Origin: Acidiphilium acidophilum
Lineage (GTDB): Bacteria; Pseudomonadota; Alphaproteobacteria; Acetobacterales; Acetobacteraceae
Length of the DNA: 64,000 bases
NCBI RefSeq assembly: GCF_033842475.1
Contig: NZ_JAWXYB010000018.1
Location: forward strand, 3,393,501 to 3,457,500
Direction: 5' to 3'
Shown piece by piece: positions 1-64,000 of the stretch. The position numbers and the translations under genes are program-made. Each line of letters opens with the position of its first letter. Position 1 is the stretch's first letter. The notes under the pieces are model-generated. The model saw only the letters and a list, made by a program, of their open reading frames with translations. It ran no database searches and was not told the DNA's origin.

Positions 1-1077
1 GATGACACCGACGATGCCGCCGGGCGGCAGTTTGAAGCTCAGCCCGTCGATCAGCACGTTGTTGCCGAATCCCTTGCGCAGCTCCACCGCCTCGATGACG
101 GTGCCGCCAAGGCGCGGGCCGGGCGGGATGATGATTTCGGCGACGCCCGAAACCTGCTCGTTCGATTTCGCCAGCATGTCCTCGTAGCGGGTGATGCGGG
201 CCTGATTTTTCGCCTGGCGCGCCTTGGGCGACGCGCCGATCCACTCGCGCTCCTCCTTGAGCGCGCGCTGACGACCGGATTCCTCTTTTTCCTCCTGGGC
301 GAGACGCTTTTGTTTCTGTTCGAGCCAGGACGTGTAATTGCCTTCGAACGGATAGCCGCGGCCCCGTTCGAGTTCGAGAATCCAGTTGGTGACGTTTTCG
401 AGGAAGTAGCGGTCATGGGTGACGACGATGACGGTGCCGGCATATCCGCGCAGGGTCTTTTCGAGCCAGGCGACCGATTCCGCATCGAGATGGTTGGTCG
501 GTTCGTCGAGCAGCAGCAGGTCGGGTTTTTCCAGCAGCAGGCGGCACAGCGCGACACGGCGGCGCTCGCCACCCGAAAGATTGGTCACCGGGCTTTCGGC
601 GGGCGGGCAGCGCAGGGCGTCGAGCGCGATATCGATCCGGCGATCGAGTTCCCAGCCGTCCTCGGCGTCGATCTTTTCCTGAAGCTCGGCCTGCTCGGCG
701 AGCAGGGCGTTCATTTTGTCATCGTCCATCGGCTCGGCGAATTCCTCGGAAATCGCATTGAACCGGGCGAGGGCGGCGCGCAGATCGGCGAAGGCGAGGG
801 CGACATTGTCGCCCACCGTGAGATCGGGTTCGAGATGAGGCTCCTGCGACAGGTAGCCGATAGTGGCACCCTCGGCGGCCCAGGCTTCGCCGCCGAATTC
901 CTTTTCGATCCCGGCCATGATTTTCAGCAGGGTGGATTTACCCGCGCCGTTGACGCCGAGCACGCCGATCTTCACGCCGGGCAGGAAGGAGAGGGTGATG
1001 CCCTTGAACACCTCGCGCCCGCCGGGAAAGGCTTTGGTGAGGTCCTTCATGACATAGACGTATTGATAGCTGGCCAT
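1..1077 (-). CDS. ettA: ABC-F ATPase EttA (energy-dependent translational throttle), 3' end cut by window
   Basis: A soluble ABC-F protein with tandem ATPase domains that binds the ribosomal E site and gates the first elongation steps according to energy state. The visible 359 codons begin MASYQYVYVMKDLTKAFPGG and contain a Walker A (GVNGAGKST), the LSGGERRR signature, a Walker B with the ABC-F-typical LLLLDEPTNHLD, the charged linker arm (region EEKEESGRQRALKEEREWIGAS) and the start of the second ATPase domain. There are no membrane segments, so it is not a transporter. The ATG at 1075-1077 is the only start that keeps the conserved N-terminus. The gene runs off the left edge, so roughly the last third is missing. 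Other ABC-F members (Uup, YheS) are possible, but the N-terminal sequence and arm fit EttA best. Confidence 0.92.
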   Translation of the reverse strand, partial: MASYQYVYVMKDLTKAFPGGREVFKGITLSFLPGVKIGVLGVNGAGKSTLLKIMAGIEKEFGGEAWAAEGATIGYLSQEPHLEPDLTVGDNVALAFADLRAALARFNAISEEFAEPMDDDKMNALLAEQAELQEKIDAEDGWELDRRIDIALDALRCPPAESPVTNLSGGERRRVALCRLLLEKPDLLLLDEPTNHLDAESVAWLEKTLRGYAGTVIVVTHDRYFLENVTNWILELERGRGYPFEGNYTSWLEQKQKRLAQEEKEESGRQRALKEEREWIGASPKARQAKNQARITRYEDMLAKSNEQVSGVAEIIIPPGPRLGGTVIEAVELRKGFGNNVLIDGLSFKLPPGGIVGVI

Positions 1078-1152
1078 TGGCTGATCCTGTCCGGTAAGGG
1101 CGTGGGTTGGTGCCGGTATAGGAACAGCGGGGCCGCGGGGCAACCGAAGCGG

Positions 1153-1350
1153 CTATTTTACCGTATAGCCCTCTTCCGTGATCGCGGCGGTGATTTTCGC
1201 GGTGTCCGACGCTTCGGCATTCGCGATCCGGACCGTGCCGGATGGCAGATCGATCGCGACCGGCGTGCCGGCGATCACCGTGTGGACCGCCTCGGTCACG
1301 GCGCGGACGCAATGGCCGCAGGTCATTCCCTCGACATGAAGTTCAAGCAT
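1153..1350 (-). CDS. Small heavy-metal-associated (HMA) domain protein, CopZ-like copper chaperone
   Basis: A 65-residue single-domain ferredoxin-fold metal chaperone. The motif GMTCGHC places the two metal-binding cysteines at residues 11 and 14, and the rest matches an HMA domain ending in GYTVK. This family binds Cu(I) and hands it to P-type ATPases or regulators in the cytoplasm; mercury or other soft metals cannot be excluded from sequence alone. I chose the ATG at 1348-1350 because an AAAGGA ribosome-binding site precedes it and the domain begins immediately. The upstream in-frame extension has no domain content. No copper ATPase or regulator lies beside it in this window. Confidence 0.85.
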   Translation of the reverse strand: MLELHVEGMTCGHCVRAVTEAVHTVIAGTPVAIDLPSGTVRIANAEASDTAKITAAITEEGYTVK

Positions 1351-1399
1351 GGTACGTTTCCTTTCGGGTCGGAGATTGGCACCTGCCGACATGGGAGGG

Positions 1400-1840
1400 T
1401 CAAGAGCGGCGGCGGCGCTCGATTTCGACGCCTGCGGAGGCGGCATCGGGGAACACATCGAGCTTCTCGACCATTACCCGGGTCCGGGCCACACGCGGAT
1501 CGGCGAGGCAGATTTCGGCCAGCCGCTCGGCGAGGGTTTCGACCAGCTGGACATGGCCGGCGGCCACGCTCGCGCGGGTGGCGTTCACGATGGTTTCGTA
1601 ATCGACCACGCGGGCGAGATCGTCGCGGCCGACCGCCGGGCGCGACATCAGGGACGGTGGCGGCTCGTCATCGATCAGCAGGTCGAGATTGATGCGGATG
1701 CGCTGGGTCCGTCCGTGCTCGTGGGCATACACGCCGATCGCCGCGTCGAGCACCAGATCGCGGATGAACATGCGGCGAAACGCCGCGCCATCGGACATAT
1801 CATGCGGCTGAGCTGCCGGGGGGGCAAAAACATCCTTCAT
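1400..1840 (-). CDS. folB: Dihydroneopterin aldolase family protein
   Basis: Likely the folate-pathway enzyme converting 7,8-dihydroneopterin to 6-hydroxymethyl-dihydropterin and glycolaldehyde. The protein (146 residues from the ATG at 1840) carries the FolB pattern: FIRDLVLDAAIGVYAHEHGRTQRIRINLDL near the N-terminus, a central VDYETIVNA segment and the HVQLVETLAERLAEICL helix with the family's catalytic-region glutamate. A second ATG at 1798 gives 132 residues, closer to the usual ~120, and neither start has a clear Shine-Dalgarno sequence. It lies just upstream of the HMA gene on the same strand with a 49 nt gap. Alphaproteobacterial FolB paralogues may act as 7,8-dihydroneopterin triphosphate epimerases, so the exact reaction is not certain. 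Confidence 0.82.
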   Translation of the reverse strand: MKDVFAPPAAQPHDMSDGAAFRRMFIRDLVLDAAIGVYAHEHGRTQRIRINLDLLIDDEPPPSLMSRPAVGRDDLARVVDYETIVNATRASVAAGHVQLVETLAERLAEICLADPRVARTRVMVEKLDVFPDAASAGVEIERRRRS

Positions 1841-1965
1841 CGCGCGGCTCTGCGCCGCAATGCGGCGCGTTGCAAGCGGTTCTTCGCATACCGCCTTCTT
1901 GCCGCCACAACAGCATCCCCATATGCGGTCTGCGGCGTTCCGCCGCATTTCAAGGGAGACATTCC

Positions 1966-2397
1966 ATGCGCCTATCCTCCGCCAGCCTTCTGCCACTGAC
2001 CGCCGCCGCCGTGATCGCGTTCAGCGGTGTCGCGATGGCCAAGGTCGTTCACCTCCATGCCACACTCGCACCGGGCGCCGGCGTCACCGGTTCGATGGGC
2101 AAGGGCATGATGACCGGCCGTTACAACACCAAAACCCATATGCTCTACTGGCATGTGACCTACAGCCACCTGACGAGCAAGGTGACGATGGCGCATTTCC
2201 ACGGCCCGGCCAAGCCCGGCGAAAATGCTCCGGTTCTGGTGCCGATCAGTGGTCCGCACGCGAGCCCGATCAACGGCCACGCGAAGATCACGACCGATCA
2301 GGCCAAGATCATTCTCGATGGCATGTCCTATGTGAACGTGCACACCGTGAAGTTCCCGGCTGGCGAAATCCGCGGGCAGGTCGAAACCGGCAAATAA
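1966..2397 (+). CDS. Secreted CHRD-domain protein
   Basis: A 143-residue protein with a clear Sec signal peptide (MRLSSASLLPLTAAAVIAFSGVAMA, cleavage after the last AMA) followed by one CHRD domain. Recognisable CHRD features are the paired segments YWHVTYSHL, MAHFHGPAKPGENAP and a C-terminal AGEIRGQVE. The CHRD fold was named after chordin repeats, and its bacterial role is unknown. The start is supported by a GGGAG motif five bases upstream. It is divergent from folB and convergent with the HiPIP gene, with a shared hairpin terminator between them. Periplasmic or extracellular location is inferred from the signal peptide. Confidence 0.85.
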   Translation: MRLSSASLLPLTAAAVIAFSGVAMAKVVHLHATLAPGAGVTGSMGKGMMTGRYNTKTHMLYWHVTYSHLTSKVTMAHFHGPAKPGENAPVLVPISGPHASPINGHAKITTDQAKIILDGMSYVNVHTVKFPAGEIRGQVETGK

Positions 2398-2427
2398 GCC
2401 GCGTGATCATCAACAGAAGATAACGAA

Positions 2428-2458
2428 AAACGCCCAATCCGATGAGGATTGGGCGTTT
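2428..2458. terminator. Bidirectional Rho-independent terminator
   Basis: A perfect 13-bp stem (AAACGCCCAATCC / GGATTGGGCGTTT) with a 5-nt loop sits between the convergent CHRD and HiPIP genes. On the minus strand it is followed by TTTTTCGTT, and on the plus strand the stem itself ends in TTT followed by ACTTTAG. It can therefore terminate both genes and is probably stronger for the HiPIP transcript. Confidence 0.85.
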
Positions 2459-2503
2459 ACTTTAGTCCGGATCGGTCAGCGACCGATCAGAGCCGAACTC
2501 CGT

Positions 2504-2791
2504 TCAGGATTTCGGGCTCCACAGGGTGCACCAGCCGGTCGGGTCGATCGGGCCGGAGACGGCCTTGCACTTGCCTTTGGCCTTCGGCGTCGGGCCCGGG
2601 ATCCACAGGGCGCAGCCGTCGCACTGATGGCCGTCCTTCGGCGTCGCCTGATACTGAACGGCGGACGGCGCCATGCCGGCGGCCTTGGCCTGCTGGGTGG
2701 TCACAACGCCGGCTGCGGCGATCGCGGCGGAGATGCCGGCTGCCTTTTTCAGAAGGGCGCGGCGACCGTCAAATTTCGGATTCTCAGACAT
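2504..2791 (-). CDS. High-potential iron-sulfur protein (HiPIP)
   Basis: A 95-residue periplasmic [4Fe-4S] electron carrier. The N-terminus has a twin-arginine-like signal (GRRALLKKAAGISAAIAAAG), expected because HiPIPs are exported folded. The mature part has the four cluster cysteines C57, C60 (CDGC), C75 and C88 with the conserved aromatic context GWCTLW. HiPIPs shuttle electrons between the bc1 complex and a terminal oxidase or photosynthetic reaction centre; in acidophilic iron oxidisers a homologue has been proposed as iron oxidase (Iro). It stands alone, with its own promoter-like sequence and a Fur-like palindrome upstream. Confidence 0.9.
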   Translation of the reverse strand: MSENPKFDGRRALLKKAAGISAAIAAAGVVTTQQAKAAGMAPSAVQYQATPKDGHQCDGCALWIPGPTPKAKGKCKAVSGPIDPTGWCTLWSPKS

Positions 2792-2833
2792 GGTTCGAAC
2801 TCCTGTTTATGGTGGTGGCTGGCATACGACACC

Positions 2834-2861
2834 ATTTTAGACCGGGAATCACATTCGGCAA
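2834..2861 (-). promoter_or_regulatory. Candidate sigma70-type promoter of the HiPIP gene
   Basis: Read on the minus strand, TTGCCG and TAAAAT are separated by 16 bp, with the -10 element about 43 bp before the HiPIP start codon. The local sequence is AT-rich compared with the rest of the window. This is pattern matching only. Confidence 0.4.
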
Positions 2862-2886
2862 GTGTAAACTGACAAATTACCTGACT

Positions 2887-2901
2887 TGAGAATGATTCTC
2901 A
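2887..2901. promoter_or_regulatory. Fur-box-like palindrome upstream of the HiPIP gene
   Basis: TGAGAATGATTCTCA is a perfect 7-1-7 palindrome and closely resembles the AATGATTCTCAT core of Fur-family operators. It lies about 95-110 bp upstream of the HiPIP start and about 26 bp upstream of the candidate -35. The other neighbour is only the 3' end of the quinone oxidoreductase gene, so HiPIP is the likely target. In alphaproteobacteria the site could be read by Fur/Mur or another Fur-family protein. Confidence 0.55.
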
Positions 2902-3002
2902 TGAAATCAGGACCATACCGGTCTACTATCTATAGTTAACAATGTCGTCAATCTAGTGTCGATCCGTCCTGAAACCATTATGCTGCCATGATTTTGACTT
3001 GA

Positions 3003-3980
3003 TCATGGAATCAGGACCGTACTTCCCGTGGTCCGGCGCGCTTCGAGCGCTTCCTGCGCCGCTGCGGCCTCGGCGAGCGGAAATGTCTGGTTGACCCGGA
3101 TTTTCACCACGCCCTGTGCCACCACATCGAACAGTTCACCAGCCACCGCCACCAGATCATCGCGCCGCGCGGTATAAGTTGCTAAGGTTGGGCGGGTCAG
3201 GAACAGGCTGCCTTTCGCGGCCAGTGTGCCGAGATCGACCGGCGGCACCGGTCCGGAGGCATTGCCGTAGCTGATCATGAGCCCGAGCGGTGCCAGGCAA
3301 TCGAGGCTCGCCGAAAACGTATCCTTGCCGACCGAATCATACACCACCGGCACCATGGCACCCTCGGTCAGCCGCTTGACCTCGGCGGACAGGCCGCCAT
3401 GCCCGATCACCACGTGATCCGCGCCATGCGCCCGCGCGATCTCGGCCTTCGCCTCGGTCGAGACCACGCCGATCACCCGGGCTCCGAGATGTTTCGCCCA
3501 CTGGCACAGGATCAGCCCCACCCCGCCGGCGGCGGCATGGACCAGAATGGTTTCGCCCGCTTTCACCCGGTAGGTCCGCCGCAGCAGGTATTGTGCGGTC
3601 ATGCCCTGCAGCATCATGGCGGCCCCGGTTGCGAAATCGATCGCATCGGGCAGTTTGACCAGCCGGTCCGCCGCGATCACCCGTTCGGTGGCGTAAGCCC
3701 CGATCGGCCCGCCCGCGTAAGCAACCCGGTCACCGATCGCGACTTCGGTTACGCCCGCGCCGATCGCCCGCACCACTCCCGCGCCCTCAAGCCCGAGCGT
3801 CGCCGGGAGATGGGGGATTTTGTAGAGCCCGATCCGGAAATAAATATCGATATAGTTGAGCCCGACCGCCTCGTGATGGATCAGCGCCTCACCCGGTCCC
3901 GGCTCCGGTGTGGGCACATCGTCCCACCGCAGAACCTCGGGACCGCCATGGGCGTGGATCCGGATCGCTTTGGTGCTCAT
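3003..3980 (-). CDS. qor: NADPH:quinone oxidoreductase (zinc-free MDR family)
   Basis: A 325-residue cytosolic medium-chain dehydrogenase/reductase of the quinone oxidoreductase type. It shows the N-terminal GHGGPEVLRWDDVPTPEPGPGE pattern, the LGLEGAGVV core without the structural-zinc cysteine set, and the AAAGGVGLILCQWAKHLGARVIG dinucleotide-binding loop. Such enzymes reduce quinones or other alpha,beta-unsaturated carbonyls with NADPH. I chose the ATG at 3980, next to the conserved start of the fold (MSTKAIRIHAHGG); a longer in-frame start at 4028 adds unconserved sequence. It stands alone, upstream of and on the same strand as the HiPIP gene. Confidence 0.88.
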   Translation of the reverse strand: MSTKAIRIHAHGGPEVLRWDDVPTPEPGPGEALIHHEAVGLNYIDIYFRIGLYKIPHLPATLGLEGAGVVRAIGAGVTEVAIGDRVAYAGGPIGAYATERVIAADRLVKLPDAIDFATGAAMMLQGMTAQYLLRRTYRVKAGETILVHAAAGGVGLILCQWAKHLGARVIGVVSTEAKAEIARAHGADHVVIGHGGLSAEVKRLTEGAMVPVVYDSVGKDTFSASLDCLAPLGLMISYGNASGPVPPVDLGTLAAKGSLFLTRPTLATYTARRDDLVAVAGELFDVVAQGVVKIRVNQTFPLAEAAAAQEALEARRTTGSTVLIP

Positions 3981-4216
3981 TGGCAATGTCTCATGTGAAG
4001 TCTCCGTGTAAGGTGCTGCGTCCGACAATGGAAATGCACGATGACGGCGGCCGCCGCACCAGAACAGATCGGCCGGTCAGGAGCGATCCAGGATCACGCA
4101 ACTGAGATCGGCCGGGTCAGGGTTCAAGGCTAGCCGGTGACAAGGTTATGTCAAGAAGCGGGCAAAGGCAGCGAAGCCGGGCAGCGGGGACAGGCAGCGG
4201 GATCGGGCGCGAAAGG

Positions 4217-5095
4217 TCAGGCACCGGCGCGCGGTGTCGTCGCCGCCGCAGCGCGCCGGTCGTGCCACGATTCCATCATTTTGAGGACAGCGGCTGCGGT
4301 TTCCTCGATCGACCGCCGGGTGACATTGACGGTGGGCCAGCCGCGCGCCGCGCAAAGCCGCCGCGCCCAGAGCAGTTCGGCCTCGACGGTCTCCTCGTCG
4401 ATATAATTCTCGCGGTCACGCTGGAATGCCGTCTCGGCGGTCTCGACCGTGCCAAGCAGGCGGAGGCGATGACGGCGGATTTCGATCAACGGGGCGGCAT
4501 CGATGAACAGGCCGACCACCGGGCAGCGCGGATTGTCGAGCACTTCGGGCACCGCGAGGCTCGGCACGAGGGGGATATTGGCGGCCTTGATCCCGCGATT
4601 CGCGAGGTAGAACGAGGTCGGGGTCTTCGAGGACCGCGAGACCCCGACCAGAATCACATCGGCTTCCGCGAGGCCGCGCATCGCCTGCCCATCGTCGTGC
4701 GAGAGCACGTAGTGCATCGCATCGATCCGGCGGAAGTAGTCGGCATCGAGCACGTATTGCCGCCCCGGCGTGGCGCGGACCGGGGTGCCGAGTTCATCGG
4801 CCAGCAGCTTGAACACCGGGTCGAGCATATGGAGCAGGCGCAGGCCGAGGCGCTCGCAAGCCTGGGCGAGTTCGGCGCGGAGTGCTTCATCGACCAGACT
4901 GGACAAAACCGGCCCGCGTTCCGCCTCGATCCCTTCGAGAACGCGATGGAGCTGCAGCCGCGAGCGGATCAGGCTCCAGCGATGCAGGTGGATGTCGGCG
5001 CCTTCGAACTGGGCGGTGACCGCGCGGGCGACGGCGTTCAGCGTATCGCCGGTGGCATCCGAGACGAGGTGGAGATTGAGGCGTTTGCCGTCCAT
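4217..5095 (-). CDS. ppsR: Pyruvate, phosphate dikinase / PEP synthetase regulatory protein (DUF299)
   Basis: A bifunctional serine/threonine kinase and phosphorylase that switches PPDK or PEP synthase off and on. The family marks are [18 protein letters not shown] at the N-terminus, the P-loop [18 protein letters not shown] in the centre and a C-terminal [18 protein letters not shown]. About 292 residues from the ATG at 5093-5095; starts at 5107 and 5149 are also open. The orthologue in Rickettsia (RP001) sits beside hemE at the origin, and the same divergent ppsR/hemE arrangement is present here. No PPDK gene is in the window. Confidence 0.9.
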
Positions 5096-5375
5096 GAACG
5101 ATCTCATAGCGTGGATAACTCGGGCCGTCACAGGGCCTGCAGTGGACAAGTCGGATAAGACGGAAAACCCGACTCCCTGTGGATTGTTGCACCGGGGTGT
5201 TTATGCGAATGTGGAAAAAGTCAGGGTTTGACGTAGAATCAGGGCTTTGAAACCGGAGTCCGGCTGTGGATAAGTTTGTGAATTGTTTGGCCGGACCGGG
5301 GATCCCCGTAATCAACAGGGTTAGTCTCCACAACCAATCTTTTCTCTAAAACAAATTAAAGCTAGTCAGGACGAT
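5096..5375. other. Putative chromosomal replication origin (oriC)
   Basis: A 280-bp non-coding gap between divergent ppsR and hemE. It holds one perfect DnaA box TGTGGATAA (5265-5273), two 8/9 matches (CGTGGATAA at 5110-5118 and TGTGGAAAA at 5210-5218) and weaker 7/9 matches at 5141-5149 and 5178-5186, all in the same orientation, plus an inverted 7/9 match at 5324-5332. An AT-rich stretch follows at about 5333-5363, just before hemE, and could be the unwinding element. The hemE/RP001-type neighbourhood is the conserved origin setting in Caulobacter and Rickettsia. The hemE promoter must also lie here. No CtrA motif (TTAA-N7-TTAA) is present. Confidence 0.7.
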
Positions 5376-6473
5376 ATGACGGGTAAAATGATCGATCAGC
5401 CGGTATTGCGGGTGCTCCAGGGTGAGGCGGTCTGGCCGCCGCCGGTGTGGCTGATGCGTCAGGCCGGGCGGTATCTGCCGGAGTATCGCAAGCTCAGGGC
5501 GACGGCGGGTAATTTCATTGCGCTGTGCACGACCCCGGCAATGGCGACCGAGGTGACCCTGCAGCCGATCCGCCGCTTCGGCATGGATGCCGCGATCCTG
5601 TTCAGCGACATTCTGATCCCGCCCTGGGCGCTCGGCCAGAAACTGCGCTATGCCGAGGGTGAAGGCCCTTTGATGGAACGGATCGAGACCATCGCGGATC
5701 TCGACAAGCTCAACCTCGCGCGCCTGAAGCCCGGCACTGAATCGGTGATGGAAACGGTCTCGCGGGTGCGGGCGGAATTGCCCGACGCCACGACGCTGAT
5801 CGGCTTTGCCGGCAGCCCGTTCACGGTTGCGTGCTATATGCTCGATGGCAAAGGCGGCAAGTTCGATCGCACCCTCGGACTGGTCTACAGCGATCCCGCG
5901 CTGGTCGCCGCCGTGATCGAGACCATGACGACGGCAACGATCGATTATCTGTCATGGCAGATCGAGGCCGGTGCCGATTGCGTCATGCTGTTCGATTCCT
6001 GGGCGGGATTGCTGCCGCCCGACCTGTTCCGCGCTCATGTGATCCGCCCGACCATCCGGATCGTCGATGCGATCAAGCACCGGCATCCGGGGGTTCATGT
6101 CATCGGGTTTCCGCGCCTCGCCGGGCTGATGGCGCTGCCCTATATCGCCGAGACCGGGATTTCCGCCTTTGGCATGGATGTCGCGACCGATGCGGCGGCC
6201 CTGGCCCGGCTGATGCCGCGAAAAATTGCCCTGCAGGGCAATCTCGATCCGTTGCTGCTGCGGGCGGGGGGATTGTCGCTCGATTATGCGGTCGAGCGGA
6301 TCGCCAACGAACTCGCGGGGAGTCCGCATATTTTCAACCTCGGCCACGGGATCGTGCCGGAGACCCCGCCTGAACATGTCGGGATGTTGATCGAGCGGTT
6401 GCGGGCGCTCGAACCGGTTCCGCCATCGCGGGCGCTTGAGGATTCGCGGATCGCTGCCAATTCAGGGTCATGA
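5376..6473 (+). CDS. hemE: Uroporphyrinogen decarboxylase
   Basis: This cytosolic enzyme decarboxylates the four acetate side chains of uroporphyrinogen III to give coproporphyrinogen III. The 365-residue protein has the family hallmarks PPVWLMRQAGRYLPEYR near residue 25, AAILFSDILIPPWALG, the FAGSPFTVACYMLDG loop and DSWAGLLPPDLFR. Length is normal. An AGGA motif lies 7 bases before the ATG. It is the first gene of a four-gene haem operon in which the next start overlaps its stop (ATGA at 6470). Its position beside the DnaA boxes matches the Caulobacter and Rickettsia origin layout. Confidence 0.97.
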   Translation: MTGKMIDQPVLRVLQGEAVWPPPVWLMRQAGRYLPEYRKLRATAGNFIALCTTPAMATEVTLQPIRRFGMDAAILFSDILIPPWALGQKLRYAEGEGPLMERIETIADLDKLNLARLKPGTESVMETVSRVRAELPDATTLIGFAGSPFTVACYMLDGKGGKFDRTLGLVYSDPALVAAVIETMTTATIDYLSWQIEAGADCVMLFDSWAGLLPPDLFRAHVIRPTIRIVDAIKHRHPGVHVIGFPRLAGLMALPYIAETGISAFGMDVATDAAALARLMPRKIALQGNLDPLLLRAGGLSLDYAVERIANELAGSPHIFNLGHGIVPETPPEHVGMLIERLRALEPVPPSRALEDSRIAANSGS

Positions 6474-7558
6474 ACGACACCGAACCCGTCCTGCCCGTCC
6501 GTACCGCGATCGTTCTGTTCAATCTCGGCGGGCCGGACGGGGCTGACAGTATCAAGCCGTTCCGGGTCAATCTGTTTTCCGACCCGGCGATCATTCGCGC
6601 GCCGATTTTCATCCGGTTCTGGCTGGCGCGGGTGATAGCGGCCTCGGCGCAGAAAAAGGCCGAGGAAGGTTATGCGCTGATGGGCGGCAAATCGCCCCTG
6701 CTCGAACTTACGCGCAATCAGGCCGAGGCGCTCGAAGCCAGCCTGCCGGGTTCGAAATGCTTCATCGCGATGCGCTACTGGCACCCGTTCGCCACCGAGA
6801 TTGCGCGGGAGGTCAAGGCCTGGGCACCGGAGCGCATTCTGTTGCTGCCGCTCTATCCGCAGTTCTCGACCACCACCACCGGCAGCTCGCTCTCGGATTG
6901 GCACGATGCCGCCGCCCGCGCCGGGCTCGTGGTTCCGACCACGACCCTGTGCTGCTGGTACGACGATCCCGCCTATGCCGCCGCCATCGCAGCACTGGTG
7001 ATGCGTACGCTGGCGACCGCGCGGGCCGAACTGCCGGCGGGCACGCCGATCCGCCTGCTGTTCTCGGCCCACGGCCTGCCGGAAAGCATCGTCAAGGCGG
7101 GAGACCCGTATCAGGAGGAGGTCGAGGCCTGCACCAAGGCGGTGATGGACGTGATCACCCGGACGCTGGGCGAGGTGGTCGATCATCAGGTTTGTTTCCA
7201 GTCGCGCGCGACACCGCAGCAATGGATTGAACCCTCGACCGAACAGGCGATCGAGCAGGCGGCGCATGACGGCACCGCGGTCGTGGTGATCCCGATCGCT
7301 TTCGTGTCCGAACACATCGAAACCCTGGTCGAACTCGATGTCGAATACCGCGAGGTCGCGGAAAAACTCCATCTGCCGGGCTATTATCGCGCGCCGGCCC
7401 CCAATGACGATCCGGCGTTCATCGCGGCTCTGGCGGGGATCGCCCGGCGCGCGATCGCTCATGGCGATGGGTTGTGCTCGCATCGCGGCGGGCGATCCTG
7501 CTCTGTGCACAACCGCGATTGCCCTTGGGCGCGGTATCGGGCACTCGTGGACGCATGA
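6470..7558 (+). CDS. hemH: Ferrochelatase
   Basis: Inserts Fe2+ into protoporphyrin IX, the last step of protohaem synthesis. The 362-residue protein has the expected NLGGPDGADSIKPFRVNLFSDPAII N-terminus, the YPQFSTTTTGSS region, the catalytic-histidine motif LLFSAHGLPESIVKAGDPY and FVSEHIETLVELDVEY with the conserved glutamate. The start overlaps the hemE stop by 4 bp and its own stop overlaps the next start, so translation is probably coupled. The C-terminal tail contains CSHRGGRSCSVHNRDC, a cysteine/histidine-rich stretch. Some bacterial ferrochelatases carry a C-terminal [2Fe-2S] cluster, but the spacing here is not enough to claim one. Confidence 0.96.
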   Translation: MNDTEPVLPVRTAIVLFNLGGPDGADSIKPFRVNLFSDPAIIRAPIFIRFWLARVIAASAQKKAEEGYALMGGKSPLLELTRNQAEALEASLPGSKCFIAMRYWHPFATEIAREVKAWAPERILLLPLYPQFSTTTTGSSLSDWHDAAARAGLVVPTTTLCCWYDDPAYAAAIAALVMRTLATARAELPAGTPIRLLFSAHGLPESIVKAGDPYQEEVEACTKAVMDVITRTLGEVVDHQVCFQSRATPQQWIEPSTEQAIEQAAHDGTAVVVIPIAFVSEHIETLVELDVEYREVAEKLHLPGYYRAPAPNDDPAFIAALAGIARRAIAHGDGLCSHRGGRSCSVHNRDCPWARYRALVDA

Positions 7559-8235
7559 AGCGCAATTTCGATCTGGTGATCTTCGACTGCGACGGTGTGC
7601 TGATGGACAGCGAGAAAGTCTCGGCCCGGGTCGTCGCCGCGGATATGACCGAGCATGGGGTGCCGATTACGCCGGAGGCGGCGATGGCGCGCTTCGTCGG
7701 CATGTCGCTCAAGCACATGAAGCCGTTGATCGAAGCCGAGCGCGGTGCCCCTTTACCCGCCGACTGGAATGCACGGATGATCCAGAAGATCGCACTGGCG
7801 ATGTCGCACGAGGTGACCGAGATCCCCGGTGCGCGCGCCGTGCTGGAAAGCCTCGATCGTGAAGGCATTCCCTGGCGGATCGCCTCGAACTCCGCTGACG
7901 CCGAAATGGATGCGAAATTCACCAGAACCGGCTTTCTCGCGATTACCGAAGGCCGCACCCACAGCGCGCCGCGCCTGTTTGCCCAGGGCGGCCAGCCCAA
8001 ACCGGCGCCGGATGTCTTTCTCGATGCCGCCCGCGCGCAGGGCGTGCCGCCTCATCGCTGCGTGGTGATCGAGGACAGTGCCCCGGGCGTCGCCGGGGCG
8101 GTCGCTGCCGGCATGACCTGCTATGGTTTCGCGCCGCATGGCGAGGGGAGCACTTTGCTTGCCGCCGGTGCCACCGGCATTATCCGCACCCTTGATGCCG
8201 TGCCCGCCCTGCTCGATGCGCGGGTCGCGGCATGA
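7555..8235 (+). CDS. HAD-superfamily phosphatase (phosphoglycolate phosphatase/beta-phosphoglucomutase-like)
   Basis: A 226-residue cytosolic HAD hydrolase. Motif I is VIFDCDGVLMDSE with the nucleophile and acid at D11 and D13, motif II is around RIASNSAD, and motif IV is VVIEDSAPGV. The helical cap between motifs I and II is of the phosphoglycolate phosphatase/PGMB type. The substrate cannot be told from sequence. The ATG at 7555 overlaps the hemH stop, and the next gene (hemJ) overlaps its own stop, so it is embedded in the haem operon. Whether it serves haem synthesis is unknown. Confidence 0.85.
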   Translation: MKRNFDLVIFDCDGVLMDSEKVSARVVAADMTEHGVPITPEAAMARFVGMSLKHMKPLIEAERGAPLPADWNARMIQKIALAMSHEVTEIPGARAVLESLDREGIPWRIASNSADAEMDAKFTRTGFLAITEGRTHSAPRLFAQGGQPKPAPDVFLDAARAQGVPPHRCVVIEDSAPGVAGAVAAGMTCYGFAPHGEGSTLLAAGATGIIRTLDAVPALLDARVAA

Positions 8236-8681
8236 CGATCCCGGCCCTCGCCGCGTTCTACCGCTGGGATCTTGCGTTTCACGTGATGTCGATCATCGCG
8301 TGGATGGCGGCGTTGTTCTATCTGCCGCGTCTCTATGTCTATCATTGCCAGGTCGCACCTGGATCGTTGGAGTCGGCGCGATTCAAGGTGATGGAACGCC
8401 GCCTGCTCAAGCAGATCGCCACCCCCGCGATGATATCGTCGTGGATTTTCGGCATTCTGCTGATCCTCACGCCCGGCGCGATTTCGTGGTCGGCACCGTG
8501 GTGGTGGGTGAAGTTCACCTGCGTGATCCTGATGAGCGGGTTTCATGGTGCAATGTCAAAATGGCGCAAGAATTTTCTGAACGACCGCAACGTGAAACCC
8601 GAGCGGTTCTATCGGATCGCCAATGAAGTTCCGACGATCCTGATGGTGATCATCGTGATCATGGTGTTCGTCAAACCCTGA
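8232..8681 (+). CDS. hemJ: Protoporphyrinogen IX oxidase HemJ
   Basis: A 149-residue integral membrane protein oxidising protoporphyrinogen IX to protoporphyrin IX. It has four hydrophobic segments, the FHVMSIIAWMAALFYLPRLYVYH N-terminal motif with the conserved histidine, and the WWWVKFTCVILMSGFHG and FRIANEVPTILMVIIVIMVF-type C-terminal segments typical of the HemJ (formerly UPF0093) family. Position in the same overlapping operon as hemE and hemH supports the assignment. No oxygen-dependent HemY or HemG gene occurs in the window. Confidence 0.93.
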   Translation: MTIPALAAFYRWDLAFHVMSIIAWMAALFYLPRLYVYHCQVAPGSLESARFKVMERRLLKQIATPAMISSWIFGILLILTPGAISWSAPWWWVKFTCVILMSGFHGAMSKWRKNFLNDRNVKPERFYRIANEVPTILMVIIVIMVFVKP

Positions 8682-9170
8682 GGCCGGCACCGGGCCGATC
8701 GCCGATACGCTCTCGGTCGCACGGCTACATCCAAGTCGAACACGACAATAATAATGACCTTTTCGGAGGTCAGGACCGCGTGGCAAATATGACGGCCCGA
8801 TGATATTCAAAGCGGTTGTCGCTTTCATTCAATACTTCGGCAACCCGGCGAATGAAAACTGATCCCGCACTCAGAACAAATCAAAATTGTCGGTGTGGCG
8901 GTCGGGGGCGACATCAGATGTGTTCGACATAGGCGGCAAGGCTGGAACAGCGTTTCGTCGTGAAGGGGTTGGCGTTGATATCGAAAAATCATCGAACATT
9001 GCGAAGGACAGGTGGTTTTTACAGGCAGCATGATGCCGAAGGCACATCGCCGGGCTGAACCGCTCCGGACCAAGGCGACCGGATCGGTCGGGTGATCGCG
9101 GTAAGGCGGTATCCGAAAGTCTTCGTTCGACCGGAATGAACTTCAATCAGAACAGTGAGGCATCAATACA
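8682..9170. other. Intergenic region of about 490 bp without a supportable gene
   Basis: The gap between the haem operon and the outer-membrane protein gene is relatively AT-rich and contains stop codons in all frames. Short reverse-strand frames here have no domain content. Two small inverted repeats stand out: TGACCT-N6-AGGTCA at 8755-8772 and AAAGCG-N5-CGCTTT at 8809-8825. Either could be a terminator or operator, but neither has a T-run. The promoter of the next gene must lie at the right end; a GAGG motif precedes its ATG. Confidence 0.5.
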
Positions 9171-10334
9171 ATGAAACGAAATTCAACGCGCGCTCTGCTG
9201 GGCGCGGGAGTCGGCCTTATCGCCCTTGGTCTCGCAGGCGGGACCGCGCAGGCGCAGGTTTCCGTCAAGCAGATGACGATCGATGGCGGCCCGCTCGGCC
9301 CGCTCAACATCAGCGGCGGCTTCGATGCCGATCTCTATGCGTTTTCGGGAGCGAATGCCGATACACTGCTTGGCACCAACAAATCCAGCGGCGCGATCGC
9401 CCGTGTGCTCGACCTGAAAATCGTCAAACCGACCGGGCTGGTGCAGTTCACCGTCGAGGTGAAGCCCGATGATTCGGTCTATTTCGGCGTCAAGCCGGGC
9501 AGTATGTCGACCAATACCTTCACACTCGGGCCGGTCTATGCCGCCTATGTGACGCTGGCTCCCTCGAAGGCGTTCAGCATCTCGGTCGGTCAGGTCTATT
9601 CGACCGAAGGTTGGGAATCCTCAACCGACTGGAACAACGCCAATATCATCGACTCGCCCTTGTATTACGTCGAGAATTCATCGAGCCGGGGTGTCGCCGC
9701 GACCTACACGCAGGGCCCGATCTCCGCGACGGTGACCTATGGCGATGGTTTCGATTCCGGCGTGTTCAACGTGGTGCAGGGGCTGGTGACCTATTCGCCG
9801 AATGCCGATAACGCCGCCTCGGTCTATGGCACGATCAACTTCGGACGCACCGGGCCCAACACCTACGCCTACGGCAACGGCACCACCGGTTATGGCTATC
9901 CGAGCTACAATGCCGCCTATGTCAACTCGAACATGATCGGTGCCTATTACGACTATACCCATGGCAATCTCAGCCTCATCCCCGAGGTTCAGTATGTCTA
10001 TGCGAAGGTCGACCACCAGATCGGGATCGACAAATTCACCAGCAATTTCGGGGCCGAATTGATCGGCGACTACAAATTCGGCAAATCGCCCTGGTCGGTC
10101 GGCGGACAGGTGATGTATTATTCCAATAACGGGCCCGAGGCGTGGTATCTCAATGCCCGTTCCGCCGGTATCGGCCTCGGCGTGACGCCGACATGGCAAC
10201 AGGGCAACATTTTCGCGCGCGGCGAAGTCGGCATGTTCCACCTGACCAGCATCGGCACCGGCCCTGCCTTCGGCGGCGGCGGCACCGATCGCAACCAGGT
10301 GATCGGTCTGCTCGAAGCCGGGGTGGTCTTCTGA
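9171..10334 (+). CDS. Outer-membrane beta-barrel protein (porin-like)
   Basis: A 387-residue protein with a Sec signal peptide (cleavage after GGTAQAQ, about residue 29) and a mature region made of alternating amphipathic strands rich in Gly, Tyr, Asn and Ser (for example AYVTLAPSKAFSISVGQVY and NLSLIPEVQYVYAKV). It ends in the terminal phenylalanine (GVVF) required for BAM insertion. It resembles the BBP2/OmpL-type bacterial barrels. The Gly-Tyr-rich stretch around residues 240-260 is probably a surface loop. It stands alone and is followed by a strong stem-loop. Substrate and regulation are not visible. Confidence 0.82.
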   Translation: MKRNSTRALLGAGVGLIALGLAGGTAQAQVSVKQMTIDGGPLGPLNISGGFDADLYAFSGANADTLLGTNKSSGAIARVLDLKIVKPTGLVQFTVEVKPDDSVYFGVKPGSMSTNTFTLGPVYAAYVTLAPSKAFSISVGQVYSTEGWESSTDWNNANIIDSPLYYVENSSSRGVAATYTQGPISATVTYGDGFDSGVFNVVQGLVTYSPNADNAASVYGTINFGRTGPNTYAYGNGTTGYGYPSYNAAYVNSNMIGAYYDYTHGNLSLIPEVQYVYAKVDHQIGIDKFTSNFGAELIGDYKFGKSPWSVGGQVMYYSNNGPEAWYLNARSAGIGLGVTPTWQQGNIFARGEVGMFHLTSIGTGPAFGGGGTDRNQVIGLLEAGVVF

Positions 10335-10350
10335 TCGCAGGAATTCTTCG

Positions 10351-10387
10351 AACCGTCACACCGTGCGGCTTGCACGGCGTGACGGTT
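10351..10387 (+). terminator. Long stem-loop after the porin gene
   Basis: AACCGTCACACCGTGC and GCACGGCGTGACGGTT form a 16-bp stem with one A-C mismatch and a GGCTT loop, 17 bp after the stop codon. There is no T-run after it, so it may terminate only partly or mainly protect the 3' end of the porin mRNA. Confidence 0.55.
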
Positions 10388-10518
10388 GGTGGATTCAAGG
10401 ATGACTCCGCACCCCTCGCGGCGTTATGGTGCTACCGGGTCCGGGCGAAGTCGTTCACGGACGACCAGCTGGTGAGGCGCAGCGCCGATTTCGGTCGTAA
10501 CTCGTTCAAACATCGAGG

Positions 10519-11634
10519 ATGATGATGATGGTTGGTGATTTCACCCCGGACCGCCGGACCGTACTGAAACTTGCCGCCGCCGGCACCGCTGCCGCGCTGG
10601 CGCCCGCAACCGGCCACGCCGTCGGGATCAGTCCCGCCCTGATCAAGGGCGCCAAACACGAAGGCGGACTCAACACCATCGCGTTGCCGCCGGACTGGGC
10701 CAATTACGGCGAGATCATCAGCACCTTCGAGAAAAAATACGGCATCCCGATCAAGAACGCGGCACCCGACGACACCTCCGCCGAGGAATTGCAGTCGATC
10801 CGCTCGATGCGTGGTCAGTCCCGCGGGCCGGACGTGGTCGATGTCGGCCTGTCCTTCGCGCTCGACGGCGCGAAGCAGGGGCTGTTCAAACCTTACAAAG
10901 TCTCGACGTGGAGCACGATTCCCGCCGCGATGAAGGACCCTGCCGGCCTCTGGTACGGCGATTATTTCGGCCTGATCTCGTTCGGCGTGAACATGTCGGT
11001 TGCGAAAGTCGCGCCGCAGAGCTGGGCCGATTTGAAAAAGCCGGACTACAAGGGCATGGTCGCTCTGAACGGCAGCCCGCTCGGCGCCGGCGCGGCGTTT
11101 GCCGGCGTGTTCGCCGCGGCACTGGCCAATGGCGGTTCGCTCGACAACATCATGCCGGGCATCGAGTTCTTCGCCGACCTCGCCAAGCGGGGTAATTTCG
11201 ATCCCTCGGCGGCGACCTCGGCGAGTCTGGTTTCCGGCCAGACGCCAGTGGTGATCAACTGGGATTACCTCAACCTCGCGCAGGCCAAGAAATCCAAGGC
11301 GATGACCAGGATCGACACGGTCATCCCCGCTGATGCCAAGCCCTATGGCGCATTCTATTGCCAGGCGATCAGCAAATTCGCCCCGCACCCCAAGGCTGCC
11401 GAACTCTGGCAGGAATTCATCTATTCCGATGAAGGCCAGTTGCTCTATCTCAAGGGCTTCGCCCACCCGGCGCGCTTTTCGGCCATGGTCAAGGCCGGTG
11501 CAATCCCGGCGGCAATGATGGCGGCATTGCCCCCGGCCAAGCCCTATGGCGAGGCCCTGTTCGCAACCATCGAACAAACGAAAAAGGCTCAAGCGGCCCT
11601 GACCGAGAACTGGACTAAAATGGTCAAGGCGTGA
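10519..11634 (+). CDS. ABC transporter substrate-binding protein (PotD/Fe3+-type family)
   Basis: A 371-residue periplasmic solute-binding protein with an N-terminal twin-arginine-like leader (DRRTVLKLAAAGTAAALAPATGHA). The mature part has the family 1 solute-binding pattern, including NTIALPPDWANYGEIISTFEKKYGI, VSWADLKKPDYKGMVAL-type and GQTPVVINWDYL segments. It heads an operon with two permeases and an ATPase. The ligand is not shown by sequence. The next genes, an inositol-monophosphatase-family enzyme, a GpdQ-like phosphodiesterase and a choline sulfatase, suggest a phosphodiester or phosphorylated head group such as glycerophosphocholine; that is inference. Alternatives are polyamines, 2-aminoethylphosphonate or iron. 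Confidence 0.85.
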   Translation: MMMMVGDFTPDRRTVLKLAAAGTAAALAPATGHAVGISPALIKGAKHEGGLNTIALPPDWANYGEIISTFEKKYGIPIKNAAPDDTSAEELQSIRSMRGQSRGPDVVDVGLSFALDGAKQGLFKPYKVSTWSTIPAAMKDPAGLWYGDYFGLISFGVNMSVAKVAPQSWADLKKPDYKGMVALNGSPLGAGAAFAGVFAAALANGGSLDNIMPGIEFFADLAKRGNFDPSAATSASLVSGQTPVVINWDYLNLAQAKKSKAMTRIDTVIPADAKPYGAFYCQAISKFAPHPKAAELWQEFIYSDEGQLLYLKGFAHPARFSAMVKAGAIPAAMMAALPPAKPYGEALFATIEQTKKAQAALTENWTKMVKA

Positions 11635-12515
11635 GTGCGGCAACGACACCACCGCCAGCCCGTGCCGCCCGGTCCGGCGGCTGGTTCACCTTCGTGTTCA
11701 TGGCGCCGTTTCTGCTCTACGTTTCGGCGTTCCTGATCCTGCCGACCCTGATGCTGCTCGCGACTGCGTTCCTCGGCAAGCACGGGCTCACGCTGCACTA
11801 TGTCCGGTCCCTGGGTCAGGGCCAGACCGTGGTGGCGTTCCGCAACTCGATCGAGCTTTCCGCCCTCGCCGCCTTCGTCGGCCTCGTGATCGGGGGGCTG
11901 ACCGCCTATTTCGTGCTGCTGCCGGGCATGCCGCGCGGGCTGCGCTCGCTGGTGACCACCTTCGGCGCGGTGGCGGCGAATTTCGCGGGCGTGCCGCTCG
12001 CCTTCGCGTTCATCGCCACGCTCGGCAGCCTCGGGATCATTACCGTCTGGCTCAAACTGATCGGCATCAACCTCTACGGCAGCGGTTTCACCCTCTATTC
12101 CCTGCCGGGCCTCGTGCTGGTCTATGCCTATTTCCAGATCCCGCTGATGGTTATCGTGATCACCCCGGCACTCGAAGCACTCCGCCGCGAATGGCGCGAG
12201 GCGGCGGAAAACCTCGGCGCTTCGGCGTGGGATTACTGGCGCCATGTCGGTCTGCCGATCCTGCTGCCCTCGCTGCTTTCGGCCTATATCCTGCTGTTCG
12301 GCAACGCGTTCTCGGCTTATGCCACCCCCTACGCGCTGACCTCGGGGATCGTCGCCCTCGTGCCGGTCGCGATCAGCAATGTCCTGTCCGGCAACGTCAT
12401 GGTCTCGCAGCAGACCGGCGCCGCCCTCGCCCTTGGCATGATCGGGGTGATGGTCGTGGTCATGGGTATCTATGCGCTGATCGCCCGCCGGGTGGGCCGC
12501 TGGGTGAAACGATGA
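11631..12515 (+). CDS. ABC transporter permease 1 (PotB-like)
   Basis: A 294-residue inner-membrane permease with six predicted hydrophobic segments. The EAA loop that contacts the ATPase is visible as EALRREWREAAENLGASAWDYWRHVGLPILLPS. The ATG overlaps the stop of the binding-protein gene (ATGA-type overlap), and its own stop overlaps the start of permease 2. Family members pair with a second, PotC-like permease, as here. Confidence 0.9.
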   Translation: MSAATTPPPARAARSGGWFTFVFMAPFLLYVSAFLILPTLMLLATAFLGKHGLTLHYVRSLGQGQTVVAFRNSIELSALAAFVGLVIGGLTAYFVLLPGMPRGLRSLVTTFGAVAANFAGVPLAFAFIATLGSLGIITVWLKLIGINLYGSGFTLYSLPGLVLVYAYFQIPLMVIVITPALEALRREWREAAENLGASAWDYWRHVGLPILLPSLLSAYILLFGNAFSAYATPYALTSGIVALVPVAISNVLSGNVMVSQQTGAALALGMIGVMVVVMGIYALIARRVGRWVKR

Positions 12516-13297
12516 CGAGGCGCGGCGCCACCCTGATCCCCAGCCTAGGGCTCGGTGTGGTCGGGCTTTATTTCATCACGCCGTTGCTCGCGACCGGGGT
12601 ATTCAGCCTGTGGGAGGGCGGCGACCGCTACGGTTTTGCCGCCTATGGCGCGCTGATCCACCAGCCCAAACTGTGGCAGAGCCTCGGCCTGTCGGTCCGT
12701 CTCGCGATCGAGACCATCCTGGTCGGGCTGGTCGTTCTGGTCCCCGCCGTGTTCTGGCTGAATTTGCGGGTTCAGCGCCTCCGCCCGCTATTCGATTTTC
12801 TCTCCGTCCTGCCCTTCGTGGTGCCGCCGATCGCTCTGGTTGCCGGCATGACCACGCTCTATACCGGGCCGGACTGGTTCGTCGGCACCGCCAACTACCT
12901 CGTGGTCCCCTATGTCATCCTCGCTTTGCCCTACACGTACCGCGCTCTCGATGTCGGCATGCGCGCGCTCGACCTGAAAACCCTGACCGAAGCCTCCCAA
13001 AGCCTCGGTGCCGGCTGGCTCACGCTCATTTTCCGCGTCGTGGTCCCCAACCTGACCACCGCATTGATCGGCGCAGCACTTTTGACCATCGCGATCGTGA
13101 TGGGCGAATTCACCTTCGCCAACATCCTGCTGTTCAATACCTTCGCGGTCTATATCGACTATGTCGGCCAGACCTCGGCCACCGAAGCCTCGGCCCTCAC
13201 CCTGTTGAGCTTTCTGATCACCTGGCTCGCGATGCTCGGGGTGCTGTTCACCGGTCGCAGCGGGCGCGGTCAGGTCCAGATCGGCGGGGCGCGCTGA
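12512..13297 (+). CDS. ABC transporter permease 2 (PotC-like)
   Basis: A 261-residue permease with six hydrophobic segments and an EAA loop (DLKTLTEASQSLGAGWLTLIFRVVVPNLTTA). The start at 12512 overlaps the permease 1 stop by 4 bp. Its TGA (13295-13297) shares one base with the ATG of the ATPase gene, so the importer is translated as a coupled set. Confidence 0.9.
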   Translation: MTRRGATLIPSLGLGVVGLYFITPLLATGVFSLWEGGDRYGFAAYGALIHQPKLWQSLGLSVRLAIETILVGLVVLVPAVFWLNLRVQRLRPLFDFLSVLPFVVPPIALVAGMTTLYTGPDWFVGTANYLVVPYVILALPYTYRALDVGMRALDLKTLTEASQSLGAGWLTLIFRVVVPNLTTALIGAALLTIAIVMGEFTFANILLFNTFAVYIDYVGQTSATEASALTLLSFLITWLAMLGVLFTGRSGRGQVQIGGAR

Positions 13298-14355
13298 TGG
13301 ATTACCTGACGCTCGATGCCATTGCGAAGCATTATGGCAGCCGCGCTGTCCTGCGCCATGTTTCGCTGGCGCTCCGGCCCGGCGAATTCGTCTCCCTGCT
13401 CGGCCCCTCCGGCTGCGGCAAGACCACCCTGCTGCGGATCGTCGCGGGATTCGATCATCCCGATTTCGGTCGCGTCATGCTGGACGGCAAGGACATCACC
13501 GACATTGCACCGGCAAAGCGCCAGATGGGCATGGTGTTCCAAGCCTATTCCCTGTTCCCGAACATGAGTGCGGAGGACAATGTCCGGTTCGGCCTGCGGG
13601 TCCGCAAGCAGCACGATGCCGCCCAGCGCTCCCGCGCGCGCGAATTGCTCGACCTCGTCGGCCTTGCCGAACACGCCGCGAAATATCCGCACCAGCTCTC
13701 CGGCGGCCAGCAGCAGCGCGTCGCCCTCGCCCGCGCGCTGGCGATCCGTCCATCCCTGCTTCTGCTCGATGAACCGCTCTCCGCGCTCGACGCCAAGGTG
13801 CGGGTGCAACTGCGCGACGAGATCCGCCGGATCCAGCAGGAAACCGGGGTCACCACCCTGTTCGTCACCCATGATCAGGAGGAGGCGCTCTCGATCTCCG
13901 ACCGGGTGGTGGTGATGCATGAGGGCGTATTGGCCCAGGTCGGCACGCCGGCGGCGATCTATGGCGAGCCGCAATCCATTTTCGTCGCCCGCTTCGTCGG
14001 CGCGGTCGCCGAGCTGCCCGGCACCGTTGCGGACGGTCATGCCGGCACCGTGACCATTCTGGGCCGCACTGTTCCCGCCAGCCGCGCGCGGGGCATGGCG
14101 GCGGGCACCAAAATCTACTTCCTGCTCCGCCCGGAAGCCATCCGCCTCGGCCCGCCATCCAGCGCCGGGATGTTGCAGGGCATCGTCACCGCGAGCACGT
14201 TCTTCGGCGCACTTACCAGCCTGCGTGTCGAAATCGAAGGCGGCTCGGACGCCATCACCGCCGCCATGCCGAGCACCGAGGCGTCCGGCATCACCACCAG
14301 CACCAAAGTCTCGATCACCTGGGACCCCGATGCTCCCCGATTGCTGAAAGTCTGA
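13297..14355 (+). CDS. ABC transporter ATP-binding protein (PotA-like, with TOBE domain)
   Basis: A 352-residue cytosolic ATPase that energises the importer. Walker A is GPSGCGKTT at residues 36-44, followed by the Q-loop VFQAYSLFPNM, signature LSGGQQQRVALARAL, Walker B LLLLDEPLSALD and the H-loop FVTHDQEEAL. The C-terminal 110 residues have the TOBE pattern (FLLRPEAIRLG, then ASTFFGALTSLRVEI), typical of spermidine, iron and phosphonate importers. The gene is the last of the transporter set; 69 bp separate it from the phosphatase gene, including a weak TTTTTGCAAAAA dyad. Confidence 0.92.
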   Translation: MDYLTLDAIAKHYGSRAVLRHVSLALRPGEFVSLLGPSGCGKTTLLRIVAGFDHPDFGRVMLDGKDITDIAPAKRQMGMVFQAYSLFPNMSAEDNVRFGLRVRKQHDAAQRSRARELLDLVGLAEHAAKYPHQLSGGQQQRVALARALAIRPSLLLLDEPLSALDAKVRVQLRDEIRRIQQETGVTTLFVTHDQEEALSISDRVVVMHEGVLAQVGTPAAIYGEPQSIFVARFVGAVAELPGTVADGHAGTVTILGRTVPASRARGMAAGTKIYFLLRPEAIRLGPPSSAGMLQGIVTASTFFGALTSLRVEIEGGSDAITAAMPSTEASGITTSTKVSITWDPDAPRLLKV

Positions 14356-14424
14356 TTCCGACGAGTCTTTTCGTTCCTTTTTGCAAAAAAGTCCGCCTTG
14401 CCTCTGTCTTGACGAAGGACCGCC

Positions 14425-15219
14425 ATGAGTACCCTGCCTGCCGGCGCCATCGAAGCCGCCATTGCCGCCGCCGAAGCCGCCGGCACCGTCATCCGCCCCT
14501 ATTTCCGTGCCGGGCTGACCGCTGACGACAAATCCGACGACAGTCCCGTCACCCTGGCCGACCGCGCTGCCGAACAGGCGATCCGCGCGATCATGGCCGC
14601 GCGCTTCCCCCAATTCGGCGTGATCGGCGAGGAGTTCGGCGACCAGCGATCGGGCCGCTACAACTGGGTGATCGACCCGATCGACGGCACCCGCGAGTTC
14701 ATCACCGGCCGCCCCACCTTCGTCACCCTGATAGCGCTGGTCGAGGATGGGGTGCCGATCCTCGGCCTGATCGACCAGCCGGTGATCGGCGAGCGCTGGC
14801 TGGCCGCCGAAGGCCGGCTCGATTTCACCAGCCGCTTCGGCGGCCGGATCGGGTGCCGCAAGCGCGCGCGGCTGGATCAGGCGGAACTCTCCTGCACCGG
14901 ACCGGAATGGTTCGATGAACCCCAGCTCGCCGCGTTCCACCGGCTCGAAGCCGCCTGCCGCCGCGCCTCGTGGGGGGATGACGCCTACGCCGCCGGCCTC
15001 GTCGCCCTCGGCGAGATCGACGTGATCGCCGAAGCCGGCCACAAGCCATGGGACTGGGCGGCCTCAGTTCCAATAGTGGCAGCAGCCGGAGGGACGATGT
15101 GCGACTGGTCGGGCAACCCCCTCCACCTCGATGCTGAGCATGACGGCACGGTTCTGATCCTCGGCGACCCCGGCCTGAAAGGAGCCGCCCTCGCCGCTCT
15201 GTGCGCATCCCCATGCTGA
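14425..15219 (+). CDS. Inositol-monophosphatase-family phosphatase (HisN/CysQ-like)
   Basis: A 264-residue Mg2+/Li+-sensitive phosphatase fold. The metal-binding motifs are GEEFG (E69-E70), DPIDGTREF (D84, D87) and the C-terminal GHKPWDWAASVPIVAAAGG. The family includes inositol-1-phosphatase, histidinol-phosphatase HisN and PAP phosphatase CysQ; the DPIDGTREFITGRPTF form is most like the HisN group. Its place between an ABC importer and a GpdQ-like phosphodiesterase suggests it dephosphorylates a product of the imported compound, perhaps glycerol phosphate or another head-group phosphate. The stop overlaps the next start. Confidence 0.85.
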   Translation: MSTLPAGAIEAAIAAAEAAGTVIRPYFRAGLTADDKSDDSPVTLADRAAEQAIRAIMAARFPQFGVIGEEFGDQRSGRYNWVIDPIDGTREFITGRPTFVTLIALVEDGVPILGLIDQPVIGERWLAAEGRLDFTSRFGGRIGCRKRARLDQAELSCTGPEWFDEPQLAAFHRLEAACRRASWGDDAYAAGLVALGEIDVIAEAGHKPWDWAASVPIVAAAGGTMCDWSGNPLHLDAEHDGTVLILGDPGLKGAALAALCASPC

Positions 15220-16058
15220 TCGCCCATCTGACCGATCTTCACGTCCGCCCCTTCGGCAAACCGGCCAATCGCGTGGTCGAGACCAATCTGATGGTCGAAC
15301 GCGCGATCCGCCAGGTCGCCGGCTTCGCGCTGGATGCGGTGATCATCACCGGCGACCTCACTGAAAACGGTCTGCCCGAGGAATACGCCGAGCTGCGCCG
15401 CCTGCTCGATGGCCGCCTCACCTGCCCGATCTACGCGGTTCCCGGCAATCACGATCGTCGCGAGATCTTCCGCACCGCGCTTGGCCACTGGCCGGGGATC
15501 GGCGATCACCCGGATTTCATCCATTACATCGCCGATATCGGCGATCTCCGCCTGATCATGCTCGACAGCGTGGTTCCCCATGCGGGTCACGGCGAACTCT
15601 GCGCGCGCCGCCTCGATTTTCTCGAACGCGCCCTCGCCGATGCGGCGGGTCGCGATGTCATCATCGGCCTGCATCATCCGCCGTTGCTGACCGGCATTGC
15701 CGCGATGGATGCGATCCCGCTGCGATCGCCCGAACCGTTCCTGGCCCTGCTGGCCCGGCACGGTAGGGTCCGCGCCGTTCTCAGCGGTCATCACCACCGG
15801 GTCATCATGGCGCAATCCGGGCCCACCATGCTCATTGCGGGGCCTGCGATCCCCGGCCATCAGAGCGAACTGACCTTCGACCCGGCCGCGCCCGCCTATT
15901 TCTACCTCGAACCCGGCGGCTATTTCATTCTCCGCCGCGATGGCGCGCACCTGACCGCGACGCTGGCGACAATCGGCGATTTTCCCGGCCCGTATCCCTT
16001 CGCGGTGGACGCTGACTATCCGGGCCGAAAAAAAAGCGACCAGGAAGGACCGACATGA
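15213..16058 (+). CDS. GpdQ-like metallophosphodiesterase
   Basis: A 281-residue binuclear metallophosphoesterase resembling glycerophosphodiesterase GpdQ and cyclic-nucleotide phosphodiesterases. The metal ligands are visible in LTDLHVRP (D8, H10), ITGDLTENG, VPGNHDRR, GLHHPP and SGHHHR. No signal peptide is present, so it is cytosolic and would act on an imported diester. The ATG at 15213 lies inside the upstream gene's end; a GTG at 15201 is the alternative. The gene runs directly into betC with a 4-bp overlap. The betC link makes glycerophosphocholine an attractive substrate, but this is not shown by sequence. Confidence 0.82.
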   Translation: MLIAHLTDLHVRPFGKPANRVVETNLMVERAIRQVAGFALDAVIITGDLTENGLPEEYAELRRLLDGRLTCPIYAVPGNHDRREIFRTALGHWPGIGDHPDFIHYIADIGDLRLIMLDSVVPHAGHGELCARRLDFLERALADAAGRDVIIGLHHPPLLTGIAAMDAIPLRSPEPFLALLARHGRVRAVLSGHHHRVIMAQSGPTMLIAGPAIPGHQSELTFDPAAPAYFYLEPGGYFILRRDGAHLTATLATIGDFPGPYPFAVDADYPGRKKSDQEGPT

Positions 16059-17599
16059 ACACGCAACCCAAGGCCGAACGGCCGAACATTCTCATCATCA
16101 TGGCCGACCAGCTCGGTGCACGCGCCCTGCCCGCCTATGGCAACAAGGTGGCGATCACCCCGCAGATCGACGCGTTGGCCGCAGGCGGCGTGGTGTTCGA
16201 GAACGCCTATTGCAACGCGCCTCTGTGCGGGCCTTCGCGCTACGTGTTCATGTCCGGCCGCCTCGCCTCGAAAATCGGCGCCTATGACAACGCGGTGGAA
16301 TTTCCCGCCACCCTGCCCACCTTCGCGCATCATCTGCGCCACGCCGGGTATCGCACCATCCTGTCGGGCAAGATGCATTTTTGTGGACCCGACCAGATGC
16401 ACGGGTTCGAGGAACGCCTGACCACCGATATCTATCCCGCCGATTTCGGCTGGACCCCGGACTGGACCGATTTCGAAACACGGCCCGACTGGTATCACGA
16501 CATGAGTTCGGTACGCGACGCCGGGCTCTGCGTGCGGACCAACCAGATGGATTTCGACGACGAGGTGATCTTCGCCGCCCGCCGCAAACTGTTCGATATC
16601 GCCCGCGATGACGACCCGCGCCCGTTCTGCCTCGTCGTCTCGCTCACCCACCCGCATGATCCGTTCGCGATGACCGCGGAATATTGGAACCGCTACGATC
16701 CCGCCGCGATCGACATGCCGCGCTACCGCCCCGACCCCGCAGCGCTCGACGCTCATTCAAAACGCCTCCGCCACGTCTGCAACACCGACCGCGAACCGGT
16801 CACCGAAGCCAATGTGCGCGACGCCCGCCACGCCTATTACGCCGCGATTTCCTATGTCGACGATCAGGTCGGCAAAATGATGGAGGCGCTCACCGCCTGC
16901 GGCCTCGCGGACCGGACCGTAACCGTGCTCACCGCCGATCACGGTGAAATGCTCGGTGAGCACAGTCTCTGGTATAAAATGAACTTCTTCGAGGATGCGT
17001 GCCGGATCCCCCTGATCGTCCACGCTCCGTCCCGCTTCGGTGCCCGGCGCATCGCGGGCTGCGTCGCCTCGGTCGATATCCTGCCCACGCTGGTCGATCT
17101 CGCCGCCGCCGAGCCGCCCGCCGCGTTCGGCGTGCCGGTCGATGGCCGATCGCTCCAGCCGCACCTCACCGGCACCGGCGGGCATGACGAGGTGTTCGGC
17201 GAATACATGGGCGAAGGCGCGATCGCCCCGATCGTGATGATCCGCCGGGGCCGCTACAAATTCATCCATTGCCCGGTCGATGACGATCAGTTGTTCGACC
17301 TCGCCGCCGACCCTGACGAACGGATCAACCTCGCGGCGCATCCCGATCACGCACCCCTCACCGCAGCGTTTCGTGCCGAAATCGCGCAACGCTGGAACCT
17401 GCCGCAGATCCAGACCGATGTTCTGGCCAGCCAGGCCCGGCGCCGCTTCGTCAATGCGTCGCTCCGCGCCGGGACCTATCAACCCTGGGATTATCAGCCG
17501 ATCGTCGATGCCACGGAGCAATACATCCGCAACCACCTCAAGCTCGGCGACCTCGAAAGCCGCGCCCGCTTCCCCAAAGTGGTCCACGGCGCGGCATGA
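16055..17599 (+). CDS. betC: Choline-sulfatase
   Basis: Hydrolyses choline-O-sulfate to choline and sulfate. The 514-residue type I sulfatase starts with the PNILIIMADQ metal-binding segment and has the core motif C-G-P-S-R at residues 58-62, where C58 would be converted to formylglycine; further metal/active-site segments are SGKMHFCG and TADHGEMLGEHSLWYK. The C-terminal region (WDYQPIVDATEQYIRNH) matches the choline-sulfatase C-terminal extension. There is no signal peptide, as in known cytosolic BetC. It ends a six-gene run that starts with the ABC importer and supplies choline to the betA/betB system downstream. Confidence 0.9.
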   Translation: MNTQPKAERPNILIIMADQLGARALPAYGNKVAITPQIDALAAGGVVFENAYCNAPLCGPSRYVFMSGRLASKIGAYDNAVEFPATLPTFAHHLRHAGYRTILSGKMHFCGPDQMHGFEERLTTDIYPADFGWTPDWTDFETRPDWYHDMSSVRDAGLCVRTNQMDFDDEVIFAARRKLFDIARDDDPRPFCLVVSLTHPHDPFAMTAEYWNRYDPAAIDMPRYRPDPAALDAHSKRLRHVCNTDREPVTEANVRDARHAYYAAISYVDDQVGKMMEALTACGLADRTVTVLTADHGEMLGEHSLWYKMNFFEDACRIPLIVHAPSRFGARRIAGCVASVDILPTLVDLAAAEPPAAFGVPVDGRSLQPHLTGTGGHDEVFGEYMGEGAIAPIVMIRRGRYKFIHCPVDDDQLFDLAADPDERINLAAHPDHAPLTAAFRAEIAQRWNLPQIQTDVLASQARRRFVNASLRAGTYQPWDYQPIVDATEQYIRNHLKLGDLESRARFPKVVHGAA

Positions 17600-17708
17600 C
17601 CGGATGCGATCGGTCGATGCCGAAATGAGTTTCGCATTGACCGCGCATGTCTGATATAGGAAAAGTGCATAACGTAGTCACGGTGACGTGATCGGATTGG
17701 AGATCGGT

Positions 17709-18800
17709 ATGGGTACGCAGCCAAAACCGACCCTGCGGCGGCATGAACCAAGGCCGCTTTCGGTCGGACTATTGCTCGCGCAGGATTTCACCCTTTCGGC
17801 GTTTTCGCTCTTCGTCGATACGCTGCGTCTGGCCGCCGACGAATCGGATTATTCCCGGCCGATCCACTGCCGCTGGACCATCATGTCCGACACCGAAGCC
17901 CCGATCCGGTCGAGCTGCGGTGTCGAAATCCTGCCCGGCAGCGGGCTGATCGACCCCGATCAGTTCGATTATGTCGTGGTGGTCGGCGGTATCCTGCACA
18001 ATCACCCCAAAACCAACGCCCTGCTCTACGCCTATCTGCGCCGTGCCGCGGCGGCGGGGGTCAAGCTGATCGGCATCTGCACCGGCAGCTTCATCCTGTG
18101 CCGCGCCGGGCTGATGGAAGGCCGCCGGGTTTGCGTCAGCTGGCTGCATTACCAGGATTTCCGCGACGAATTTCCCGACCACGCCGTGATCGGCGACCGG
18201 TTTTTCGAAATCGACGGCGACCGCATCACCTGTGCCGGGGGCGCCGGTGCCGCCGATCTGGCGGCGGCCCTGGTCGAACGTCACCTCGGCAGCCGGCTCG
18301 CCCAGAAACCCCATCAGGTCCTGTTGCTGACGCCGATGCGCGGCAGCGAGGGTGTGCAGCCCCATCCGCCGATGGCGCACGACGTGTCCGATGAGCAGGT
18401 CCGCCGCGCCCTGCTGATGATGGAACAGAATCTCGGCAATCCGCTCCACATCGCCATGATCGCGCAACGCCTCGAACTCTCCACCCGGCAGCTCGAACGG
18501 CGGTTCGACGCCGCCCTGGGCAAACGCCCGTCCGACCTCTACCGCGAGTTGCGCCTGCGCTATGCTCGCTGGCTGCTGGAAACCACCAACCGATCGGTCA
18601 CCGATATCGCGCTCGATGCCGGGTTCTCCGACTGCGCGCATTTTTCACGTCAGTTCAAGGCCCTGCATGGGCTGTCGCCCTCGCTCGCCCGCCCGACCAT
18701 GCGCCGCGATGCCGCCGCCGTTCCGCCGGACTCCGGCTGGGCCGATCACGACCGGATCACCGCCGGCGCGCTCGAATGCGCAGGCCAGCGCCCCTATTAG
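17709..18800 (+). CDS. GlxA/AraC-family transcriptional regulator 1
   Basis: A 363-residue regulator with an N-terminal DJ-1/PfpI-like domain (about residues 15-195, including GICTGSFILCRAGLMEGRRVCVSWLHY) and a C-terminal AraC helix-turn-helix pair (about 230-330, ending FSDCAHFSRQFKALHGLSPS). This architecture is shared by GbdR, CdhR and SouR, which sense glycine betaine, carnitine and sarcosine in Pseudomonas. The start is the ATG preceded by GGAG. It lies between betC and gbcA, so control of one or both is likely. Which of the family ligands it reads is unknown. Confidence 0.87.
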   Translation: MGTQPKPTLRRHEPRPLSVGLLLAQDFTLSAFSLFVDTLRLAADESDYSRPIHCRWTIMSDTEAPIRSSCGVEILPGSGLIDPDQFDYVVVVGGILHNHPKTNALLYAYLRRAAAAGVKLIGICTGSFILCRAGLMEGRRVCVSWLHYQDFRDEFPDHAVIGDRFFEIDGDRITCAGGAGAADLAAALVERHLGSRLAQKPHQVLLLTPMRGSEGVQPHPPMAHDVSDEQVRRALLMMEQNLGNPLHIAMIAQRLELSTRQLERRFDAALGKRPSDLYRELRLRYARWLLETTNRSVTDIALDAGFSDCAHFSRQFKALHGLSPSLARPTMRRDAAAVPPDSGWADHDRITAGALECAGQRPY

Positions 18801-18939
18801 TCATTGCGCCAATGCATGCCAGCCATGATGTCATGCCGTACCGATCATTGCCGCCGATGTCGCGAAATCTAAAGACTGCGATCGTACGACACGCCACTCT
18901 CCGAGCACGGGCTGCGGTTCTTTTGTGAAAGTCATCGCC

Positions 18940-20196
18940 ATGTCGGACGTTCCTGCGGTTTCACTTCCTCACCTCGTTGCCCGCCGCCGGGCGGGCCGTA
19001 TGCTGGAAGCGCCGTTCTACACCGATCCCGGCATCTTCCGCGCCGATCTCGACCTGATTTTTGGCCGCCACTGGATTTTCGTCGGCGTCGAGCCCGATAT
19101 CGCCGAACCCGGCGACGTCATGACGGTCAATATCGGGGATAACGCGATCCTGATCACCCGGGATGACGATGGCGCGATCCATGCGATGCACAATGTCTGC
19201 CGCCACCGCGCCGCGCGTCTGGTCTCGACCGAAACTGCCACGGTGGGCCGTCTGGTCTGCCCCTACCATGCCTGGACCTACGGGCTCGACGGCGCGTTGC
19301 TCCATGCCGATCACATGGGCGATGATTTCGACCCCGCCTGCCATGGCCTGCGCAAAATCCATGTCCGCTCGCTCGAAGGCCTGATCTTCGTCTGTCTCGC
19401 TGAAACGCCGCCCGCCGATTTCGACGACATGGCGCGCGCGGTCGCCCCCTATATCGCGCCGCACGAGGTCGCGAACTGCAAAATCGCCCACCAGATCGAT
19501 CTGATCGAGGAGGGCAACTGGAAACTCACGATGGAGAACAATCGCGAGTGCTACCATTGCGCGCTCAACCACCCCGAACTGACGACCTCGATCTTCGAAT
19601 ACGGCTTCGGCTTCGAAACCGACGAGACCGACCCCGTCCGCGTCGCGCAACGCCGCAATTACGATGCCATGGTCGAGCGCTCCTGCGCTGCCTGGGATCG
19701 CGCGGGCTTTCCCTCCACCGAGATCGGCAATCTCGACGATATGGTCTCCGGCTACCGGATCGGGCGGATGCCGATGGACCGCGACGGTGAATCCCAGACG
19801 CTCGACACCAGGGTCGCATGCCGCAAACTGCTCGGTCGGGCCACCGAAAAACGGCTCGGCGATCTGTCCTTCCATACCCAGCCGAATTCCTGGCATCATT
19901 TCATGAGCGATCACATCGTGAGCTTCGCCGTGCTGCCGCTCGGACCCGATCGCACACTTCTCCGCACGAAATGGCTGGTCCATCGCGATGCGATCGAAGG
20001 AGTCGATTACGATCTCGAAAACCTGATCCGGGTCTGGCGCGAAACCAATATCCAGGACGGCAATCTGGTCGGCCTCGCCCAGGCCGGCGCCGCCAGCGGC
20101 GGCTATGTCCCCGGCCCCTATTCCCCGCAAACCGAAGGTCAGGTCGAGCAATTCGTCAACTGGTATATCAGGCGGATGGCCGCGGGTCTCGCATGA
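18940..20196 (+). CDS. gbcA: Glycine betaine monooxygenase, Rieske oxygenase subunit
   Basis: Oxidative N-demethylation of glycine betaine to dimethylglycine plus formaldehyde. The 418-residue alpha subunit has a Rieske [2Fe-2S] motif C87-x-H89 ... C107-x2-H110 (CRHRAARLV... to CPYH) and mononuclear-iron histidines H206 and H211 in NNRECYHCALNHPEL, the sequence typical of GbcA-type quaternary-ammonium oxygenases. The ATG at 18940 is preferred to a GTG five codons upstream. Overlap with the reductase gene (4 bp) and the dgc genes downstream support glycine betaine rather than carnitine or stachydrine as substrate. Confidence 0.88.
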   Translation: MSDVPAVSLPHLVARRRAGRMLEAPFYTDPGIFRADLDLIFGRHWIFVGVEPDIAEPGDVMTVNIGDNAILITRDDDGAIHAMHNVCRHRAARLVSTETATVGRLVCPYHAWTYGLDGALLHADHMGDDFDPACHGLRKIHVRSLEGLIFVCLAETPPADFDDMARAVAPYIAPHEVANCKIAHQIDLIEEGNWKLTMENNRECYHCALNHPELTTSIFEYGFGFETDETDPVRVAQRRNYDAMVERSCAAWDRAGFPSTEIGNLDDMVSGYRIGRMPMDRDGESQTLDTRVACRKLLGRATEKRLGDLSFHTQPNSWHHFMSDHIVSFAVLPLGPDRTLLRTKWLVHRDAIEGVDYDLENLIRVWRETNIQDGNLVGLAQAGAASGGYVPGPYSPQTEGQVEQFVNWYIRRMAAGLA

Positions 20197-21296
20197 ACGC
20201 GGCCCCAGCCACCGCCGCCGCCCATTGCCTCGCCGCCCGTGACGGTCTCGCGGCCTGGACCGCCGAAGCCGACGATGAGTTGCTCTGTGTCGCCATTCAC
20301 GACGAAACCGCCGACGTGCGCAGCTTCACCTTCGTGCCGCGCAGCCCTACCCGGTTCCATTACCTGCCCGGCCAGTTCCTCACTTTCGACATCCCGACCG
20401 AGCGCGGCATCGTCCAGCGCTGCTACACCATCGCCTCAAGCCCGACCCGGCCGGACCGGCTCACCATCACGGTGAAACGCCAGCCCGGCGGCATCGTCTC
20501 GCCCTGGCTGCACGACCATCTCCACCCCGGCATGACCTTGCGCGCCCTCGGCCCGATGGGCGATTTCACCTTCACCGCCGCGCCTGCCGAGCGCTACCTG
20601 TTCATCTCCGGCGGCTCCGGCATCACCCCGCTGATGTCGATGACCCGCGCCCACCACGATCTCGCCCCCGCAACCGACATCGTGTTCCTCCATTTCGCCC
20701 GCACCCCGGAGGACATCATCTTCCGCGACGAACTCGCTTTCATGGCGCGCACCATGCCCAACCTCCGGGTCATTCCGGTCTGCGAGGCCGATGCCCCCGG
20801 CGCCCGATGGGGTGGGCCGCGCGGCCGGGTCGATGCCGCAATGCTCCAACTCCTGGTCCCCGACCTTGTCACCCGCACGATATTCGACTGCGGACCGGCC
20901 CCCTTCATGGCCGCGATCCGCGCCGCGCTGCCCACGCTCGGCGTCGATCCAACGCGTTATCACGAGGAAAGCTTCGACTTCGCCACCCTCGCCGCCGCCG
21001 AACCTGAAACCATCATCGCCCCGGCCACCGGCTCGTCCTTCGCCGTGAATTTCACCAAATCCGCCCGCAGCATCGACGTCGCCGCCGATCAGTTCATTCT
21101 CTCGGCGGCCCGCGCCGCCGGCATGCGCCTGCCCTCCTCCTGCACCAAGGGCATGTGCGGCACCTGCAAGAGCAAACTGATCTCGGGACAGGTCGACATG
21201 CAGCATCAGGGCGGCATCCGCCAGCGCGAGATCGATCAGGGCATGATCCTGATCTGCTGCTCCCGCCCGCTATCCGACCTGGTGATCGAGCGCTGA
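20193..21296 (+). CDS. gbcB: Glycine betaine monooxygenase, ferredoxin reductase subunit
   Basis: Passes electrons from NAD(P)H to GbcA. The 367-residue protein has an FAD-binding domain (YLPGQFLTFDIP and QRCYTIASSPTRP), an NAD-binding domain (YLFISGGSGITPLMSM and FDCGPAPFM) and a C-terminal plant-type [2Fe-2S] ferredoxin domain with cysteines in SSCTKGMCGTCKSK and ILICCSRP. The start overlaps gbcA by 4 bp. It is the only Rieske reductase in the window, so it may also serve the second Rieske oxygenase at 42.6 kb. Confidence 0.9.
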   Translation: MNAAPATAAAHCLAARDGLAAWTAEADDELLCVAIHDETADVRSFTFVPRSPTRFHYLPGQFLTFDIPTERGIVQRCYTIASSPTRPDRLTITVKRQPGGIVSPWLHDHLHPGMTLRALGPMGDFTFTAAPAERYLFISGGSGITPLMSMTRAHHDLAPATDIVFLHFARTPEDIIFRDELAFMARTMPNLRVIPVCEADAPGARWGGPRGRVDAAMLQLLVPDLVTRTIFDCGPAPFMAAIRAALPTLGVDPTRYHEESFDFATLAAAEPETIIAPATGSSFAVNFTKSARSIDVAADQFILSAARAAGMRLPSSCTKGMCGTCKSKLISGQVDMQHQGGIRQREIDQGMILICCSRPLSDLVIER

Positions 21297-21298
21297 GA

Positions 21299-22291
21299 AT
21301 GAACATCGCCCGGCTCGCCCATTTCGGTTTCCTGACCTTGCCGGATTACTCGATGATCGCGGTCTCCAGCGCGATTGAGGCGCTGCGGATGGCAAATCGC
21401 TGCGCCGGGCGCACCATCTATTCCTGGAGTGTCCACGCATTGAACGACACCCCGGTCCCCGCGAGCAACGGCATGGCGATCGGCCCGACCACGGCGCTGG
21501 GGCGGACGGCGGCGCCGGATCTCCTGTTCGTCTGCGGCGGGGTCGATGTCCGCAGCGTCGTCGGCAAGCCCCACCTCGCCGCCCTGCGGCGGCTGGCCCG
21601 GCAGGGCGTGCCTCTCGGGGCCCTGTGCACCGGCACCTTCGCCCTCGCCGAAGCCGGGTTGCTCGACGGGTATCGCTGTGCGGTCCACTGGGAGGATGCG
21701 GCGTCGATGCGCGACGCCTTCCCGGCGATCGAACTGGTCAATGAATTATTCGTGCTGGACCGCAACCGCCTGACCTGCACCGGCGGGATCGGCCCGCTCG
21801 ACATGATGCTTCATCTGATCGAGGCGAAGCTCGGCCGGGTGATCGCCGAACACGTCGCGGTCACCTTCATCCTCGACCGGATCAGGCCCAGCGGCGAGCG
21901 CCAGCCGATCGCGGCGGGCGACCGGGTCAGCCCCGATCAGCCAGTGCTGGCCCGCGCCATGGGCATGATCGAATCCCGGCTCGACGAACCCGGACTGCCC
22001 GCGACCATCGCCGATGAACTCGGCATCTCGCTCCGCCAGCTCCAGCGCCTGTTCCGCGCGCATCTCGATGAAACCCCCGCGGGCTTCATCAAATCCCTCC
22101 GCCTGCAACGCGCGCAGGCCATGCTTCAGGCCCGCGACCTTCCGGTGACGGCGGTGGCGATGGCCTGCGGCTTCGGCTCCAGCGCCTATTTCGCCAGCGC
22201 CTATCGCGCCCATTTCGGCTATTCCCCGCGCGCCGAACGCCAGTTGCGCGCGATCGCCGCGGCCTCGCCCCGCGCGGCGGCACTGTCATGA
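21299..22291 (+). CDS. GbdR-like GlxA/AraC-family regulator
   Basis: A 330-residue regulator with a DJ-1/PfpI-like N-terminal domain beginning FGFLTLPDYSMIAVSSAIEALRMANRCAGR, close to the GbdR N-terminus, and a C-terminal AraC DNA-binding domain (LPATIADELGISLRQLQRLF ... MACGFGSSAYFASAYRAHFGYSP). GbdR activates betaine and dimethylglycine catabolic genes in Pseudomonas when it binds those ligands. Here it lies inside the operon, two bases after gbcB, and its end overlaps dgcA by 4 bp, so it is probably co-transcribed and autoregulated. Confidence 0.85.
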   Translation: MNIARLAHFGFLTLPDYSMIAVSSAIEALRMANRCAGRTIYSWSVHALNDTPVPASNGMAIGPTTALGRTAAPDLLFVCGGVDVRSVVGKPHLAALRRLARQGVPLGALCTGTFALAEAGLLDGYRCAVHWEDAASMRDAFPAIELVNELFVLDRNRLTCTGGIGPLDMMLHLIEAKLGRVIAEHVAVTFILDRIRPSGERQPIAAGDRVSPDQPVLARAMGMIESRLDEPGLPATIADELGISLRQLQRLFRAHLDETPAGFIKSLRLQRAQAMLQARDLPVTAVAMACGFGSSAYFASAYRAHFGYSPRAERQLRAIAAASPRAAALS

Positions 22292-24327
22292 GCGGGGCGA
22301 CCGACGCGCTGTTCCGCCCGCTGACCCTCCGGGGTCTGACCATCCGCAACCGGCTGATGAGCACCAGCCACGCCCCCGGCTACGGGCGTGATGGCAAACC
22401 GCAGGAGCGCTACCAGCTCTACCACGCGGAAAAAGCCAAAGGCGGTATCGGCCTGACCATGTTCGGCGGTTCATCCTCGGTCTCGCTCGACAGTCCGGCG
22501 GCTCCCTGGAATCAGATTTCGGTCGCCGATGACAGTGTGATCCCGTATTTCCAGCAATTCGCGGATCGGGTGCACCAGCATGGCGCCGCGCTGATGATCC
22601 AGCTCACCCATATGGGCCGGCGCACCCGCTGGGATACCGAGCACTGGCTGCCGACCCTGTCCGCCTCGCCGCGCCGGGAACCTGCCAGCCGCTCCATCCC
22701 GCGCGAGATGAACCAGGACGATATCGACCGCGTGGTGGCCGATTTCGCGCAGGCCGCCCGCCGCGCCCGCGAAGGCGGGCTGGATGGCTGCGAGATTTCG
22801 GCGGCGCATGGCCATCTGGTCGATCAGTTCTGGTCGCCCTCGGTCAATCACCGCACCGATGGCTATGGCGGCACGTTGCTGAACCGGATGCGCTTCGGCT
22901 TCGAGGTTCTGGCGGCGATGCGCAAGGCTGCCGGCGCTGATTTCGTGATCGGCATGCGGATGTCGGGCGATGAATTGTTCGACGAAGGGTTGAGCGGCGA
23001 GGAGTGCGTCGCGATCGCGGCGGCGCATGTCGAGCGCGGGCTGGTCGATTTCGTCAACGTGATGGGTGGGCAGGCGCGTGATCATCTGGCCCATGCGGTG
23101 TCCCTGCCGAACATGGCGTTTCCGGTCGCGCCCTTCCTGTATCTGGCCAGCGCGATCCGGCGCGAGGTCGAGGTGCCGGTGTTCCACGCCCAGCGGATCA
23201 CCGATTTCGCCACGGCGGCGCGGGCCGTGGCGGAAGGCCATGTCGATATGGTCGCGATGACGCGGGCGCATATCGCCGACCCCCATATCGGGCGGAAACT
23301 GCTCGAAGGCCGGGCGGACGACATCCGCCAATGCGTCGGCGCGGGTTACTGCATCGACCGGATCTATACCGGGGCGGATGCGCTGTGCATCCAGAACGCG
23401 GCGACCGGGCGCGAAGCCACCATGCCGCACGTCATCGCGAAGGCGGATAAGCCGTTGCGCGTGGTGGTGGTCGGCGGTGGTCCGGCCGGGCTGGAAGCGG
23501 CGCGGGTGTGCGCCGAGCGCGGGCATGTTGTCACCCTGTTCGAACGCGAAACCACGCTGGGCGGTCAGATCAACATCGCCGCCAGGGCAGGATGGCGGGA
23601 GGCGTTGTCCGGCATTCCGCGCTGGCTGGCGGCGCAGGTCCGCAAACTCGGGGTCGATGTCCGGCTCGGGGTCGCGGCGGATGCGGCGATGGTGCTGGCG
23701 GCGCAACCGGATATCGTGATCGTCGCGACCGGGGGCACACCCAACCCGGGTTTCATCGACGGGGCCGACCTCGTGGTGACCACCACCGAGGTGTTGCGCC
23801 AGAACATGGACCTCACCGGCTCGGTGTTGCTGTATGACGGCATGGGCCAGCACAACGCCTCCTCCTGCGCCGAGGTTCTTGCGACGCGCGGGGCGCTGGT
23901 CGAACTCGCCACGCCGGACCGGATGGCGGCAGAGGAAGTCGGCACCACCAACCAGCCGGTGCATCTGCGCAATCTCTATCGGCTCGGCGCGATCGTGACA
24001 CCCAATCTCGACCTGCTTTCGGTGCGGCGCGAGGATAACCGCCTGATCGCGGTGCTGCGCAACACGATGGATCTGGCCGAGGAGGAACGGGTGATCGATC
24101 ACGTCGTGGTCGATTTCGGCACCCTGCCGGAGGATGCGGTCTTCACGGAACTGCGGGACCGGTCGGTCAATCGCGGCCAGACCGACGCGGCAGCCTTGAT
24201 CGCCGGCACGCCGCAACCGGGGGCCGACGCGCCGGGCTATCGTCTCTACCGGATCGGCGATGCGGCGGCGGGGCGCAACATCCATGCGGCGATCTACGAT
24301 GCGCTGCGCCTGTGCAAGGATTTCTGA
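22288..24327 (+). CDS. dgcA: Dimethylglycine demethylase subunit DgcA (TMADH-type flavoprotein)
   Basis: Catalytic subunit for N-demethylation of dimethylglycine to sarcosine. The 679 residues form an N-terminal Old-Yellow-type TIM barrel (FRPLTLRGLTIRNR, IQLTHMGRRT, SAAHGHLVDQFWSPSVNHRTDGYGG), an iron-sulfur segment and C-terminal FAD/ADP-binding domains (VVVVGGGPAGLEAARVCAERGH). The cluster segment keeps three cysteines, C349, C355 and C367, but the second TMADH cysteine position (352) is alanine. The start overlaps the regulator gene and its stop shares one base with the dgcB start. Confidence 0.88.
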   Translation: MSGATDALFRPLTLRGLTIRNRLMSTSHAPGYGRDGKPQERYQLYHAEKAKGGIGLTMFGGSSSVSLDSPAAPWNQISVADDSVIPYFQQFADRVHQHGAALMIQLTHMGRRTRWDTEHWLPTLSASPRREPASRSIPREMNQDDIDRVVADFAQAARRAREGGLDGCEISAAHGHLVDQFWSPSVNHRTDGYGGTLLNRMRFGFEVLAAMRKAAGADFVIGMRMSGDELFDEGLSGEECVAIAAAHVERGLVDFVNVMGGQARDHLAHAVSLPNMAFPVAPFLYLASAIRREVEVPVFHAQRITDFATAARAVAEGHVDMVAMTRAHIADPHIGRKLLEGRADDIRQCVGAGYCIDRIYTGADALCIQNAATGREATMPHVIAKADKPLRVVVVGGGPAGLEAARVCAERGHVVTLFERETTLGGQINIAARAGWREALSGIPRWLAAQVRKLGVDVRLGVAADAAMVLAAQPDIVIVATGGTPNPGFIDGADLVVTTTEVLRQNMDLTGSVLLYDGMGQHNASSCAEVLATRGALVELATPDRMAAEEVGTTNQPVHLRNLYRLGAIVTPNLDLLSVRREDNRLIAVLRNTMDLAEEERVIDHVVVDFGTLPEDAVFTELRDRSVNRGQTDAAALIAGTPQPGADAPGYRLYRIGDAAAGRNIHAAIYDALRLCKDF

Positions 24328-26156
24328 TGGCGGCTGGCGCGCTGGTGCTGCTGGCGTGGTTGATGGTGGCGGGCGTGGCGGTGCAGGCGCTGCGTCTCGC
24401 CCTGTTATGGCGGCGTGGCGCTCCGGCGCGGGTCGATTGGATCGGCGGTCTGCGCGCCCTGCCCCGGCGCTATCTGGTCGATGTTCATGCCGTGGTCGGG
24501 CGCAAGCCCGAGGCGGCGGCGATGCATCAGGCGATCGCGGGCGGATTGCTGGCGGCGACCGCGCTGTTGTTGCTGGGGGTCATACCGGGTCTGCGCGGAT
24601 CTTCGTTCTATTGGCTGGCGGTGGCCGCCGCGTTCGCGGTGGCCGTACTCGGTGCGATCCTGGTGCGGCGGCGGCGGCTGCCGGTGCGGCCCGCCACATT
24701 ATCGGGCGGGGCTTTTCTCAATCTGCCGCTGCTGCTCGGAGCCTACGCCCTCGGCGGGTTGCTCGCATCCCTGTTCGGCGGCGTGATCGGCGGGTTCGCC
24801 CTCGCCCTCGCGGCATTCGGTGCCATCGGGCTGATCGGGCAGCTCGCCACCGGGCCGATGCGCCATGCTCTGGCCGGGGCGGCGCATCTGGTCGCCCATC
24901 CGCGTCCCGCGCGGTTCGCGGGCGCACCCGCGAGCGGACTCGCCCCGATCGATCTGGCAGCCCCCCGTCTCGGCGTGGCGGACATTGTTGATTTCGCGTG
25001 GAACCGGCTGCTCGACTTCGATGCCTGCATCCAGTGCGGGCGGTGCGAGGCCGCCTGTCCCGCCTTTGCGGCAGGCCAGCCACTCAATCCCAAGGCGCTG
25101 ATCCAGGATTTCTGCGCGTCCCTCCACCCCGAACCGGCGCGCTATGCGGGCAGTCCCCATCCCGGCATCACGGAGCCCGGCCCGATCCTCGGCGTGCTGC
25201 ACGCCGACACCATCTGGTCCTGCACCACCTGCCGCGCCTGCGTCGCCGCCTGCCCGATGATGATCGAGCATGTCGATGCGGTGATCGATATCCGCCGCAA
25301 CCTCACGCTCGAACACGGCACGGCCCCGGGCAAGGCCGATGCCGCGCTGGCGGCGCTGCGCTACACCGGCAGTGCCAGCGGGCTCGCACCGGAGCGGCGG
25401 CTGGATTTCGCCGCCGGGCTGAAAGTGCGGGTGATCGCCCCGGGCGAGACCGTCGATACGCTGCTCTGGCTCGGGGATGGCGCGTTCGACCGGCGTTATG
25501 GCGAGACGCTGCGCGCCCTGATCGGCATCATGCGCGCGGCGGATCTGGATTTCGCGGTGCTCGGCGCCGCCGAGCGCGATTGCGGCGATCTCGCGCGTCG
25601 GCTCGGCGACGAAGCCGGGTTTGCGACGATGGCGGCGGCCTCGGTCGCGCAATTGAACGCGGTGACGTTCCGGCGCATCGTCACCGCCGACCCCCACGCC
25701 CTGCACGTATTGCGCCAGGAATATCCGGCATTCGGCGGGCATTACACCGTGATCCATCATACGAGCCTGATCGATGAACTGCTCGCCCGCAACGCGATCA
25801 CCGTGGCCTCGCCCGGCAACACCGCGATCACCTATCACGACCCCTGTTATCTCGCCCGCTACAACGGCGAGACCGACGCGCCGCGCCGGGTGCTGGCACG
25901 CCTGACCGGGGGCGCGGTCGAAATGGCGCGATCGGGCACCGATTCGTTCTGCTGCGGCGGCGGCGGCGGCGCGCCGGTCACCGATATTCCGGGCAAACGC
26001 CGCATCCCCGATCTGCGGATGGATCAGGCGCGCGAGACCGGGGCCAGCATCGTCGCGGTGGCCTGCCCCGGCTGCACCGCGATGCTGGAAGGCGTGGTCG
26101 GGCCACGCCCGATGTTGCGTGATATCGCGCAGCTGGTCCATGAGGCGTTGCGATGA
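24327..26156 (+). CDS. dgcB: Dimethylglycine demethylase subunit DgcB (membrane iron-sulfur protein)
   Basis: A 609-residue partner of DgcA. The first ~200 residues hold several hydrophobic segments, including LVLLAWLMVAGVAV and GLLAATALLLLGVIP. They are followed by two ferredoxin-type motifs, CIQCGRCEAACP and CTTCRACVAACP, each expected to bind [4Fe-4S], and a C-terminal CCG-type domain (CCGGGGG and ACPGC). This architecture, similar to GlpC/HdrD-like electron carriers fused to a membrane anchor, suits delivery of electrons from DgcA or the adjacent ETF to the quinone pool. The ATG at 24327 is preferred over an upstream in-frame GTG at 24312. Confidence 0.87.
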   Translation: MAAGALVLLAWLMVAGVAVQALRLALLWRRGAPARVDWIGGLRALPRRYLVDVHAVVGRKPEAAAMHQAIAGGLLAATALLLLGVIPGLRGSSFYWLAVAAAFAVAVLGAILVRRRRLPVRPATLSGGAFLNLPLLLGAYALGGLLASLFGGVIGGFALALAAFGAIGLIGQLATGPMRHALAGAAHLVAHPRPARFAGAPASGLAPIDLAAPRLGVADIVDFAWNRLLDFDACIQCGRCEAACPAFAAGQPLNPKALIQDFCASLHPEPARYAGSPHPGITEPGPILGVLHADTIWSCTTCRACVAACPMMIEHVDAVIDIRRNLTLEHGTAPGKADAALAALRYTGSASGLAPERRLDFAAGLKVRVIAPGETVDTLLWLGDGAFDRRYGETLRALIGIMRAADLDFAVLGAAERDCGDLARRLGDEAGFATMAAASVAQLNAVTFRRIVTADPHALHVLRQEYPAFGGHYTVIHHTSLIDELLARNAITVASPGNTAITYHDPCYLARYNGETDAPRRVLARLTGGAVEMARSGTDSFCCGGGGGAPVTDIPGKRRIPDLRMDQARETGASIVAVACPGCTAMLEGVVGPRPMLRDIAQLVHEALR

Positions 26157-27208
26157 ACCGGCGCGATCCCAGGGCCGAGCGCGCGGCCATGATCGTCGCT
26201 GTCACCCCGCGTCTGCGGCTGGACCGCACCCATCGCGGCGGTGCGAGGACGGCACAGGCAGCCGTCACCGAAACCGGACCGGCACCCATCCGCCTCACCG
26301 ATCCCGCCTTCCTGATCGCCGCCGTGGTCGAAGCTCCCGGCGGTGCGCTCACGCGGCATGACCGGCAGGTGATCGGCGCGGCGCGGCTGCTAGCCGGGAA
26401 TGCGGGTGGGGTGTTGCTGATCGCCCCTGGCGCGGTTGAGGCGGCGGGTGCTGCGGGCGCTGACCGGTTCATGGCGCTGGGCGTCACCGGCTACGACCCC
26501 GCTTGTCTCGCCCGGCGGGTCGCGCGCGCGATCACCGATCATGCGCCCCGCCATGTGCTGTTTCCCGAAACCGCCGATGGTGGCGACCTTGCCCGGCGCG
26601 TCGCCGCCTTATGCGGGTGCGACCTGTTCGCCGGGGCGGAAAGCCTGACCACGCATCAGGCGGTGCGCCCGACCGGCGCGGGGCGACAGGAAATCCGCGC
26701 CGCGCCGCCATGGCTGATCAGCCTCGCACCGGATCGGATCGCCCCGTATCGCGGCAGGCCGCACGAGGTCGAAAGCCTGCCGCATCCCGAAATCGAGCCG
26801 GTATCGGGCGCGACGATGGCGGCTGAACCGCTCGCCGCCGATGCCGCGACCATCCCGCTCGATCAGGCACCGCTGGTGATCGCCGCGGGCAATGGCGTCA
26901 CCGATTTCGCCGGTTTCCTCGATCTCGCCCGCGCGCTCGGAGCGACACCGGGGGCAAGCCGCGTGGTGTGCGATGCCGGCGCCCTGCCGCGCGCGATGCA
27001 GGTCGGCGCATCGGGCACGGTGCTGAACGCGGAATGTTACATCGCCCTCGGCATTTCCGGCGCACCGCAGCATTTGCAGGGCATCGGCACGGTCGAGCAC
27101 ATCGTCGCGATCAACACCGACCTCCACGCCGCGATCATCGCCCGCGCCGGGCTTGCGATCATCGCCGACGCCCAGGCGGTGATGGCGGCATTGCGGCGGA
27201 TGCTATGA
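26153..27208 (+). CDS. etfA: Electron transfer flavoprotein alpha subunit (betaine-cluster paralogue)
   Basis: A 351-residue ETF-alpha homologue. The C-terminal FAD-binding region is recognisable as VVCDAGALPRAMQVGASGTVLNAECYIALGISGAPQHLQGI followed by VAINTDLHAAI. The conserved segment is somewhat divergent from housekeeping EtfA, as expected for a dedicated paralogue. Pseudomonas dgcAB is likewise followed by etf genes. It overlaps dgcB and etfB by 4 bp each. Its likely role is to accept electrons from the demethylase and pass them to DgcB or ETF-quinone oxidoreductase. Confidence 0.87.
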   Translation: MNRRDPRAERAAMIVAVTPRLRLDRTHRGGARTAQAAVTETGPAPIRLTDPAFLIAAVVEAPGGALTRHDRQVIGAARLLAGNAGGVLLIAPGAVEAAGAAGADRFMALGVTGYDPACLARRVARAITDHAPRHVLFPETADGGDLARRVAALCGCDLFAGAESLTTHQAVRPTGAGRQEIRAAPPWLISLAPDRIAPYRGRPHEVESLPHPEIEPVSGATMAAEPLAADAATIPLDQAPLVIAAGNGVTDFAGFLDLARALGATPGASRVVCDAGALPRAMQVGASGTVLNAECYIALGISGAPQHLQGIGTVEHIVAINTDLHAAIIARAGLAIIADAQAVMAALRRML

Positions 27209-27915
27209 ACATCGTGGTGCTGCTCTCCGCCGGGCGCGATCCGCACTCGGGACAGCCGCGCCCGGTCGGGGTGGAATTGCAGGCGATCGCACTGGCGCGG
27301 TCCCTGCCCGGCGCGATCGTTACCGGCCTCCATGCCGGCATGGCTGATGCCGCCGTGCGCGATGCGTTCGGCCACGGCCTCAGCGACATCACCATCCTCA
27401 CCCTCGATCCGGGCAACGACCCCCTGCCCGCCCTCATCGCCGAACTCCGGCATATCGGTCCCGCCCTGATCCTGGCGGGCCGACGCGGCCAGGGCGGTAC
27501 GGATAGCGGGCAGCTGCCCTACCGGATCGCCCATGCCTGCTCCTGGCCGATCGTGGCGGACGCGACCGCGATCACCTGCGATGGCGGAACCTGTCATGTC
27601 ATCCAGTCGCTGCCGCGCGGTGCCCGCCGTCGCCTCACGGTTTCCCTGCCCGCAATGATCACCATCCACGAAGCCGCGCCGCCGGCCCTGCCGTTCACGT
27701 ATCGTGGCCGCAAGGCCGGTCGCCTGCACGAACACGCGGGCATGGCGGGTCCACCTCCCGATCCCGCAGGCGAGATCAGGCCGTATCGCCCGCGCCCGAA
27801 ACTGATTGGCGAGATTGCTCCGGCGGGCACGGGAGTGGTGCTGTCATCCCCGACCCCGGACGACGCGGCGGCTGCGGTGCTTGCCTATATCGAACGGTTC
27901 AGGACGCTATCGTGA
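27205..27915 (+). CDS. etfB: Electron transfer flavoprotein beta subunit (betaine-cluster paralogue)
   Basis: A 236-residue ETF-beta homologue and obligate partner of the upstream EtfA. Visible family features are the IVVLLSAGRDP start, the ILAGRRGQGGTDSGQLPYRIAHACSWPIVADAT stretch that shapes the AMP-binding site and the RRRLTVSLPAMITI strand. It is short compared with housekeeping EtfB (about 250). It closes the seven-gene gbc/dgc/etf operon and is convergent with sdaA, 28 bp away; no hairpin terminator is seen in that gap. Confidence 0.85.
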   Translation: MNIVVLLSAGRDPHSGQPRPVGVELQAIALARSLPGAIVTGLHAGMADAAVRDAFGHGLSDITILTLDPGNDPLPALIAELRHIGPALILAGRRGQGGTDSGQLPYRIAHACSWPIVADATAITCDGGTCHVIQSLPRGARRRLTVSLPAMITIHEAAPPALPFTYRGRKAGRLHEHAGMAGPPPDPAGEIRPYRPRPKLIGEIAPAGTGVVLSSPTPDDAAAAVLAYIERFRTLS

Positions 27916-27943
27916 GCGACCCCGATCATTCAAGTCATTGCAA

Positions 27944-29314
27944 CTAACACTCGATGAAATTGGCCGCCAGCCCGCCGAGCGAGGTTTCCTTGTATTTGCT
28001 GTTCATGTCCGCCCCGGTCTGGCGCATCGTCGCGATCACCTGATCGAGCGAGACGCGGTGCGATCCGTCGCCGCGCGCCGCGAGCGACGCCGCACTGATC
28101 GCCTTGATCGCGCCAAAGGCATTGCGCTCGATGCACGGGATCTGCACCAGCCCGCCGACCGGATCGCAGGTCATGCCCAGATGATGCTCCATCGCAATCT
28201 CGGCGGCGTTTTCGATCTGCGCGTTGCTCGCGCCGCGTGCCGCCGCCAGCCCGGCGGCAGCCATCGAGGCCGCGACCCCGACTTCGCCCTGGCAGCCGAC
28301 CTCGGCCCCCGAGATCGACGCGTTGGTCTTGAACAACCCGCCGATCGCGGTAGCGGTAAAAATGAAATCCCGCATCAAATCCTGGGTCGCCCCGGGACAG
28401 AAATCGCGGAAATACCGCAATACCGCCGGGATCACCCCGGCCGCCCCGTTGGTCGGCGCCGTCACGATCTTGCCGCCCGCCGCATTCTCCTCGTTCACCG
28501 CCATCGCGAACAGGCTGACCCAGTCCATTTTCTCGTGGGGTGCGGTGTCGTTGCGGCTCGCATCGGCCTGCATCCGCTGATGCAGCGCATGGGCGCGGCG
28601 GCTGACATTGAGGCCGCCGGGCAGGTGGCCGGTGGTGCGCATGCCGCGCTCGATGCCGGACATCATGGTCGCGAGGATCAGATCGACATGGGCGAGCACG
28701 ATCGCCGGATCGCGCAGCGAAAACTCGTTTTCCCGCATCATCGCGGCGATCGACAGGCCGGACGCCTCGCCCGCCCGGAGCAGATCCACCGCATTGGCGA
28801 ACGGGTAGGGCACGGTCTCCGTCACCGCGCCAAGATCGGCTCTGGCGTCCTCGCGCACCACGAAACCGCCGCCGACCGAGCACCAGCGTTCGGTGGCGAT
28901 CACCGCGCCATCCGCCCCGCTCGCGGTGAAGGCAAGCGTGTTGGGGTGGCGCGGCGTCGGGGTTTCGTAATCGAAAATGATATCCCGCGCCGGCTCGAAC
29001 CGGATGGGATGAGTGCCGCCGAGCGGCAGGATGCCGCTGGTCGTCACGCCTGCCGCAATGGCATCGGCCTGATCGGGATCGATGGTTTCGGGCGCTTCCC
29101 CCGCGAGGCCGAGGATAACCGCCTTGTCGGTGCCATGGCCCTTGCCGGTCCAGGCCAGCGAGCCGAACAGGCTGACGCTCACATGCGCGATGCCGGCCCG
29201 ATCCGCCAAATCCGCGAGATCCGCGACGAAGCGGTTCGCCGCGCGCATCGGCCCCACGGTATGCGACGAGGACGGCCCGATGCCGATCTTGAACAAATCG
29301 AACAGGCTGATCAT
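27944..29314 (-). CDS. sdaA: L-serine ammonia-lyase (single-chain, iron-sulfur)
   Basis: Deaminates L-serine to pyruvate and ammonia with a labile [4Fe-4S] cluster. The 456-residue chain has both domains fused: the beta domain starts [24 protein letters not shown], and the alpha domain has the cluster cysteines in [16 protein letters not shown] and [11 protein letters not shown]. The ATG at 29312-29314 gives the conserved start; upstream in-frame codons belong to soxG antisense sequence. It is the last gene after soxG (10 bp gap), which makes sense if sarcosine-derived glycine is turned to serine by GlyA and then to pyruvate. Confidence 0.93.
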
Positions 29315-29324
29315 GCGGTACGCC

Positions 29325-29882
29325 TCAATCCGGATACTCGCGCCCGATGTCACCCAGCAGCGCCACGACATAGGGCGCGAAGGATCGCCAGATTTCAAGA
29401 TGGAACGCCGCAACCCCGGTACGCCACAGCACGATATCGGCCTTGGCGAACACCGTCCGCGTTGCCATGCCGGGTGGAAACGCGGCAGGGCCGAGGTCGA
29501 GCGGGCAGAGCGCATTCAACATCGCGGCGGCGTGCGGTCCGGCAAGGCCGATCGCGGTCTGGCGGTGACTGACATCGACCAGCGAAAAAGACCGGCCTTT
29601 CACCCCGCCCGCCAGTGCGGCGGGAATCGCGTCATCGTGGGCGGAAGCCAGGATCAGAAACTCGTCCGGCCCGAGCCGCAACGCGCTGCGATCTCCCGCA
29701 GTGACGCTCCGGTTGATCGGCATCGCAAGATCGAGGCCGATCGCCGCGCCGGCCTCGGCCACCGCCGCGTCCGGCAGGCGAAGCACGAAGCGGGTGAGCG
29801 GCGCGGATGGAGTAATCCGGCGATCCAGCCCGCCCGGCAGGTTCAGGCTGCGCCGTGCGACGGCAGTGGCAATATCAGCCAT
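29325..29882 (-). CDS. soxG: Sarcosine oxidase gamma subunit
   Basis: A 185-residue subunit of heterotetrameric sarcosine oxidase. It has the truncated GcvT-like fold typical of SoxG, with motifs GDRSALRLGPDEFLIL, VDVSHRQTAIGLAGPHAAAMLNALCPLDL and VLWRTGVAAFHLEIWRSFAPYV. The start overlaps the end of soxA by 8 bp. It is needed for complex stability and lies at the SoxA/SoxB interface in known structures. Confidence 0.9.
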   Translation of the reverse strand: MADIATAVARRSLNLPGGLDRRITPSAPLTRFVLRLPDAAVAEAGAAIGLDLAMPINRSVTAGDRSALRLGPDEFLILASAHDDAIPAALAGGVKGRSFSLVDVSHRQTAIGLAGPHAAAMLNALCPLDLGPAAFPPGMATRTVFAKADIVLWRTGVAAFHLEIWRSFAPYVVALLGDIGREYPD

Positions 29883-32838
29883 CGAGCCGGACTCCTTCCT
29901 TGTCGTAGAACACCGGATCGGTCAGCGTCACCGCGACGGCCCGCCCCGGCAGCGGGACATGCAAGGTCTCGCCGATCCGCGCCCGCCCGTTGCGCACCAT
30001 GGCCAGCGCGATCGAGCGGTTGAGCGTCGCACTCCAATAGGACGAGGTCACATGGCCGAGCATGGTCATCGGGATCGGCTGCGCCGGGTCCGCGACCAGG
30101 TGCGATCCTTCCTCCAGCACGAAAGCGGGATCGTCGGTGAGCAGGCCGACCAGTTGCTTGCGGTCGGTCTGGCTGGCCAGCGCGGTGCGCGCGAGGGCGC
30201 GTTTGCCGACGAAATCGGGCTTCGCCTTGCCGATCGCCCAGCTCAGCCCGACATCATCGGGCGTCGCCGTGCCATCGGTTTCCTGCCCCACGATGATGTA
30301 GCCCTTTTCGGCGCGCAGCACGTGCATGGTCTCGGTGCCATAGGGCACGATGCCGTGCGGTTGCCCGGCCTGATGCACCGCCTCCCACACCGCCCGTCCG
30401 TAATCGGCGGACACGTTGATCTCGAAACCGAGTTCGCCGGTGAAACTGACCCGGAACAGCCGCGCCGGAACCCCGGCGACCATGCACGCCACCACGCTCA
30501 TATGAGGCATCGCGGCGGCTGAAATATCCGCCCCTTCGACCAGCGGCGCGATCACGTCGCGCGCGCGGGGCCCCTGCACGGCGATCACGGCATATTGCTC
30601 GGTCGTCGAGGTCAGCCACACCGAAAGATCGGCGAATTCGGTCTGGAGATAATCCTCCATCATGTTCAGCACCCGCGCCGCGCCGCCGGTAGTGGTGGTG
30701 ACGTGGAACCGGTCATCCGCGATCCGCCCGACCACGCCGTCATCGATGACGAACCCATCCTCGCGCAGCAGAATCCCGTAGCGCAGCCGCCCCGGCTTCA
30801 GCTTGGTCCACGCGTTCACATACATCCGGTTGAGAAATTCCGCCGCATCCGGACCGACGATTTCGATCTTGCCGAGCGTGGTGGCATCGAACATGCCCAC
30901 ACCGGCGCGCACCGCCGCACATTCCCGCGCGACCGCCTGATGCATCGTCTCGCCACCGTGGGGAAAATACCGCGCGCGCTTCCAGAGCGAAACGTCCTCG
31001 AACACCGCGCCATGTTCGGCGGCCCACGGGTGGATCGGCGTTTCCCGCACCGGCTCGAATAATTCGCCGCGCGCATACCCCGCGAAATAGCCGAACGGGA
31101 TCGGGGTATAGGGCATCCGGAACGTGGTGGTGCCGATCGCGGGGATCGCGACACCGAGCGATTTCGACACGATGCCGAGCGCATTCATGTTCGAGGTCTT
31201 GCCCTGATCGGTCGCCATGCCGGTGGTGGTGTAGCGCTTGACGTGCTCGATCGAGCGGAACCCTTCGGACAAGGCGAGCGTGATGTCCTTCGCCGTCACG
31301 TCGTTCTGGAAATCGACGAAGGCGCGCACGCTCGCCGGATCGCGGCCATGCGGCACTTCGCCAAGGTATCCGGCGGTGAGCGGCTCATCCACTTCGGTGG
31401 CCACGCCCTGCCCCGTCGCCGCAAGACCCGTCGCCGCAAGACCGGCGGCGCGGCCCGAGGCGATCGCGGTTTCGAGCGATTGGCAGCCCGAGGCGGCGCC
31501 CGCCGCGATGGTGAGTTCCGCCGGGGTGCCGGGGATGAACGCCTCGCGCGCGGGATCGAAGGCGAGCTTGCCCCGGCTCTGTGAAAACAGATGCACGCTG
31601 GGGGTGAAGCCGCCGGACATCAGGATGAGGTCGCAGGCGATCCGCTCGGATTGCGCCGCCCCGATCGTCGCAATGCGCGCCGCCGCGACCCGCAGATTGC
31701 CCTCGGTGCCGGTGATCGTCGCATTGGTGCGGATCGGCAGTCCCGCCGCCCGCGCCGCCGCCACATGCGGCCCTTCGGGGCTGGCTCGCAAATCGATGAT
31801 CGCGGCAATCGCCACACCCGCGCCCTGCAGCGCCAGCGCGGCGCGATACGCCTCGTCATGCGCGGTGAACACCACTGCCCGGTTGCCGGGCTTGACCGCG
31901 TAGCGCTCGACATAGATCCGCGCGGCATCCGCCAGCATGATGCCGGGGCGGTCGTTGTCGGGGAACACCAGAGGCCGCTCGATCGCGCCGGTCGCGGTGA
32001 TCACCTGTTTCGCGCGCACCTGCCACAACCGCCCGCGCGGCACGTCGTCGTCCGGCTCGCCGGCATGGTCGGTCAGGTCCTGCGCCAGCCCGATCATGTT
32101 GTGCGGAAAATAGCCGAACGCGATGGTGCGGTTCAGCAATGTGACATTGGCAAAACCCGCCAGCCGCGTCCGTTGCGTGTCGAGCCAGCCCGCCTCGCCC
32201 GGTTCGGCCAGCAGCGCACCGCCGAGCTGCGGTTGCTCGTCACACAGGATCACGCTCGCGCCGATCTCAGCCGCCGTGATCGCAGCGGTGATCCCTGCCG
32301 GACCCGCGCCGATCACCAGCACGTCGCAATGGGCGTAGCGCTGGGCATAGCGCGCCGCATCGGGTGCTGCCGGCGCACGCCCCAGACCGGCAATCGCCCG
32401 GATGCGCGGCTCGAAAAACTTCGTCCACGCGCCCTTCGGCCACATGAAGGTCTTGTAGTAGAATCCCGCCGGGAAAAACCGCCACAGCCGGTCGGTGATG
32501 CTGCCGACATCGCGCTCCAGCGAGGGTGAGCGATTCTGGCTCTCCGCGCGCAGGCCATGATAAAGCTCGACCTGGGTGGCGCGCAGATTGGGCGTGTAAT
32601 GCGCCTCGTCGCGCCCCACGCCGACCAACGCGTTCGGCTCCTCCGCCCCTGCCGAAACGATGCCGCGCGGGCGATGATATTTGAAACTCCGCCCGACCAG
32701 ATGCACCCCGTTGGCCAGCAGCGCCGAGGCGAGCGTGTCTCCGGCATGGCCGGTCATCGCCTTCCCATCGAAGGTGAACGGCACCACGCGGCTCCGGTCG
32801 ATCAGGCCACCCGTAGCCAGACGATAACGCTGCGTCAT
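29875..32838 (-). CDS. soxA: Sarcosine oxidase alpha subunit
   Basis: A 987-residue subunit that binds NAD+ and tetrahydrofolate and passes the methyl carbon to THF. The order is an N-terminal 2Fe-2S-like fold (FTFDGKAMTGHAGDTLASALLANG), an FAD/NAD-binding domain (CDVLVIGAGPAGITAAITAAEIGASVILCDE) and C-terminal GcvT-like folate domains (FDATTLGKIEIVGPDAAEFLNRMYVN and GELGFEINVSADYGRAVWEAV). I took the ATG at 32838, which overlaps the soxD stop by 4 bp; upstream codons overlap soxD and are not conserved. Length matches the family (about 970-1000). Confidence 0.95.
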   Translation of the reverse strand: MTQRYRLATGGLIDRSRVVPFTFDGKAMTGHAGDTLASALLANGVHLVGRSFKYHRPRGIVSAGAEEPNALVGVGRDEAHYTPNLRATQVELYHGLRAESQNRSPSLERDVGSITDRLWRFFPAGFYYKTFMWPKGAWTKFFEPRIRAIAGLGRAPAAPDAARYAQRYAHCDVLVIGAGPAGITAAITAAEIGASVILCDEQPQLGGALLAEPGEAGWLDTQRTRLAGFANVTLLNRTIAFGYFPHNMIGLAQDLTDHAGEPDDDVPRGRLWQVRAKQVITATGAIERPLVFPDNDRPGIMLADAARIYVERYAVKPGNRAVVFTAHDEAYRAALALQGAGVAIAAIIDLRASPEGPHVAAARAAGLPIRTNATITGTEGNLRVAAARIATIGAAQSERIACDLILMSGGFTPSVHLFSQSRGKLAFDPAREAFIPGTPAELTIAAGAASGCQSLETAIASGRAAGLAATGLAATGQGVATEVDEPLTAGYLGEVPHGRDPASVRAFVDFQNDVTAKDITLALSEGFRSIEHVKRYTTTGMATDQGKTSNMNALGIVSKSLGVAIPAIGTTTFRMPYTPIPFGYFAGYARGELFEPVRETPIHPWAAEHGAVFEDVSLWKRARYFPHGGETMHQAVARECAAVRAGVGMFDATTLGKIEIVGPDAAEFLNRMYVNAWTKLKPGRLRYGILLREDGFVIDDGVVGRIADDRFHVTTTTGGAARVLNMMEDYLQTEFADLSVWLTSTTEQYAVIAVQGPRARDVIAPLVEGADISAAAMPHMSVVACMVAGVPARLFRVSFTGELGFEINVSADYGRAVWEAVHQAGQPHGIVPYGTETMHVLRAEKGYIIVGQETDGTATPDDVGLSWAIGKAKPDFVGKRALARTALASQTDRKQLVGLLTDDPAFVLEEGSHLVADPAQPIPMTMLGHVTSSYWSATLNRSIALAMVRNGRARIGETLHVPLPGRAVAVTLTDPVFYDKEGVRLDG

Positions 32839-33098
32839 TCCGGTTGCTCGCCGATCCTGTAGGTTGTCTCGAAAAAATCCGTGACGGTGTTGCGTCGCGC
32901 GTTGAAAAACCGCCCGCAGCCATGGGCGTGCCGCCACCGCTCGGCGTAGCTGCCCCGGGCGTTGCTGCGCTGGTACAGAAACGCCGTCCATTCATCATCG
33001 CTCGCGGTCGCCGGCGCGCGCACGACATGCGCCTCCCCGCCATAGGAAAACTCGATCTCGGGGCGCTCGCCGCAATAAGGGCAGGAAATCAACAACAT
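32835..33098 (-). CDS. soxD: Sarcosine oxidase delta subunit
   Basis: An 87-residue zinc-binding subunit. Zinc ligands are the CPYC pair near the N-terminus (residues 6 and 9) and the HAHGCGRFFNARRNT region. The conserved RHAHGCGRFFN stretch is characteristic of SoxD. It sits between soxB and soxA, 15 bp after soxB and overlapping soxA, giving the usual order soxB-soxD-soxA-soxG. Confidence 0.93.
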   Translation of the reverse strand: MLLISCPYCGERPEIEFSYGGEAHVVRAPATASDDEWTAFLYQRSNARGSYAERWRHAHGCGRFFNARRNTVTDFFETTYRIGEQPE

Positions 33099-33113
33099 CT
33101 CGCCTCTCCGGTA

Positions 33114-34367
33114 TCAGTGCGCGACGGCGGCAGCCGCCGCCTCGTCGATCAGCCGCCCCGCGCCGAACCGCTCAAGGTTGAACGGCGCGTTGATTTTGTG
33201 CGGTTCGTCCTTCGCCATCGTGTAGGCGAACAGATCCGCCGAACCCGGCGTCGCCTTGAACCCGCCGGTGCCCCAGCCGCAATTGACGTAAAGCCCCGGC
33301 ACGTCGGTTTTGGCGATGATCGGCGAGCGATCCGGGGTGACATCCACGATTCCGCCCCAGTTGCGCAGCATCCGCATCCGCCGGAACATCGGGAACAACT
33401 CGCAGATCGCCTCGAGCGTGTGCGCCGAAATATGCAGCGCCCCGCGCTGGCTGTAGGAAATATACGCATCGGTCCCGGCGCCGATCACCAGCTCGCCCTT
33501 GTCGGACTGGCTGATATAGGCGTGGATCGTGTTCGACATCACCACGCAGGGAAAGATCGGCTTGACCGGTTCGGACACCAGCGCCTGCAACGGGTAGCTC
33601 TCCAGCGGCATCCGCTGCCCCGCCATCGCCATCAGCACCGAGGTATTGCCCGCCGCAACGATGCCGAGCCGCCGCGTCGCGATCGCGCCCCGGCTGGTCT
33701 GCACCCCACTGATCCGCCCGCTCGCATCGCGGTCGATCCCGGTGACCTCGCAATTCTGAATAACGTCGACCCCCAGCGCATCCGCCGCCCGCGCATACCC
33801 CCACGCCACCGCATCGTGCCGTGCCGTCCCCGCCCGGCGCTGCAACGCCGCACCGGTCACCGCATGGCGCATCCCCGGCGCGATGTTCAGCGGCGGGCAG
33901 AACGCCCTCGCCTCGCTGGCCGACAACCATTCGTTATCCACACCATTCAGCCGGTTGGCATGAACATGCCGCTTGAACACCTGCTCGTCATGCACGTTAT
34001 GCGCCAGCATCAGCACGCCGCGCTGCGAGAACATGACGTTATAATTCAAATCCGCCGACAGCCCTTCCCACAATTTCACCGCGTGGTCGTAAAGGGCCGC
34101 ACTCTCGTCGAACAGATAATTCGAGCGGATGATCGTGGTGTTGCGCCCGGTATTGCCACCGCCGATCCAGCCCTTTTCCAGCACCGCGATGTTGCGCAGC
34201 CCATGCTTTTTCGCGAGGTAATAGGCGGTGCCCAGCCCGTGCCCGCCACCACCGACAATGATGGCCTCGTAAGCCGGTTTCGGCGCGGCATCACGCCATT
34301 GCCGGTCCCAGCCCTTCTGGCCGGATAAGGCTTTTTTCGCCAAGGTCAGGGCCGAGAATTTCTGCAT
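33114..34367 (-). CDS. soxB: Sarcosine oxidase beta subunit
   Basis: The catalytic subunit that oxidises sarcosine, holding FAD and covalent FMN. The 417 residues have the dinucleotide-binding start AIIVGGGGHGLGTAYYLAKKHG and the FMN attachment site in QRRAGTARHDAVAWGYARAA, with H184 the expected linkage residue. The C-terminus carries NCGWGTGGFKATPGSA. The ATG at 34365-34367 has a GGAG motif upstream; an earlier in-frame ATG at 34397 lies in GC-rich intergenic sequence. It is the first sox gene, 132 bp after betA. Confidence 0.95.
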   Translation of the reverse strand: MQKFSALTLAKKALSGQKGWDRQWRDAAPKPAYEAIIVGGGGHGLGTAYYLAKKHGLRNIAVLEKGWIGGGNTGRNTTIIRSNYLFDESAALYDHAVKLWEGLSADLNYNVMFSQRGVLMLAHNVHDEQVFKRHVHANRLNGVDNEWLSASEARAFCPPLNIAPGMRHAVTGAALQRRAGTARHDAVAWGYARAADALGVDVIQNCEVTGIDRDASGRISGVQTSRGAIATRRLGIVAAGNTSVLMAMAGQRMPLESYPLQALVSEPVKPIFPCVVMSNTIHAYISQSDKGELVIGAGTDAYISYSQRGALHISAHTLEAICELFPMFRRMRMLRNWGGIVDVTPDRSPIIAKTDVPGLYVNCGWGTGGFKATPGSADLFAYTMAKDEPHKINAPFNLERFGAGRLIDEAAAAAVAH

Positions 34368-34388
34368 GCGAAGGCTCCTACGATAAGG

Positions 34389-34404
34389 CCGGGGCATGCC
34401 CCGG
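34389..34404. repeat. GC-rich palindrome between betA and soxB
   Basis: CCGGGGCATGCCCCGG is a perfect 16-nt palindrome in the short gap between betA and soxB. The same 16 bases form the core of the 30-nt palindrome inside the IS256 element at 42.3 kb, so it is a repeated motif in this genome and not just a chance stem. Its position just before soxB could also affect transcript end or ribosome access. Confidence 0.5.
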
Positions 34405-34499
34405 ACCCGCCGGGACCTCAGGCCCCAGACCCCGTCAGTTAAGGCACGGCGACGCGCGATCGACGCGCACTCACTCGGCGCAACCCTTGTATAATTCCG

Positions 34500-36155
34500 T
34501 CATCGCTGCGCCGCCTCCCAATTCCGCGCGGTATGGAACGGCGCATTGCTCGGCGGCAGCAACGCCACCCCCCGAATATGATCCGCCGCCTTTTCCCCGA
34601 TCATGATGGTCGGCGCATTGAGATTCCCCGTGGTCACCCGCGGCATGATCGAACTATCCGCCACCCGCAGCCCCTCCACCCCGATCACCCGGGTATCCGG
34701 CCCGACCACCGCCATCGGATCATCCACTGAACCCATCCGGCACGTCCCGCACGGATGATACGCACTCTCGACGTTCCTGCTGATATACTCATCGATCTCG
34801 GCATCGCTCGCCACATCGGCACCCGGCGCGATCTCGCGCCCCCGGAACGGCGCAAACGCCTCCTGCGCGAAAATCTCGCGGGTCAGCCGCACGCACGCGC
34901 GCATCTCCTGCCAGTCCTGCGGGTCGCTCATGTAGTTGAACACGATCGACGGTGCCGCCGCCGGGTCGGCCCCGCGCAACCGCACCCACCCCCGGCTGCG
35001 CGACCGCATCGGCCCGACATGCGCCTGAAACCCATGCTCGGAGGCTATCCCCTTGCCATCGTAGCGCACCGCGAGCGGCAGAAAATGATACTGGATATCG
35101 GGATAATTCACCCCGGCGCGCGAGCGGATGAACCCGCAACTCTCGAAATGATTGGTCGCCCCCAACCCGTCATGCATCGCGAGCCAGCGCAACCCGATCA
35201 GCGCCTTCGCCAGCGGATTCATCTTTGAATACAGGGTGATCGGCTGGGTGCACGCATACTGGAAATAAAACTCCAGATGATCCTGCAAATTCTCGCCCAC
35301 CCCGGGGCGATCCGCCACCACCGCAATCCCGTGCGAACGCAACTCGTCCGCCGGGCCGACCCCGGATAATTTCAACAGCTTCGGCGAATTGATCGCACCC
35401 GCCGCCAGCACCACCTCCCGCGCCGCCCGCGCCACAACCTCCCTGCCGCGCCGCCGATACGCCACCCCCACCGCCCGCCCGCCCTCGAACACCACGCGCG
35501 AGACCAGCACACCGGATTCGACGCTCAGATTCCGCCGCCCCCGCGCCGGCCTCAGATACGCATTCGCCGCACTCCACCGCCGGCCGCGATGAACCGTCAT
35601 GTCCATCCGGCCGAACCCCTCCTGCTGATATCCGTTGACATCCTCGGTCACCGGATACCCCGCCTGCCGCCCCGCCTCGATGAACGCGCGATACAAGGGA
35701 TTTTTCAAAGCTCCATACTTCGTATGCAACGGCCCGGCATCACCGCGCCACGCATCGCCCCCCTCATCCCGCGTCTCGGCCCGCTTGAAATACGGCAAGA
35801 CATCGCGATAGGCCCACCCCCGCGCCCCCATCTCCTCCCAGCCGTCGAAATCGAGCGGATTGCCGCGAATATAAACCAACCCGTTGATCGACGATGACCC
35901 CCCCAACACCTTCCCCCGCGGCGTGTGCATCCGCCGCCCACCCAGATGCGGCTCCGGCTCGCTGCGATACCCCCAATCATACCGCTTCATGTTCATCGGC
36001 ATCGACAACGCACTCGGCATCTGTATCAACACCGATCGGTCCGACCCCCCATACTCCAGCAACAAAACCGAAACCCCGGCATCCTCCGATAACCGCGCCG
36101 CTAACACACACCCCGCGGAGCCTGCTCCGACTACGACGTAGTCATACTCGGTCAT
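34500..36155 (-). CDS. betA: Choline dehydrogenase (GMC oxidoreductase)
   Basis: Oxidises choline to betaine aldehyde, and possibly the aldehyde further, passing electrons to the respiratory chain. The 551-residue GMC flavoprotein has [21 protein letters not shown] (FAD), the first GMC signature [20 protein letters not shown], the second signature [16 protein letters not shown] and the catalytic histidine region [13 protein letters not shown]. These last residues are typical of BetA. It lies after betB but separated from it by a 205-bp palindromic element. No betI repressor is present. Confidence 0.92.
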
Positions 36156-36171
36156 GGGGTTGGTGCCTCAC

Positions 36172-36376
36172 GTAAGGAAGGCCAAGGGGCTCTGCCCCCT
36201 GGACCCCCGTTAAAGGCGGAGCCTTTAAAATCCATCAGTTTTAGGCAAGGGGAGGGCTGTCGAGGCCAGTTCAGCGGAAAGTCCGAGGCAGCGCCCTCCC
36301 CTTGCCTAAAACTAGCGGGTTCTAAGGGCTCGCCCTTAGTGGGGGTCGAGGGGGCAAAGCCCCTCGCCTTGCTTAC
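36172..36376. repeat. About 205-bp nested inverted-repeat element between betB and betA
   Basis: The gap contains two nested inverted repeats. The inner arms, 36238-36257 and 36293-36312, are a perfect 20-bp inverted repeat separated by 35 bp. The outer arms, about 36172-36208 and 36341-36376, match with a few mismatches and one indel. Small hairpins (AAAGGC...GCCTTT near 36212-36227 and CTAAGGGCTCGCCCTTAG at 36322-36339) lie between the arms. It encodes nothing and begins 17 bp before the betA ATG. Its form suggests a mobile palindromic repeat (MITE or REP-like) or a strong mRNA structure. Confidence 0.75.
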
Positions 36377-36384
36377 TTGCGTCA

Positions 36385-37839
36385 TCAAAACCCCACCACC
36401 GGTGTGAGTGCGACGTAGACGGATTTGGTTTCGGTGTAGGCGTCGAGTGCGGTGCGGCTGTTTTCGCGGCCGTAGCCTGATTGTTTCATGCCACCGAACG
36501 GCAGTTCGACCGGGGTGATGTTGTATTGGTTGATCCAGCAGGTGCCGGCTTTGAGGAGGGCGATCATGGTATGGGCGCGCGCGAGGGTGGTGGTGAACAC
36601 TGCTGCCGACAGGCCGTAGGGCGTGGCGTTGGCGCGGGCGGTGGCTTCGGCGTCGGTCTCGAAGGCGAACACGGCCATGACGGGACCGAAGATTTCCTCC
36701 TGGGCGATGCTCATGGTGTCGGTGCAGTCGGCAAAGATGGTGGGTTCGACGAAGTTGCCATGGGCGAGAGAGCCGGTGGTGCGGCGTTGGCCGCCGGTGA
36801 CCAGTCGCGCTCCGGCGGCTTTGCCGGCTTCGATATGGGTAAGGACCTTATTCATGTGTTCGGGCGAGATCAGGGCGCCGATCTGGGTGGCGGGGTCGAG
36901 CGGGTCGCCGATGACGAGGCTTCTGGTTTTTTCGACCAGGGCGGCGAGAAACCGGTCGTGGATGCTGCGATGAACGAACACGCGGGTGCCGTTCGAGCAG
37001 ATTTCCCCGGCGGAGTAGAAATTGCCGAGCATGGCGGCGTTCACCGCGCTGTCGATATCCGCATCGTCGCAGATGATGATGGGGGATTTGCCGCCGAGTT
37101 CGAGCGTCACCCGCTTGAGGCTGGCGGCGGCGAGGGCGGCGACCGCTTTGCCGGTCGCGACCGATCCGGTGAGCGAGATTTTGCCGATCCCCGGATGTTC
37201 GACCAGAAGCCGCCCGGTTTCGCCCAGCCCGTTGACCACGTTGAACAATCCGTCCGGCAGTCCGGCCTGTTGAAAGATGCGGGCGAGTTCGAGCGCGGTG
37301 AGCGGGGTTTGCGGCGCGGGTTTGAAAATCACCGCATTGCCGCAGACCAATGCGGGCGCGGCTTTCCAGCAGGCGATCTGCAGCGGGTAGTTCCAGGCAC
37401 CGATCGCAGCGACCACGCCGATCGGCTCGCGCCGGGTATAGCCGAAGGCGGTGGGGCCGAGATCGATCGCCTCGCCCGCGATGGTGCCGGCCAGCCCGCC
37501 GAAATATTCGAGACACTCGGCCCCGGAAATCACATCGACGGCGAGGGTTTCGCTGATCGGCCGCCCGGTATCCTGCGATTCCAGCCGCGCGAGCCGATCG
37601 AGATTGTCGCGCAGCAGGCGGGCGGTGCGAAGCAGGATGCGTCCGCGTTCGGCGGCAGGGGTCGCGGCCCATGCATGCTGGGCGTGGCTCGCGGCAATAA
37701 CGGCGGCATCGATCGCGGCGGCATCGGCGATATCGAGGGTGGCGAGCACCGCGCCGGTCGCCGGGTTGACGTCCTCGAATGTCGCGGCGCCGGGGGCGGA
37801 CCGATCCTGTCCGGCGATGAAGGAGGGTCGGGGTATCAT
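36385..37839 (-). CDS. betB: Betaine aldehyde dehydrogenase
   Basis: NAD(P)+-dependent oxidation of betaine aldehyde to glycine betaine. The 484-residue ALDH contains GAWNYPLQIACWKAAPAL, the glutamate motif VTLELGGKSPIII, the catalytic-cysteine region YSAGEICSNGTRVFVH and a C-terminal INQYNITPVELPFGGMKQSGYGREN. BetB-type context is strong: it follows choV by 16 bp and precedes betA on the same strand. Other aldehyde dehydrogenases share these motifs, so the name rests partly on its neighbours. Confidence 0.9.
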   Translation of the reverse strand: MIPRPSFIAGQDRSAPGAATFEDVNPATGAVLATLDIADAAAIDAAVIAASHAQHAWAATPAAERGRILLRTARLLRDNLDRLARLESQDTGRPISETLAVDVISGAECLEYFGGLAGTIAGEAIDLGPTAFGYTRREPIGVVAAIGAWNYPLQIACWKAAPALVCGNAVIFKPAPQTPLTALELARIFQQAGLPDGLFNVVNGLGETGRLLVEHPGIGKISLTGSVATGKAVAALAAASLKRVTLELGGKSPIIICDDADIDSAVNAAMLGNFYSAGEICSNGTRVFVHRSIHDRFLAALVEKTRSLVIGDPLDPATQIGALISPEHMNKVLTHIEAGKAAGARLVTGGQRRTTGSLAHGNFVEPTIFADCTDTMSIAQEEIFGPVMAVFAFETDAEATARANATPYGLSAAVFTTTLARAHTMIALLKAGTCWINQYNITPVELPFGGMKQSGYGRENSRTALDAYTETKSVYVALTPVVGF

Positions 37840-37855
37840 GCAGTCACAGCCTCGG

Positions 37856-39079
37856 TCAGTGGGGGGTCGGGTCTTGATAGCCGGCTCGTCCGGCCTGGGT
37901 CAGCGCATCGAGAATTTCCGCCGTGCCGCAGCAGCCGACGATCCGCCCTTCGGCGTGGACCAGCACGGGCCGGCTGGTCTGCTGGCGGATATCGACGACA
38001 TCCTTGAGCAGATGCTCCGAGGTCACCACGCCGATCGCATCGCGCGGCGCGGCAATGCCTTCAGCCGCATGATGGATCGAAATCATCGCCCCCTCGCAAT
38101 GCACGGCATCGATCCCGCCCGCCGGACCGAGGGTGAAGCGGTAGGTCTCGCGGTCGATGAAATGATGGGCCCCGTCCCGCCGTTCCAGTGCTTCGAGCGG
38201 GCGCATCAGCGAGGCGGCGCGGATCGCGGTGAGCGGGTTCATATGCGCCACGAATTCCGCGACGTAATCGGTCGCGGGACGCAGCACGATGTCCTCGGGC
38301 TTGCCGACCTGAACCACCCGCCCGTCCTTCATGATCGCGATGCGGTTGCCGATCTTGAGTGCCTCGTCCAGATCATGGGTGACGAAAATGATCGTCTTCT
38401 GCACGCTGCGCTGCAATTGCAGCAGCTCGTCCTGCAATTTGTTGCGGATGAGCGGATCAAGCGCGGAGAACGGCTCGTCCATCAGCAATATGTCGGGGTT
38501 CGTCACCAGTGCGCGGGCCAGCCCGACCCGCTGCTGCATACCGCCCGACAACTCGCTCGCGTGTTTTTCGGCCCATTGCAGCAACCCCACCCGCTCAAGC
38601 CATTCATCGACCGCCGCGCGCATCTCGGCTTGCGGCATCTTGCGCAATTCGAGCCCGAGTTCGACGTTGCGGCGCACGCTGCGCCACGGCAGCAGGGCGA
38701 ATTGCTGGAACACCATCGAAACCGCCCGGTTGCGCAGGCGGCGCAGCGTGGCGGCGGGCGGGTTGCTCATATCGACCAGTTCGTCGCCGTGGCGGATCGT
38801 GATGCGGCCCCGGCTGATCGGGTTCAGCCCGTTGAGCGCCCGCAGCACCGTGGTCTTGCCCGAGCCGGAAAGGCCCATGATGACGAAAATCTCGCCCTGT
38901 TCGATTTCGAGACTGACGTCCGCAGCCCCCACTACGATCCCGGTCGAAGCGATGATGTCGTTGCGCGACTGCCCGGCATCGAGCGCCGCCAGCGCCGCCT
39001 GCATCCGCCCCCGCGCCCCGCGATCCCCGGTGCCGGGGAACAATATGTCGACCTTTTCGAACTTCGCGGCGAAACTCAC
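37856..39079 (-). CDS. choV: Choline/glycine betaine ABC transporter ATP-binding protein
   Basis: A 407-residue ProV/ChoV-family ATPase. Walker A is GLSGSGKTT at residues 69-77, then VFQQFALLPWRSV, the ELSGGMQQRVGLARAL signature and LLMDEPFSALDPLIR. A CBS-type regulatory region follows (about 290-400, including VTSEHLLKDVVDI and GRIVGCCGTAEIL). In OpuA-type importers such domains sense ionic strength. I use the GTG at 39079, which overlaps the choW stop (GTGA); no ATG fits. Homology alone does not separate choline from betaine transport, but ChoX does. Confidence 0.88.
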   Translation of the reverse strand: MSFAAKFEKVDILFPGTGDRGARGRMQAALAALDAGQSRNDIIASTGIVVGAADVSLEIEQGEIFVIMGLSGSGKTTVLRALNGLNPISRGRITIRHGDELVDMSNPPAATLRRLRNRAVSMVFQQFALLPWRSVRRNVELGLELRKMPQAEMRAAVDEWLERVGLLQWAEKHASELSGGMQQRVGLARALVTNPDILLMDEPFSALDPLIRNKLQDELLQLQRSVQKTIIFVTHDLDEALKIGNRIAIMKDGRVVQVGKPEDIVLRPATDYVAEFVAHMNPLTAIRAASLMRPLEALERRDGAHHFIDRETYRFTLGPAGGIDAVHCEGAMISIHHAAEGIAAPRDAIGVVTSEHLLKDVVDIRQQTSRPVLVHAEGRIVGCCGTAEILDALTQAGRAGYQDPTPH

Positions 39080-39939
39080 GCCCCGGTCTCCTTGTTCGGG
39101 CGAAACACCCGATCGAGAATGACCGCGACGATGACGATCGCAAGGCCCGAGGTGAAGCCCTTGCCGATCTGCACCGTCTCCATTGCCTCGACCACCGGTT
39201 CCCCGAGTCCACCGGCACCCACCAGCGCCGCGATCACCACCATCGACAGGCTCAGCATGATCACCTGGGTCAGCCCGGCCATGATGGTTGGCAAGGCCGC
39301 CGGAATCTCGACCTTCCACAACAACTCTGTCGGGCTTGCCCCGAACGCCTGCCCGGCCTCGATCAGCGGGCGCGGCACGTTGCTGATCCCCACATAGGTC
39401 AGGCGGATCGGGGTCGGCACCACGAACACGATCGCCGAAATCAGCCCGGGCACGCTGCCGAGGCCGAACAGCACCAGCGTCGGGATCAGGTACACGAAGG
39501 TCGGCAGGGTCTGCATCATGTCGAGGACGGGCCGGATCACCCGGTACAGGCCGGGCCGGTGCGCGGCGGCAATGCCGATCGGCACCCCGATCGCCATGCA
39601 GGCGATGGTGGCATAGACGATCAGCGAAATCGTCTCGAGCGTCCGGTCCCAGTAGCCCTGGTTCAGAATGAACAGCAGGGCGAGAAACACGAACAGGGCG
39701 AGCCGCCATGATTTCTTGAAAATATAGGTCAGCGCCGTGAAAATCACGATCAGGATCAACGCGGGCACCGCGTGGAGGATTTCGGTGGTCGAATCGAGCA
39801 GAAACCCCAGGGCGTTCGAGAGCGCGTCGAACAATCCCTGGAAATTGTTCTTGATGAAATTGACGAAATCGGTCGACCAGTCGCCCACCGGGATCGCGTG
39901 GTGGGTGATCCATCTCTCGGGTCGGCTCAACAGGTTCAT
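39076..39939 (-). CDS. choW: Choline/glycine betaine ABC transporter permease
   Basis: A 287-residue ProW/ChoW permease with an amphipathic N-terminus and several hydrophobic segments. The ATPase-contact loop is visible in VPRPLIEAGQAFGASPTELLWKVEIPAALPTIMAGLTQ, and LPTFVYLIPTLVLFGLG is typical of this permease family. It lies between choX and choV, with its stop overlapping the choV start. A GC-rich hairpin separates it from choX. Confidence 0.92.
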   Translation of the reverse strand: MNLLSRPERWITHHAIPVGDWSTDFVNFIKNNFQGLFDALSNALGFLLDSTTEILHAVPALILIVIFTALTYIFKKSWRLALFVFLALLFILNQGYWDRTLETISLIVYATIACMAIGVPIGIAAAHRPGLYRVIRPVLDMMQTLPTFVYLIPTLVLFGLGSVPGLISAIVFVVPTPIRLTYVGISNVPRPLIEAGQAFGASPTELLWKVEIPAALPTIMAGLTQVIMLSLSMVVIAALVGAGGLGEPVVEAMETVQIGKGFTSGLAIVIVAVILDRVFRPNKETGA

Positions 39940-39975
39940 GGGCTGCGCCTCCGCAATCGTCCGGCTGCCACGGGG

Positions 39976-40001
39976 CCGCCCCGGCGGTTCGGCCGGGGCG
40001 G
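39976..40001 (-). promoter_or_regulatory. Intercistronic hairpin between choX and choW
   Basis: CCGCCCCGGC and GCCGGGGCGG form a perfect 10-bp GC stem with a 6-nt loop in the 73-bp gap between choX and choW. No T-run follows. Such stems after binding-protein genes often protect the upstream message or partly attenuate read-through, giving more binding protein than permease. Confidence 0.55.
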
Positions 40002-40012
40002 AGACATAAGGA

Positions 40013-40969
40013 TCAGCTCGATTTCAGCGCGTTCATCACCGCCGGCTCGCCGGGCTTGCCATCGATGGTGGTGACCCCGGCAAGGGTGGATTTCACCCAG
40101 TCGGGATGTGCCTTCAGCCAGGTGGCCGCGACCGAAGAGGCTTCCTTGTGATCGACCTGCACCTGGTACATCATTTTGTTTTCATCATCGATCGTCAGTT
40201 TGAAATGATGCAGCAGGGTGCCGACATTCGGGCACTCCTTGGCGTAACCGTAGCGGGTGTTGATATAAATCGTCGCCTTGCCTTCGTCGGGCCCGAAATA
40301 TTCATGCCCGCCCGACAGGTAATCGATGTGGAACTGCACGTTCATCGGCTCGGGCTCCCAGCCGAGGAACACGATCGCCTTTTTCTTCGGATATTTGCGC
40401 GACACTTCCGAGAGCATCCCGGCCTCGCTCGACTGCACCAGATGGAAGTTGCCGAGGTCGAATTTGTTCGCCTTGATCATGGCGAGGACATGCTGGTTGC
40501 CGTCGTTGCCCGGCTCGATGCCATAGATCTTGTAATTCAGCTGCTTGCCGAATTTATGGATGTCGGCGAAGCTCTTGAGGCCCTCCTCATACAGATAATG
40601 CGGCACCACCAGCGTGTATTTGGCATCGGTGAGATCCGGCCCGATCATCTGAATCGCCTTCTCCTTGAGATAGGGCGCGGTGGTCTTGTCCTGCGAGGGG
40701 GTCCAGTTGTCGAGAAAGACGTCGATCTTGTTGTCCTTCATCCCGGCATACATGACCTGAAGGGAATAGAGATTGGTCTTCACCTTGTAGCCGAGACCTT
40801 CGGCAAGCTGGGTGAATACCGCGTTCTGCACCGCATTGTCGGTCCAGCCGATATTCGCCATCGTGATGGTCCTGCAGCTTGCCGGTTCAGCCGCCCGTGC
40901 GGTCCCCATGGCGAGCGCCGCAAACGCAAAGCTTGAAGCCAAAGCCGTAACGACGGTCAGATTTTTCAT
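40013..40969 (-). CDS. choX: Periplasmic choline-binding protein of ABC transporter
   Basis: A 318-residue solute-binding protein with a Sec signal peptide (cleavage after GTARA, about residue 26). The mature sequence resembles Sinorhizobium ChoX: ESCRT-type start (PASCRTITMANIGWTD), DVFLDNWTPS, KIYGIEPGNDGNQ, SSEAGMLSEV, FLGWEPEPMN and the ECPNVGTLL end region. ChoX binds choline with high affinity, so this importer probably feeds BetA/BetB. AGGAGG lies a few bases before the ATG. Upstream native sequence is only 87 bp before an IS256 end, so its promoter may be altered. Confidence 0.88.
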   Translation of the reverse strand: MKNLTVVTALASSFAFAALAMGTARAAEPASCRTITMANIGWTDNAVQNAVFTQLAEGLGYKVKTNLYSLQVMYAGMKDNKIDVFLDNWTPSQDKTTAPYLKEKAIQMIGPDLTDAKYTLVVPHYLYEEGLKSFADIHKFGKQLNYKIYGIEPGNDGNQHVLAMIKANKFDLGNFHLVQSSEAGMLSEVSRKYPKKKAIVFLGWEPEPMNVQFHIDYLSGGHEYFGPDEGKATIYINTRYGYAKECPNVGTLLHHFKLTIDDENKMMYQVQVDHKEASSVAATWLKAHPDWVKSTLAGVTTIDGKPGEPAVMNALKSS

Positions 40970-41091
40970 TTTCGCCTCCTGGATGCACAGAGTCTGGTCA
41001 CCGATCCGCGCTGGTTTGATATCCCTGGAACGCCGCCATCTCCGGGCGGTGATTGAGCAACCTGATGTCTGGAAAATAGGGCGAGCGGGGG

Positions 41092-42273
41092 TCAGGCATC
41101 CTGGTAGTCCCACTTGATGTAGCCCTTGGTGTCGGCGGCCCATTTTTCATCGATTTCGACGAGGACGGCGCTGACGAGGCGTTCGAGGGAGGCTTCGTTG
41201 GGGAAGACCCTGATTTTGGTGGTGCGGCGTTTGAGTTCCTGCTGGATGCCGCGTTCCATGGGGTTGGAAGTGCGAAGCCGGCGCTGGTGGGGTTCTGGCA
41301 GTGTGAAGACGGTGAGGCCTTCGGGGATATTTCGTTCGAGCCAATCGGCGAGCTTTGGTGCGGTGTCGCGATAGGCATTGACGAGGGTTGTGAGAGCGAT
41401 CTGGGCAGCGGCGAGGGAATTTGCGTTCCAGACGGTCCGGAGTTCTGCGCCGATGCGTTTGCGGATGGCGTGGTTGGGGGCGTGGTGGATGGCGTTTTGG
41501 GCGAGGTGGAACTGGCATCGTTGCCAGTGTGCGGCGCCGAAGACGGCGCGGCGTGCGGCGTGCAATCCGGCATGGTCATCGGAGACGATGAATTCGACGC
41601 CTCGCAGGCCACGCTGATGGAGGCTTTCGAGGAAGGCACGCCAATGGACTTCGGCCTCGGAAAGGGCGACCGAGACGCCGAGGACACGGCGGCGTTCATC
41701 GGGTCCGATGCCGATGGCCGAGAGCACGGCGGCATCGCGGACGACGCCATTATCGCGCATTTTTTCATATCTGGCGTCGAGGATGAGGTAGCGGATCTCG
41801 GCGAGGGGTCGGGTGCGCCAGGCGGCGAGTTCGTCATCGAGCAGCTTGCTGGCGCGGCTGACCTGAGCGGAGGAGAGGCTTTCGATGCCGAATTCGCGCA
41901 TGACGGCCTCGACGTCGCGGGTGGAGACGCCTTTGATGTACATTTCGGCGACGGCGACCATGACGGCGCGGACCGAGCGTCGGCCGCGTTCGAGGGACTG
42001 TGGGTAGAAGGGTTCGCCCACGTGACCGGCGGTTTTGGGGACATCGACGGTGATCGACCCGGCCGGGGTATCGATCCGCTTGGGCTTGTAGCCATTGGCG
42101 TAACCCTGACGATCGGGGTTGCGCTCGTAGTGACTGGCGTGGAGGAAGCGTTCGCGCTCGATCTGCATGGCGAGTTCGAAGGTCCTGGCAAATACCGTGG
42201 CGATATCGCCTGCGCCGTTTTCGATCAGATGTTCCAAAAGTGCCTCGATAATCGTATCCTTTTTGGCGTCCAT
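41092..42273 (-). CDS. IS256-family transposase
   Basis: A 393-residue DDE transposase (Transposase_mut type), full length for the family. Catalytic residues are expected in YLILDARYEKMRDNG (first D), EFIVSDDHAGLHAARRAVFG (second D) and SNPMERGIQQELKRRT (E), followed by the typical IRVFPNEASLERLV end. Because no frameshift or stop interrupts it, the element may still be active. The opposite strand of this gene also has a 1-kb open frame, which I regard as a shadow. Confidence 0.95.
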   Translation of the reverse strand: MDAKKDTIIEALLEHLIENGAGDIATVFARTFELAMQIERERFLHASHYERNPDRQGYANGYKPKRIDTPAGSITVDVPKTAGHVGEPFYPQSLERGRRSVRAVMVAVAEMYIKGVSTRDVEAVMREFGIESLSSAQVSRASKLLDDELAAWRTRPLAEIRYLILDARYEKMRDNGVVRDAAVLSAIGIGPDERRRVLGVSVALSEAEVHWRAFLESLHQRGLRGVEFIVSDDHAGLHAARRAVFGAAHWQRCQFHLAQNAIHHAPNHAIRKRIGAELRTVWNANSLAAAQIALTTLVNAYRDTAPKLADWLERNIPEGLTVFTLPEPHQRRLRTSNPMERGIQQELKRRTTKIRVFPNEASLERLVSAVLVEIDEKWAADTKGYIKWDYQDA

Positions 42274-42325
42274 TCATCGGTCTCCATGTTGGTGTGAACA
42301 ACTGCATGGAATACCAGAATGAACA

Positions 42326-42355
42326 GCCCTTGCCGGGGCATGCCCCGGCAAGGGC
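42326..42355. repeat. 30-nt perfect palindrome upstream of the IS256 transposase
   Basis: A perfect self-complementary 30-mer, centred between 42340 and 42341, lies between the transposase start and the outer inverted repeat. Its 16-nt core is identical to the palindrome at 34389-34404. It may block transcription entering the element or be an older repeat inside the element's end. Confidence 0.6.
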
Positions 42356-42454
42356 ACCAACTCCCAACCCAAAATGAATTTCCAGACGTCAGGTTACACC
42401 ACCCGGGCGGTCGCGCGATACTAAGCATCATGTCGCCCATGGTCACGTCTTGCA

Positions 42455-42482
42455 TGCATGCGACATGCGAGTTGCATACGAC
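42455..42482 (+). promoter_or_regulatory. Direct repeat upstream of the second Rieske operon
   Basis: TGCATGCGAC (42455-42464) is repeated as TGCATACGAC (42473-42482) with an 18-bp step, 105 bp before the Rieske start codon. AraC-family activators bind direct repeats of this kind about two helical turns apart. Two GlxA/AraC regulators are encoded in the window, so this could be an operator, but I cannot test it here. Confidence 0.35.
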
Positions 42483-42587
42483 CAATCGCCCCGCGGAACC
42501 CGCAGAAAGTGATGGGCTTATGCGCAAATGCGATTTGCCCTCACGGCGACGCGACCTCTAATTTGAGACGCATCTTGGAGACCAATC

Positions 42588-43865
42588 ATGCTCGACCAGC
42601 AGGCGACTTTCGCACAGATCGGCGACTTGCTGGAAAGGCGGCGGCCCGGCCATAGTCTGCCGGGGGCGTTCTACAATGATCCGGCGATTTTCGACTTCGA
42701 TCTCCGCGAGATTTTCGGCCGCTCCTGGCTGATGGTCGGCTTCGAGGTCGAGGTCGCGGCACCGGGGAGCTACCTCGCCCTCACCATCGGTCGCAGCCCC
42801 ATCGTGGTGTGGCGCGGGATGGACGGGGTGTTGCGCGGGTTTTTCAACTCCTGCCGTCATCGCGGCGCACAGATCCTGCCGGATGGCTGCGGCACCGCCG
42901 AGCGGATGATGTGCCCCTACCATCAATGGATGTACGACGATCACGGCGCCCTGCGCGGCGCGGGCCGGATGCCGCGCGATTTCGACAAATCGGAGCACGG
43001 GCTGAAACCCATCCATGTCCGCACCGTCGCGGGGACGCTCTACGTGTGCCTTGCGGACGACGCGCCCGATTTCACCGCCTTTCACGACAAGGTCGCGCCG
43101 ATGCTGGCGCCGCACGACATGCTGAACGCCAAAGTCGCGGCCCAGGCCACGCTGGTCGAGCGCGGCAACTGGAAACTGGTGATGGAAAACGCGCGGGAGT
43201 GCTATCATTGCTCGGCGCGCCACCCGGAACTCTCGGTCTCGTTCCCGACAGATGCGCGGGGCAATTTCCTCAGCTCCGAGCGGGTCAACATCCAGAACTT
43301 CCAGGAGCGGATGGAAGCGCTGGGCCTGCCGAGCGCGCCGGTCGAAGGCGCATGGTGGCAGGCCTCGCGCTTTGCCCTGCGCGAGGGCAACGCCTCGATC
43401 ACCCTCGATGGCCAGCCCTGCGTCAGGAAGCCGATGTGCGCCATCAACGGCGGCGATGTCGGCTCGATGCGCTGGGCGCTGGAGCCGCATAGTTTCTGCC
43501 ACGCGCTGGGCGATTTCACCTTCATGTTCATCGCCCTGCCGGTCGCCCCGGAGGAGACCATCGTGCTCGCCAAATGGCTGGTCCACAAGGACGCGGTCGA
43601 AGGCGTCGATTACACGGTGGACGATCTGGTCAATGTCTGGAACGAAACCAATCTGCAGGACCGCGATCTGGTCGAGACCAACCAGCGCGGGGTCAATTCC
43701 CTCGGCTATCAGCCCGGACCGTACAGCGAGATTTCGGAATCCCTCGCGATCCGCTTCGTCGACTGGTACGCGGCCCAGGTCAAAGCCCAGATCGCGGCTC
43801 AGCTCGCGTCACCGATCCCCCACGCGCTCGTCACCGGCCAGCGCCCGATTCTGGCCGCCGAATGA
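42588..43865 (+). CDS. Rieske-type oxygenase alpha subunit (quaternary-amine demethylase-like, second copy)
   Basis: A 425-residue GbcA/stachydrine-demethylase-like oxygenase. Rieske ligands are C89-x-H91 and C109-x2-H112 (CRHRGAQIL... MMCPYH), and the mononuclear iron is held by H207 and H212 in NARECYHCSARHPEL. It clearly differs from GbcA at 18.9 kb throughout, so it is a paralogue and not a recent duplicate. The family acts on betaines such as glycine betaine, proline betaine and carnitine. No reductase follows; GbcB could supply electrons. It is the first gene of a five-gene run with overlapping starts; GGAG precedes the ATG. Confidence 0.85.
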   Translation: MLDQQATFAQIGDLLERRRPGHSLPGAFYNDPAIFDFDLREIFGRSWLMVGFEVEVAAPGSYLALTIGRSPIVVWRGMDGVLRGFFNSCRHRGAQILPDGCGTAERMMCPYHQWMYDDHGALRGAGRMPRDFDKSEHGLKPIHVRTVAGTLYVCLADDAPDFTAFHDKVAPMLAPHDMLNAKVAAQATLVERGNWKLVMENARECYHCSARHPELSVSFPTDARGNFLSSERVNIQNFQERMEALGLPSAPVEGAWWQASRFALREGNASITLDGQPCVRKPMCAINGGDVGSMRWALEPHSFCHALGDFTFMFIALPVAPEETIVLAKWLVHKDAVEGVDYTVDDLVNVWNETNLQDRDLVETNQRGVNSLGYQPGPYSEISESLAIRFVDWYAAQVKAQIAAQLASPIPHALVTGQRPILAAE

Positions 43866-45118
43866 TGGCGGATCGCCCGCACCCCGACACGATCGCGGTC
43901 GGCGCGGGATACGACCCCGCCGCGCATCACGGCGCCGCCAAACCGCCGATCTATCTGACTTCCACCTTTGTCTATCGCGATGCGCTTCACGCCAGAACCG
44001 CCCATGAAGGCTATCTGGCCGGCCGCGCCCCGGAGTCGGGTCCGGATGAAGGCTATATCTACGCGCGGCTCGATCACCCGAACCTGCAGATGCTCCAGGA
44101 ACGGATGGCGGCGCTCGATCGCGCCGAGGCATGTGCGGTGTTCAACTCGGGCATGGCGGCGATTTCGACCACCCTGCTGTCGCTGGTGCGGCCGGGCGAA
44201 AGCGTGGTGCATACCAGCCCGCTCTACGGCGGCACCGATGGGCTGCTGAACAATCTGATGGCGCCGGTCCACGGAGTGAAGGCGTTTGCGATCGGCGATG
44301 CGGTCGATGAATCCGCGATTTCCGCTTCGGTCGACCGGGCGCTGGCGCATGGCCGGCTCGGGGTGATCTGGGTCGAAACCCCGTCGAACCCGCTGGCCGG
44401 GATCGCCGATATCGCGCTGATCGCCCGGATCGCCCGGCGGCTGGAGTTGCAGCAGGGAGCCGCACCGCTGGTCGTGGTGGATAACACCTTCATGGGGCCG
44501 CTGTTGCAGAACCCGCTGGAACAGGGCGCGGATCTCTGCATGACCTCGCTGACCAAATACGCGGGCGGGCATAGCGACCTGCTTGGCGGCAGCGTTTCGG
44601 GGCGGTTCGCCCTGGTCGAGCCCCTGCGCAAGATGCGGACACTGATGGGCACGCATCTCGATCCGCACGGGTGCTGGCTGCTGCTGCGCTCGCTGGAGAC
44701 CATGGGGCTGCGCACCGAACGGGCGGGGCGCAACGCCGAAGCCGTGGCGCGGTTTTTGCGCGATCACCCGAAAGTCGCGCGGGTGACCTATGCCGGGTTT
44801 CTGCCCGAAGGCAGCGCCGCGCGCGCGACCTTCGAGCGCCAATGCGCCGGGGCGGGATCGACCTTCGTGTTCGACATCAAGGGCGGCGAGGCCGAAGCGT
44901 TCCGGATGCTCGATGCGCTCAGGGTGCTGCGCCTCGCGGTCAGTCTCGGCGGGACCGAAACGCTGATCTGCCATTCCGCGACGACGACGCATTTTTCGGT
45001 CCCGAAAGCGCGGCGCGAAGCCTCCGGCGTGAGCGATGCGACCATCCGGCTCTCGGTCGGGATCGAGCACGAGGCGGATATCATCGGCGATCTCGCCCAG
45101 GCGCTGGAAAGGATATGA
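43862..45118 (+). CDS. Cys/Met-metabolism PLP-dependent enzyme (gamma-lyase/gamma-synthase family)
   Basis: A 418-residue PLP enzyme of the cystathionine gamma-synthase/methionine gamma-lyase family. Visible features are IYARLDHPNLQMLQERMAALD, the phosphate-binding SGMAAI, YGGTDGLLNNLM, WVETPSNPL, VVVDNTFMGPLLQNP and the Schiff-base lysine K232 in TSLTKYAGGHSDLLGG. Members catalyse beta- or gamma-elimination or replacement on sulfur or O-acyl amino acids, but the reaction here is unknown. The start overlaps the Rieske stop (ATGA), an unusual partner for this family. Confidence 0.82.
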   Translation: MMADRPHPDTIAVGAGYDPAAHHGAAKPPIYLTSTFVYRDALHARTAHEGYLAGRAPESGPDEGYIYARLDHPNLQMLQERMAALDRAEACAVFNSGMAAISTTLLSLVRPGESVVHTSPLYGGTDGLLNNLMAPVHGVKAFAIGDAVDESAISASVDRALAHGRLGVIWVETPSNPLAGIADIALIARIARRLELQQGAAPLVVVDNTFMGPLLQNPLEQGADLCMTSLTKYAGGHSDLLGGSVSGRFALVEPLRKMRTLMGTHLDPHGCWLLLRSLETMGLRTERAGRNAEAVARFLRDHPKVARVTYAGFLPEGSAARATFERQCAGAGSTFVFDIKGGEAEAFRMLDALRVLRLAVSLGGTETLICHSATTTHFSVPKARREASGVSDATIRLSVGIEHEADIIGDLAQALERI

Positions 45119-45121
45119 TTC

Positions 45122-46612
45122 ATGGATGGTGAGATGCACGCCGATCACCGGCTCGATCCGCACGGCGCGGTCGGCAAGCTGAAGCGGCCCGATCGGGTCG
45201 TCGATGTTCTGGTGGTCGGTGCCGGCCCCGCCGGGATCGCGGCGGCGCTGGCGGCTTCGGCTTCGGGGGCAACGGTTCTGCTGGTCGATGAGCATCCGGT
45301 GAGTACGGCGATGGCGGGGCTCGATGTGCCGTATCTGTTCGGAGGGCGCGCGACGGCAGCGCTCGGCAACCCGGCGCGGATGACCGAGCAGGTGGCCGGG
45401 GCGATGCCGGGGCTGGAAGCGGCCTTCGAGGCGGGCGTCGAGGTGATGCTCAACACCAGCGTCTGGGGCCTGTGGGTCGCGGGGCCGGGATTGCAGGTGC
45501 TGCCCTGCCCGATCGCCGGGCTGGCGACCGAGACAGGTTCATTTTTATGCGGCTATGGCCGCGCGGTGATCGCGACCGGGGCGCGGGATCTGGTGGTGTC
45601 GTTCGCCGGATCGGATCAGCCGGGCGTGATCGGCGCGCAGGGGCTGCATGCCCTGCTGGTTCGCTATGCGGCCTTCGCGGGGCGGGTGGTCACGATCCTC
45701 GGCTCCGGGCGGCTCGCGCTGGAAACCGCGCTGCTCGCGCTGGATCACGGGGTGGCCGTGGCCGCGCTGATCGAGGTGCGGGACGCGCCGCAGGGGCCCG
45801 CGGAGCTGGTGGCGGCGGTCCGGGCGCGCGGGGTCGCGATCAGGTGCGGCGAGGTGCCGCTGCTGGCCGAGACCACGTCCGACGGGGTGGTGGCGCTGCG
45901 GGTGATCCCGGTGGCGGGCGGGACGGTCGTGCGGATCGAATGCGACACCGTATGCCTGGCACTGGGGCTGGTGCCGCAGGTCGATCTGCTCGACGTGCTG
46001 GGGGGCGAACTTGCGCTCGATCCTGATCGCGGCGGCTACGTGCCGGTGCAGGTCGCGGGGCAGACCTCGCTCGCGGCGATCAGTGTCGCGGGGGAATGTG
46101 CCGGGGTCGATGAACCGGGCGGGCTTGCCTACCGGATGGAGTGGATGCGCGCCCTGCTCGACACCGGTGGCAGCGACGTGCTGGCCTGCACCTGCGAGGA
46201 GGTGACACGCGGCGATGTGTTCGCGCTCAATCCCCCCCGCTATCTCGGCGCGGATTCCGAGGCGATGGCGGCGCGGGATTACGCCTCGCTGCTCGGCGAC
46301 GGGCCGCCCGATCACGACCAGATGAAGCGGCTCACCCGGGTTTCGATGGGGCCGTGCCAGGCAAGGCGGTGCCGCGAGCAGGTGGCGATGCTGCTGGCGA
46401 TCGGGGCGAATGTGGAGATCGGCGCGGTCAATCGGGCGGGATATCGCGCGCCGGTGCGGCCGCTGAGCCTCGCCGCGCTGGCGGCGGCGGATGACGCCGC
46501 GAGCCGGGAGGGGTGGGATGTGTGGTTCGGGATCGTGAGCCAGTGGGTGCCGTATGACGAGATCGGCACGGCGCGCGAGGCCGAATACATCGCCGGGGAC
46601 ATGCATTTATGA
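45122..46612 (+). CDS. HcnB/opine-oxidase A-like FAD oxidoreductase with BFD-like [2Fe-2S] domain
   Basis: A 496-residue flavoprotein resembling HcnB, OoxA and the alpha subunits of D-amino-acid dehydrogenases. It starts VDVLVVGAGPAGIAAALAASASGATVLLVDE (FAD), has an NAD-like domain with VTILGSGRLALETALLAL, and ends with a BFD-like iron-sulfur region: CTCEEVTRGDV and, further on, GPCQARRC. In family members this subunit relays electrons from a DAO-type beta subunit; the next gene encodes exactly such a protein, overlapping by 4 bp. The substrate is unknown. AAAGGA precedes the ATG by 11 bases. Confidence 0.82.
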   Translation: MDGEMHADHRLDPHGAVGKLKRPDRVVDVLVVGAGPAGIAAALAASASGATVLLVDEHPVSTAMAGLDVPYLFGGRATAALGNPARMTEQVAGAMPGLEAAFEAGVEVMLNTSVWGLWVAGPGLQVLPCPIAGLATETGSFLCGYGRAVIATGARDLVVSFAGSDQPGVIGAQGLHALLVRYAAFAGRVVTILGSGRLALETALLALDHGVAVAALIEVRDAPQGPAELVAAVRARGVAIRCGEVPLLAETTSDGVVALRVIPVAGGTVVRIECDTVCLALGLVPQVDLLDVLGGELALDPDRGGYVPVQVAGQTSLAAISVAGECAGVDEPGGLAYRMEWMRALLDTGGSDVLACTCEEVTRGDVFALNPPRYLGADSEAMAARDYASLLGDGPPDHDQMKRLTRVSMGPCQARRCREQVAMLLAIGANVEIGAVNRAGYRAPVRPLSLAALAAADDAASREGWDVWFGIVSQWVPYDEIGTAREAEYIAGDMHL

Positions 46613-47763
46613 AAGGGGCTGCGGTCGTCATTATCGGCGCGGGGGTCACCGGGCTGAGTGCCGCGTGGTGGCTGGCGCGCGACGGGGTGGATGTGCTGGT
46701 GCTCGACAAGGGAGTGATCGGCTACGAGGCGTCGAGCCGGAATGGCGGCGGGGCGACCCATTACCAGAGCCCGCTGTTTCATGAGGAGCAGCGGTTGTGG
46801 CCGCTGATGGATCAGTTGCTCGGCTATCCGACCGAGCATCGGCCCGAGCGGATCGTGATCGCGATGACCGAGGACCAGATGGCGCGATATCGGCGGATGC
46901 AGCGGATATTGGCCGGGCTCGGTTATCGGGCGGACATGATGGACCCGCAGCAGGTGCGCGACGCGGTGCCGCTGGCCGGGGACCGGCACATCGGCGGAGT
47001 GCATATCCGCACCGGCGGTCAGGCCAATCCGCAGCGGACGGTGCAGGCCTACGCCTGGGCGGCGCAGGATCATGGCGCGCGGATCGCGCAGCATGTGCCG
47101 GTGCTGGGGATCGAGATGGCGCAAGGCCGCGCGGTCGGGGTGCGGACGAGGGACGGGACGATCGGCTGCGATCAACTCGTGGTCGCGGCGGGGCCGCAAT
47201 CGGGAGTGCTGCTGCGGGGCATCGGGATCGACCTGCCGGTGGCGCCCGCGCGGGCCGAGATGATCGTGACCGAGGCGCTCCCGCTGATGCCGCTCGGCGG
47301 CGTGGATGGCAACGGGCTGTACGGACGCCAGACGCTGCGGGGAAATCTGGCCTATGGCGGCGGCTGGCACGAGTGGATGGATGATCTGCCGCTTGCCGGT
47401 AAACTGCCGCGGCCTTCGACGCCGACGATAACCCAGATCGCGTTGCGGCTGGCGCAGATACTGCCCAAGGCCGCGCATGCGCGGGTGATCCGTTCCTGGG
47501 CCGGAATTGTCGAGAACACGCCGGACGGACGCCCGGTGCTGGACCGGCCCAAAGCGCCGGGGAACGTGACGGTGGCAACGATGTCGAGCGTGGGGTTCGG
47601 CCTGTCACCCGCGAGCGGGCGGGCGGTCCGGGATCTGGTGATGGATGGGCGATGCGGGTTCGCCGAGATCGGCAAATTGTCGTTGGCCCGGTTTGCCGGG
47701 CTGGACCCGGATTGGCGGCGGTTGCAGGGGTGGGTGACGCCGCGCGCCGAGGTGATGGCATGA
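46609..47763 (+). CDS. DAO-family FAD oxidoreductase (HcnC/SoxB-like beta subunit)
   Basis: A 384-residue D-amino-acid-oxidase-fold flavoprotein. The nucleotide-binding motif is VVIIGAGVTGLSAAWWLARDGVDVLVLDKG, followed by SSRNGGG, and the C-terminal part has RSWAGIVENTPDGRPVLDR. It is expected to oxidise an amino acid or secondary amine and pass electrons to the HcnB-like subunit. The usual third small ferredoxin-like subunit of HcnABC-type complexes is missing beside it. Start and stop overlap the neighbouring genes. Confidence 0.82.
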   Translation: MKGAAVVIIGAGVTGLSAAWWLARDGVDVLVLDKGVIGYEASSRNGGGATHYQSPLFHEEQRLWPLMDQLLGYPTEHRPERIVIAMTEDQMARYRRMQRILAGLGYRADMMDPQQVRDAVPLAGDRHIGGVHIRTGGQANPQRTVQAYAWAAQDHGARIAQHVPVLGIEMAQGRAVGVRTRDGTIGCDQLVVAAGPQSGVLLRGIGIDLPVAPARAEMIVTEALPLMPLGGVDGNGLYGRQTLRGNLAYGGGWHEWMDDLPLAGKLPRPSTPTITQIALRLAQILPKAAHARVIRSWAGIVENTPDGRPVLDRPKAPGNVTVATMSSVGFGLSPASGRAVRDLVMDGRCGFAEIGKLSLARFAGLDPDWRRLQGWVTPRAEVMA

Positions 47764-48866
47764 GCCGGGGCAAGGTACTGGTGGTCGGCGGCGGAATTGC
47801 CGGGTTGAGCACGGCCTGGGCGCTGGCGCGGCGCGGGTTTGCGGTGGAATTGTTCGAGCAGGGCGCGCTGCCCTACGCCAGGGCCTCGTCGTATGACGAG
47901 CATCGTATCATCCGGCACGCCTATGGCGACATGGAGGGCTATGCGTATCTGATGCCGTCGGCGTTCCGGGTCTGGGAGGCGCTGTGGGCGGCGATCGGGG
48001 CCACGCATTACGATGCGATGCCGGTGATCTATCTGATGCGCGGCGAAAGCGAATGGTACGAAACCACCCGGCGCTCGATGGGGCGGATGGGCGTGGCGTG
48101 CGAGGATATCCCGATCGAGGCGGCGATGGCGCTGTATCCAATGGTCAATCCCGACGGGGTGACGCGGGTGGTGCGGACCGAGGGGGCCGGGATTTTGTAC
48201 CCGATCCGGATTCTGACCGATCTGGTCAAGCTGATCGCCGGGCTGGGCGTGGTGCTGCACCCGGATACCCGGGTGGAGGCGGTCGATCTGGAAGCGGGTC
48301 TGGTAAGGACCGGCGGCGGGGTGGTCGGTGGCGATGCGGTGGTGGTGACGGCGGGGGCGTGGGTCAACCGGCTGGTGCCTTCGACCATCGGTGAGGCGGT
48401 GCCGTCGCGTCAGGCGGTGATGTTTCTGGCCCCGCCCCCGCGTTTCGCCGCTGCGTGGCAGGCCGCACCGGTGCTGATCGATCTGGGGGCCGAAAGCGGC
48501 ACCTATACCTTGCCGCCGCGGGCGGCAACGCGGTTGAAAATCGGGGATCATCAGTTCACCCGGCGCGGCGATCCCGATGAGGATCGCGTCGGGACCGATG
48601 CCGATGTCGCGCGGCTGACCGAGGCGGCCCGGCGGGCGTGGCAGGATTTCGATGAGTACACGGTGCTGGAACGCAAGGCGTGTTTTTATACCGTGACGGC
48701 GGATGAGCGATTTCTCGTGCGGCGCGAGGGCGCGCGCGGGTGGCTGGGCAGCGCCTGTTCGGGCCACGGCTTCAAGCTGGGGCCGCTGATCGGGGACGGG
48801 ATTGCCGGCGCGATCGCCGGGGAGCGGACCGAGGCGGCGGTTTCGGTCTGGGCGGCGGGGCGGTAG
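47760..48866 (+). CDS. Monomeric sarcosine oxidase/N-methyltryptophan oxidase-like flavoprotein
   Basis: A 368-residue DAO-fold oxidase. The FAD motif is VLVVGGGIAGLSTAWALARRGFAVELFEQG. The segment KACFYTVTADERFLV matches the covalent-flavin motif of monomeric sarcosine oxidases (K-x-C-x-Y-T-x-T-x-D), with C308 as attachment residue. The C-terminus has SACSGHGFKLGPLIGDGIA. Such enzymes oxidise N-methyl amino acids to amino acid, formaldehyde and H2O2. As this organism also has SoxBDAG, another substrate, such as an N-methylated amino acid made by the Rieske enzyme, seems likely. The start overlaps the upstream stop. Confidence 0.82.
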   Translation: MSRGKVLVVGGGIAGLSTAWALARRGFAVELFEQGALPYARASSYDEHRIIRHAYGDMEGYAYLMPSAFRVWEALWAAIGATHYDAMPVIYLMRGESEWYETTRRSMGRMGVACEDIPIEAAMALYPMVNPDGVTRVVRTEGAGILYPIRILTDLVKLIAGLGVVLHPDTRVEAVDLEAGLVRTGGGVVGGDAVVVTAGAWVNRLVPSTIGEAVPSRQAVMFLAPPPRFAAAWQAAPVLIDLGAESGTYTLPPRAATRLKIGDHQFTRRGDPDEDRVGTDADVARLTEAARRAWQDFDEYTVLERKACFYTVTADERFLVRREGARGWLGSACSGHGFKLGPLIGDGIAGAIAGERTEAAVSVWAAGR

Positions 48867-49073
48867 AAAGACGTCTATCCGATGAATAGGAAGCCTGCCT
48901 CGCCCCGCGATGCGATGCTGCGCAATACCGTGAGTTTTCCGTAGCCCGCGTTTCCACCGCCGGCTTGACAATCGCTCGTGCATGACTGACCCCGGGCGCC
49001 GCCCCGATGCCGTCTGGCTTGCATGATGGCGTCTGGGTATCATGTACGCTCAACGATGAACGGATCAGCGACC

Positions 49074-50012
49074 ATGGACCATACCACCACCCCCAAACCC
49101 GCTCGCCCGGCCCCGGGTGCCACGCCGTCGATCATCGACGGTTCGCAGGCCACGTTCATGACCGACGTGGTCGAGGCGTCGCGCAACCTGCCGGTTCTGG
49201 TCGATTTCTGGGCCACCTGGTGCGGACCCTGCAAGACCTTGACGCCGACGCTGGAAAAAATCGTGGGTTCCATGGGCGGTCGGGTCCGCCTCGTTAAAAT
49301 CGACATCGACCAGAACCGGGCCCTGGTTCAGCAGCTGGCGAGCCTCGGGCTGCCGCTGCAATCGGTCCCCACGGTCGCAGCATTCTGGCAGGGACAGATC
49401 GCCGATCTGTTCCAGGGCGCGCTTCCGGAAAGCGAGGTTCGCCGGTTCATCGAGGCAGTGTTGAAACTCGCGGGCTCCGCCGCCCCCGCCGCCGATGTGA
49501 TCGCGGATGCCCGCAAGGCCACCGAAGCGGGCGATCACGCCCAGGCCGCCGATCTCTACAGCGCCGCACTCAATGAAGACCCCGAGCGCCCCGAAGCCTG
49601 GGCCGGCCTTGCCCGCAGCCTCATCGCCCTGGGCGACGATGATCAGGCCGAGGCCGTTCTGGCCGAAATCCCCGCGGCACTTGCCGAGCATGCCGACATC
49701 GCGGCGGCGAAAACCGCCCTCGCGGTCGCGCGCGAGGGCCGTCAGGCCGCCGGCGAACTGTCCGCGCTCGAGGCACGCCTCGCCGCCGACCCTGCCGATC
49801 ATGAAGCGAGGTTCGCGCTGGCCAGCGCGCTGAACGCCACGGGCGACCGCGACGGTGCGGCCGATGCGCTCCTTGAGATCATGCGCCGCAACCGAGGCTG
49901 GAACGAGGATGCCGCCCGGCTCCAGCTCCTGAAATTCTTCGATGCCTGGGGGATCGACGCCGCCGAAACCATGTCGGCGCGCCGAAAACTTTCGACGCTG
50001 CTGTTCAGCTGA
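49074..50012 (+). CDS. Thioredoxin-TPR protein (CnoX/YbbN-like)
   Basis: A 312-residue cytosolic protein with a thioredoxin domain (about residues 20-135) carrying a full CGPC active site at C50-C53 (FWATWCGPCK) and a C-terminal TPR-like region made of repeated helix pairs (KATEAGDHAQAADLYSAALNEDPERPEAWAGLARSLIALGDDDQAEAVL). E. coli CnoX with this layout is a holdase that protects proteins from oxidation and works with GroEL. In-frame starts at 49023 and 49056 are possible. The Lon-N gene begins 14 bp after its stop. Confidence 0.87.
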   Translation: MDHTTTPKPARPAPGATPSIIDGSQATFMTDVVEASRNLPVLVDFWATWCGPCKTLTPTLEKIVGSMGGRVRLVKIDIDQNRALVQQLASLGLPLQSVPTVAAFWQGQIADLFQGALPESEVRRFIEAVLKLAGSAAPAADVIADARKATEAGDHAQAADLYSAALNEDPERPEAWAGLARSLIALGDDDQAEAVLAEIPAALAEHADIAAAKTALAVAREGRQAAGELSALEARLAADPADHEARFALASALNATGDRDGAADALLEIMRRNRGWNEDAARLQLLKFFDAWGIDAAETMSARRKLSTLLFS

Positions 50013-50026
50013 ATCTGGCGCGAGGC

Positions 50027-50689
50027 ATGAGCCCGGTCACCGGTCGTATCGACAGCATCCCGGAAATCTTCCCGATTTTTCCGCTGACCGGGGCATTGTT
50101 GCTGCCCGGTGGCCGTCTGCCACTGAACATTTTCGAGCCTCGCTACCTCGCCATGGTGGATGATGCCCTCGGCAGCGGTCGTTTGATCGGCATGATCCAG
50201 CCCGACTACACGGCGCCGGCCCACGAAACCGGTCCTGCCCTGTACCGTCAGGGGTGCCTCGGGCGGATCGTCGCCTTCAGCGAAACCGAGGACGGGCGCT
50301 ACCTCATCACCCTGCTCGGAGTGGTCCGGTTCAGCATCGTCGAGGAAGCCGAAATGCGGCGCGGCTACCGGCGGGTCCACGGCGATATCTCCGACTTCCG
50401 CCACGATCTTGCAGGTGGCGCGCCGCTCCCCGAGCCGATGACCGCCAAAGGCGTCTCGCGCGATCGCCTGCTGGAATCGCTCCATCGTTACTTCGTGGCC
50501 ACCGGAGTCGATGCCAACTGGGATGCGATCGAGGAAATATCGGACCCGGCCCTGATCACCACATTATGCATGGCGTGCCCGTTCACCGCGATCGAGAAAC
50601 AGGCGTTGCTCGAAGCTCCCACCGAGGCGGAACGCGCCGCCGCGCTTCTGGCACTGCTCGAAATCAACGGCCACGGCCCTCACGAGTGA
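50027..50689 (+). CDS. Lon-protease N-terminal-domain (LonN/PUA-like) protein
   Basis: A 220-residue protein consisting of the substrate-binding domain of Lon without the ATPase or protease. Family marks are IFPLTGALLLPGGRLPLNIFEPRYLAMVDDAL, GRLIGMIQP and GCLGRIVAFSETEDGRYLITLLGVVRFSIVEE. The function is unknown; a regulatory or chaperone role is often suggested. It follows the thioredoxin-TPR gene closely, so they may form an operon. The 3' end overlaps the convergent flhB 3' end by 10 bp. Confidence 0.87.
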   Translation: MSPVTGRIDSIPEIFPIFPLTGALLLPGGRLPLNIFEPRYLAMVDDALGSGRLIGMIQPDYTAPAHETGPALYRQGCLGRIVAFSETEDGRYLITLLGVVRFSIVEEAEMRRGYRRVHGDISDFRHDLAGGAPLPEPMTAKGVSRDRLLESLHRYFVATGVDANWDAIEEISDPALITTLCMACPFTAIEKQALLEAPTEAERAAALLALLEINGHGPHE

Positions 50690-51750
50690 TTGGCCGCCGC
50701 CGTGCGCTGTGCCAGGCGCCAGACATAGGCGATGACCTCCGCGACCGCCCGGTAATGCTCCGGCGTGATTTCACTATCCTCATCGAGCGTGAACAGCGCG
50801 CGCGCGAGCGGCGGGTTGGCGACGATCGGTATCCGCAAATCGACCGCCATCTCCCTGATCCGCGCCGCGACGTGATCGCACCCCTTGGCGACGACCCGCG
50901 GGGCCTGGGTCTGGCCTTCATTATATTCCAGCGCCACGGCGTAGTGGGTCGGGTTGGTGATCACCACCGTCGCCCGCGCCATGGCGCGCTGTAAATTCCG
51001 TTTCGCCTGCCGGGCGCGGAGTTGGCGTAACCGGCCCTTGACCGCGGGATCGCCGTCGGTCTCGCGCTGTTCGTCCTTGATTTCCTCCTGCGACATCCGG
51101 TTCCGTGTCGCGAACTGGCGCCGGGTCCACGCGAAATCCGCCGCCGCGATCATTGCCTGCGCCGCAGTTCCCGCAAGCAGCATCGCGAACAGGGCGCGCC
51201 CGATCATCGCGGGCATGGTGGTGGCCGGTACGGTGAATTCACCGGACAACGCGCCGATTTTCTGGTGGACGATGACGTAGATCGCAACCCCGACGCAGGC
51301 GATCTTGACGATCGACTGGGCCGACGCGAACGTGTGCCGCGCCGAGACCAGATTGGCGAAGCCCGATAACGGGTTGAGCCGGTTGAAATGCAGGCCGACC
51401 GCCTTGCCGTTCAGGCGCAGCCCCGACTGCAGAAACGTGGCTGCAAGCACCGCGACCGAGATCGCCGCACCGATCGGCAGAACGATGGCGGCACTCGCAG
51501 CCCCCGCCGCCCGCAGGACACGGGCGATACCGGACGCGGTGTCGACCCGGGCGGAGTCCCGGATCAACCCCGCCAGAACGAGGGTCAGATGCTGCGCCAT
51601 CGCCGGCGCGAGCGCCCCGAGCACGGCAAGTCCTGTCGCGAGCGAGGCCAAGGTCGTCAATTCACGCGAGACCGCGATATCGCCGTCGGCCTGGACCTTG
51701 GTCATCCGCGCCGGCGTGGCCGCTTCGGTCTTGCTTTCCTGCTCAGCCAT
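50680..51750 (-). CDS. flhB: Flagellar export switch protein FlhB
   Basis: An inner-membrane component of the flagellar type III secretion system that switches substrate class through self-cleavage. The 356-residue protein begins AEQESKTEAATPARMTKVQADGDIA, has four hydrophobic segments and carries the cleavage motif N-P-T-H at residues 266-269 (VVITNPTHYAVALEY). The C-terminal cytosolic domain is complete. It is the last gene of the minus-strand flagellar run. Confidence 0.95.
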   Translation of the reverse strand: MAEQESKTEAATPARMTKVQADGDIAVSRELTTLASLATGLAVLGALAPAMAQHLTLVLAGLIRDSARVDTASGIARVLRAAGAASAAIVLPIGAAISVAVLAATFLQSGLRLNGKAVGLHFNRLNPLSGFANLVSARHTFASAQSIVKIACVGVAIYVIVHQKIGALSGEFTVPATTMPAMIGRALFAMLLAGTAAQAMIAAADFAWTRRQFATRNRMSQEEIKDEQRETDGDPAVKGRLRQLRARQAKRNLQRAMARATVVITNPTHYAVALEYNEGQTQAPRVVAKGCDHVAARIREMAVDLRIPIVANPPLARALFTLDEDSEITPEHYRAVAEVIAYVWRLAQRTAAANHS

Positions 51751-51812
51751 AGTGTGATGCCTTTCCCGGCGATCGTGCGGTGCCGGCCGGCGGCCGATGC
51801 GGGCGGCTCATT

Positions 51813-52589
51813 TCAAAGGCGGACATAATGCATCAGCATGGCGCCTGCGGCATGTTGCCACGTGCCGAGGATCGCGCCGAGAAACACCGCCAGCAGCACC
51901 AGCCCGGCCAGAATCTGCAGCGGTGCCGCGACGAAGAAAATCTGCAACTGCGGTGCCGCGCGCGCCATCAACCCGAGACCGGCCTGCCAGATCATCCCGA
52001 TCACCAGAAACGGCGCGGCGATCTGGATCGCCACGACGAATTCCGAACCGACTGTCCGAACCACCAGGCGGATCAATCCGCTTGCGATCCGCTGATCGCC
52101 GGTATGGGCCAGCAGATCCACCGGGATCAGGTGAAACGAGTTGGTGAGCGAGAGCAGCGGCAGCATGATGAGGGATGTGCCGAAAAACAGCACGGGCAGA
52201 ATCAGATTGAACAGACTCGACAGCAACGTGCTGTTCGCGCCCAGTTCGGTGCTCGGCAGCAGCACGCTGGAAAGACCGATCTGGTACGATATCGCCTGTC
52301 CCGCCATCGGCAGGCTGACCAGAACCGCCTGGGTCAGCCACCCGATCGACAAACCGATCACGATCTGGAGCAGGATCATCGCGATCAATGTGGCGGGCTG
52401 GCTCGGCATCGCGGGCAGACCCGGTGCCACCAGCGGCGCGATCATCGTGGTCAGCGCCAGAGACAGCCCGATCCTGACCATCGGCGGCACGCCCGACGCG
52501 CTGAAGCCGGGGATCAGCATCACGGCGCTCGAAACCCGCACGAACACGATCAGGAAATCGAACACCACCCCGGTCAGCAGATCGTTCAT
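51813..52589 (-). CDS. fliR: Flagellar export gate protein FliR
   Basis: A 258-residue polytopic membrane protein of the FliPQR export gate. It shows the hydrophobic segments and typical AGQAISYQIGLSSVLLPSTELGANSTLLSSLFNLI motif after the second half begins, plus GSEFVVAIQIAAPFLV. The order fliQ-fliR-flhB is standard. The 62-bp gap to flhB contains nothing evident. The gene itself is intact. Confidence 0.93.
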   Translation of the reverse strand: MNDLLTGVVFDFLIVFVRVSSAVMLIPGFSASGVPPMVRIGLSLALTTMIAPLVAPGLPAMPSQPATLIAMILLQIVIGLSIGWLTQAVLVSLPMAGQAISYQIGLSSVLLPSTELGANSTLLSSLFNLILPVLFFGTSLIMLPLLSLTNSFHLIPVDLLAHTGDQRIASGLIRLVVRTVGSEFVVAIQIAAPFLVIGMIWQAGLGLMARAAPQLQIFFVAAPLQILAGLVLLAVFLGAILGTWQHAAGAMLMHYVRL

Positions 52590-52593
52590 CCGC

Positions 52594-52860
52594 TCAGCCC
52601 ACGTGAATCATCGCGGAAAAGATCGAGCGTGAGAAAGCGGTCAGGAGCGTGACCGAATACCCCCCCATCATCACCAACACCCCGGCAATCGCCACCACTT
52701 TCGGCAGAAATACCAGACTGGGCTCGTTGATCTGGGTTACGGCCTGGATAATCGAGATCACCAACCCGGTGGCCAGCGACGCCAGAAGCGGCGGCGCGGC
52801 CAGCCGGGCGGTGACGTAGAGCGCCTCATGCAGCATCAGGGCAACCGAGGGATCGGTCAT
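52594..52860 (-). CDS. fliQ: Flagellar export gate protein FliQ
   Basis: An 88-residue two-helix membrane protein of the export gate. Sequence features are LATGLVISIIQAVTQINEPSLVFLPKVVAIAGV, the FliQ family core including the conserved QInE segment. It stops 4 bp before the fliR start. Confidence 0.93.
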   Translation of the reverse strand: MTDPSVALMLHEALYVTARLAAPPLLASLATGLVISIIQAVTQINEPSLVFLPKVVAIAGVLVMMGGYSVTLLTAFSRSIFSAMIHVG

Positions 52861-52924
52861 GCCGCACCATCCCGCAGCATGGCTGCTTGCGCGCGCAGAG
52901 CAGGGGCCGCACGGCCGAAGCGGC

Positions 52925-53239
52925 TCATATCGGCATGCTCATGATCGACTGATATGACTGGATCAACCGGTCACGGATCGCGACGGTGGTCTGTAACGCG
53001 AGTTGCGCCTTCGCCACCGACGTCACCACCTGGGTGAGATCGCCGTTGCCCATGAGGCCGTTTTGAGCCAACCCCTCGGTGGTGGCGCTCTGATCGACCG
53101 TGCTGGTGAGCATGTTCGAGAGATATTTGGTGAAATCCTCGCCGGATCCGCTGGCGGATTGCGCGGTGCGCTGATAGGCGGCCGCGCCGGGCGCGACGCC
53201 GAACAACGAGCTCATGCCTGACATGACACTGCCCGACAT
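52925..53239 (-). CDS. fliE: Flagellar hook-basal body complex protein FliE
   Basis: A 104-residue rod-base adaptor linking the MS ring and rod. The C-terminal half QVVTSVAKAQLALQTTVAIRDRLIQSYQSIMSMPI is the FliE signature. Its start overlaps the last base of the flgC stop. In-frame ATGs at codons 6 and 9 are alternatives. Confidence 0.92.
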   Translation of the reverse strand: MSGSVMSGMSSLFGVAPGAAAYQRTAQSASGSGEDFTKYLSNMLTSTVDQSATTEGLAQNGLMGNGDLTQVVTSVAKAQLALQTTVAIRDRLIQSYQSIMSMPI

Positions 53240-53643
53240 CAGATCAGGTCCAGCGTGCGGGTCAGCATGCCGCGCGTGGCGTTCATCACCGAAAGATCGG
53301 CGTCCGATGCGCGTTCCGCCTGCTGCATGTCCATCAGTTCGACGAAGCTGTTGACGTTGGGCGTCTTGACATATCCCTGGGCATTCGCTGCGGGGTTCGA
53401 CGGATCGTATTTGGTCGGAAATGCCGAAGGATCGGTCCCGATCCGGCCGACCGAGACCAGATCGGCATTGAGCGAGCGATCATATTGGTCCTTGAAGGTG
53501 ATGGTCTGCCGCCGATAGGGATTGCTGCCCGGCGTCGAGCCGGTACTGTCCGCATTCGCCAGGTTTTCCGCGATCACCCGGAGGCGATCGCTCTGGGCTG
53601 CCGCCCCTGACGCCGAAATGGATAACGAAGTTCCGAATTCCAT
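53239..53643 (-). CDS. flgC: Flagellar basal-body rod protein FlgC
   Basis: A 134-residue proximal-rod protein. It has the rod/hook N-terminal motif SLSISASGAAAQSDRLRVIAENLANADSTG and the C-terminal heptad segment FVELMDMQQAERASDADLSVMNATRGMLTRTLDLI. Order flgB-flgC-fliE is conserved. Confidence 0.94.
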   Translation of the reverse strand: MEFGTSLSISASGAAAQSDRLRVIAENLANADSTGSTPGSNPYRRQTITFKDQYDRSLNADLVSVGRIGTDPSAFPTKYDPSNPAANAQGYVKTPNVNSFVELMDMQQAERASDADLSVMNATRGMLTRTLDLI

Positions 53644-53679
53644 GGATTTTTTCCCGATATTCAGTTGAAGTTGACGGAA

Positions 53680-54057
53680 TCAGATGCTCGGCCCGAGCGC
53701 GGTGTTGAACATGCCGAGATATGATTTGTAGATATTCACAGCGTATTGCTGATTGATCTGGGTGCGGGCCACGGCCGCGAGTTCCTGGTCGAGCGATACC
53801 GCATTGCCGTCCGGCGCGCGTTCGGCGACCGTTGCATCCTCGCTGCCCACAGTATTATCCGCCGCCGGTGCGATATCGTCCGGATGGGTCAGGCTCATCG
53901 AAACCTGGCTGCCATCGAGCATGTCCGCGAACCGGATGGGCGTGCGGGGCGAATATCCCGGCGTATCGATATTCGCGATGTTCTGCGCAAGCACGTTCTG
54001 CGTCTGCGCCAGATAGTCGATGCGGCTGGCCGCAATACTCATCAGGTCCTGGGTCAT
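53680..54057 (-). CDS. flgB: Flagellar basal-body rod protein FlgB
   Basis: A 125-residue proximal-rod protein, first of the run flgB-flgC-fliE-fliQ-fliR-flhB. It has the rod motif DYLAQTQNVLAQNIANIDTPGYSPR and the C-terminal segment INQQYAVNIYKSYLGMFNTALG. It is transcribed away from fliO across a 213-bp control region that includes a CtrA-like sequence. Confidence 0.94.
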   Translation of the reverse strand: MTQDLMSIAASRIDYLAQTQNVLAQNIANIDTPGYSPRTPIRFADMLDGSQVSMSLTHPDDIAPAADNTVGSEDATVAERAPDGNAVSLDQELAAVARTQINQQYAVNIYKSYLGMFNTALGPSI

Positions 54058-54097
54058 GGTGTCATTCCGATCATGACGGCACCATAACCCGCAATCA

Positions 54098-54113
54098 TTA
54101 ACGAACGACTAAC
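54098..54113. promoter_or_regulatory. CtrA-like site between divergent flgB and fliO
   Basis: TTAACGAACGACTAAC fits the CtrA consensus TTAA-N7-TTAAC with one mismatch. It lies 41 bp upstream of the flgB start and about 160 bp upstream of fliO. In Caulobacter CtrA activates early flagellar operons of this kind. Other CtrA half-sites in the gap are weaker. Confidence 0.4.
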
Positions 54114-54270
54114 GGGCCACCGATTTGATTTTTTGAAAATCGCTCCGGTTCGCCGCAATGGAAACCGGAAATTAACCTTTCCGGTGCAGATTATCCGCAT
54201 GGCAGGCACCCCGAGGCGCATCCCGCGCCCGCCCGGTTCGCCTTCCCCGTGGCGCGGAGATGAAGTTTCG

Positions 54271-54549
54271 ATGTTGCAACCGACAATCCTGAACGCAACC
54301 CTCGCGCTGGCCGTCATGCTCGGGCTCATCACCGGCCTCGCGTGGCTGATCCGCCGGCTCGGGTTGATCGCTCTGCTCGACCGCGCCGGAACCCCCCGCC
54401 GCATCGCGGGGCGGGTGTCCCTGGCGCTCGACAAGGGCCGCCGCCTTTCGATCGTGGAGGTGGAAGGCTGGCGCTTCGCCGTGCTCACGGGCGGGAGGTC
54501 GGATCAGTTGCTCATGCTCGAAGCCCCCGCGCGCAAGGAGAGCGTCTGA
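54271..54549 (+). CDS. fliO: Flagellar biosynthesis protein FliO
   Basis: A 92-residue single-pass membrane protein helping FliP assemble. The N-terminal hydrophobic segment is NATLALAVMLGLITGLAWLI, followed by a short cytosolic domain with VSLALDKGRRLSIVEVEGWRFAVLTGGRSDQLLML, the typical FliO sequence. The stop overlaps the first base of fliP (TGATG). A GGAG motif lies upstream of the ATG. Confidence 0.87.
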   Translation: MLQPTILNATLALAVMLGLITGLAWLIRRLGLIALLDRAGTPRRIAGRVSLALDKGRRLSIVEVEGWRFAVLTGGRSDQLLMLEAPARKESV

Positions 54550-54830
54550 TGCGCAAATCTGTCCTGCGCCGGGCCTGCATCGTCGCGATCGCCGCCGCCG
54601 GATCGGTCGGCATTGCGCACGCCCAGTCGGTTTCGCTCGATCTCGGGCATGGCGGCGCACCGGAAACCGCGAAACTGATCCAGCTCGTGCTGTTCATCGG
54701 GCTGATGGCGCTCGCCCCCAGCCTGCTCGTGATGCTCACCGCCTTCACCCGCATCATCATCGTCCTCAGCATCCTGCGCACCGCTCTGGGCATGCAGACC
54801 ATGCCGCCCAATACCGTGCTGATCGGCCTC
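54549..54830 (+). pseudogene. fliP: fliP, 5' part (interrupted by IS4-family insertion)
   Basis: The first 94 codons of the flagellar export gate protein FliP: a signal-type N-terminus (MRKSVLRRACIVAIAAAGSVGIAHAQ), then LIQLVLFIGLMALAPSLLVMLTAFTRIIIVLSILRTALG and MPPNTVLIGL. At 54830 the reading frame enters the insertion and continues 27 codons to a stop at 54914. The rest of FliP, starting ALFLTYFVMQP, is at 56123-56593. Joining the halves at the duplicated target gives a normal 250-residue FliP. Confidence 0.95.
54821..54830 (+). repeat. Target-site duplication, left copy
   Basis: GATCGGCCTC at the left edge of the IS4-family element, identical to the copy at 56113-56122. It corresponds to fliP codons for the end of the IGL motif. 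Confidence 0.9.
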
Positions 54831-56112
54831 TCAGGAATCCCCCCATTTTCCATAGGTCCAGGTATTGCGCCGATTCGCTGCGATTCTCTACCAAGCGTTG
54901 GAATGCATGGATGAGGGTGGATCATGGGAATTGCAGCATCGAAAAAGCGTGATGGTGGGCGGTTGAAGGACATCCGCGCATTCATTGACGAGTTGTATGC
55001 CCACGATCTCCACGCCAAACGCGTTGACTCCCTGTCTGCTGCGACACTGGGCGTGATGACCGGCGCGTCGCTCGCCGTCGCGATGATCGGTCAGGCGTTG
55101 GCACAGGCGCGCGGGCTGGTGACCAAGCACGCGATCAAGCAGGTTGATCGCATGCTCAGTAACGAGAGTATCGACGTCTGGGAAAGCTTCGCCCGTTGGG
55201 TACCGCATCTGGTGGGTTCGCAGACCGACATCGTCGTTGCCATGGACTGGACGGATTTCGACGGCGACGATCAGGCAACGTTGGCGCTCAACCTGGTGAG
55301 CAAGCATGGCCGGGCGATGCCTCTGTTGTGGCTGTCGATGTGGAAAGAGGAATTGAAAGATCAGCGCAACGCCATCGAGGATACTTGCCTGCGCCGCCTG
55401 TCGGAGGTTGTCCCGCCCGGCTGCCGCGTGACCATCCTGGCCGACCGCGGCTTCGGTGACCACAAGCTGTTCGCGTATCTTACGGAGCTTGGCTTTGCCT
55501 ATATCATTCGCTTCCGCGGCAACATCCATGTCACCGATGCCGCAGGCGAGACGCGAACCGCGGCGGACTGGGTCGGCAAATCGGGCCGGGCGCGCAAACT
55601 GCGTGGTGCGCGCGTCACCGCCTCGCACGCCTATCAGGTCGGTGCCGTGGTGTGCGTACATGCGCGTGACATGAAGGAGCCGTGGTGCCTGGCGAGCAGT
55701 GACGCCGTGGCGTCTGCAGGGACATTGATCAAGCAATATTCCCGGCGCTGGACGATCGAACCCAGCTTCAGGGACGTCAAGGATTTGCGTTTTGGGATGG
55801 GGATGGCTGAGATCCGCATCGCCGAACCAGAGCGGCGCGATCGGCTGCTGCTCATCAGCGCGTTTGCGATGGCGCTGCTGACCATGCTCGGGACGGCAGG
55901 CGAGAGCCTGGGAATGGATCGACAGCTCAAGTCCAACACTTCGAAGACCCGCTCACACTCGTTGTTCCGTCAGGGGTGCATGCTCTATGAATTGATCCCG
56001 AACATGCCGAAGCACCGGCTACTGCCCCTGATGCGGCGGTTCACGGAAATGCTGCGCAGCAGCGGCATATTCGGCAATTCCATGCCGGCTACGTAATGAG
56101 GGGATGAGTGAG
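54830..56112. mobile_element. IS4-family insertion sequence inside fliP
   Basis: A 1.28-kb element with short imperfect terminal repeats: left end TCAGGAATCCCCCCATT, right end (reverse complement) TCACTCATCCCCTCATT. Its host sequence GATCGGCCTC is present at both borders (54821-54830 and 56113-56122), a 9-10 bp target-site duplication; the exact end is ambiguous by one base. It has one intact transposase gene. The identical target copies and intact transposase suggest a recent insertion. Confidence 0.92.
54924..56096 (+). CDS. IS4-family transposase
   Basis: A 390-residue DDE transposase. The catalytic aspartates are in VVAMDWTDFDGDD and VTILADRGFGDHKLF, and the YREK-type signature is YSRRWTIEPSFRDVKDLRFG, all typical of the IS4 group. 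It is uninterrupted. The ATG lies 93 bp inside the left end of the element. Its base composition is less GC-biased than that of the surrounding genes. Confidence 0.95.
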   Translation: MGIAASKKRDGGRLKDIRAFIDELYAHDLHAKRVDSLSAATLGVMTGASLAVAMIGQALAQARGLVTKHAIKQVDRMLSNESIDVWESFARWVPHLVGSQTDIVVAMDWTDFDGDDQATLALNLVSKHGRAMPLLWLSMWKEELKDQRNAIEDTCLRRLSEVVPPGCRVTILADRGFGDHKLFAYLTELGFAYIIRFRGNIHVTDAAGETRTAADWVGKSGRARKLRGARVTASHAYQVGAVVCVHARDMKEPWCLASSDAVASAGTLIKQYSRRWTIEPSFRDVKDLRFGMGMAEIRIAEPERRDRLLLISAFAMALLTMLGTAGESLGMDRQLKSNTSKTRSHSLFRQGCMLYELIPNMPKHRLLPLMRRFTEMLRSSGIFGNSMPAT

Positions 56113-56122
56113 GATCGGCCTC
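56113..56122 (+). repeat. Target-site duplication, right copy
   Basis: GATCGGCCTC at the right edge of the IS4-family element, identical to the left copy. The next base continues fliP in frame. Confidence 0.9.
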
Positions 56123-56593
56123 GCTCTGTTCCTGACCTATTTCGTGATGCAGCCGGTCTTTGCGCAGGCATGGCATGTCGGGTTGCTGCCGATGACCCAG
56201 GGCAGCATCGATACCATGACCGGCATCAGCCGCGCCGCCGCCCCGTTCCACACCTTCCTCGCCCAGAACACCAGACCGGTCGATATCCGCATGTTTTCCA
56301 CCATCGCCCATGCCACCATCCCGGCGCATCGGGCCGAGGTCACATGGCGGGTCCTGATCCCGAGCTTCGTGGTCGGCGAACTCCGGCGCGGCTTCGAGAT
56401 GGGGTTCATGATCTATCTGCCGTTCATGGTGATCGACCTCGTGGTCGCGGCCATCCTGATGAGCCTGGGCATGATGATGCTGCCGCCCACCGGCGTATCG
56501 CTGCCGTTCAAGCTGATCTTCTTCGTGATGATCAATGGCTGGCAGCTGATCTGCGGCAGTCTGGTCCGCAGCTTTCCGATCCCGCATTTCTGA
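56113..56593 (+). pseudogene. fliP: fliP, 3' part (downstream of IS4-family insertion)
   Basis: The C-terminal 156 codons of FliP: ALFLTYFVMQPVFAQAW, then LIPSFVVGELRRGFEMGFMIYLPFMVIDLVVAAILMSLGMMMLPP and SLPFKLIFFVMINGWQLICGSLVRSF, which are the gate-forming helices. The coding frame is intact to the stop at 56593. A GTG inside the right end of the IS (56108) is in frame with this fragment, so a separate C-terminal polypeptide could in theory be made. Without the N-terminal part a working export gate is unlikely. Confidence 0.95.
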
Positions 56594-56702
56594 CCGCGCG
56601 CCATGCCGTGTCGGCCGGTTTCGCCCGCAAGGTCGCTTCGGTCCCTTGATATCGCGGCCGAAACTTGGAATGCTCGCCGCACATCCGACCGGAGCCCGCC
56701 CT

Positions 56703-57113
56703 ATGCCGACAGCCACCAAGACCCTGATCGATTCCTACTACGCCGCCTTCAACGCCGGCCAGTCGCAGGCGATGCTCGATGTGCTGACCACAGATGTGGT
56801 GCACGACATCAATCAGGGTGCAAGGGAGATCGGGCGCGAAAAATTCGCCCGGTTTCTCGACCATATGAACATCGCCTATCGCGAACGACTGACCGATATC
56901 GTGGTGATGACCAGCGCGGACGGATCGCGCGCCGCCGCCGAGTTCGTGGTCCATGGCGAATATCTGCGCACCGATCCCGGATTGCCGGCAGCGCATGGCC
57001 AGCGCTACGTCCTGCCCGCCGGGGCATTCTTTGAAATCCGCGACGGCCTGATCGCGCGCGTGAGCAATTACTACAATCTGGAGGACTGGCTGAAGCAGGT
57101 GGGGGCCACATGA
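56703..57113 (+). CDS. SnoaL-like/ketosteroid-isomerase-related protein
   Basis: A 136-residue NTF2-fold protein: LIDSYYAAFNAGQSQAMLDVLTTDVVHDINQGAREIG at the N-terminus and FFEIRDGLIARVSNYYNLEDWLKQ at the C-terminus, matching polyketide-cyclase-like families. Members have diverse or no enzymatic roles, so I do not assign one. The ATG at 56703 starts the conserved fold. The stop overlaps the acetyltransferase start by 4 bp, so the two are likely co-translated. Confidence 0.8.
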   Translation: MPTATKTLIDSYYAAFNAGQSQAMLDVLTTDVVHDINQGAREIGREKFARFLDHMNIAYRERLTDIVVMTSADGSRAAAEFVVHGEYLRTDPGLPAAHGQRYVLPAGAFFEIRDGLIARVSNYYNLEDWLKQVGAT

Positions 57114-57655
57114 CCGTCCCGGTCATTGCCACGGCGCGGCTCGATCTGGTGCCGGTGTCCCTGGAGGATGCCGCCTTCGTGCAGGCCGAATTCCCGCATT
57201 GGGAGATCGTCGAATTCATGAACGCGCGGGTGCCGTGGCCCTATCCGGCGGATGGTGCGCTGGTGTTCCTGCGCGATGTGCTGCTGCCGCAGATCGCGCG
57301 GGGCGAGGCCTGCGCCTGGACGATCCGCCTGCGTGACAGCGGCACGCCGATCGGCCAGATCAACCTGCGGATCGGGACGGACGAACACCGGGGCTTCTGG
57401 ATCGCGCGCGCGTTCCAGCGCTGTGGTTATGTCACCGAAGCGGTGGCGGCGGTGACCGATCATTACTTCGAAATCCTCGGTCAACCCGAATTGCGGGTTT
57501 CCAAGGCGGTCCAGAACACCGCCTCGCGCGCGGTTTCGCGGCGGCAGGGCATGCGGCTGGTCGCCACCGACGAACGCGATTACGTCTCCGGCCGCCATCC
57601 GACCGAGATCTGGGCGCTCACCCGCGAGGAATGGCGGGCGCGCAAACCGTCATGA
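57110..57655 (+). CDS. GNAT-family N-acetyltransferase (RimJ/RimL-like)
   Basis: A 181-residue acetyltransferase resembling the RimJ/RimL group: TARLDLVPVSLEDAAFV at the start, PIGQINLRIGTDEHRGFWIARAFQRCGYVTEAVAAVTDHYFE over the acetyl-CoA site and SRAVSRRQGMRLVATDERDY near the end. The acceptor is unknown. It overlaps the upstream SnoaL-like gene. Confidence 0.83.
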   Translation: MTVPVIATARLDLVPVSLEDAAFVQAEFPHWEIVEFMNARVPWPYPADGALVFLRDVLLPQIARGEACAWTIRLRDSGTPIGQINLRIGTDEHRGFWIARAFQRCGYVTEAVAAVTDHYFEILGQPELRVSKAVQNTASRAVSRRQGMRLVATDERDYVSGRHPTEIWALTREEWRARKPS

Positions 57656-57729
57656 TTTTGCAAAAAGCCCATACCCTGTCATCAGAGTTTCACTAGGCCC
57701 GACACCGCCCGATCGCGTAACGAGCGGGC

Positions 57730-58557
57730 ATGACAGCTTCATGTGCCCCGACCGGCTACCGCAGCGTGTTCATTTCCGACACGCATCTCGGCACGCGGGG
57801 ATGCCGGGCGGATTTTCTTGCCGATTTCCTCGCCCGCATGAGCGCGGATCATATCTATCTGGTGGGCGACATCATTGATGGCTGGCGGCTCAAGCGGGGC
57901 TGGTACTGGGACAGCCATCATGACGACGTGCTGAACGCAATTCTGCGCCATGCCCGCAACGGCGCCAAAATCACCTATGTGCCCGGCAACCATGACGAGG
58001 TGGTACGGCGCTTCCTGCCGCTGGGGCTCGAAATGGCCGGGGTGACATTCCAGGCGGAGGCGCAGCACGTCACGGCGGCGGGGATGCGGCTGCTGATCAC
58101 CCATGGCGACCAGTTCGATTCCGTGGTGTGCTACGCAAAGACGCTGGCGCTGTTGGGGGACTGGGCCTACGCGGCGGCGCTGGTGCTGAACCGCTATTTC
58201 AACATGGCGCGGTCCTCGTTCGGCTACCCCTACTGGTCGCTCTCGGCCTATCTGAAGCGCCAGGTCAAGGAGGCGGTCAAGGCGATCGACCGGTTCGAGA
58301 CCGCGCTCGCGGCGGATGCGCGGGCCCGCGGGTTCGACGGCGTGGTCTGCGGCCATATCCATCATCCCGAGATGCGGATGGTCGATGGCGTGATGTACAT
58401 CAACGATGGCGATTGGGTGGAAAGCTGCACCGCTCTGGTCGAACATTGGGACGGGCGGCTGGAACTGATCGACTGGGCGGCGCTCAACAAGTTGTCGTTC
58501 CTTGTGCCGCGCAAGCCGGCCGCGGTCGCGGGGCTGATGGATGCCGCCGCCGCCTGA
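57730..58557 (+). CDS. Metallophosphoesterase of the PlcP/LpxH-like family
   Basis: A 275-residue binuclear metallophosphoesterase. The ligands are visible in FISDTHLGTRGC, YLVGDIIDGWRL, VPGNHDEVVRR, LITHGDQFDS and VCGHIHHPEMR. Automatic annotation usually reads this family as UDP-2,3-diacylglucosamine diphosphatase (LpxH), but a large subgroup is PlcP, a phospholipase C that degrades phospholipids during phosphate starvation in Sinorhizobium. The gene directly downstream, a glycosyltransferase overlapping it by 17 bp, matches the plcP-agt pairing. I favour PlcP, without proof. Confidence 0.8.
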   Translation: MTASCAPTGYRSVFISDTHLGTRGCRADFLADFLARMSADHIYLVGDIIDGWRLKRGWYWDSHHDDVLNAILRHARNGAKITYVPGNHDEVVRRFLPLGLEMAGVTFQAEAQHVTAAGMRLLITHGDQFDSVVCYAKTLALLGDWAYAAALVLNRYFNMARSSFGYPYWSLSAYLKRQVKEAVKAIDRFETALAADARARGFDGVVCGHIHHPEMRMVDGVMYINDGDWVESCTALVEHWDGRLELIDWAALNKLSFLVPRKPAAVAGLMDAAAA

Positions 58558-59590
58558 CCCGGCCTGTGCCACGCCCTGCCGGATCATGATCGTCAGCGAT
58601 GCCTGGCACCCGCAGGTCAACGGCGTGGTGCGCACGCTTTCGATGCTGACCGCGCAACTGGAAGCGCTGGGGCATGAGGTGATGGTGGTCGGGCCGGACC
58701 AGTTCCGAACCCTGCCCTGCCCCGGCTATCGCGAAATCCGCCTCGCGGTGCTGCCGGGCCGGCGTCTCGCGCGGCTGATGCGCGCCTTCCGGCCCGATGC
58801 GCTGCATATCGCGACCGAAGGTCCGCTGGGGATGAGCGCCGCACGCCTCGCCCGCGCGGCGGGGTGGCGCTACACCACGGCCTATCACACGCGGTTCCCC
58901 GATTATCTCGCCGCGCGGATCGCCATGCCGCGCCGGTTTGCCTATGCGTGGCTGCGATGGTTTCACGGGCGCGGTGCCGGCACGATGGTGGCCACCGCAT
59001 CGCTCGCCGATGAATTGCGGGGCCGCGGTTTCACCAACATCCGCCTCTGGTCGCGCGGCGTCGATCCGGTGCTGTTCCATCCGGACCGGGCGATGGCACG
59101 GTCCTGGCATCGCCCGATCTTTCTTTCGGTCGGGCGGCTGGCGGTCGAGAAAAACCTCACCGGGTTCCTCGATCTCGATCTGCCGGGCACGCGGGTCGTG
59201 GTGGGCGACGGGCCGGAGCGGGCGCGGCTGGAACGGCGCTATGCCGGTCCGAATGTGGTGTTTCTCGGTGCGCGGCAGGGAGTGGAGCTGGCGGGATTGT
59301 TCGCGAGTGCGGATGTTTTCGTGTTCCCCAGCCGGACCGACACGTTCGGGCTGGTCGTGCTGGAGGCATTGGCCTCGGGCGTCCCGGTCGCGGCCTATCC
59401 GGTGGCCGGACCGCGCGACATCATCGGCGGCGTCATCCCGGCGGTGGGTATCCTCGATGAAGATTTGCGCTTGGCGGCGCTCGGCGCGCTGGGCCTCAGC
59501 CGCGCCGCCTGCCGCCGTTTCGCCGAAGATTTCTCATGGAAATCCTGCGCCAGCCTCTTCATGACCCATCTGGTCCCGATGGAGGCCTGA
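58541..59590 (+). CDS. Glycosyltransferase family 4/1 (Agt-like diacylglycerol glycosyltransferase candidate)
   Basis: A 349-residue GT-B glycosyltransferase. The N-terminal domain has MIVSDAWHPQVNGVVRTLSMLTAQLEALGHEV and YTTAYHTRFPDYLAARI, and the C-terminal domain has FLSVGRLAVEKNLTGFL, VVVGDGPERARLERRY and VFVFPSRTDTFGLVVLEALASGVPVAAYP. In alphaproteobacteria homologues beside plcP (Agt) put glucose or glucuronic acid on diacylglycerol. A start at 58586 (MIVSDAW) is also possible. Confidence 0.82.
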   Translation: MPPPPDPACATPCRIMIVSDAWHPQVNGVVRTLSMLTAQLEALGHEVMVVGPDQFRTLPCPGYREIRLAVLPGRRLARLMRAFRPDALHIATEGPLGMSAARLARAAGWRYTTAYHTRFPDYLAARIAMPRRFAYAWLRWFHGRGAGTMVATASLADELRGRGFTNIRLWSRGVDPVLFHPDRAMARSWHRPIFLSVGRLAVEKNLTGFLDLDLPGTRVVVGDGPERARLERRYAGPNVVFLGARQGVELAGLFASADVFVFPSRTDTFGLVVLEALASGVPVAAYPVAGPRDIIGGVIPAVGILDEDLRLAALGALGLSRAACRRFAEDFSWKSCASLFMTHLVPMEA

Positions 59591-59592
59591 GC

Positions 59593-59630
59593 CCCCAAGA
59601 GCCGAAGCCCTTGAGGAACCGAAGTTTTTT
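59593..59630 (+). terminator. Probable Rho-independent terminator after the glycosyltransferase gene
   Basis: CCCCAAGAGC and GCCCTTGAGG can form a stem with two mismatches around a CGAA loop at 59593-59616, and a run of six T follows at 59625-59630. It lies right after the stop codon and ends the plcP/agt-like transcript before the convergent rplT. Confidence 0.5.
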
Positions 59631-59638
59631 ACCCGACC

Positions 59639-59995
59639 TTACGCCCGCACGGCCTTGGCCGCCTCGACGACAGCGGCAAAGCCCGCCGGATCGTCGAATG
59701 CCATGGCCGAGAGCACCTTGCGATCGAGGTCGATATTCGCGGTTTTCAGCGCCGCGATGAACTGGCTGTAGGTCAGCCCGTGCTCGCGCACCGCGGCGTT
59801 GATGCGCTGGATCCAGAGGGCGCGGAATTCGCGCTTCTTAACGCGCCGGTCGCGGTAGGCGTATTGGAGCGACTTTTCGAGCCGTTCGAGCGCGATCCGG
59901 TAGCTGGTCGACGAGCGGCCGACGAAGCCCTTGGATTGCTTGAGAACTTTTTTGTGCCGGGCGTGGGTGGTGACGCCCCGTTTTACGCGTGCCAT
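59639..59995 (-). CDS. rplT: 50S ribosomal protein L20
   Basis: 118 residues, full length, starting [68 protein letters not shown], which is unmistakable L20. It binds 23S rRNA early in 50S assembly. It follows rpmI with a 13-bp gap, the usual L35-L20 order. infC, which often lies upstream, is absent here. Confidence 0.98.
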
Positions 59996-60008
59996 GTGTT
60001 ATCGCTCC

Positions 60009-60212
60009 TTAACCGAGACCGTAGGGGGCCCACTGCTTGACGGTCTTGCCGTCCTGCTCGGGCAGCGCCATCGTGCCACGATTGGTGCGCTTCATTTTCT
60101 GGGAACGGTTGATCAGCCCGTGGCGCTTGTTGCCGTGGCCGCACAACACCTTGCCGGTCGCGGTGATCTTGAACCGCTTTTTGACCGACGACTTGGTCTT
60201 CATTTTCGGCAT
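60009..60212 (-). CDS. rpmI: 50S ribosomal protein L35
   Basis: 67 residues starting [22 protein letters not shown], a standard L35. The ATG at 60210-60212 is chosen because GAAGGAGAT lies at the correct distance; an ATG two codons upstream falls within that region. It is upstream of rplT and 135 bp downstream of the ccmB stop. Confidence 0.97.
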
Positions 60213-60347
60213 TTTCATCTCCTTCACGTCCATGCCCGGACTCCGGGTGCGCGGTGTGCGGCCGGGCATGCCAAAACGCCCGGGCTCGCGACGAGATCGC
60301 GCTGGAAGCGGCGGTATAGGCAAAACCACGCGCCCGCGCAACCGCGT

Positions 60348-61001
60348 TCAGGACACCGCGGCCCGCAACGCCGCCCCCGCCGCGAGCGGGGCCATCGGCA
60401 GGAACAGCGCAAGCAGGCCAAGCAGCATGGCGAATTCGGATAACGGATGGGTCGCGACCGCCCCCGCCGCGCCGAAAATCAGCGCCGGGATCATCAGCGG
60501 CAGCGCGATCAGCGGCAGCAGCACGGTGCCGCCGCGCGCCCCGAGCGTGACCGCCGCACTCATCCCGCCCACCAGCGAGAGCAGGATGGTGCCGGGCAGC
60601 AGGGTGAGCAGCAGTTGCGGCACGGCGGCATCATCGAGCCGCAGCATGATCGCGACAGGGCCGGCGATGATCAGCAGCGGGAGGCCGGTGGTCAGCCAGT
60701 GGCCGATGATCTTGCCGAAGGCGACGGCGCTGGCCGGCAGGCCGGACACCATCAGCTGGTCGAGCGCGCCATCCTCGTAATCGGCGGCGAACAGCCGGTT
60801 GAGCGGCAGCAGCGCTGCGAGCAGCGCGATCACCCACACCACGCCCGGCGCGATGCCCGCGAGCACCTGCTCCGAAGGCCCGATCGCGAAGGCGAACAGG
60901 CTGGCGGCGATCACGAAGAACAGCAGCGACGCCACCGAATCCCCGGCATGGCGCAGTGCCAGCACGAGTTCGCGGCGGATCAGCGCGAAAAACGCCCTCA
61001 C
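60348..61001 (-). CDS. ccmB: Haem exporter protein CcmB
   Basis: A 217-residue membrane subunit of the CcmABCD system for cytochrome c maturation. It has six hydrophobic segments, the N-terminal FFALIRRELVLALRHAGDSVASLLFFVIAASLFAFAIGP and the family's FAADYEDGALDQLMVSGLP region. The start overlaps the ccmA stop by 4 bp. ccmC is not in the window and presumably lies elsewhere. Confidence 0.94.
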   Translation of the reverse strand: MRAFFALIRRELVLALRHAGDSVASLLFFVIAASLFAFAIGPSEQVLAGIAPGVVWVIALLAALLPLNRLFAADYEDGALDQLMVSGLPASAVAFGKIIGHWLTTGLPLLIIAGPVAIMLRLDDAAVPQLLLTLLPGTILLSLVGGMSAAVTLGARGGTVLLPLIALPLMIPALIFGAAGAVATHPLSEFAMLLGLLALFLPMAPLAAGAALRAAVS

Positions 61002-61603
61002 GATCCGGCCCGGCTGAGATCGAGCCCGACCGAACCCGGCAGGTCGAGCGGCAGATGGGTCGCCGCGATGATCATGCCGCCGCCCGCCCGGTGGCGCGCG
61101 AAATTCGCCTCCAGCCGGCGGACCGAGGCGGCATCGAGCCCGGTGGTCGGTTCATCGAGCAGCCAGAGCGGCGCGCTGGACAGGGCCAGCCGCGAGAGCG
61201 CGAGCCGCCGCCGCTGCCCCGAGGACAGCAGCCGCGCCGGCAGATCCGCGAACCGCTCCAGATCGACCGTGGCCAGCGCCGCCACGATATCGGCGCGCGA
61301 GCGGCGGCGCGCGAGGCCGAGATTGTCCGCAACCGTCAGCCCCGGCTTGATCGCGTCCATATGCCCGACGAACACGAGCCGGGTGGCGTGAAGGGGCGGA
61401 TCGTCGAGCGCATCCTGATCATCCCAGAGCAGCGCCCCGGCGGCGGGTGGGGTCAGCCCGGCGAGCAGGCGGATCAATGATGATTTCCCCGCCCCGTTCG
61501 GCCCGACCAGCAGCAGCGCGCCGCCCGCCGCCAGCCGGAACGAAACATCGCGGAACACGAGTCGTTCGCCGCGAATCGCGGCGAGGGAGCGTGCCTCAAG
61601 CAT
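60998..61603 (-). CDS. ccmA: Haem exporter ATP-binding protein CcmA
   Basis: A 201-residue ATPase partner of CcmB that releases haem from CcmE. Walker A is LLVGPNGAGKSSLIRLLAG, then LSSGQRRRLALSRLAL, and Walker B LWLLDEPTTGLDA. The ATG at 61601-61603 begins the normal MLEARSLAAIRGERLVFRDVSF sequence. Codons continue in frame far upstream, antisense to acnA, but that part is not coding. It is divergent from acnA across 114 bp. Confidence 0.93.
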   Translation of the reverse strand: MLEARSLAAIRGERLVFRDVSFRLAAGGALLLVGPNGAGKSSLIRLLAGLTPPAAGALLWDDQDALDDPPLHATRLVFVGHMDAIKPGLTVADNLGLARRRSRADIVAALATVDLERFADLPARLLSSGQRRRLALSRLALSSAPLWLLDEPTTGLDAASVRRLEANFARHRAGGGMIIAATHLPLDLPGSVGLDLSRAGS

Positions 61604-61717
61604 GGCTAATTGACCGCTGCGACAATGGACGCGCGGCGGCGTGCGTGATTTAAGCGGATCACGTATCGGTTTTGCTGCGGCGCGAAACGCCGAACTCCGC
61701 CAAGAGGATGAAGCATC

Positions 61718-64000
61718 ATGAACATGATCGGTCAGGACAGTCTGAAAACGGAAACGACGCTGAGTGTCGAGGGCAGGAACTATACCTATTTCGCACTCAA
61801 CGCGGCGGCTGAAAAGCTCGGCGACATTTCCCGCCTGCCGCGCACGCTGAAAATCCTGCTCGAAAACGTGCTGCGCTTCGAAAACGGCACGTCCTACACG
61901 GTGGAGGATGCCAAGGCGCTGGTCGCGTGGACCGCCTCCGCCCACTCGGACAGGGACGTGCCGTTCCGCCCCGCGCGGATCCTGATGCAGGATTTCACCG
62001 GGGTTCCCGCCGTGGTCGATCTCGCCGCGATGCGTGATGGCATCGTCAAGCTCGGCGGGGACGCCGCCCGGGTCAACCCGCTGGTGCCGGTCGATCTCGT
62101 GATCGACCATTCCGTGATGGTCGATGTGTCCGGCCGCAAGGACGCGCTGGAACGCAATGTCGATATCGAGTTCGAGCGCAACGGCGAGCGCTACGAATTC
62201 CTCCGCTGGGGGCAGGACGCGTTCGACAATTTCCGCGTCGTCCCGCCCGGCACCGGCATCTGCCATCAGGTCAATCTCGAATACCTCGCCCAGGCGGTCT
62301 GGACCGCGACGGCGGATGGCAGGACCCTCGCCTACCCGGACACGCTGTTCGGCACCGATTCCCACACCACCATGGTCAACGGCATGGGCGTGCTCGGCTG
62401 GGGCGTCGGCGGGATCGAGGCGGAGGCCGCGATGCTCGGCCAGCCGATCGCCATGCTGATCCCGGATGTGATCGGCTTCAAACTCACCGGCACGCTGCGC
62501 GAGGGCATCACCGCGACCGATCTGGTCCTGACCGTCACCCAGATGCTCCGCAGGAAGGGCGTGGTCGGCAAATTCGTCGAATTCTACGGTGCCGGGCTGG
62601 ATCAGCTCCCGCTGGCGGATCGGGCGACCATCGCCAACATGGCGCCGGAATACGGCGCGACCTGCGGGTTTTTCCCGGTCGATCAGATCACGCTCGATTA
62701 CATGAAGCTTTCGGGGCGCGACGAGCACCGGATCAAGCTGGTCGAGGCCTATTGCAAGGCGCAGGGCCTCTGGCGCGACGACAGTGAACTTACCTTCTCC
62801 GACACGCTCGAACTCGATCTTTCCAGCGTCGAACCCTCGCTCGCCGGACCCAAGCGGCCACAGGACCGGGTGGCGCTGTCCAAAGCCGCATCCGCCTTCG
62901 CCACTGAACTGACCAAGTCGCTCGGGGTCCCGGCCAACGATGTCGGTGCCAAGGGCGAGGTCGCGGGCCGGAATTTCTCGATCACCCATGGCGATGTCGT
63001 GATCGCGGCCATCACGTCGTGCACCAACACCTCCAACCCCTCGGTCCTCGTCGCCGCCGGGCTGGTTGCGCGCAAGGCCCGCGCGCTCGGTTTGAAGCCC
63101 AAGCCCTGGGTGAAAACCTCCCTCGCCCCCGGCTCGCAGGTCGTCACCGAGTATCTCGACAAATCCGGCCTCACCGCCGATCTCGATGCGCTCGGTTTCG
63201 AAACCGTGGGCTACGGCTGCACCACCTGCATCGGCAATTCCGGCCCACTGGACGATGCGATCGCCGAGGCCATCGAGGACAACAAGCTGGTCGCGGTCTC
63301 GGTACTGTCCGGCAACCGCAATTTCGAGGGCCGGGTTCACCCCAATGTCCGGGCGAACTACCTCGCCTCCCCGCCGCTGGTGGTCGCCTACGCCCTGCTC
63401 GGCACCATGATGGTGGACATCACCACCGCGCCGATCGGCCAGGATCAGAACGGCAACGACGTGTATCTCAAGGATATCTGGCCGACCACGCGGGAGATCG
63501 CCGATCTGGTGAAATCATCGCTCACCCGCGAGATGTTCCTCGACCGCTACGGCGATGTGTTCAAGGGCCCGAAACAGTGGCAGGCGATCGAGGTGGAAGG
63601 CGAGTCCGAGACCTATCATTGGTCCGGTTCCTCGACCTATGTGAAAAACCCGCCCTATTTCGAGGGGATGACCATGGAGCCGAAACCGGTGACCGACATC
63701 ACCGGTGCGCGCATTCTGGCTCTGCTCGGCGATTCGATCACCACCGATCACATCTCCCCCGCCGGCAGCTTCCGCGCCACCACCCCAGCTGGTGAATATC
63801 TTGCCGAACGGCAGATCCTGCCGAAGGATTTCAACTCCTACGGCTCACGGCGCGGCAACCACGAAATCATGATGCGCGGCACCTTCGCCAATATTCGTAT
63901 CCGCAACGAAATGCTCGACAACGTCGAAGGCGGCTACACGAAACACTACCCCTCCGGCGCGCAGATGCCGATTTACGACGCCGCCATGCGCTACAAGGCC
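61718..64000 (+). CDS. acnA: Aconitate hydratase A, 3' end cut by window
   Basis: TCA-cycle enzyme interconverting citrate and isocitrate with a [4Fe-4S] cluster. 761 codons are visible of about 890-900. The cluster cysteines are C435 ([11 protein letters not shown]) and C501 and C504 ([13 protein letters not shown]). Substrate-binding marks include [26 protein letters not shown] and, near the end, [15 protein letters not shown] and [28 protein letters not shown] lies upstream of the ATG. The sequence stops in frame at 64000, so the C-terminal swivel domain is incomplete. Confidence 0.97.

Follow-up and report, generated by a model that had tools for sequence, protein, structure and literature searches.

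A conserved Rieske, PLP and flavoenzyme operon in Acidiphilium acidophilum: a probable, apparently undescribed route for removing three methyl groups from an unusual amino acid before its cleavage

Within a 64,000-nucleotide stretch of Acidiphilium acidophilum DNA (the window), we identified a five-gene operon, separated from choX by an insertion element:

41059..42395, no strand given: insertion element of the IS256/Mutator family, lying between choX and the operon and outside the pathway
42588-43865, +: Rieske gene, oxygenase subunit of a group V (quaternary-ammonium type) Rieske oxygenase; first N-demethylation proposed
43862-45118, +: PLP gene, PLP-dependent Cys/Met-metabolism enzyme; gamma-lyase proposed
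45122-46612, +: HcnB-like gene, HcnB-like / SoxA-A3-like FAD subunit
46609-47763, +: HcnC-like gene, HcnC-like DAO-family FAD subunit
47760-48866, +: MSOX-like gene, monomeric sarcosine-oxidase-like FAD oxidase; third N-demethylation proposed

The operon is genuine, closely coupled and conserved. All five reading frames are open on the + strand, with ATGA start/stop overlaps at three junctions (43862, 46609 and 47760) and a 3-base gap between the PLP and HcnB-like genes, which confirms the linkage of Rieske, PLP and flavoprotein genes described in the original prediction. We retained 80 relatives, 65 of which had sufficient downstream DNA for gene order to be assessed, and the order Rieske, PLP, HcnB-like, HcnC-like is kept in 58 of these, with carriers among the Acetobacteraceae/Acidocellaceae, Rhizobiales, Caulobacterales and Sphingomonadales; this retention places the arrangement beyond chance. 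The other seven testable loci do not have the three downstream genes in place. The fifth, MSOX-like gene alternates with a SoxB and SoxA pair: across 68 operon loci, viewed over 10 kb per side and including related, hence non-independent, loci, MSOX occurs in 18, SoxB with SoxA in 31, both in none and neither in 19, some of the last being short of sequence. That the two never occur together points to two enzyme types with apparently a single role. The operon is also rare, its adjacent set appearing, at the thresholds used, only in genomes G000 and G040 of an even sample of 240 from the source's class; the Rieske protein of G040 is identical to that of locus L003. HcnC-like relatives were found in 3 further genomes of this sample and PLP relatives in 11 further, none of them adjoining such a Rieske gene. 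The insertion element, with 17-nt terminal inverted repeats (41059-41075/42379-42395, 94%) and a Transposase_mut match, is missing from this site in L001 and L002.

Group V Rieske oxygenases are marked, according to two studies (PMC7948474, PMC10952381), by a Rieske centre with two each of His and Cys, a bridging Glu, and a Cys-x-x-Cys beside the mononuclear-iron His residues, and all of these hallmarks are present in the operon Rieske protein. It matches Pfam Rieske and Ring_hydroxyl_A, and C89/H91, C109/H112, E204, C205/C208, H207, H212 and D358 are invariant in a 37-row alignment (A2). Its best NCBIfam model is GbcA (NF058607), at 414.7 bits, below a cut-off (670) that settles little alone, because the window's own GbcA-like Rieske scores just 439 bits, likewise under it. 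The operon protein is 39.2% identical to that GbcA, while an Stc2-like S. meliloti protein, encoded beside an annotated stc4 gene, is 42.8% identical to it. The best PDB matches, both by sequence and by predicted fold (pLDDT 91.8), are 3n0q, 3vca and 4qup, with TM 0.87/0.93 against 3vca; stachydrine demethylase is among the best sequence matches and, for the predicted model, comes next after 3n0q. Operon-type Rieske proteins form a branch of 85 rows separate from GbcA (100/100). At the position where 10 of 10 GbcA-side rows and the Stc2-like protein carry Asn, and CntA carries Tyr, all 82 operon-branch sequences counted have Ala (50) or Gly (32); Ala is also found in three rows that are more distant and were kept out of this count. 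By the rule given in PMC7948474, that clade Vb (GbcA, Stc2) has Asn at the CntA Tyr203 position, the operon Rieske falls outside this clade. Judging by alignment, the diverged signature positions, residues 202, 258, 297 and 303, may line the iron pocket. In a Mesorhizobium relative (51.6% identity), Ala at 202 is accompanied by Thr, Ser and Tyr at three other signature positions, a point against the main reading given below.

The PLP gene belongs to the Cys_Met_Meta_PP family, and its product scores 520.5 on NF005455, 'cystathionine gamma-synthase family protein', above the cut-off of 504. Tyr67, Arg69, Tyr122 and Lys232 occur in 69 of 69 operon copies and Arg396 in 66, the remaining 3 being gapped there; we take the Lys to be the PLP lysine and the Tyr and Arg residues to be catalytic in Cys/Met PLP lyases, whose general residues the enzyme thus carries. 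It shares fold family and catalytic residues with methionine and cystathionine gamma-lyases, and a Val-Ser-Leu-Gly stretch with the former. However, Gly stands in all 69 copies at what is presumably the active-site Cys of methionine gamma-lyase, which, together with a score of 341.3 bits against 549.7 for TIGR01328, places the protein outside that enzyme; it also has Val where Glu, which we take to be the cystathionine gamma-lyase residue, would be expected. Four other Cys/Met-type PLP genes are present in the host genome, the nearest full-length one 39% identical and one of the four a 454-codon frame matched in two halves, so the operon copy need not be housekeeping. A housekeeping cystathionine enzyme was accordingly rejected or marked down as its identity, and the outcome that the original prediction had named as fatal, such an enzyme in an unconserved gene order, did not materialise. 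Outside Acidiphilium, the operon PLP proteins cluster closely, with 54-63% identity to the protein of the window in 57 loci; for 14 other family members collected, identity to it is 33-51%. In L005, a rearranged relative, a methionine-gamma-lyase-type PLP gene takes the place of the operon type and adjoins the MSOX gene.

We propose that the HcnB-like and HcnC-like proteins form a two-subunit amine dehydrogenase for the second N-demethylation. The former matches Pfam Pyr_redox_2 and SO_alpha_A3 (the sarcosine oxidase A3 domain) and, in the PDB, 2gag_A, 1vrq_A and 1y56_A, with 1y56 third behind two sarcosine oxidase alpha chains; the latter (Pfam DAO) has 1y56_B as its best match, and the pair thus matches chains of one solved complex. 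Cysteines near the HcnB-like C-terminus, noted by eye, suggest a putative [2Fe-2S] site. Tandem Pyr_redox_2/A3 and DAO subunits are likewise found in two-subunit FAD amine dehydrogenases (HcnBC, opine oxidases, the 1y56 complex), but the operon differs from HcnBC-type dehydrogenases in having no third small HcnA-type gene between the subunits. HcnABC-type enzymes are a three-gene set including this small gene, and the 3-base gap and the overlap leave no room for a third gene between the PLP, HcnB-like and HcnC-like genes. The family names originally assigned were mostly right, 'HcnB/HcnC' being a loose label, as no model so named was among the matches shown for either gene. The HcnC-like proteins are 61-67% identical across 57 PLP-bearing loci outside Acidiphilium. 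HcnC-like proteins at 60-63%, with HcnB-like partners at 38-43%, are also found where this PLP gene is absent, namely in Paracoccus, in Ancylobacter and in three of the sampled genomes, and the PLP-free pairs in the plasmids accompany a GbcA-type Rieske. Because of these occurrences, the pair may lack specificity to the operon.

The MSOX-like protein (Pfam DAO) scores 169.7 against 257 for the N-methyl-L-tryptophan oxidase model and 135.2 bits against 479.65 for soxA_mon TIGR01377. Aligned to 7exs_A, it retains the residues of monomeric sarcosine oxidase at RIIR, Lys, Cys and GHGFK, which presumably represent the covalent-FAD Cys and the substrate carboxylate Arg/Lys. The window's own SoxA and SoxB, outside the operon, pass their models (1417.6 against 1164 and 694.5 against 529); one operon-type SoxB passes (650.5), and the one operon-type SoxA tested (989.5) lies below the cut-off.

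Linked genes, except for a LysR gene near 50 of the 68 loci, each occur in a minority and differ by lineage. In the window, choX and choW adjoin the operon, and a GbcA-like Rieske gene lies next to a GbcB-like ORF (named by eye). Across the loci, OpuAC-type binding proteins (4/68) and ChoW-type permeases (6/68) occur, and these choline-type transport genes were counted in favour of betaine catabolism. A GbcB-like reductase gene is inside the operon in 6 loci, and genes for C1 disposal lie nearby: GSH-formaldehyde dehydrogenase (8/68), formate dehydrogenase beta (8/68) and alpha (7/68), and formyl-THF deformylase (6/68). AceE-like E1 genes, near 12 loci, suggest a 2-oxo acid as product. An alpha/beta hydrolase (family F15) with GYS[MQ]G and, by eye, a signal-peptide-like start was found near 14 loci and was counted in favour of a lipid source. 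A TPR-sulfotransferase-domain gene (10/68) has no place in the scheme proposed below, nor is there an evident one for fatty-acid-desaturase-like genes (9/68).

We hypothesize, with a probability of roughly 0.6, that the operon is catabolic, for an alpha-N,N,N-trimethylated amino acid, and ends in a PLP-dependent split. The Rieske oxygenase, with electrons from a GbcB-like reductase, would take off one methyl as formaldehyde; the HcnB/HcnC-like FAD complex would oxidize the dimethyl to the monomethyl form; and the last methyl would be removed by the MSOX-like oxidase or, in other lineages, a SoxB/SoxA-type enzyme. The PLP enzyme may then cleave the primary amino acid by gamma-elimination, yielding 2-oxobutyrate and ammonia and freeing a leaving group. 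Families, gene order and replacement patterns argue for the three demethylation steps, and lend support to what had been envisaged at the outset, namely that a betaine-type amino acid is demethylated oxidatively, step by step, and that a PLP enzyme then acts on a beta- or gamma-substituted product; for the cleavage, we draw on the PLP family, its catalytic residues and the swap for a methionine-gamma-lyase-type gene.

Glycine betaine demethylation (GbcAB, dimethylglycine demethylase, sarcosine oxidase) likewise comprises three successive oxidative N-demethylations, Rieske first and a sarcosine-oxidase type last, with C1 genes close by; the operon differs from it in the branch and signature of its Rieske, its HcnBC-type second enzyme and the added PLP enzyme. 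It is conceivable, though improbable, that the operon is a second module from glycine betaine to glycine (Rieske, dimethylglycine dehydrogenase, sarcosine oxidase), in which the PLP gene is carried along or meets a different need. Its final enzymes of sarcosine-oxidase types, the adjoining choline/glycine betaine genes, and a similar PLP-free set in Paracoccus with glycine betaine transporter and sarcosine oxidase genes are consistent with this. However, the PLP gene is within the operon in those 58 loci, and the window already holds a GbcA-like Rieske, a GbcB-like ORF and model-passing SoxA and SoxB; moreover, the Paracoccus Rieske proteins cluster with GbcA, outside the operon-type branch, in which Asn is universally replaced. 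On this separate branch and the Ala/Gly, a GbcA duplicate was rejected or marked down as the identity of the operon Rieske.

Somewhat less probable still is the same demethylation route acting on a betaine that contains sulfur or selenium or is otherwise gamma/beta-substituted (methionine betaine, cysteine-type, ergothioneine-related), to which the Cys/Met family of the PLP enzyme, the L005 gene and the TPR-sulfotransferase gene would be suited. The sulfur-containing product raised in the original prediction nevertheless found no specific evidence: Gly stands at the methionine gamma-lyase Cys position, and besides the sulfotransferase no sulfur-handling gene was found among the selected annotated recurring families. 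It is very unlikely that the PLP enzyme serves methionine or cysteine synthesis by gamma-replacement and is merely co-transcribed, as the cystathionine gamma-synthase name of NF005455 might imply, given the four other genes of its type, its fixed position behind the Rieske gene, and the AceE-like genes. A known betaine pathway is a poor fit, because the Rieske is not on the GbcA branch and does not carry the Asn common to GbcA and Stc2, and so the second fatal outcome named in advance, that a known betaine would explain the genes, also failed to appear. Stachydrine in particular is least likely of all: Stc2/Stc4 is a Rieske enzyme for an alpha-quaternary amino acid with the same predicted fold, but identity is 42.8%, Asn is replaced by Ala/Gly and other positions are changed, no proline enzyme is present by family among the five genes, and the added PLP lyase, alongside the flavoenzymes, would have no evident use. 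The pathway was rejected or marked down on identity and signature; the fold match speaks against rejection but cannot separate substrates.

Returning to the catabolism of a trimethylated amino acid, we tentatively favor as likeliest substrate N,N,N-trimethylhomoserine derived from the betaine lipid DGTS, either free or still bound as the glyceryl ether. In many algae, mosses, ferns and fungi, and in phosphate-starved bacteria, betaine lipids take the place of phospholipids. For Phaeobacter, this replacement under phosphate starvation is described in PMC10132767. BtaA (PF11899), a sign of self-made DGTS, had no match in the organism's own genome (the family was found in 1 of 14 control genomes), so the lipid would be made by other organisms. 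A dedicated bacterial route for the DGTS head is a possibility that we hold slightly more loosely: an exported esterase would release glyceryl-trimethylhomoserine, which a third-class Rieske, two flavoenzymes and a PLP gamma-lyase would convert to 2-oxobutyrate, ammonia and glycerol. We know of no citable precedent in which a glyceryl ether undergoes gamma-elimination; a GMC oxidase, an aldehyde dehydrogenase and an enolase-family dehydratase could open it instead in some Caulobacterales and Novosphingobium.

As anticipated, no description of a pathway with this combination was found among the papers listed in searches of an open-licence library without preprints, nor was any of betaine-lipid head-group breakdown. 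If the DGTS reading is true, the operon Rieske would add a third specificity class to the quaternary-amine Rieske oxygenases, and the operon, with its diagnostic residue and gene order, makes the catabolism of betaine-lipid heads directly testable. Even with another substrate, it would constitute a conserved and apparently undescribed pathway for the use of a nitrogen and C1 source.

The five genes of the operon (42588..48866, forward strand) encode, in order, a Rieske oxygenase, a Cys/Met-type PLP enzyme, an HcnB-like and an HcnC-like protein (labels taken over from the original prediction) and an MSOX-like protein. When the ORFs were re-read in the window, their predicted coordinates proved exact. 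Three junctions are ATGA overlaps and the fourth is a 3-base gap, a spacing that makes a single transcript with coupled translation likely. Located 5' of the operon are choX and choW as well as SoxA and SoxB genes, all above model cut-offs, a GbcA-like Rieske gene scoring below the GbcA model cut-off and, identified by eye in ORF lists, GbcB-like, choline dehydrogenase, betaine aldehyde dehydrogenase, DgcAB-like and Etf genes. One mobile element adjoins the operon:

41059-42395, IS256/Mutator-family element; it separates choX from the operon and lies some 190 bases ahead of the Rieske start

Neither L001 nor L002, two further Acidiphilium loci, has this element at the corresponding position. 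The element may alter operon expression. Elsewhere in the window (54342-56593), an IS carrying a DDE transposase (54924-56096) apparently interrupts flagellar fliP; of the 191 positions of the FliP model, the ORF ahead of the IS covers just 2-47, and an ORF behind it resembles, by eye, the remaining part.

A scan of GTDB genomes with the window Rieske yielded at least 574 relatives, the best 80 of which were kept, and 65 of these loci were testable, having at least 4.3 kb downstream of the Rieske gene. Within this best-80 set, PLP, HcnB-like and HcnC-like genes follow the Rieske in order and on the same strand in 58 of the 65 testable loci, 18 of them with MSOX in addition; the downstream genes are not in place in the other seven, including L005, in which they are rearranged. 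The PLP gene lies behind the Rieske in 68 of the 80 kept loci (best 80 of at least 574). These 68 operon loci carry SoxB and SoxA relatives in 31 cases and MSOX in 18, never both sets, while 19 have neither, some through lack of sequence. Six of them (L003, L008, L009, L013, L023 and L080) have a GbcB-like reductase gene alongside the Rieske. Among 240 genomes sampled evenly across the class, the genes were seen side by side in G000 and G040 only, at the thresholds used; the operon is thus widespread but sparse. ArgE/DapE-type deacylase genes adjoin Rieske relatives without PLP and HcnBC genes in place in L007 (2219-3541) and L015 (8436-9887).

The first gene product has Rieske and Ring_hydroxyl_A domains, with 3n0q, 3vca (Stc2) and 4qup as closest solved structures. 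Its predicted model (37 sequences; mean pLDDT 91.8, pTM 0.90) has its best matches in 3n0q and four entries for stachydrine demethylase (TM 0.86-0.87 by query length), followed by CntA. The nearest named loci are those of Acidiphilium sp. PA (L001; 88% Rieske identity) and A. rubrum (L002; 87%). In a maximum-likelihood tree of 95 rows, 85 operon Rieskes and close relatives form one branch (support 100/100), outside which fall the window GbcA and Paracoccus/Ancylobacter plasmid Rieskes (10 rows). Rieskes with the PLP gene do not form one clade, their distribution requiring 9 changes on the tree versus a shuffled mean of 23.0, and some apparent losses are short loci, contig ends or a truncated hit (L024, L058, L107, L030).

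In PMC7948474, quaternary-amine Rieskes are split by CntA position 203 into clade Va (Tyr/Phe) and clade Vb (GbcA, Stc2; Asn). The window Rieske has Ala202 at this position, and 82 rows of its branch have Ala (50) or Gly (32); three more distant branch rows, outside this count, also have Ala. Asn is found on the GbcA side (10/10), in an S. meliloti protein adjoining an annotated stc4 gene, and in TM1040 and Phaeobacter relatives. Three further positions distinguish the branch: Gln258 (79/82, versus Arg in 10/10 outside), Ala297 (80/82; none outside) and Phe303 (82/82, versus Trp in 10/10). Ala202 is also found in a Mesorhizobium relative of 51.6% identity, which differs at 258, 297 and 303 (Thr, Ser and Tyr) and whose annotation shows no PLP gene nearby. 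In the predicted model, residue 202 ends a helix directly ahead of the iron-ligand stretch and the others lie in strands. Together, these changes would suggest a roomier Rieske pocket.

The PLP enzyme passes the NF005455 cut-off, and its closest solved structures (5ijg, 7swh) bear general or putative names only. Across 69 operon PLP copies, Tyr67, Arg69, Tyr122 and Lys232 are invariant, Arg396 is present in 66 (a gap in the remaining three), and the Cys position of methionine gamma-lyase is always Gly. Operon copies outside Acidiphilium (57 loci) are 54-63% identical to the window enzyme, and 14 other collected family members are 33-51% identical. Operon copies share the IYxRL stretch of methionine gamma-lyase (Ile and Leu each 69/69); VYxRF is the usual form among the 14 others. 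The rearranged locus L005 (7392-9733) has a divergent MSOX gene followed on the same strand by a methionine-gamma-lyase-type PLP gene (455.5 with a methionine-gamma-lyase model whose cut-off is 666), with an SBP_bac_5-type transporter and HcnBC 3' of the Rieske. A different PLP superfamily member in the same gene company supports, in this one case, a lyase role for the operon enzyme.

Genes linked to operon copies (68 operon loci; similarity to one representative per family). Apart from LysR, each family occurs in a minority of loci and is tied to particular lineages; related loci do not count as independent.
LysR regulator, 50/68
MFS, 16/68
alpha/beta hydrolase (GYS[MQ]G; signal-like start by eye), 14/68
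TonB receptor, 12/68
AceE-like E1, 12/68
aldehyde dehydrogenase, 11/68
TPR-sulfotransferase, 10/68
desaturase-like, 9/68
GSH-formaldehyde dehydrogenase, 8/68
formate dehydrogenase beta, 8/68
formate dehydrogenase alpha (named from place and size), 7/68
enolase-family dehydratase, 7/68
formyl-THF deformylase, 6/68
choline-type permease, 6/68
GMC oxidase, 5/68
OpuAC binding protein, 4/68

The C1 genes in this company are consistent with demethylation. The AceE-like E1 fits a 2-oxo acid product, although at 155 against a cut-off of 860 it is a distant AceE relative whose dehydrogenase role is unproven. A GMC oxidase, an aldehyde dehydrogenase and a dehydratase of the enolase superfamily might oxidise a glyceryl ether and open it; all three genes exceed threshold near the operon only in L020 and L065, and the trio is incomplete or cut by the contig stretch in L041, L067, L069, L072, L075 and L079. 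A gene of the fatty-acid-desaturase family recurs 3' of the operon in Rhizobiales loci, among them L074 (17533-19427), where a gene for an EamA transporter comes next.

Glycine betaine is the strongest rival substrate, because the operon flavoenzymes are sarcosine-oxidase types and because the HcnC-like protein has relatives of 61-63% identity (HcnB-like, 40-43%) alongside GbcA-type Rieskes on Paracoccus and Ancylobacter plasmids. The third and fourth gene products match two chains of complex 1y56, which the third ranks after two sarcosine oxidase alpha chains; the fifth is MSOX-like. The Paracoccus and Ancylobacter plasmids (L081, L083, L084, L086) combine a GbcA-type Rieske, a reductase and an HcnBC-like pair with genes for glycine betaine transport and a carbon-nitrogen hydrolase, and lack the PLP gene; they may encode a sister pathway. 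On a Novosphingobium capsulatum plasmid (L082, 15246-17183), a CocE/NonD-family hydrolase gene behind the HcnC-like gene occupies the place held elsewhere by SoxB/SoxA or MSOX.

No description of this gene set or of bacterial trimethylhomoserine catabolism was found among the open-licence papers listed, and one may exist in subscription papers or preprints. We favour stepwise N-demethylation of an alpha-trimethylamino acid, in which the operon enzymes would strip three methyl groups before a beta or gamma group is eliminated. The head of the betaine lipid DGTS is trimethylhomoserine, an alpha-trimethylamino acid that carries an oxygen at the gamma position and forms part of a glycerolipid with ester bonds; we infer that it is the best-fitting candidate substrate among abundant natural compounds. 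BtaA has no match in the genome of A. acidophilum itself, so the DGTS would come from outside.
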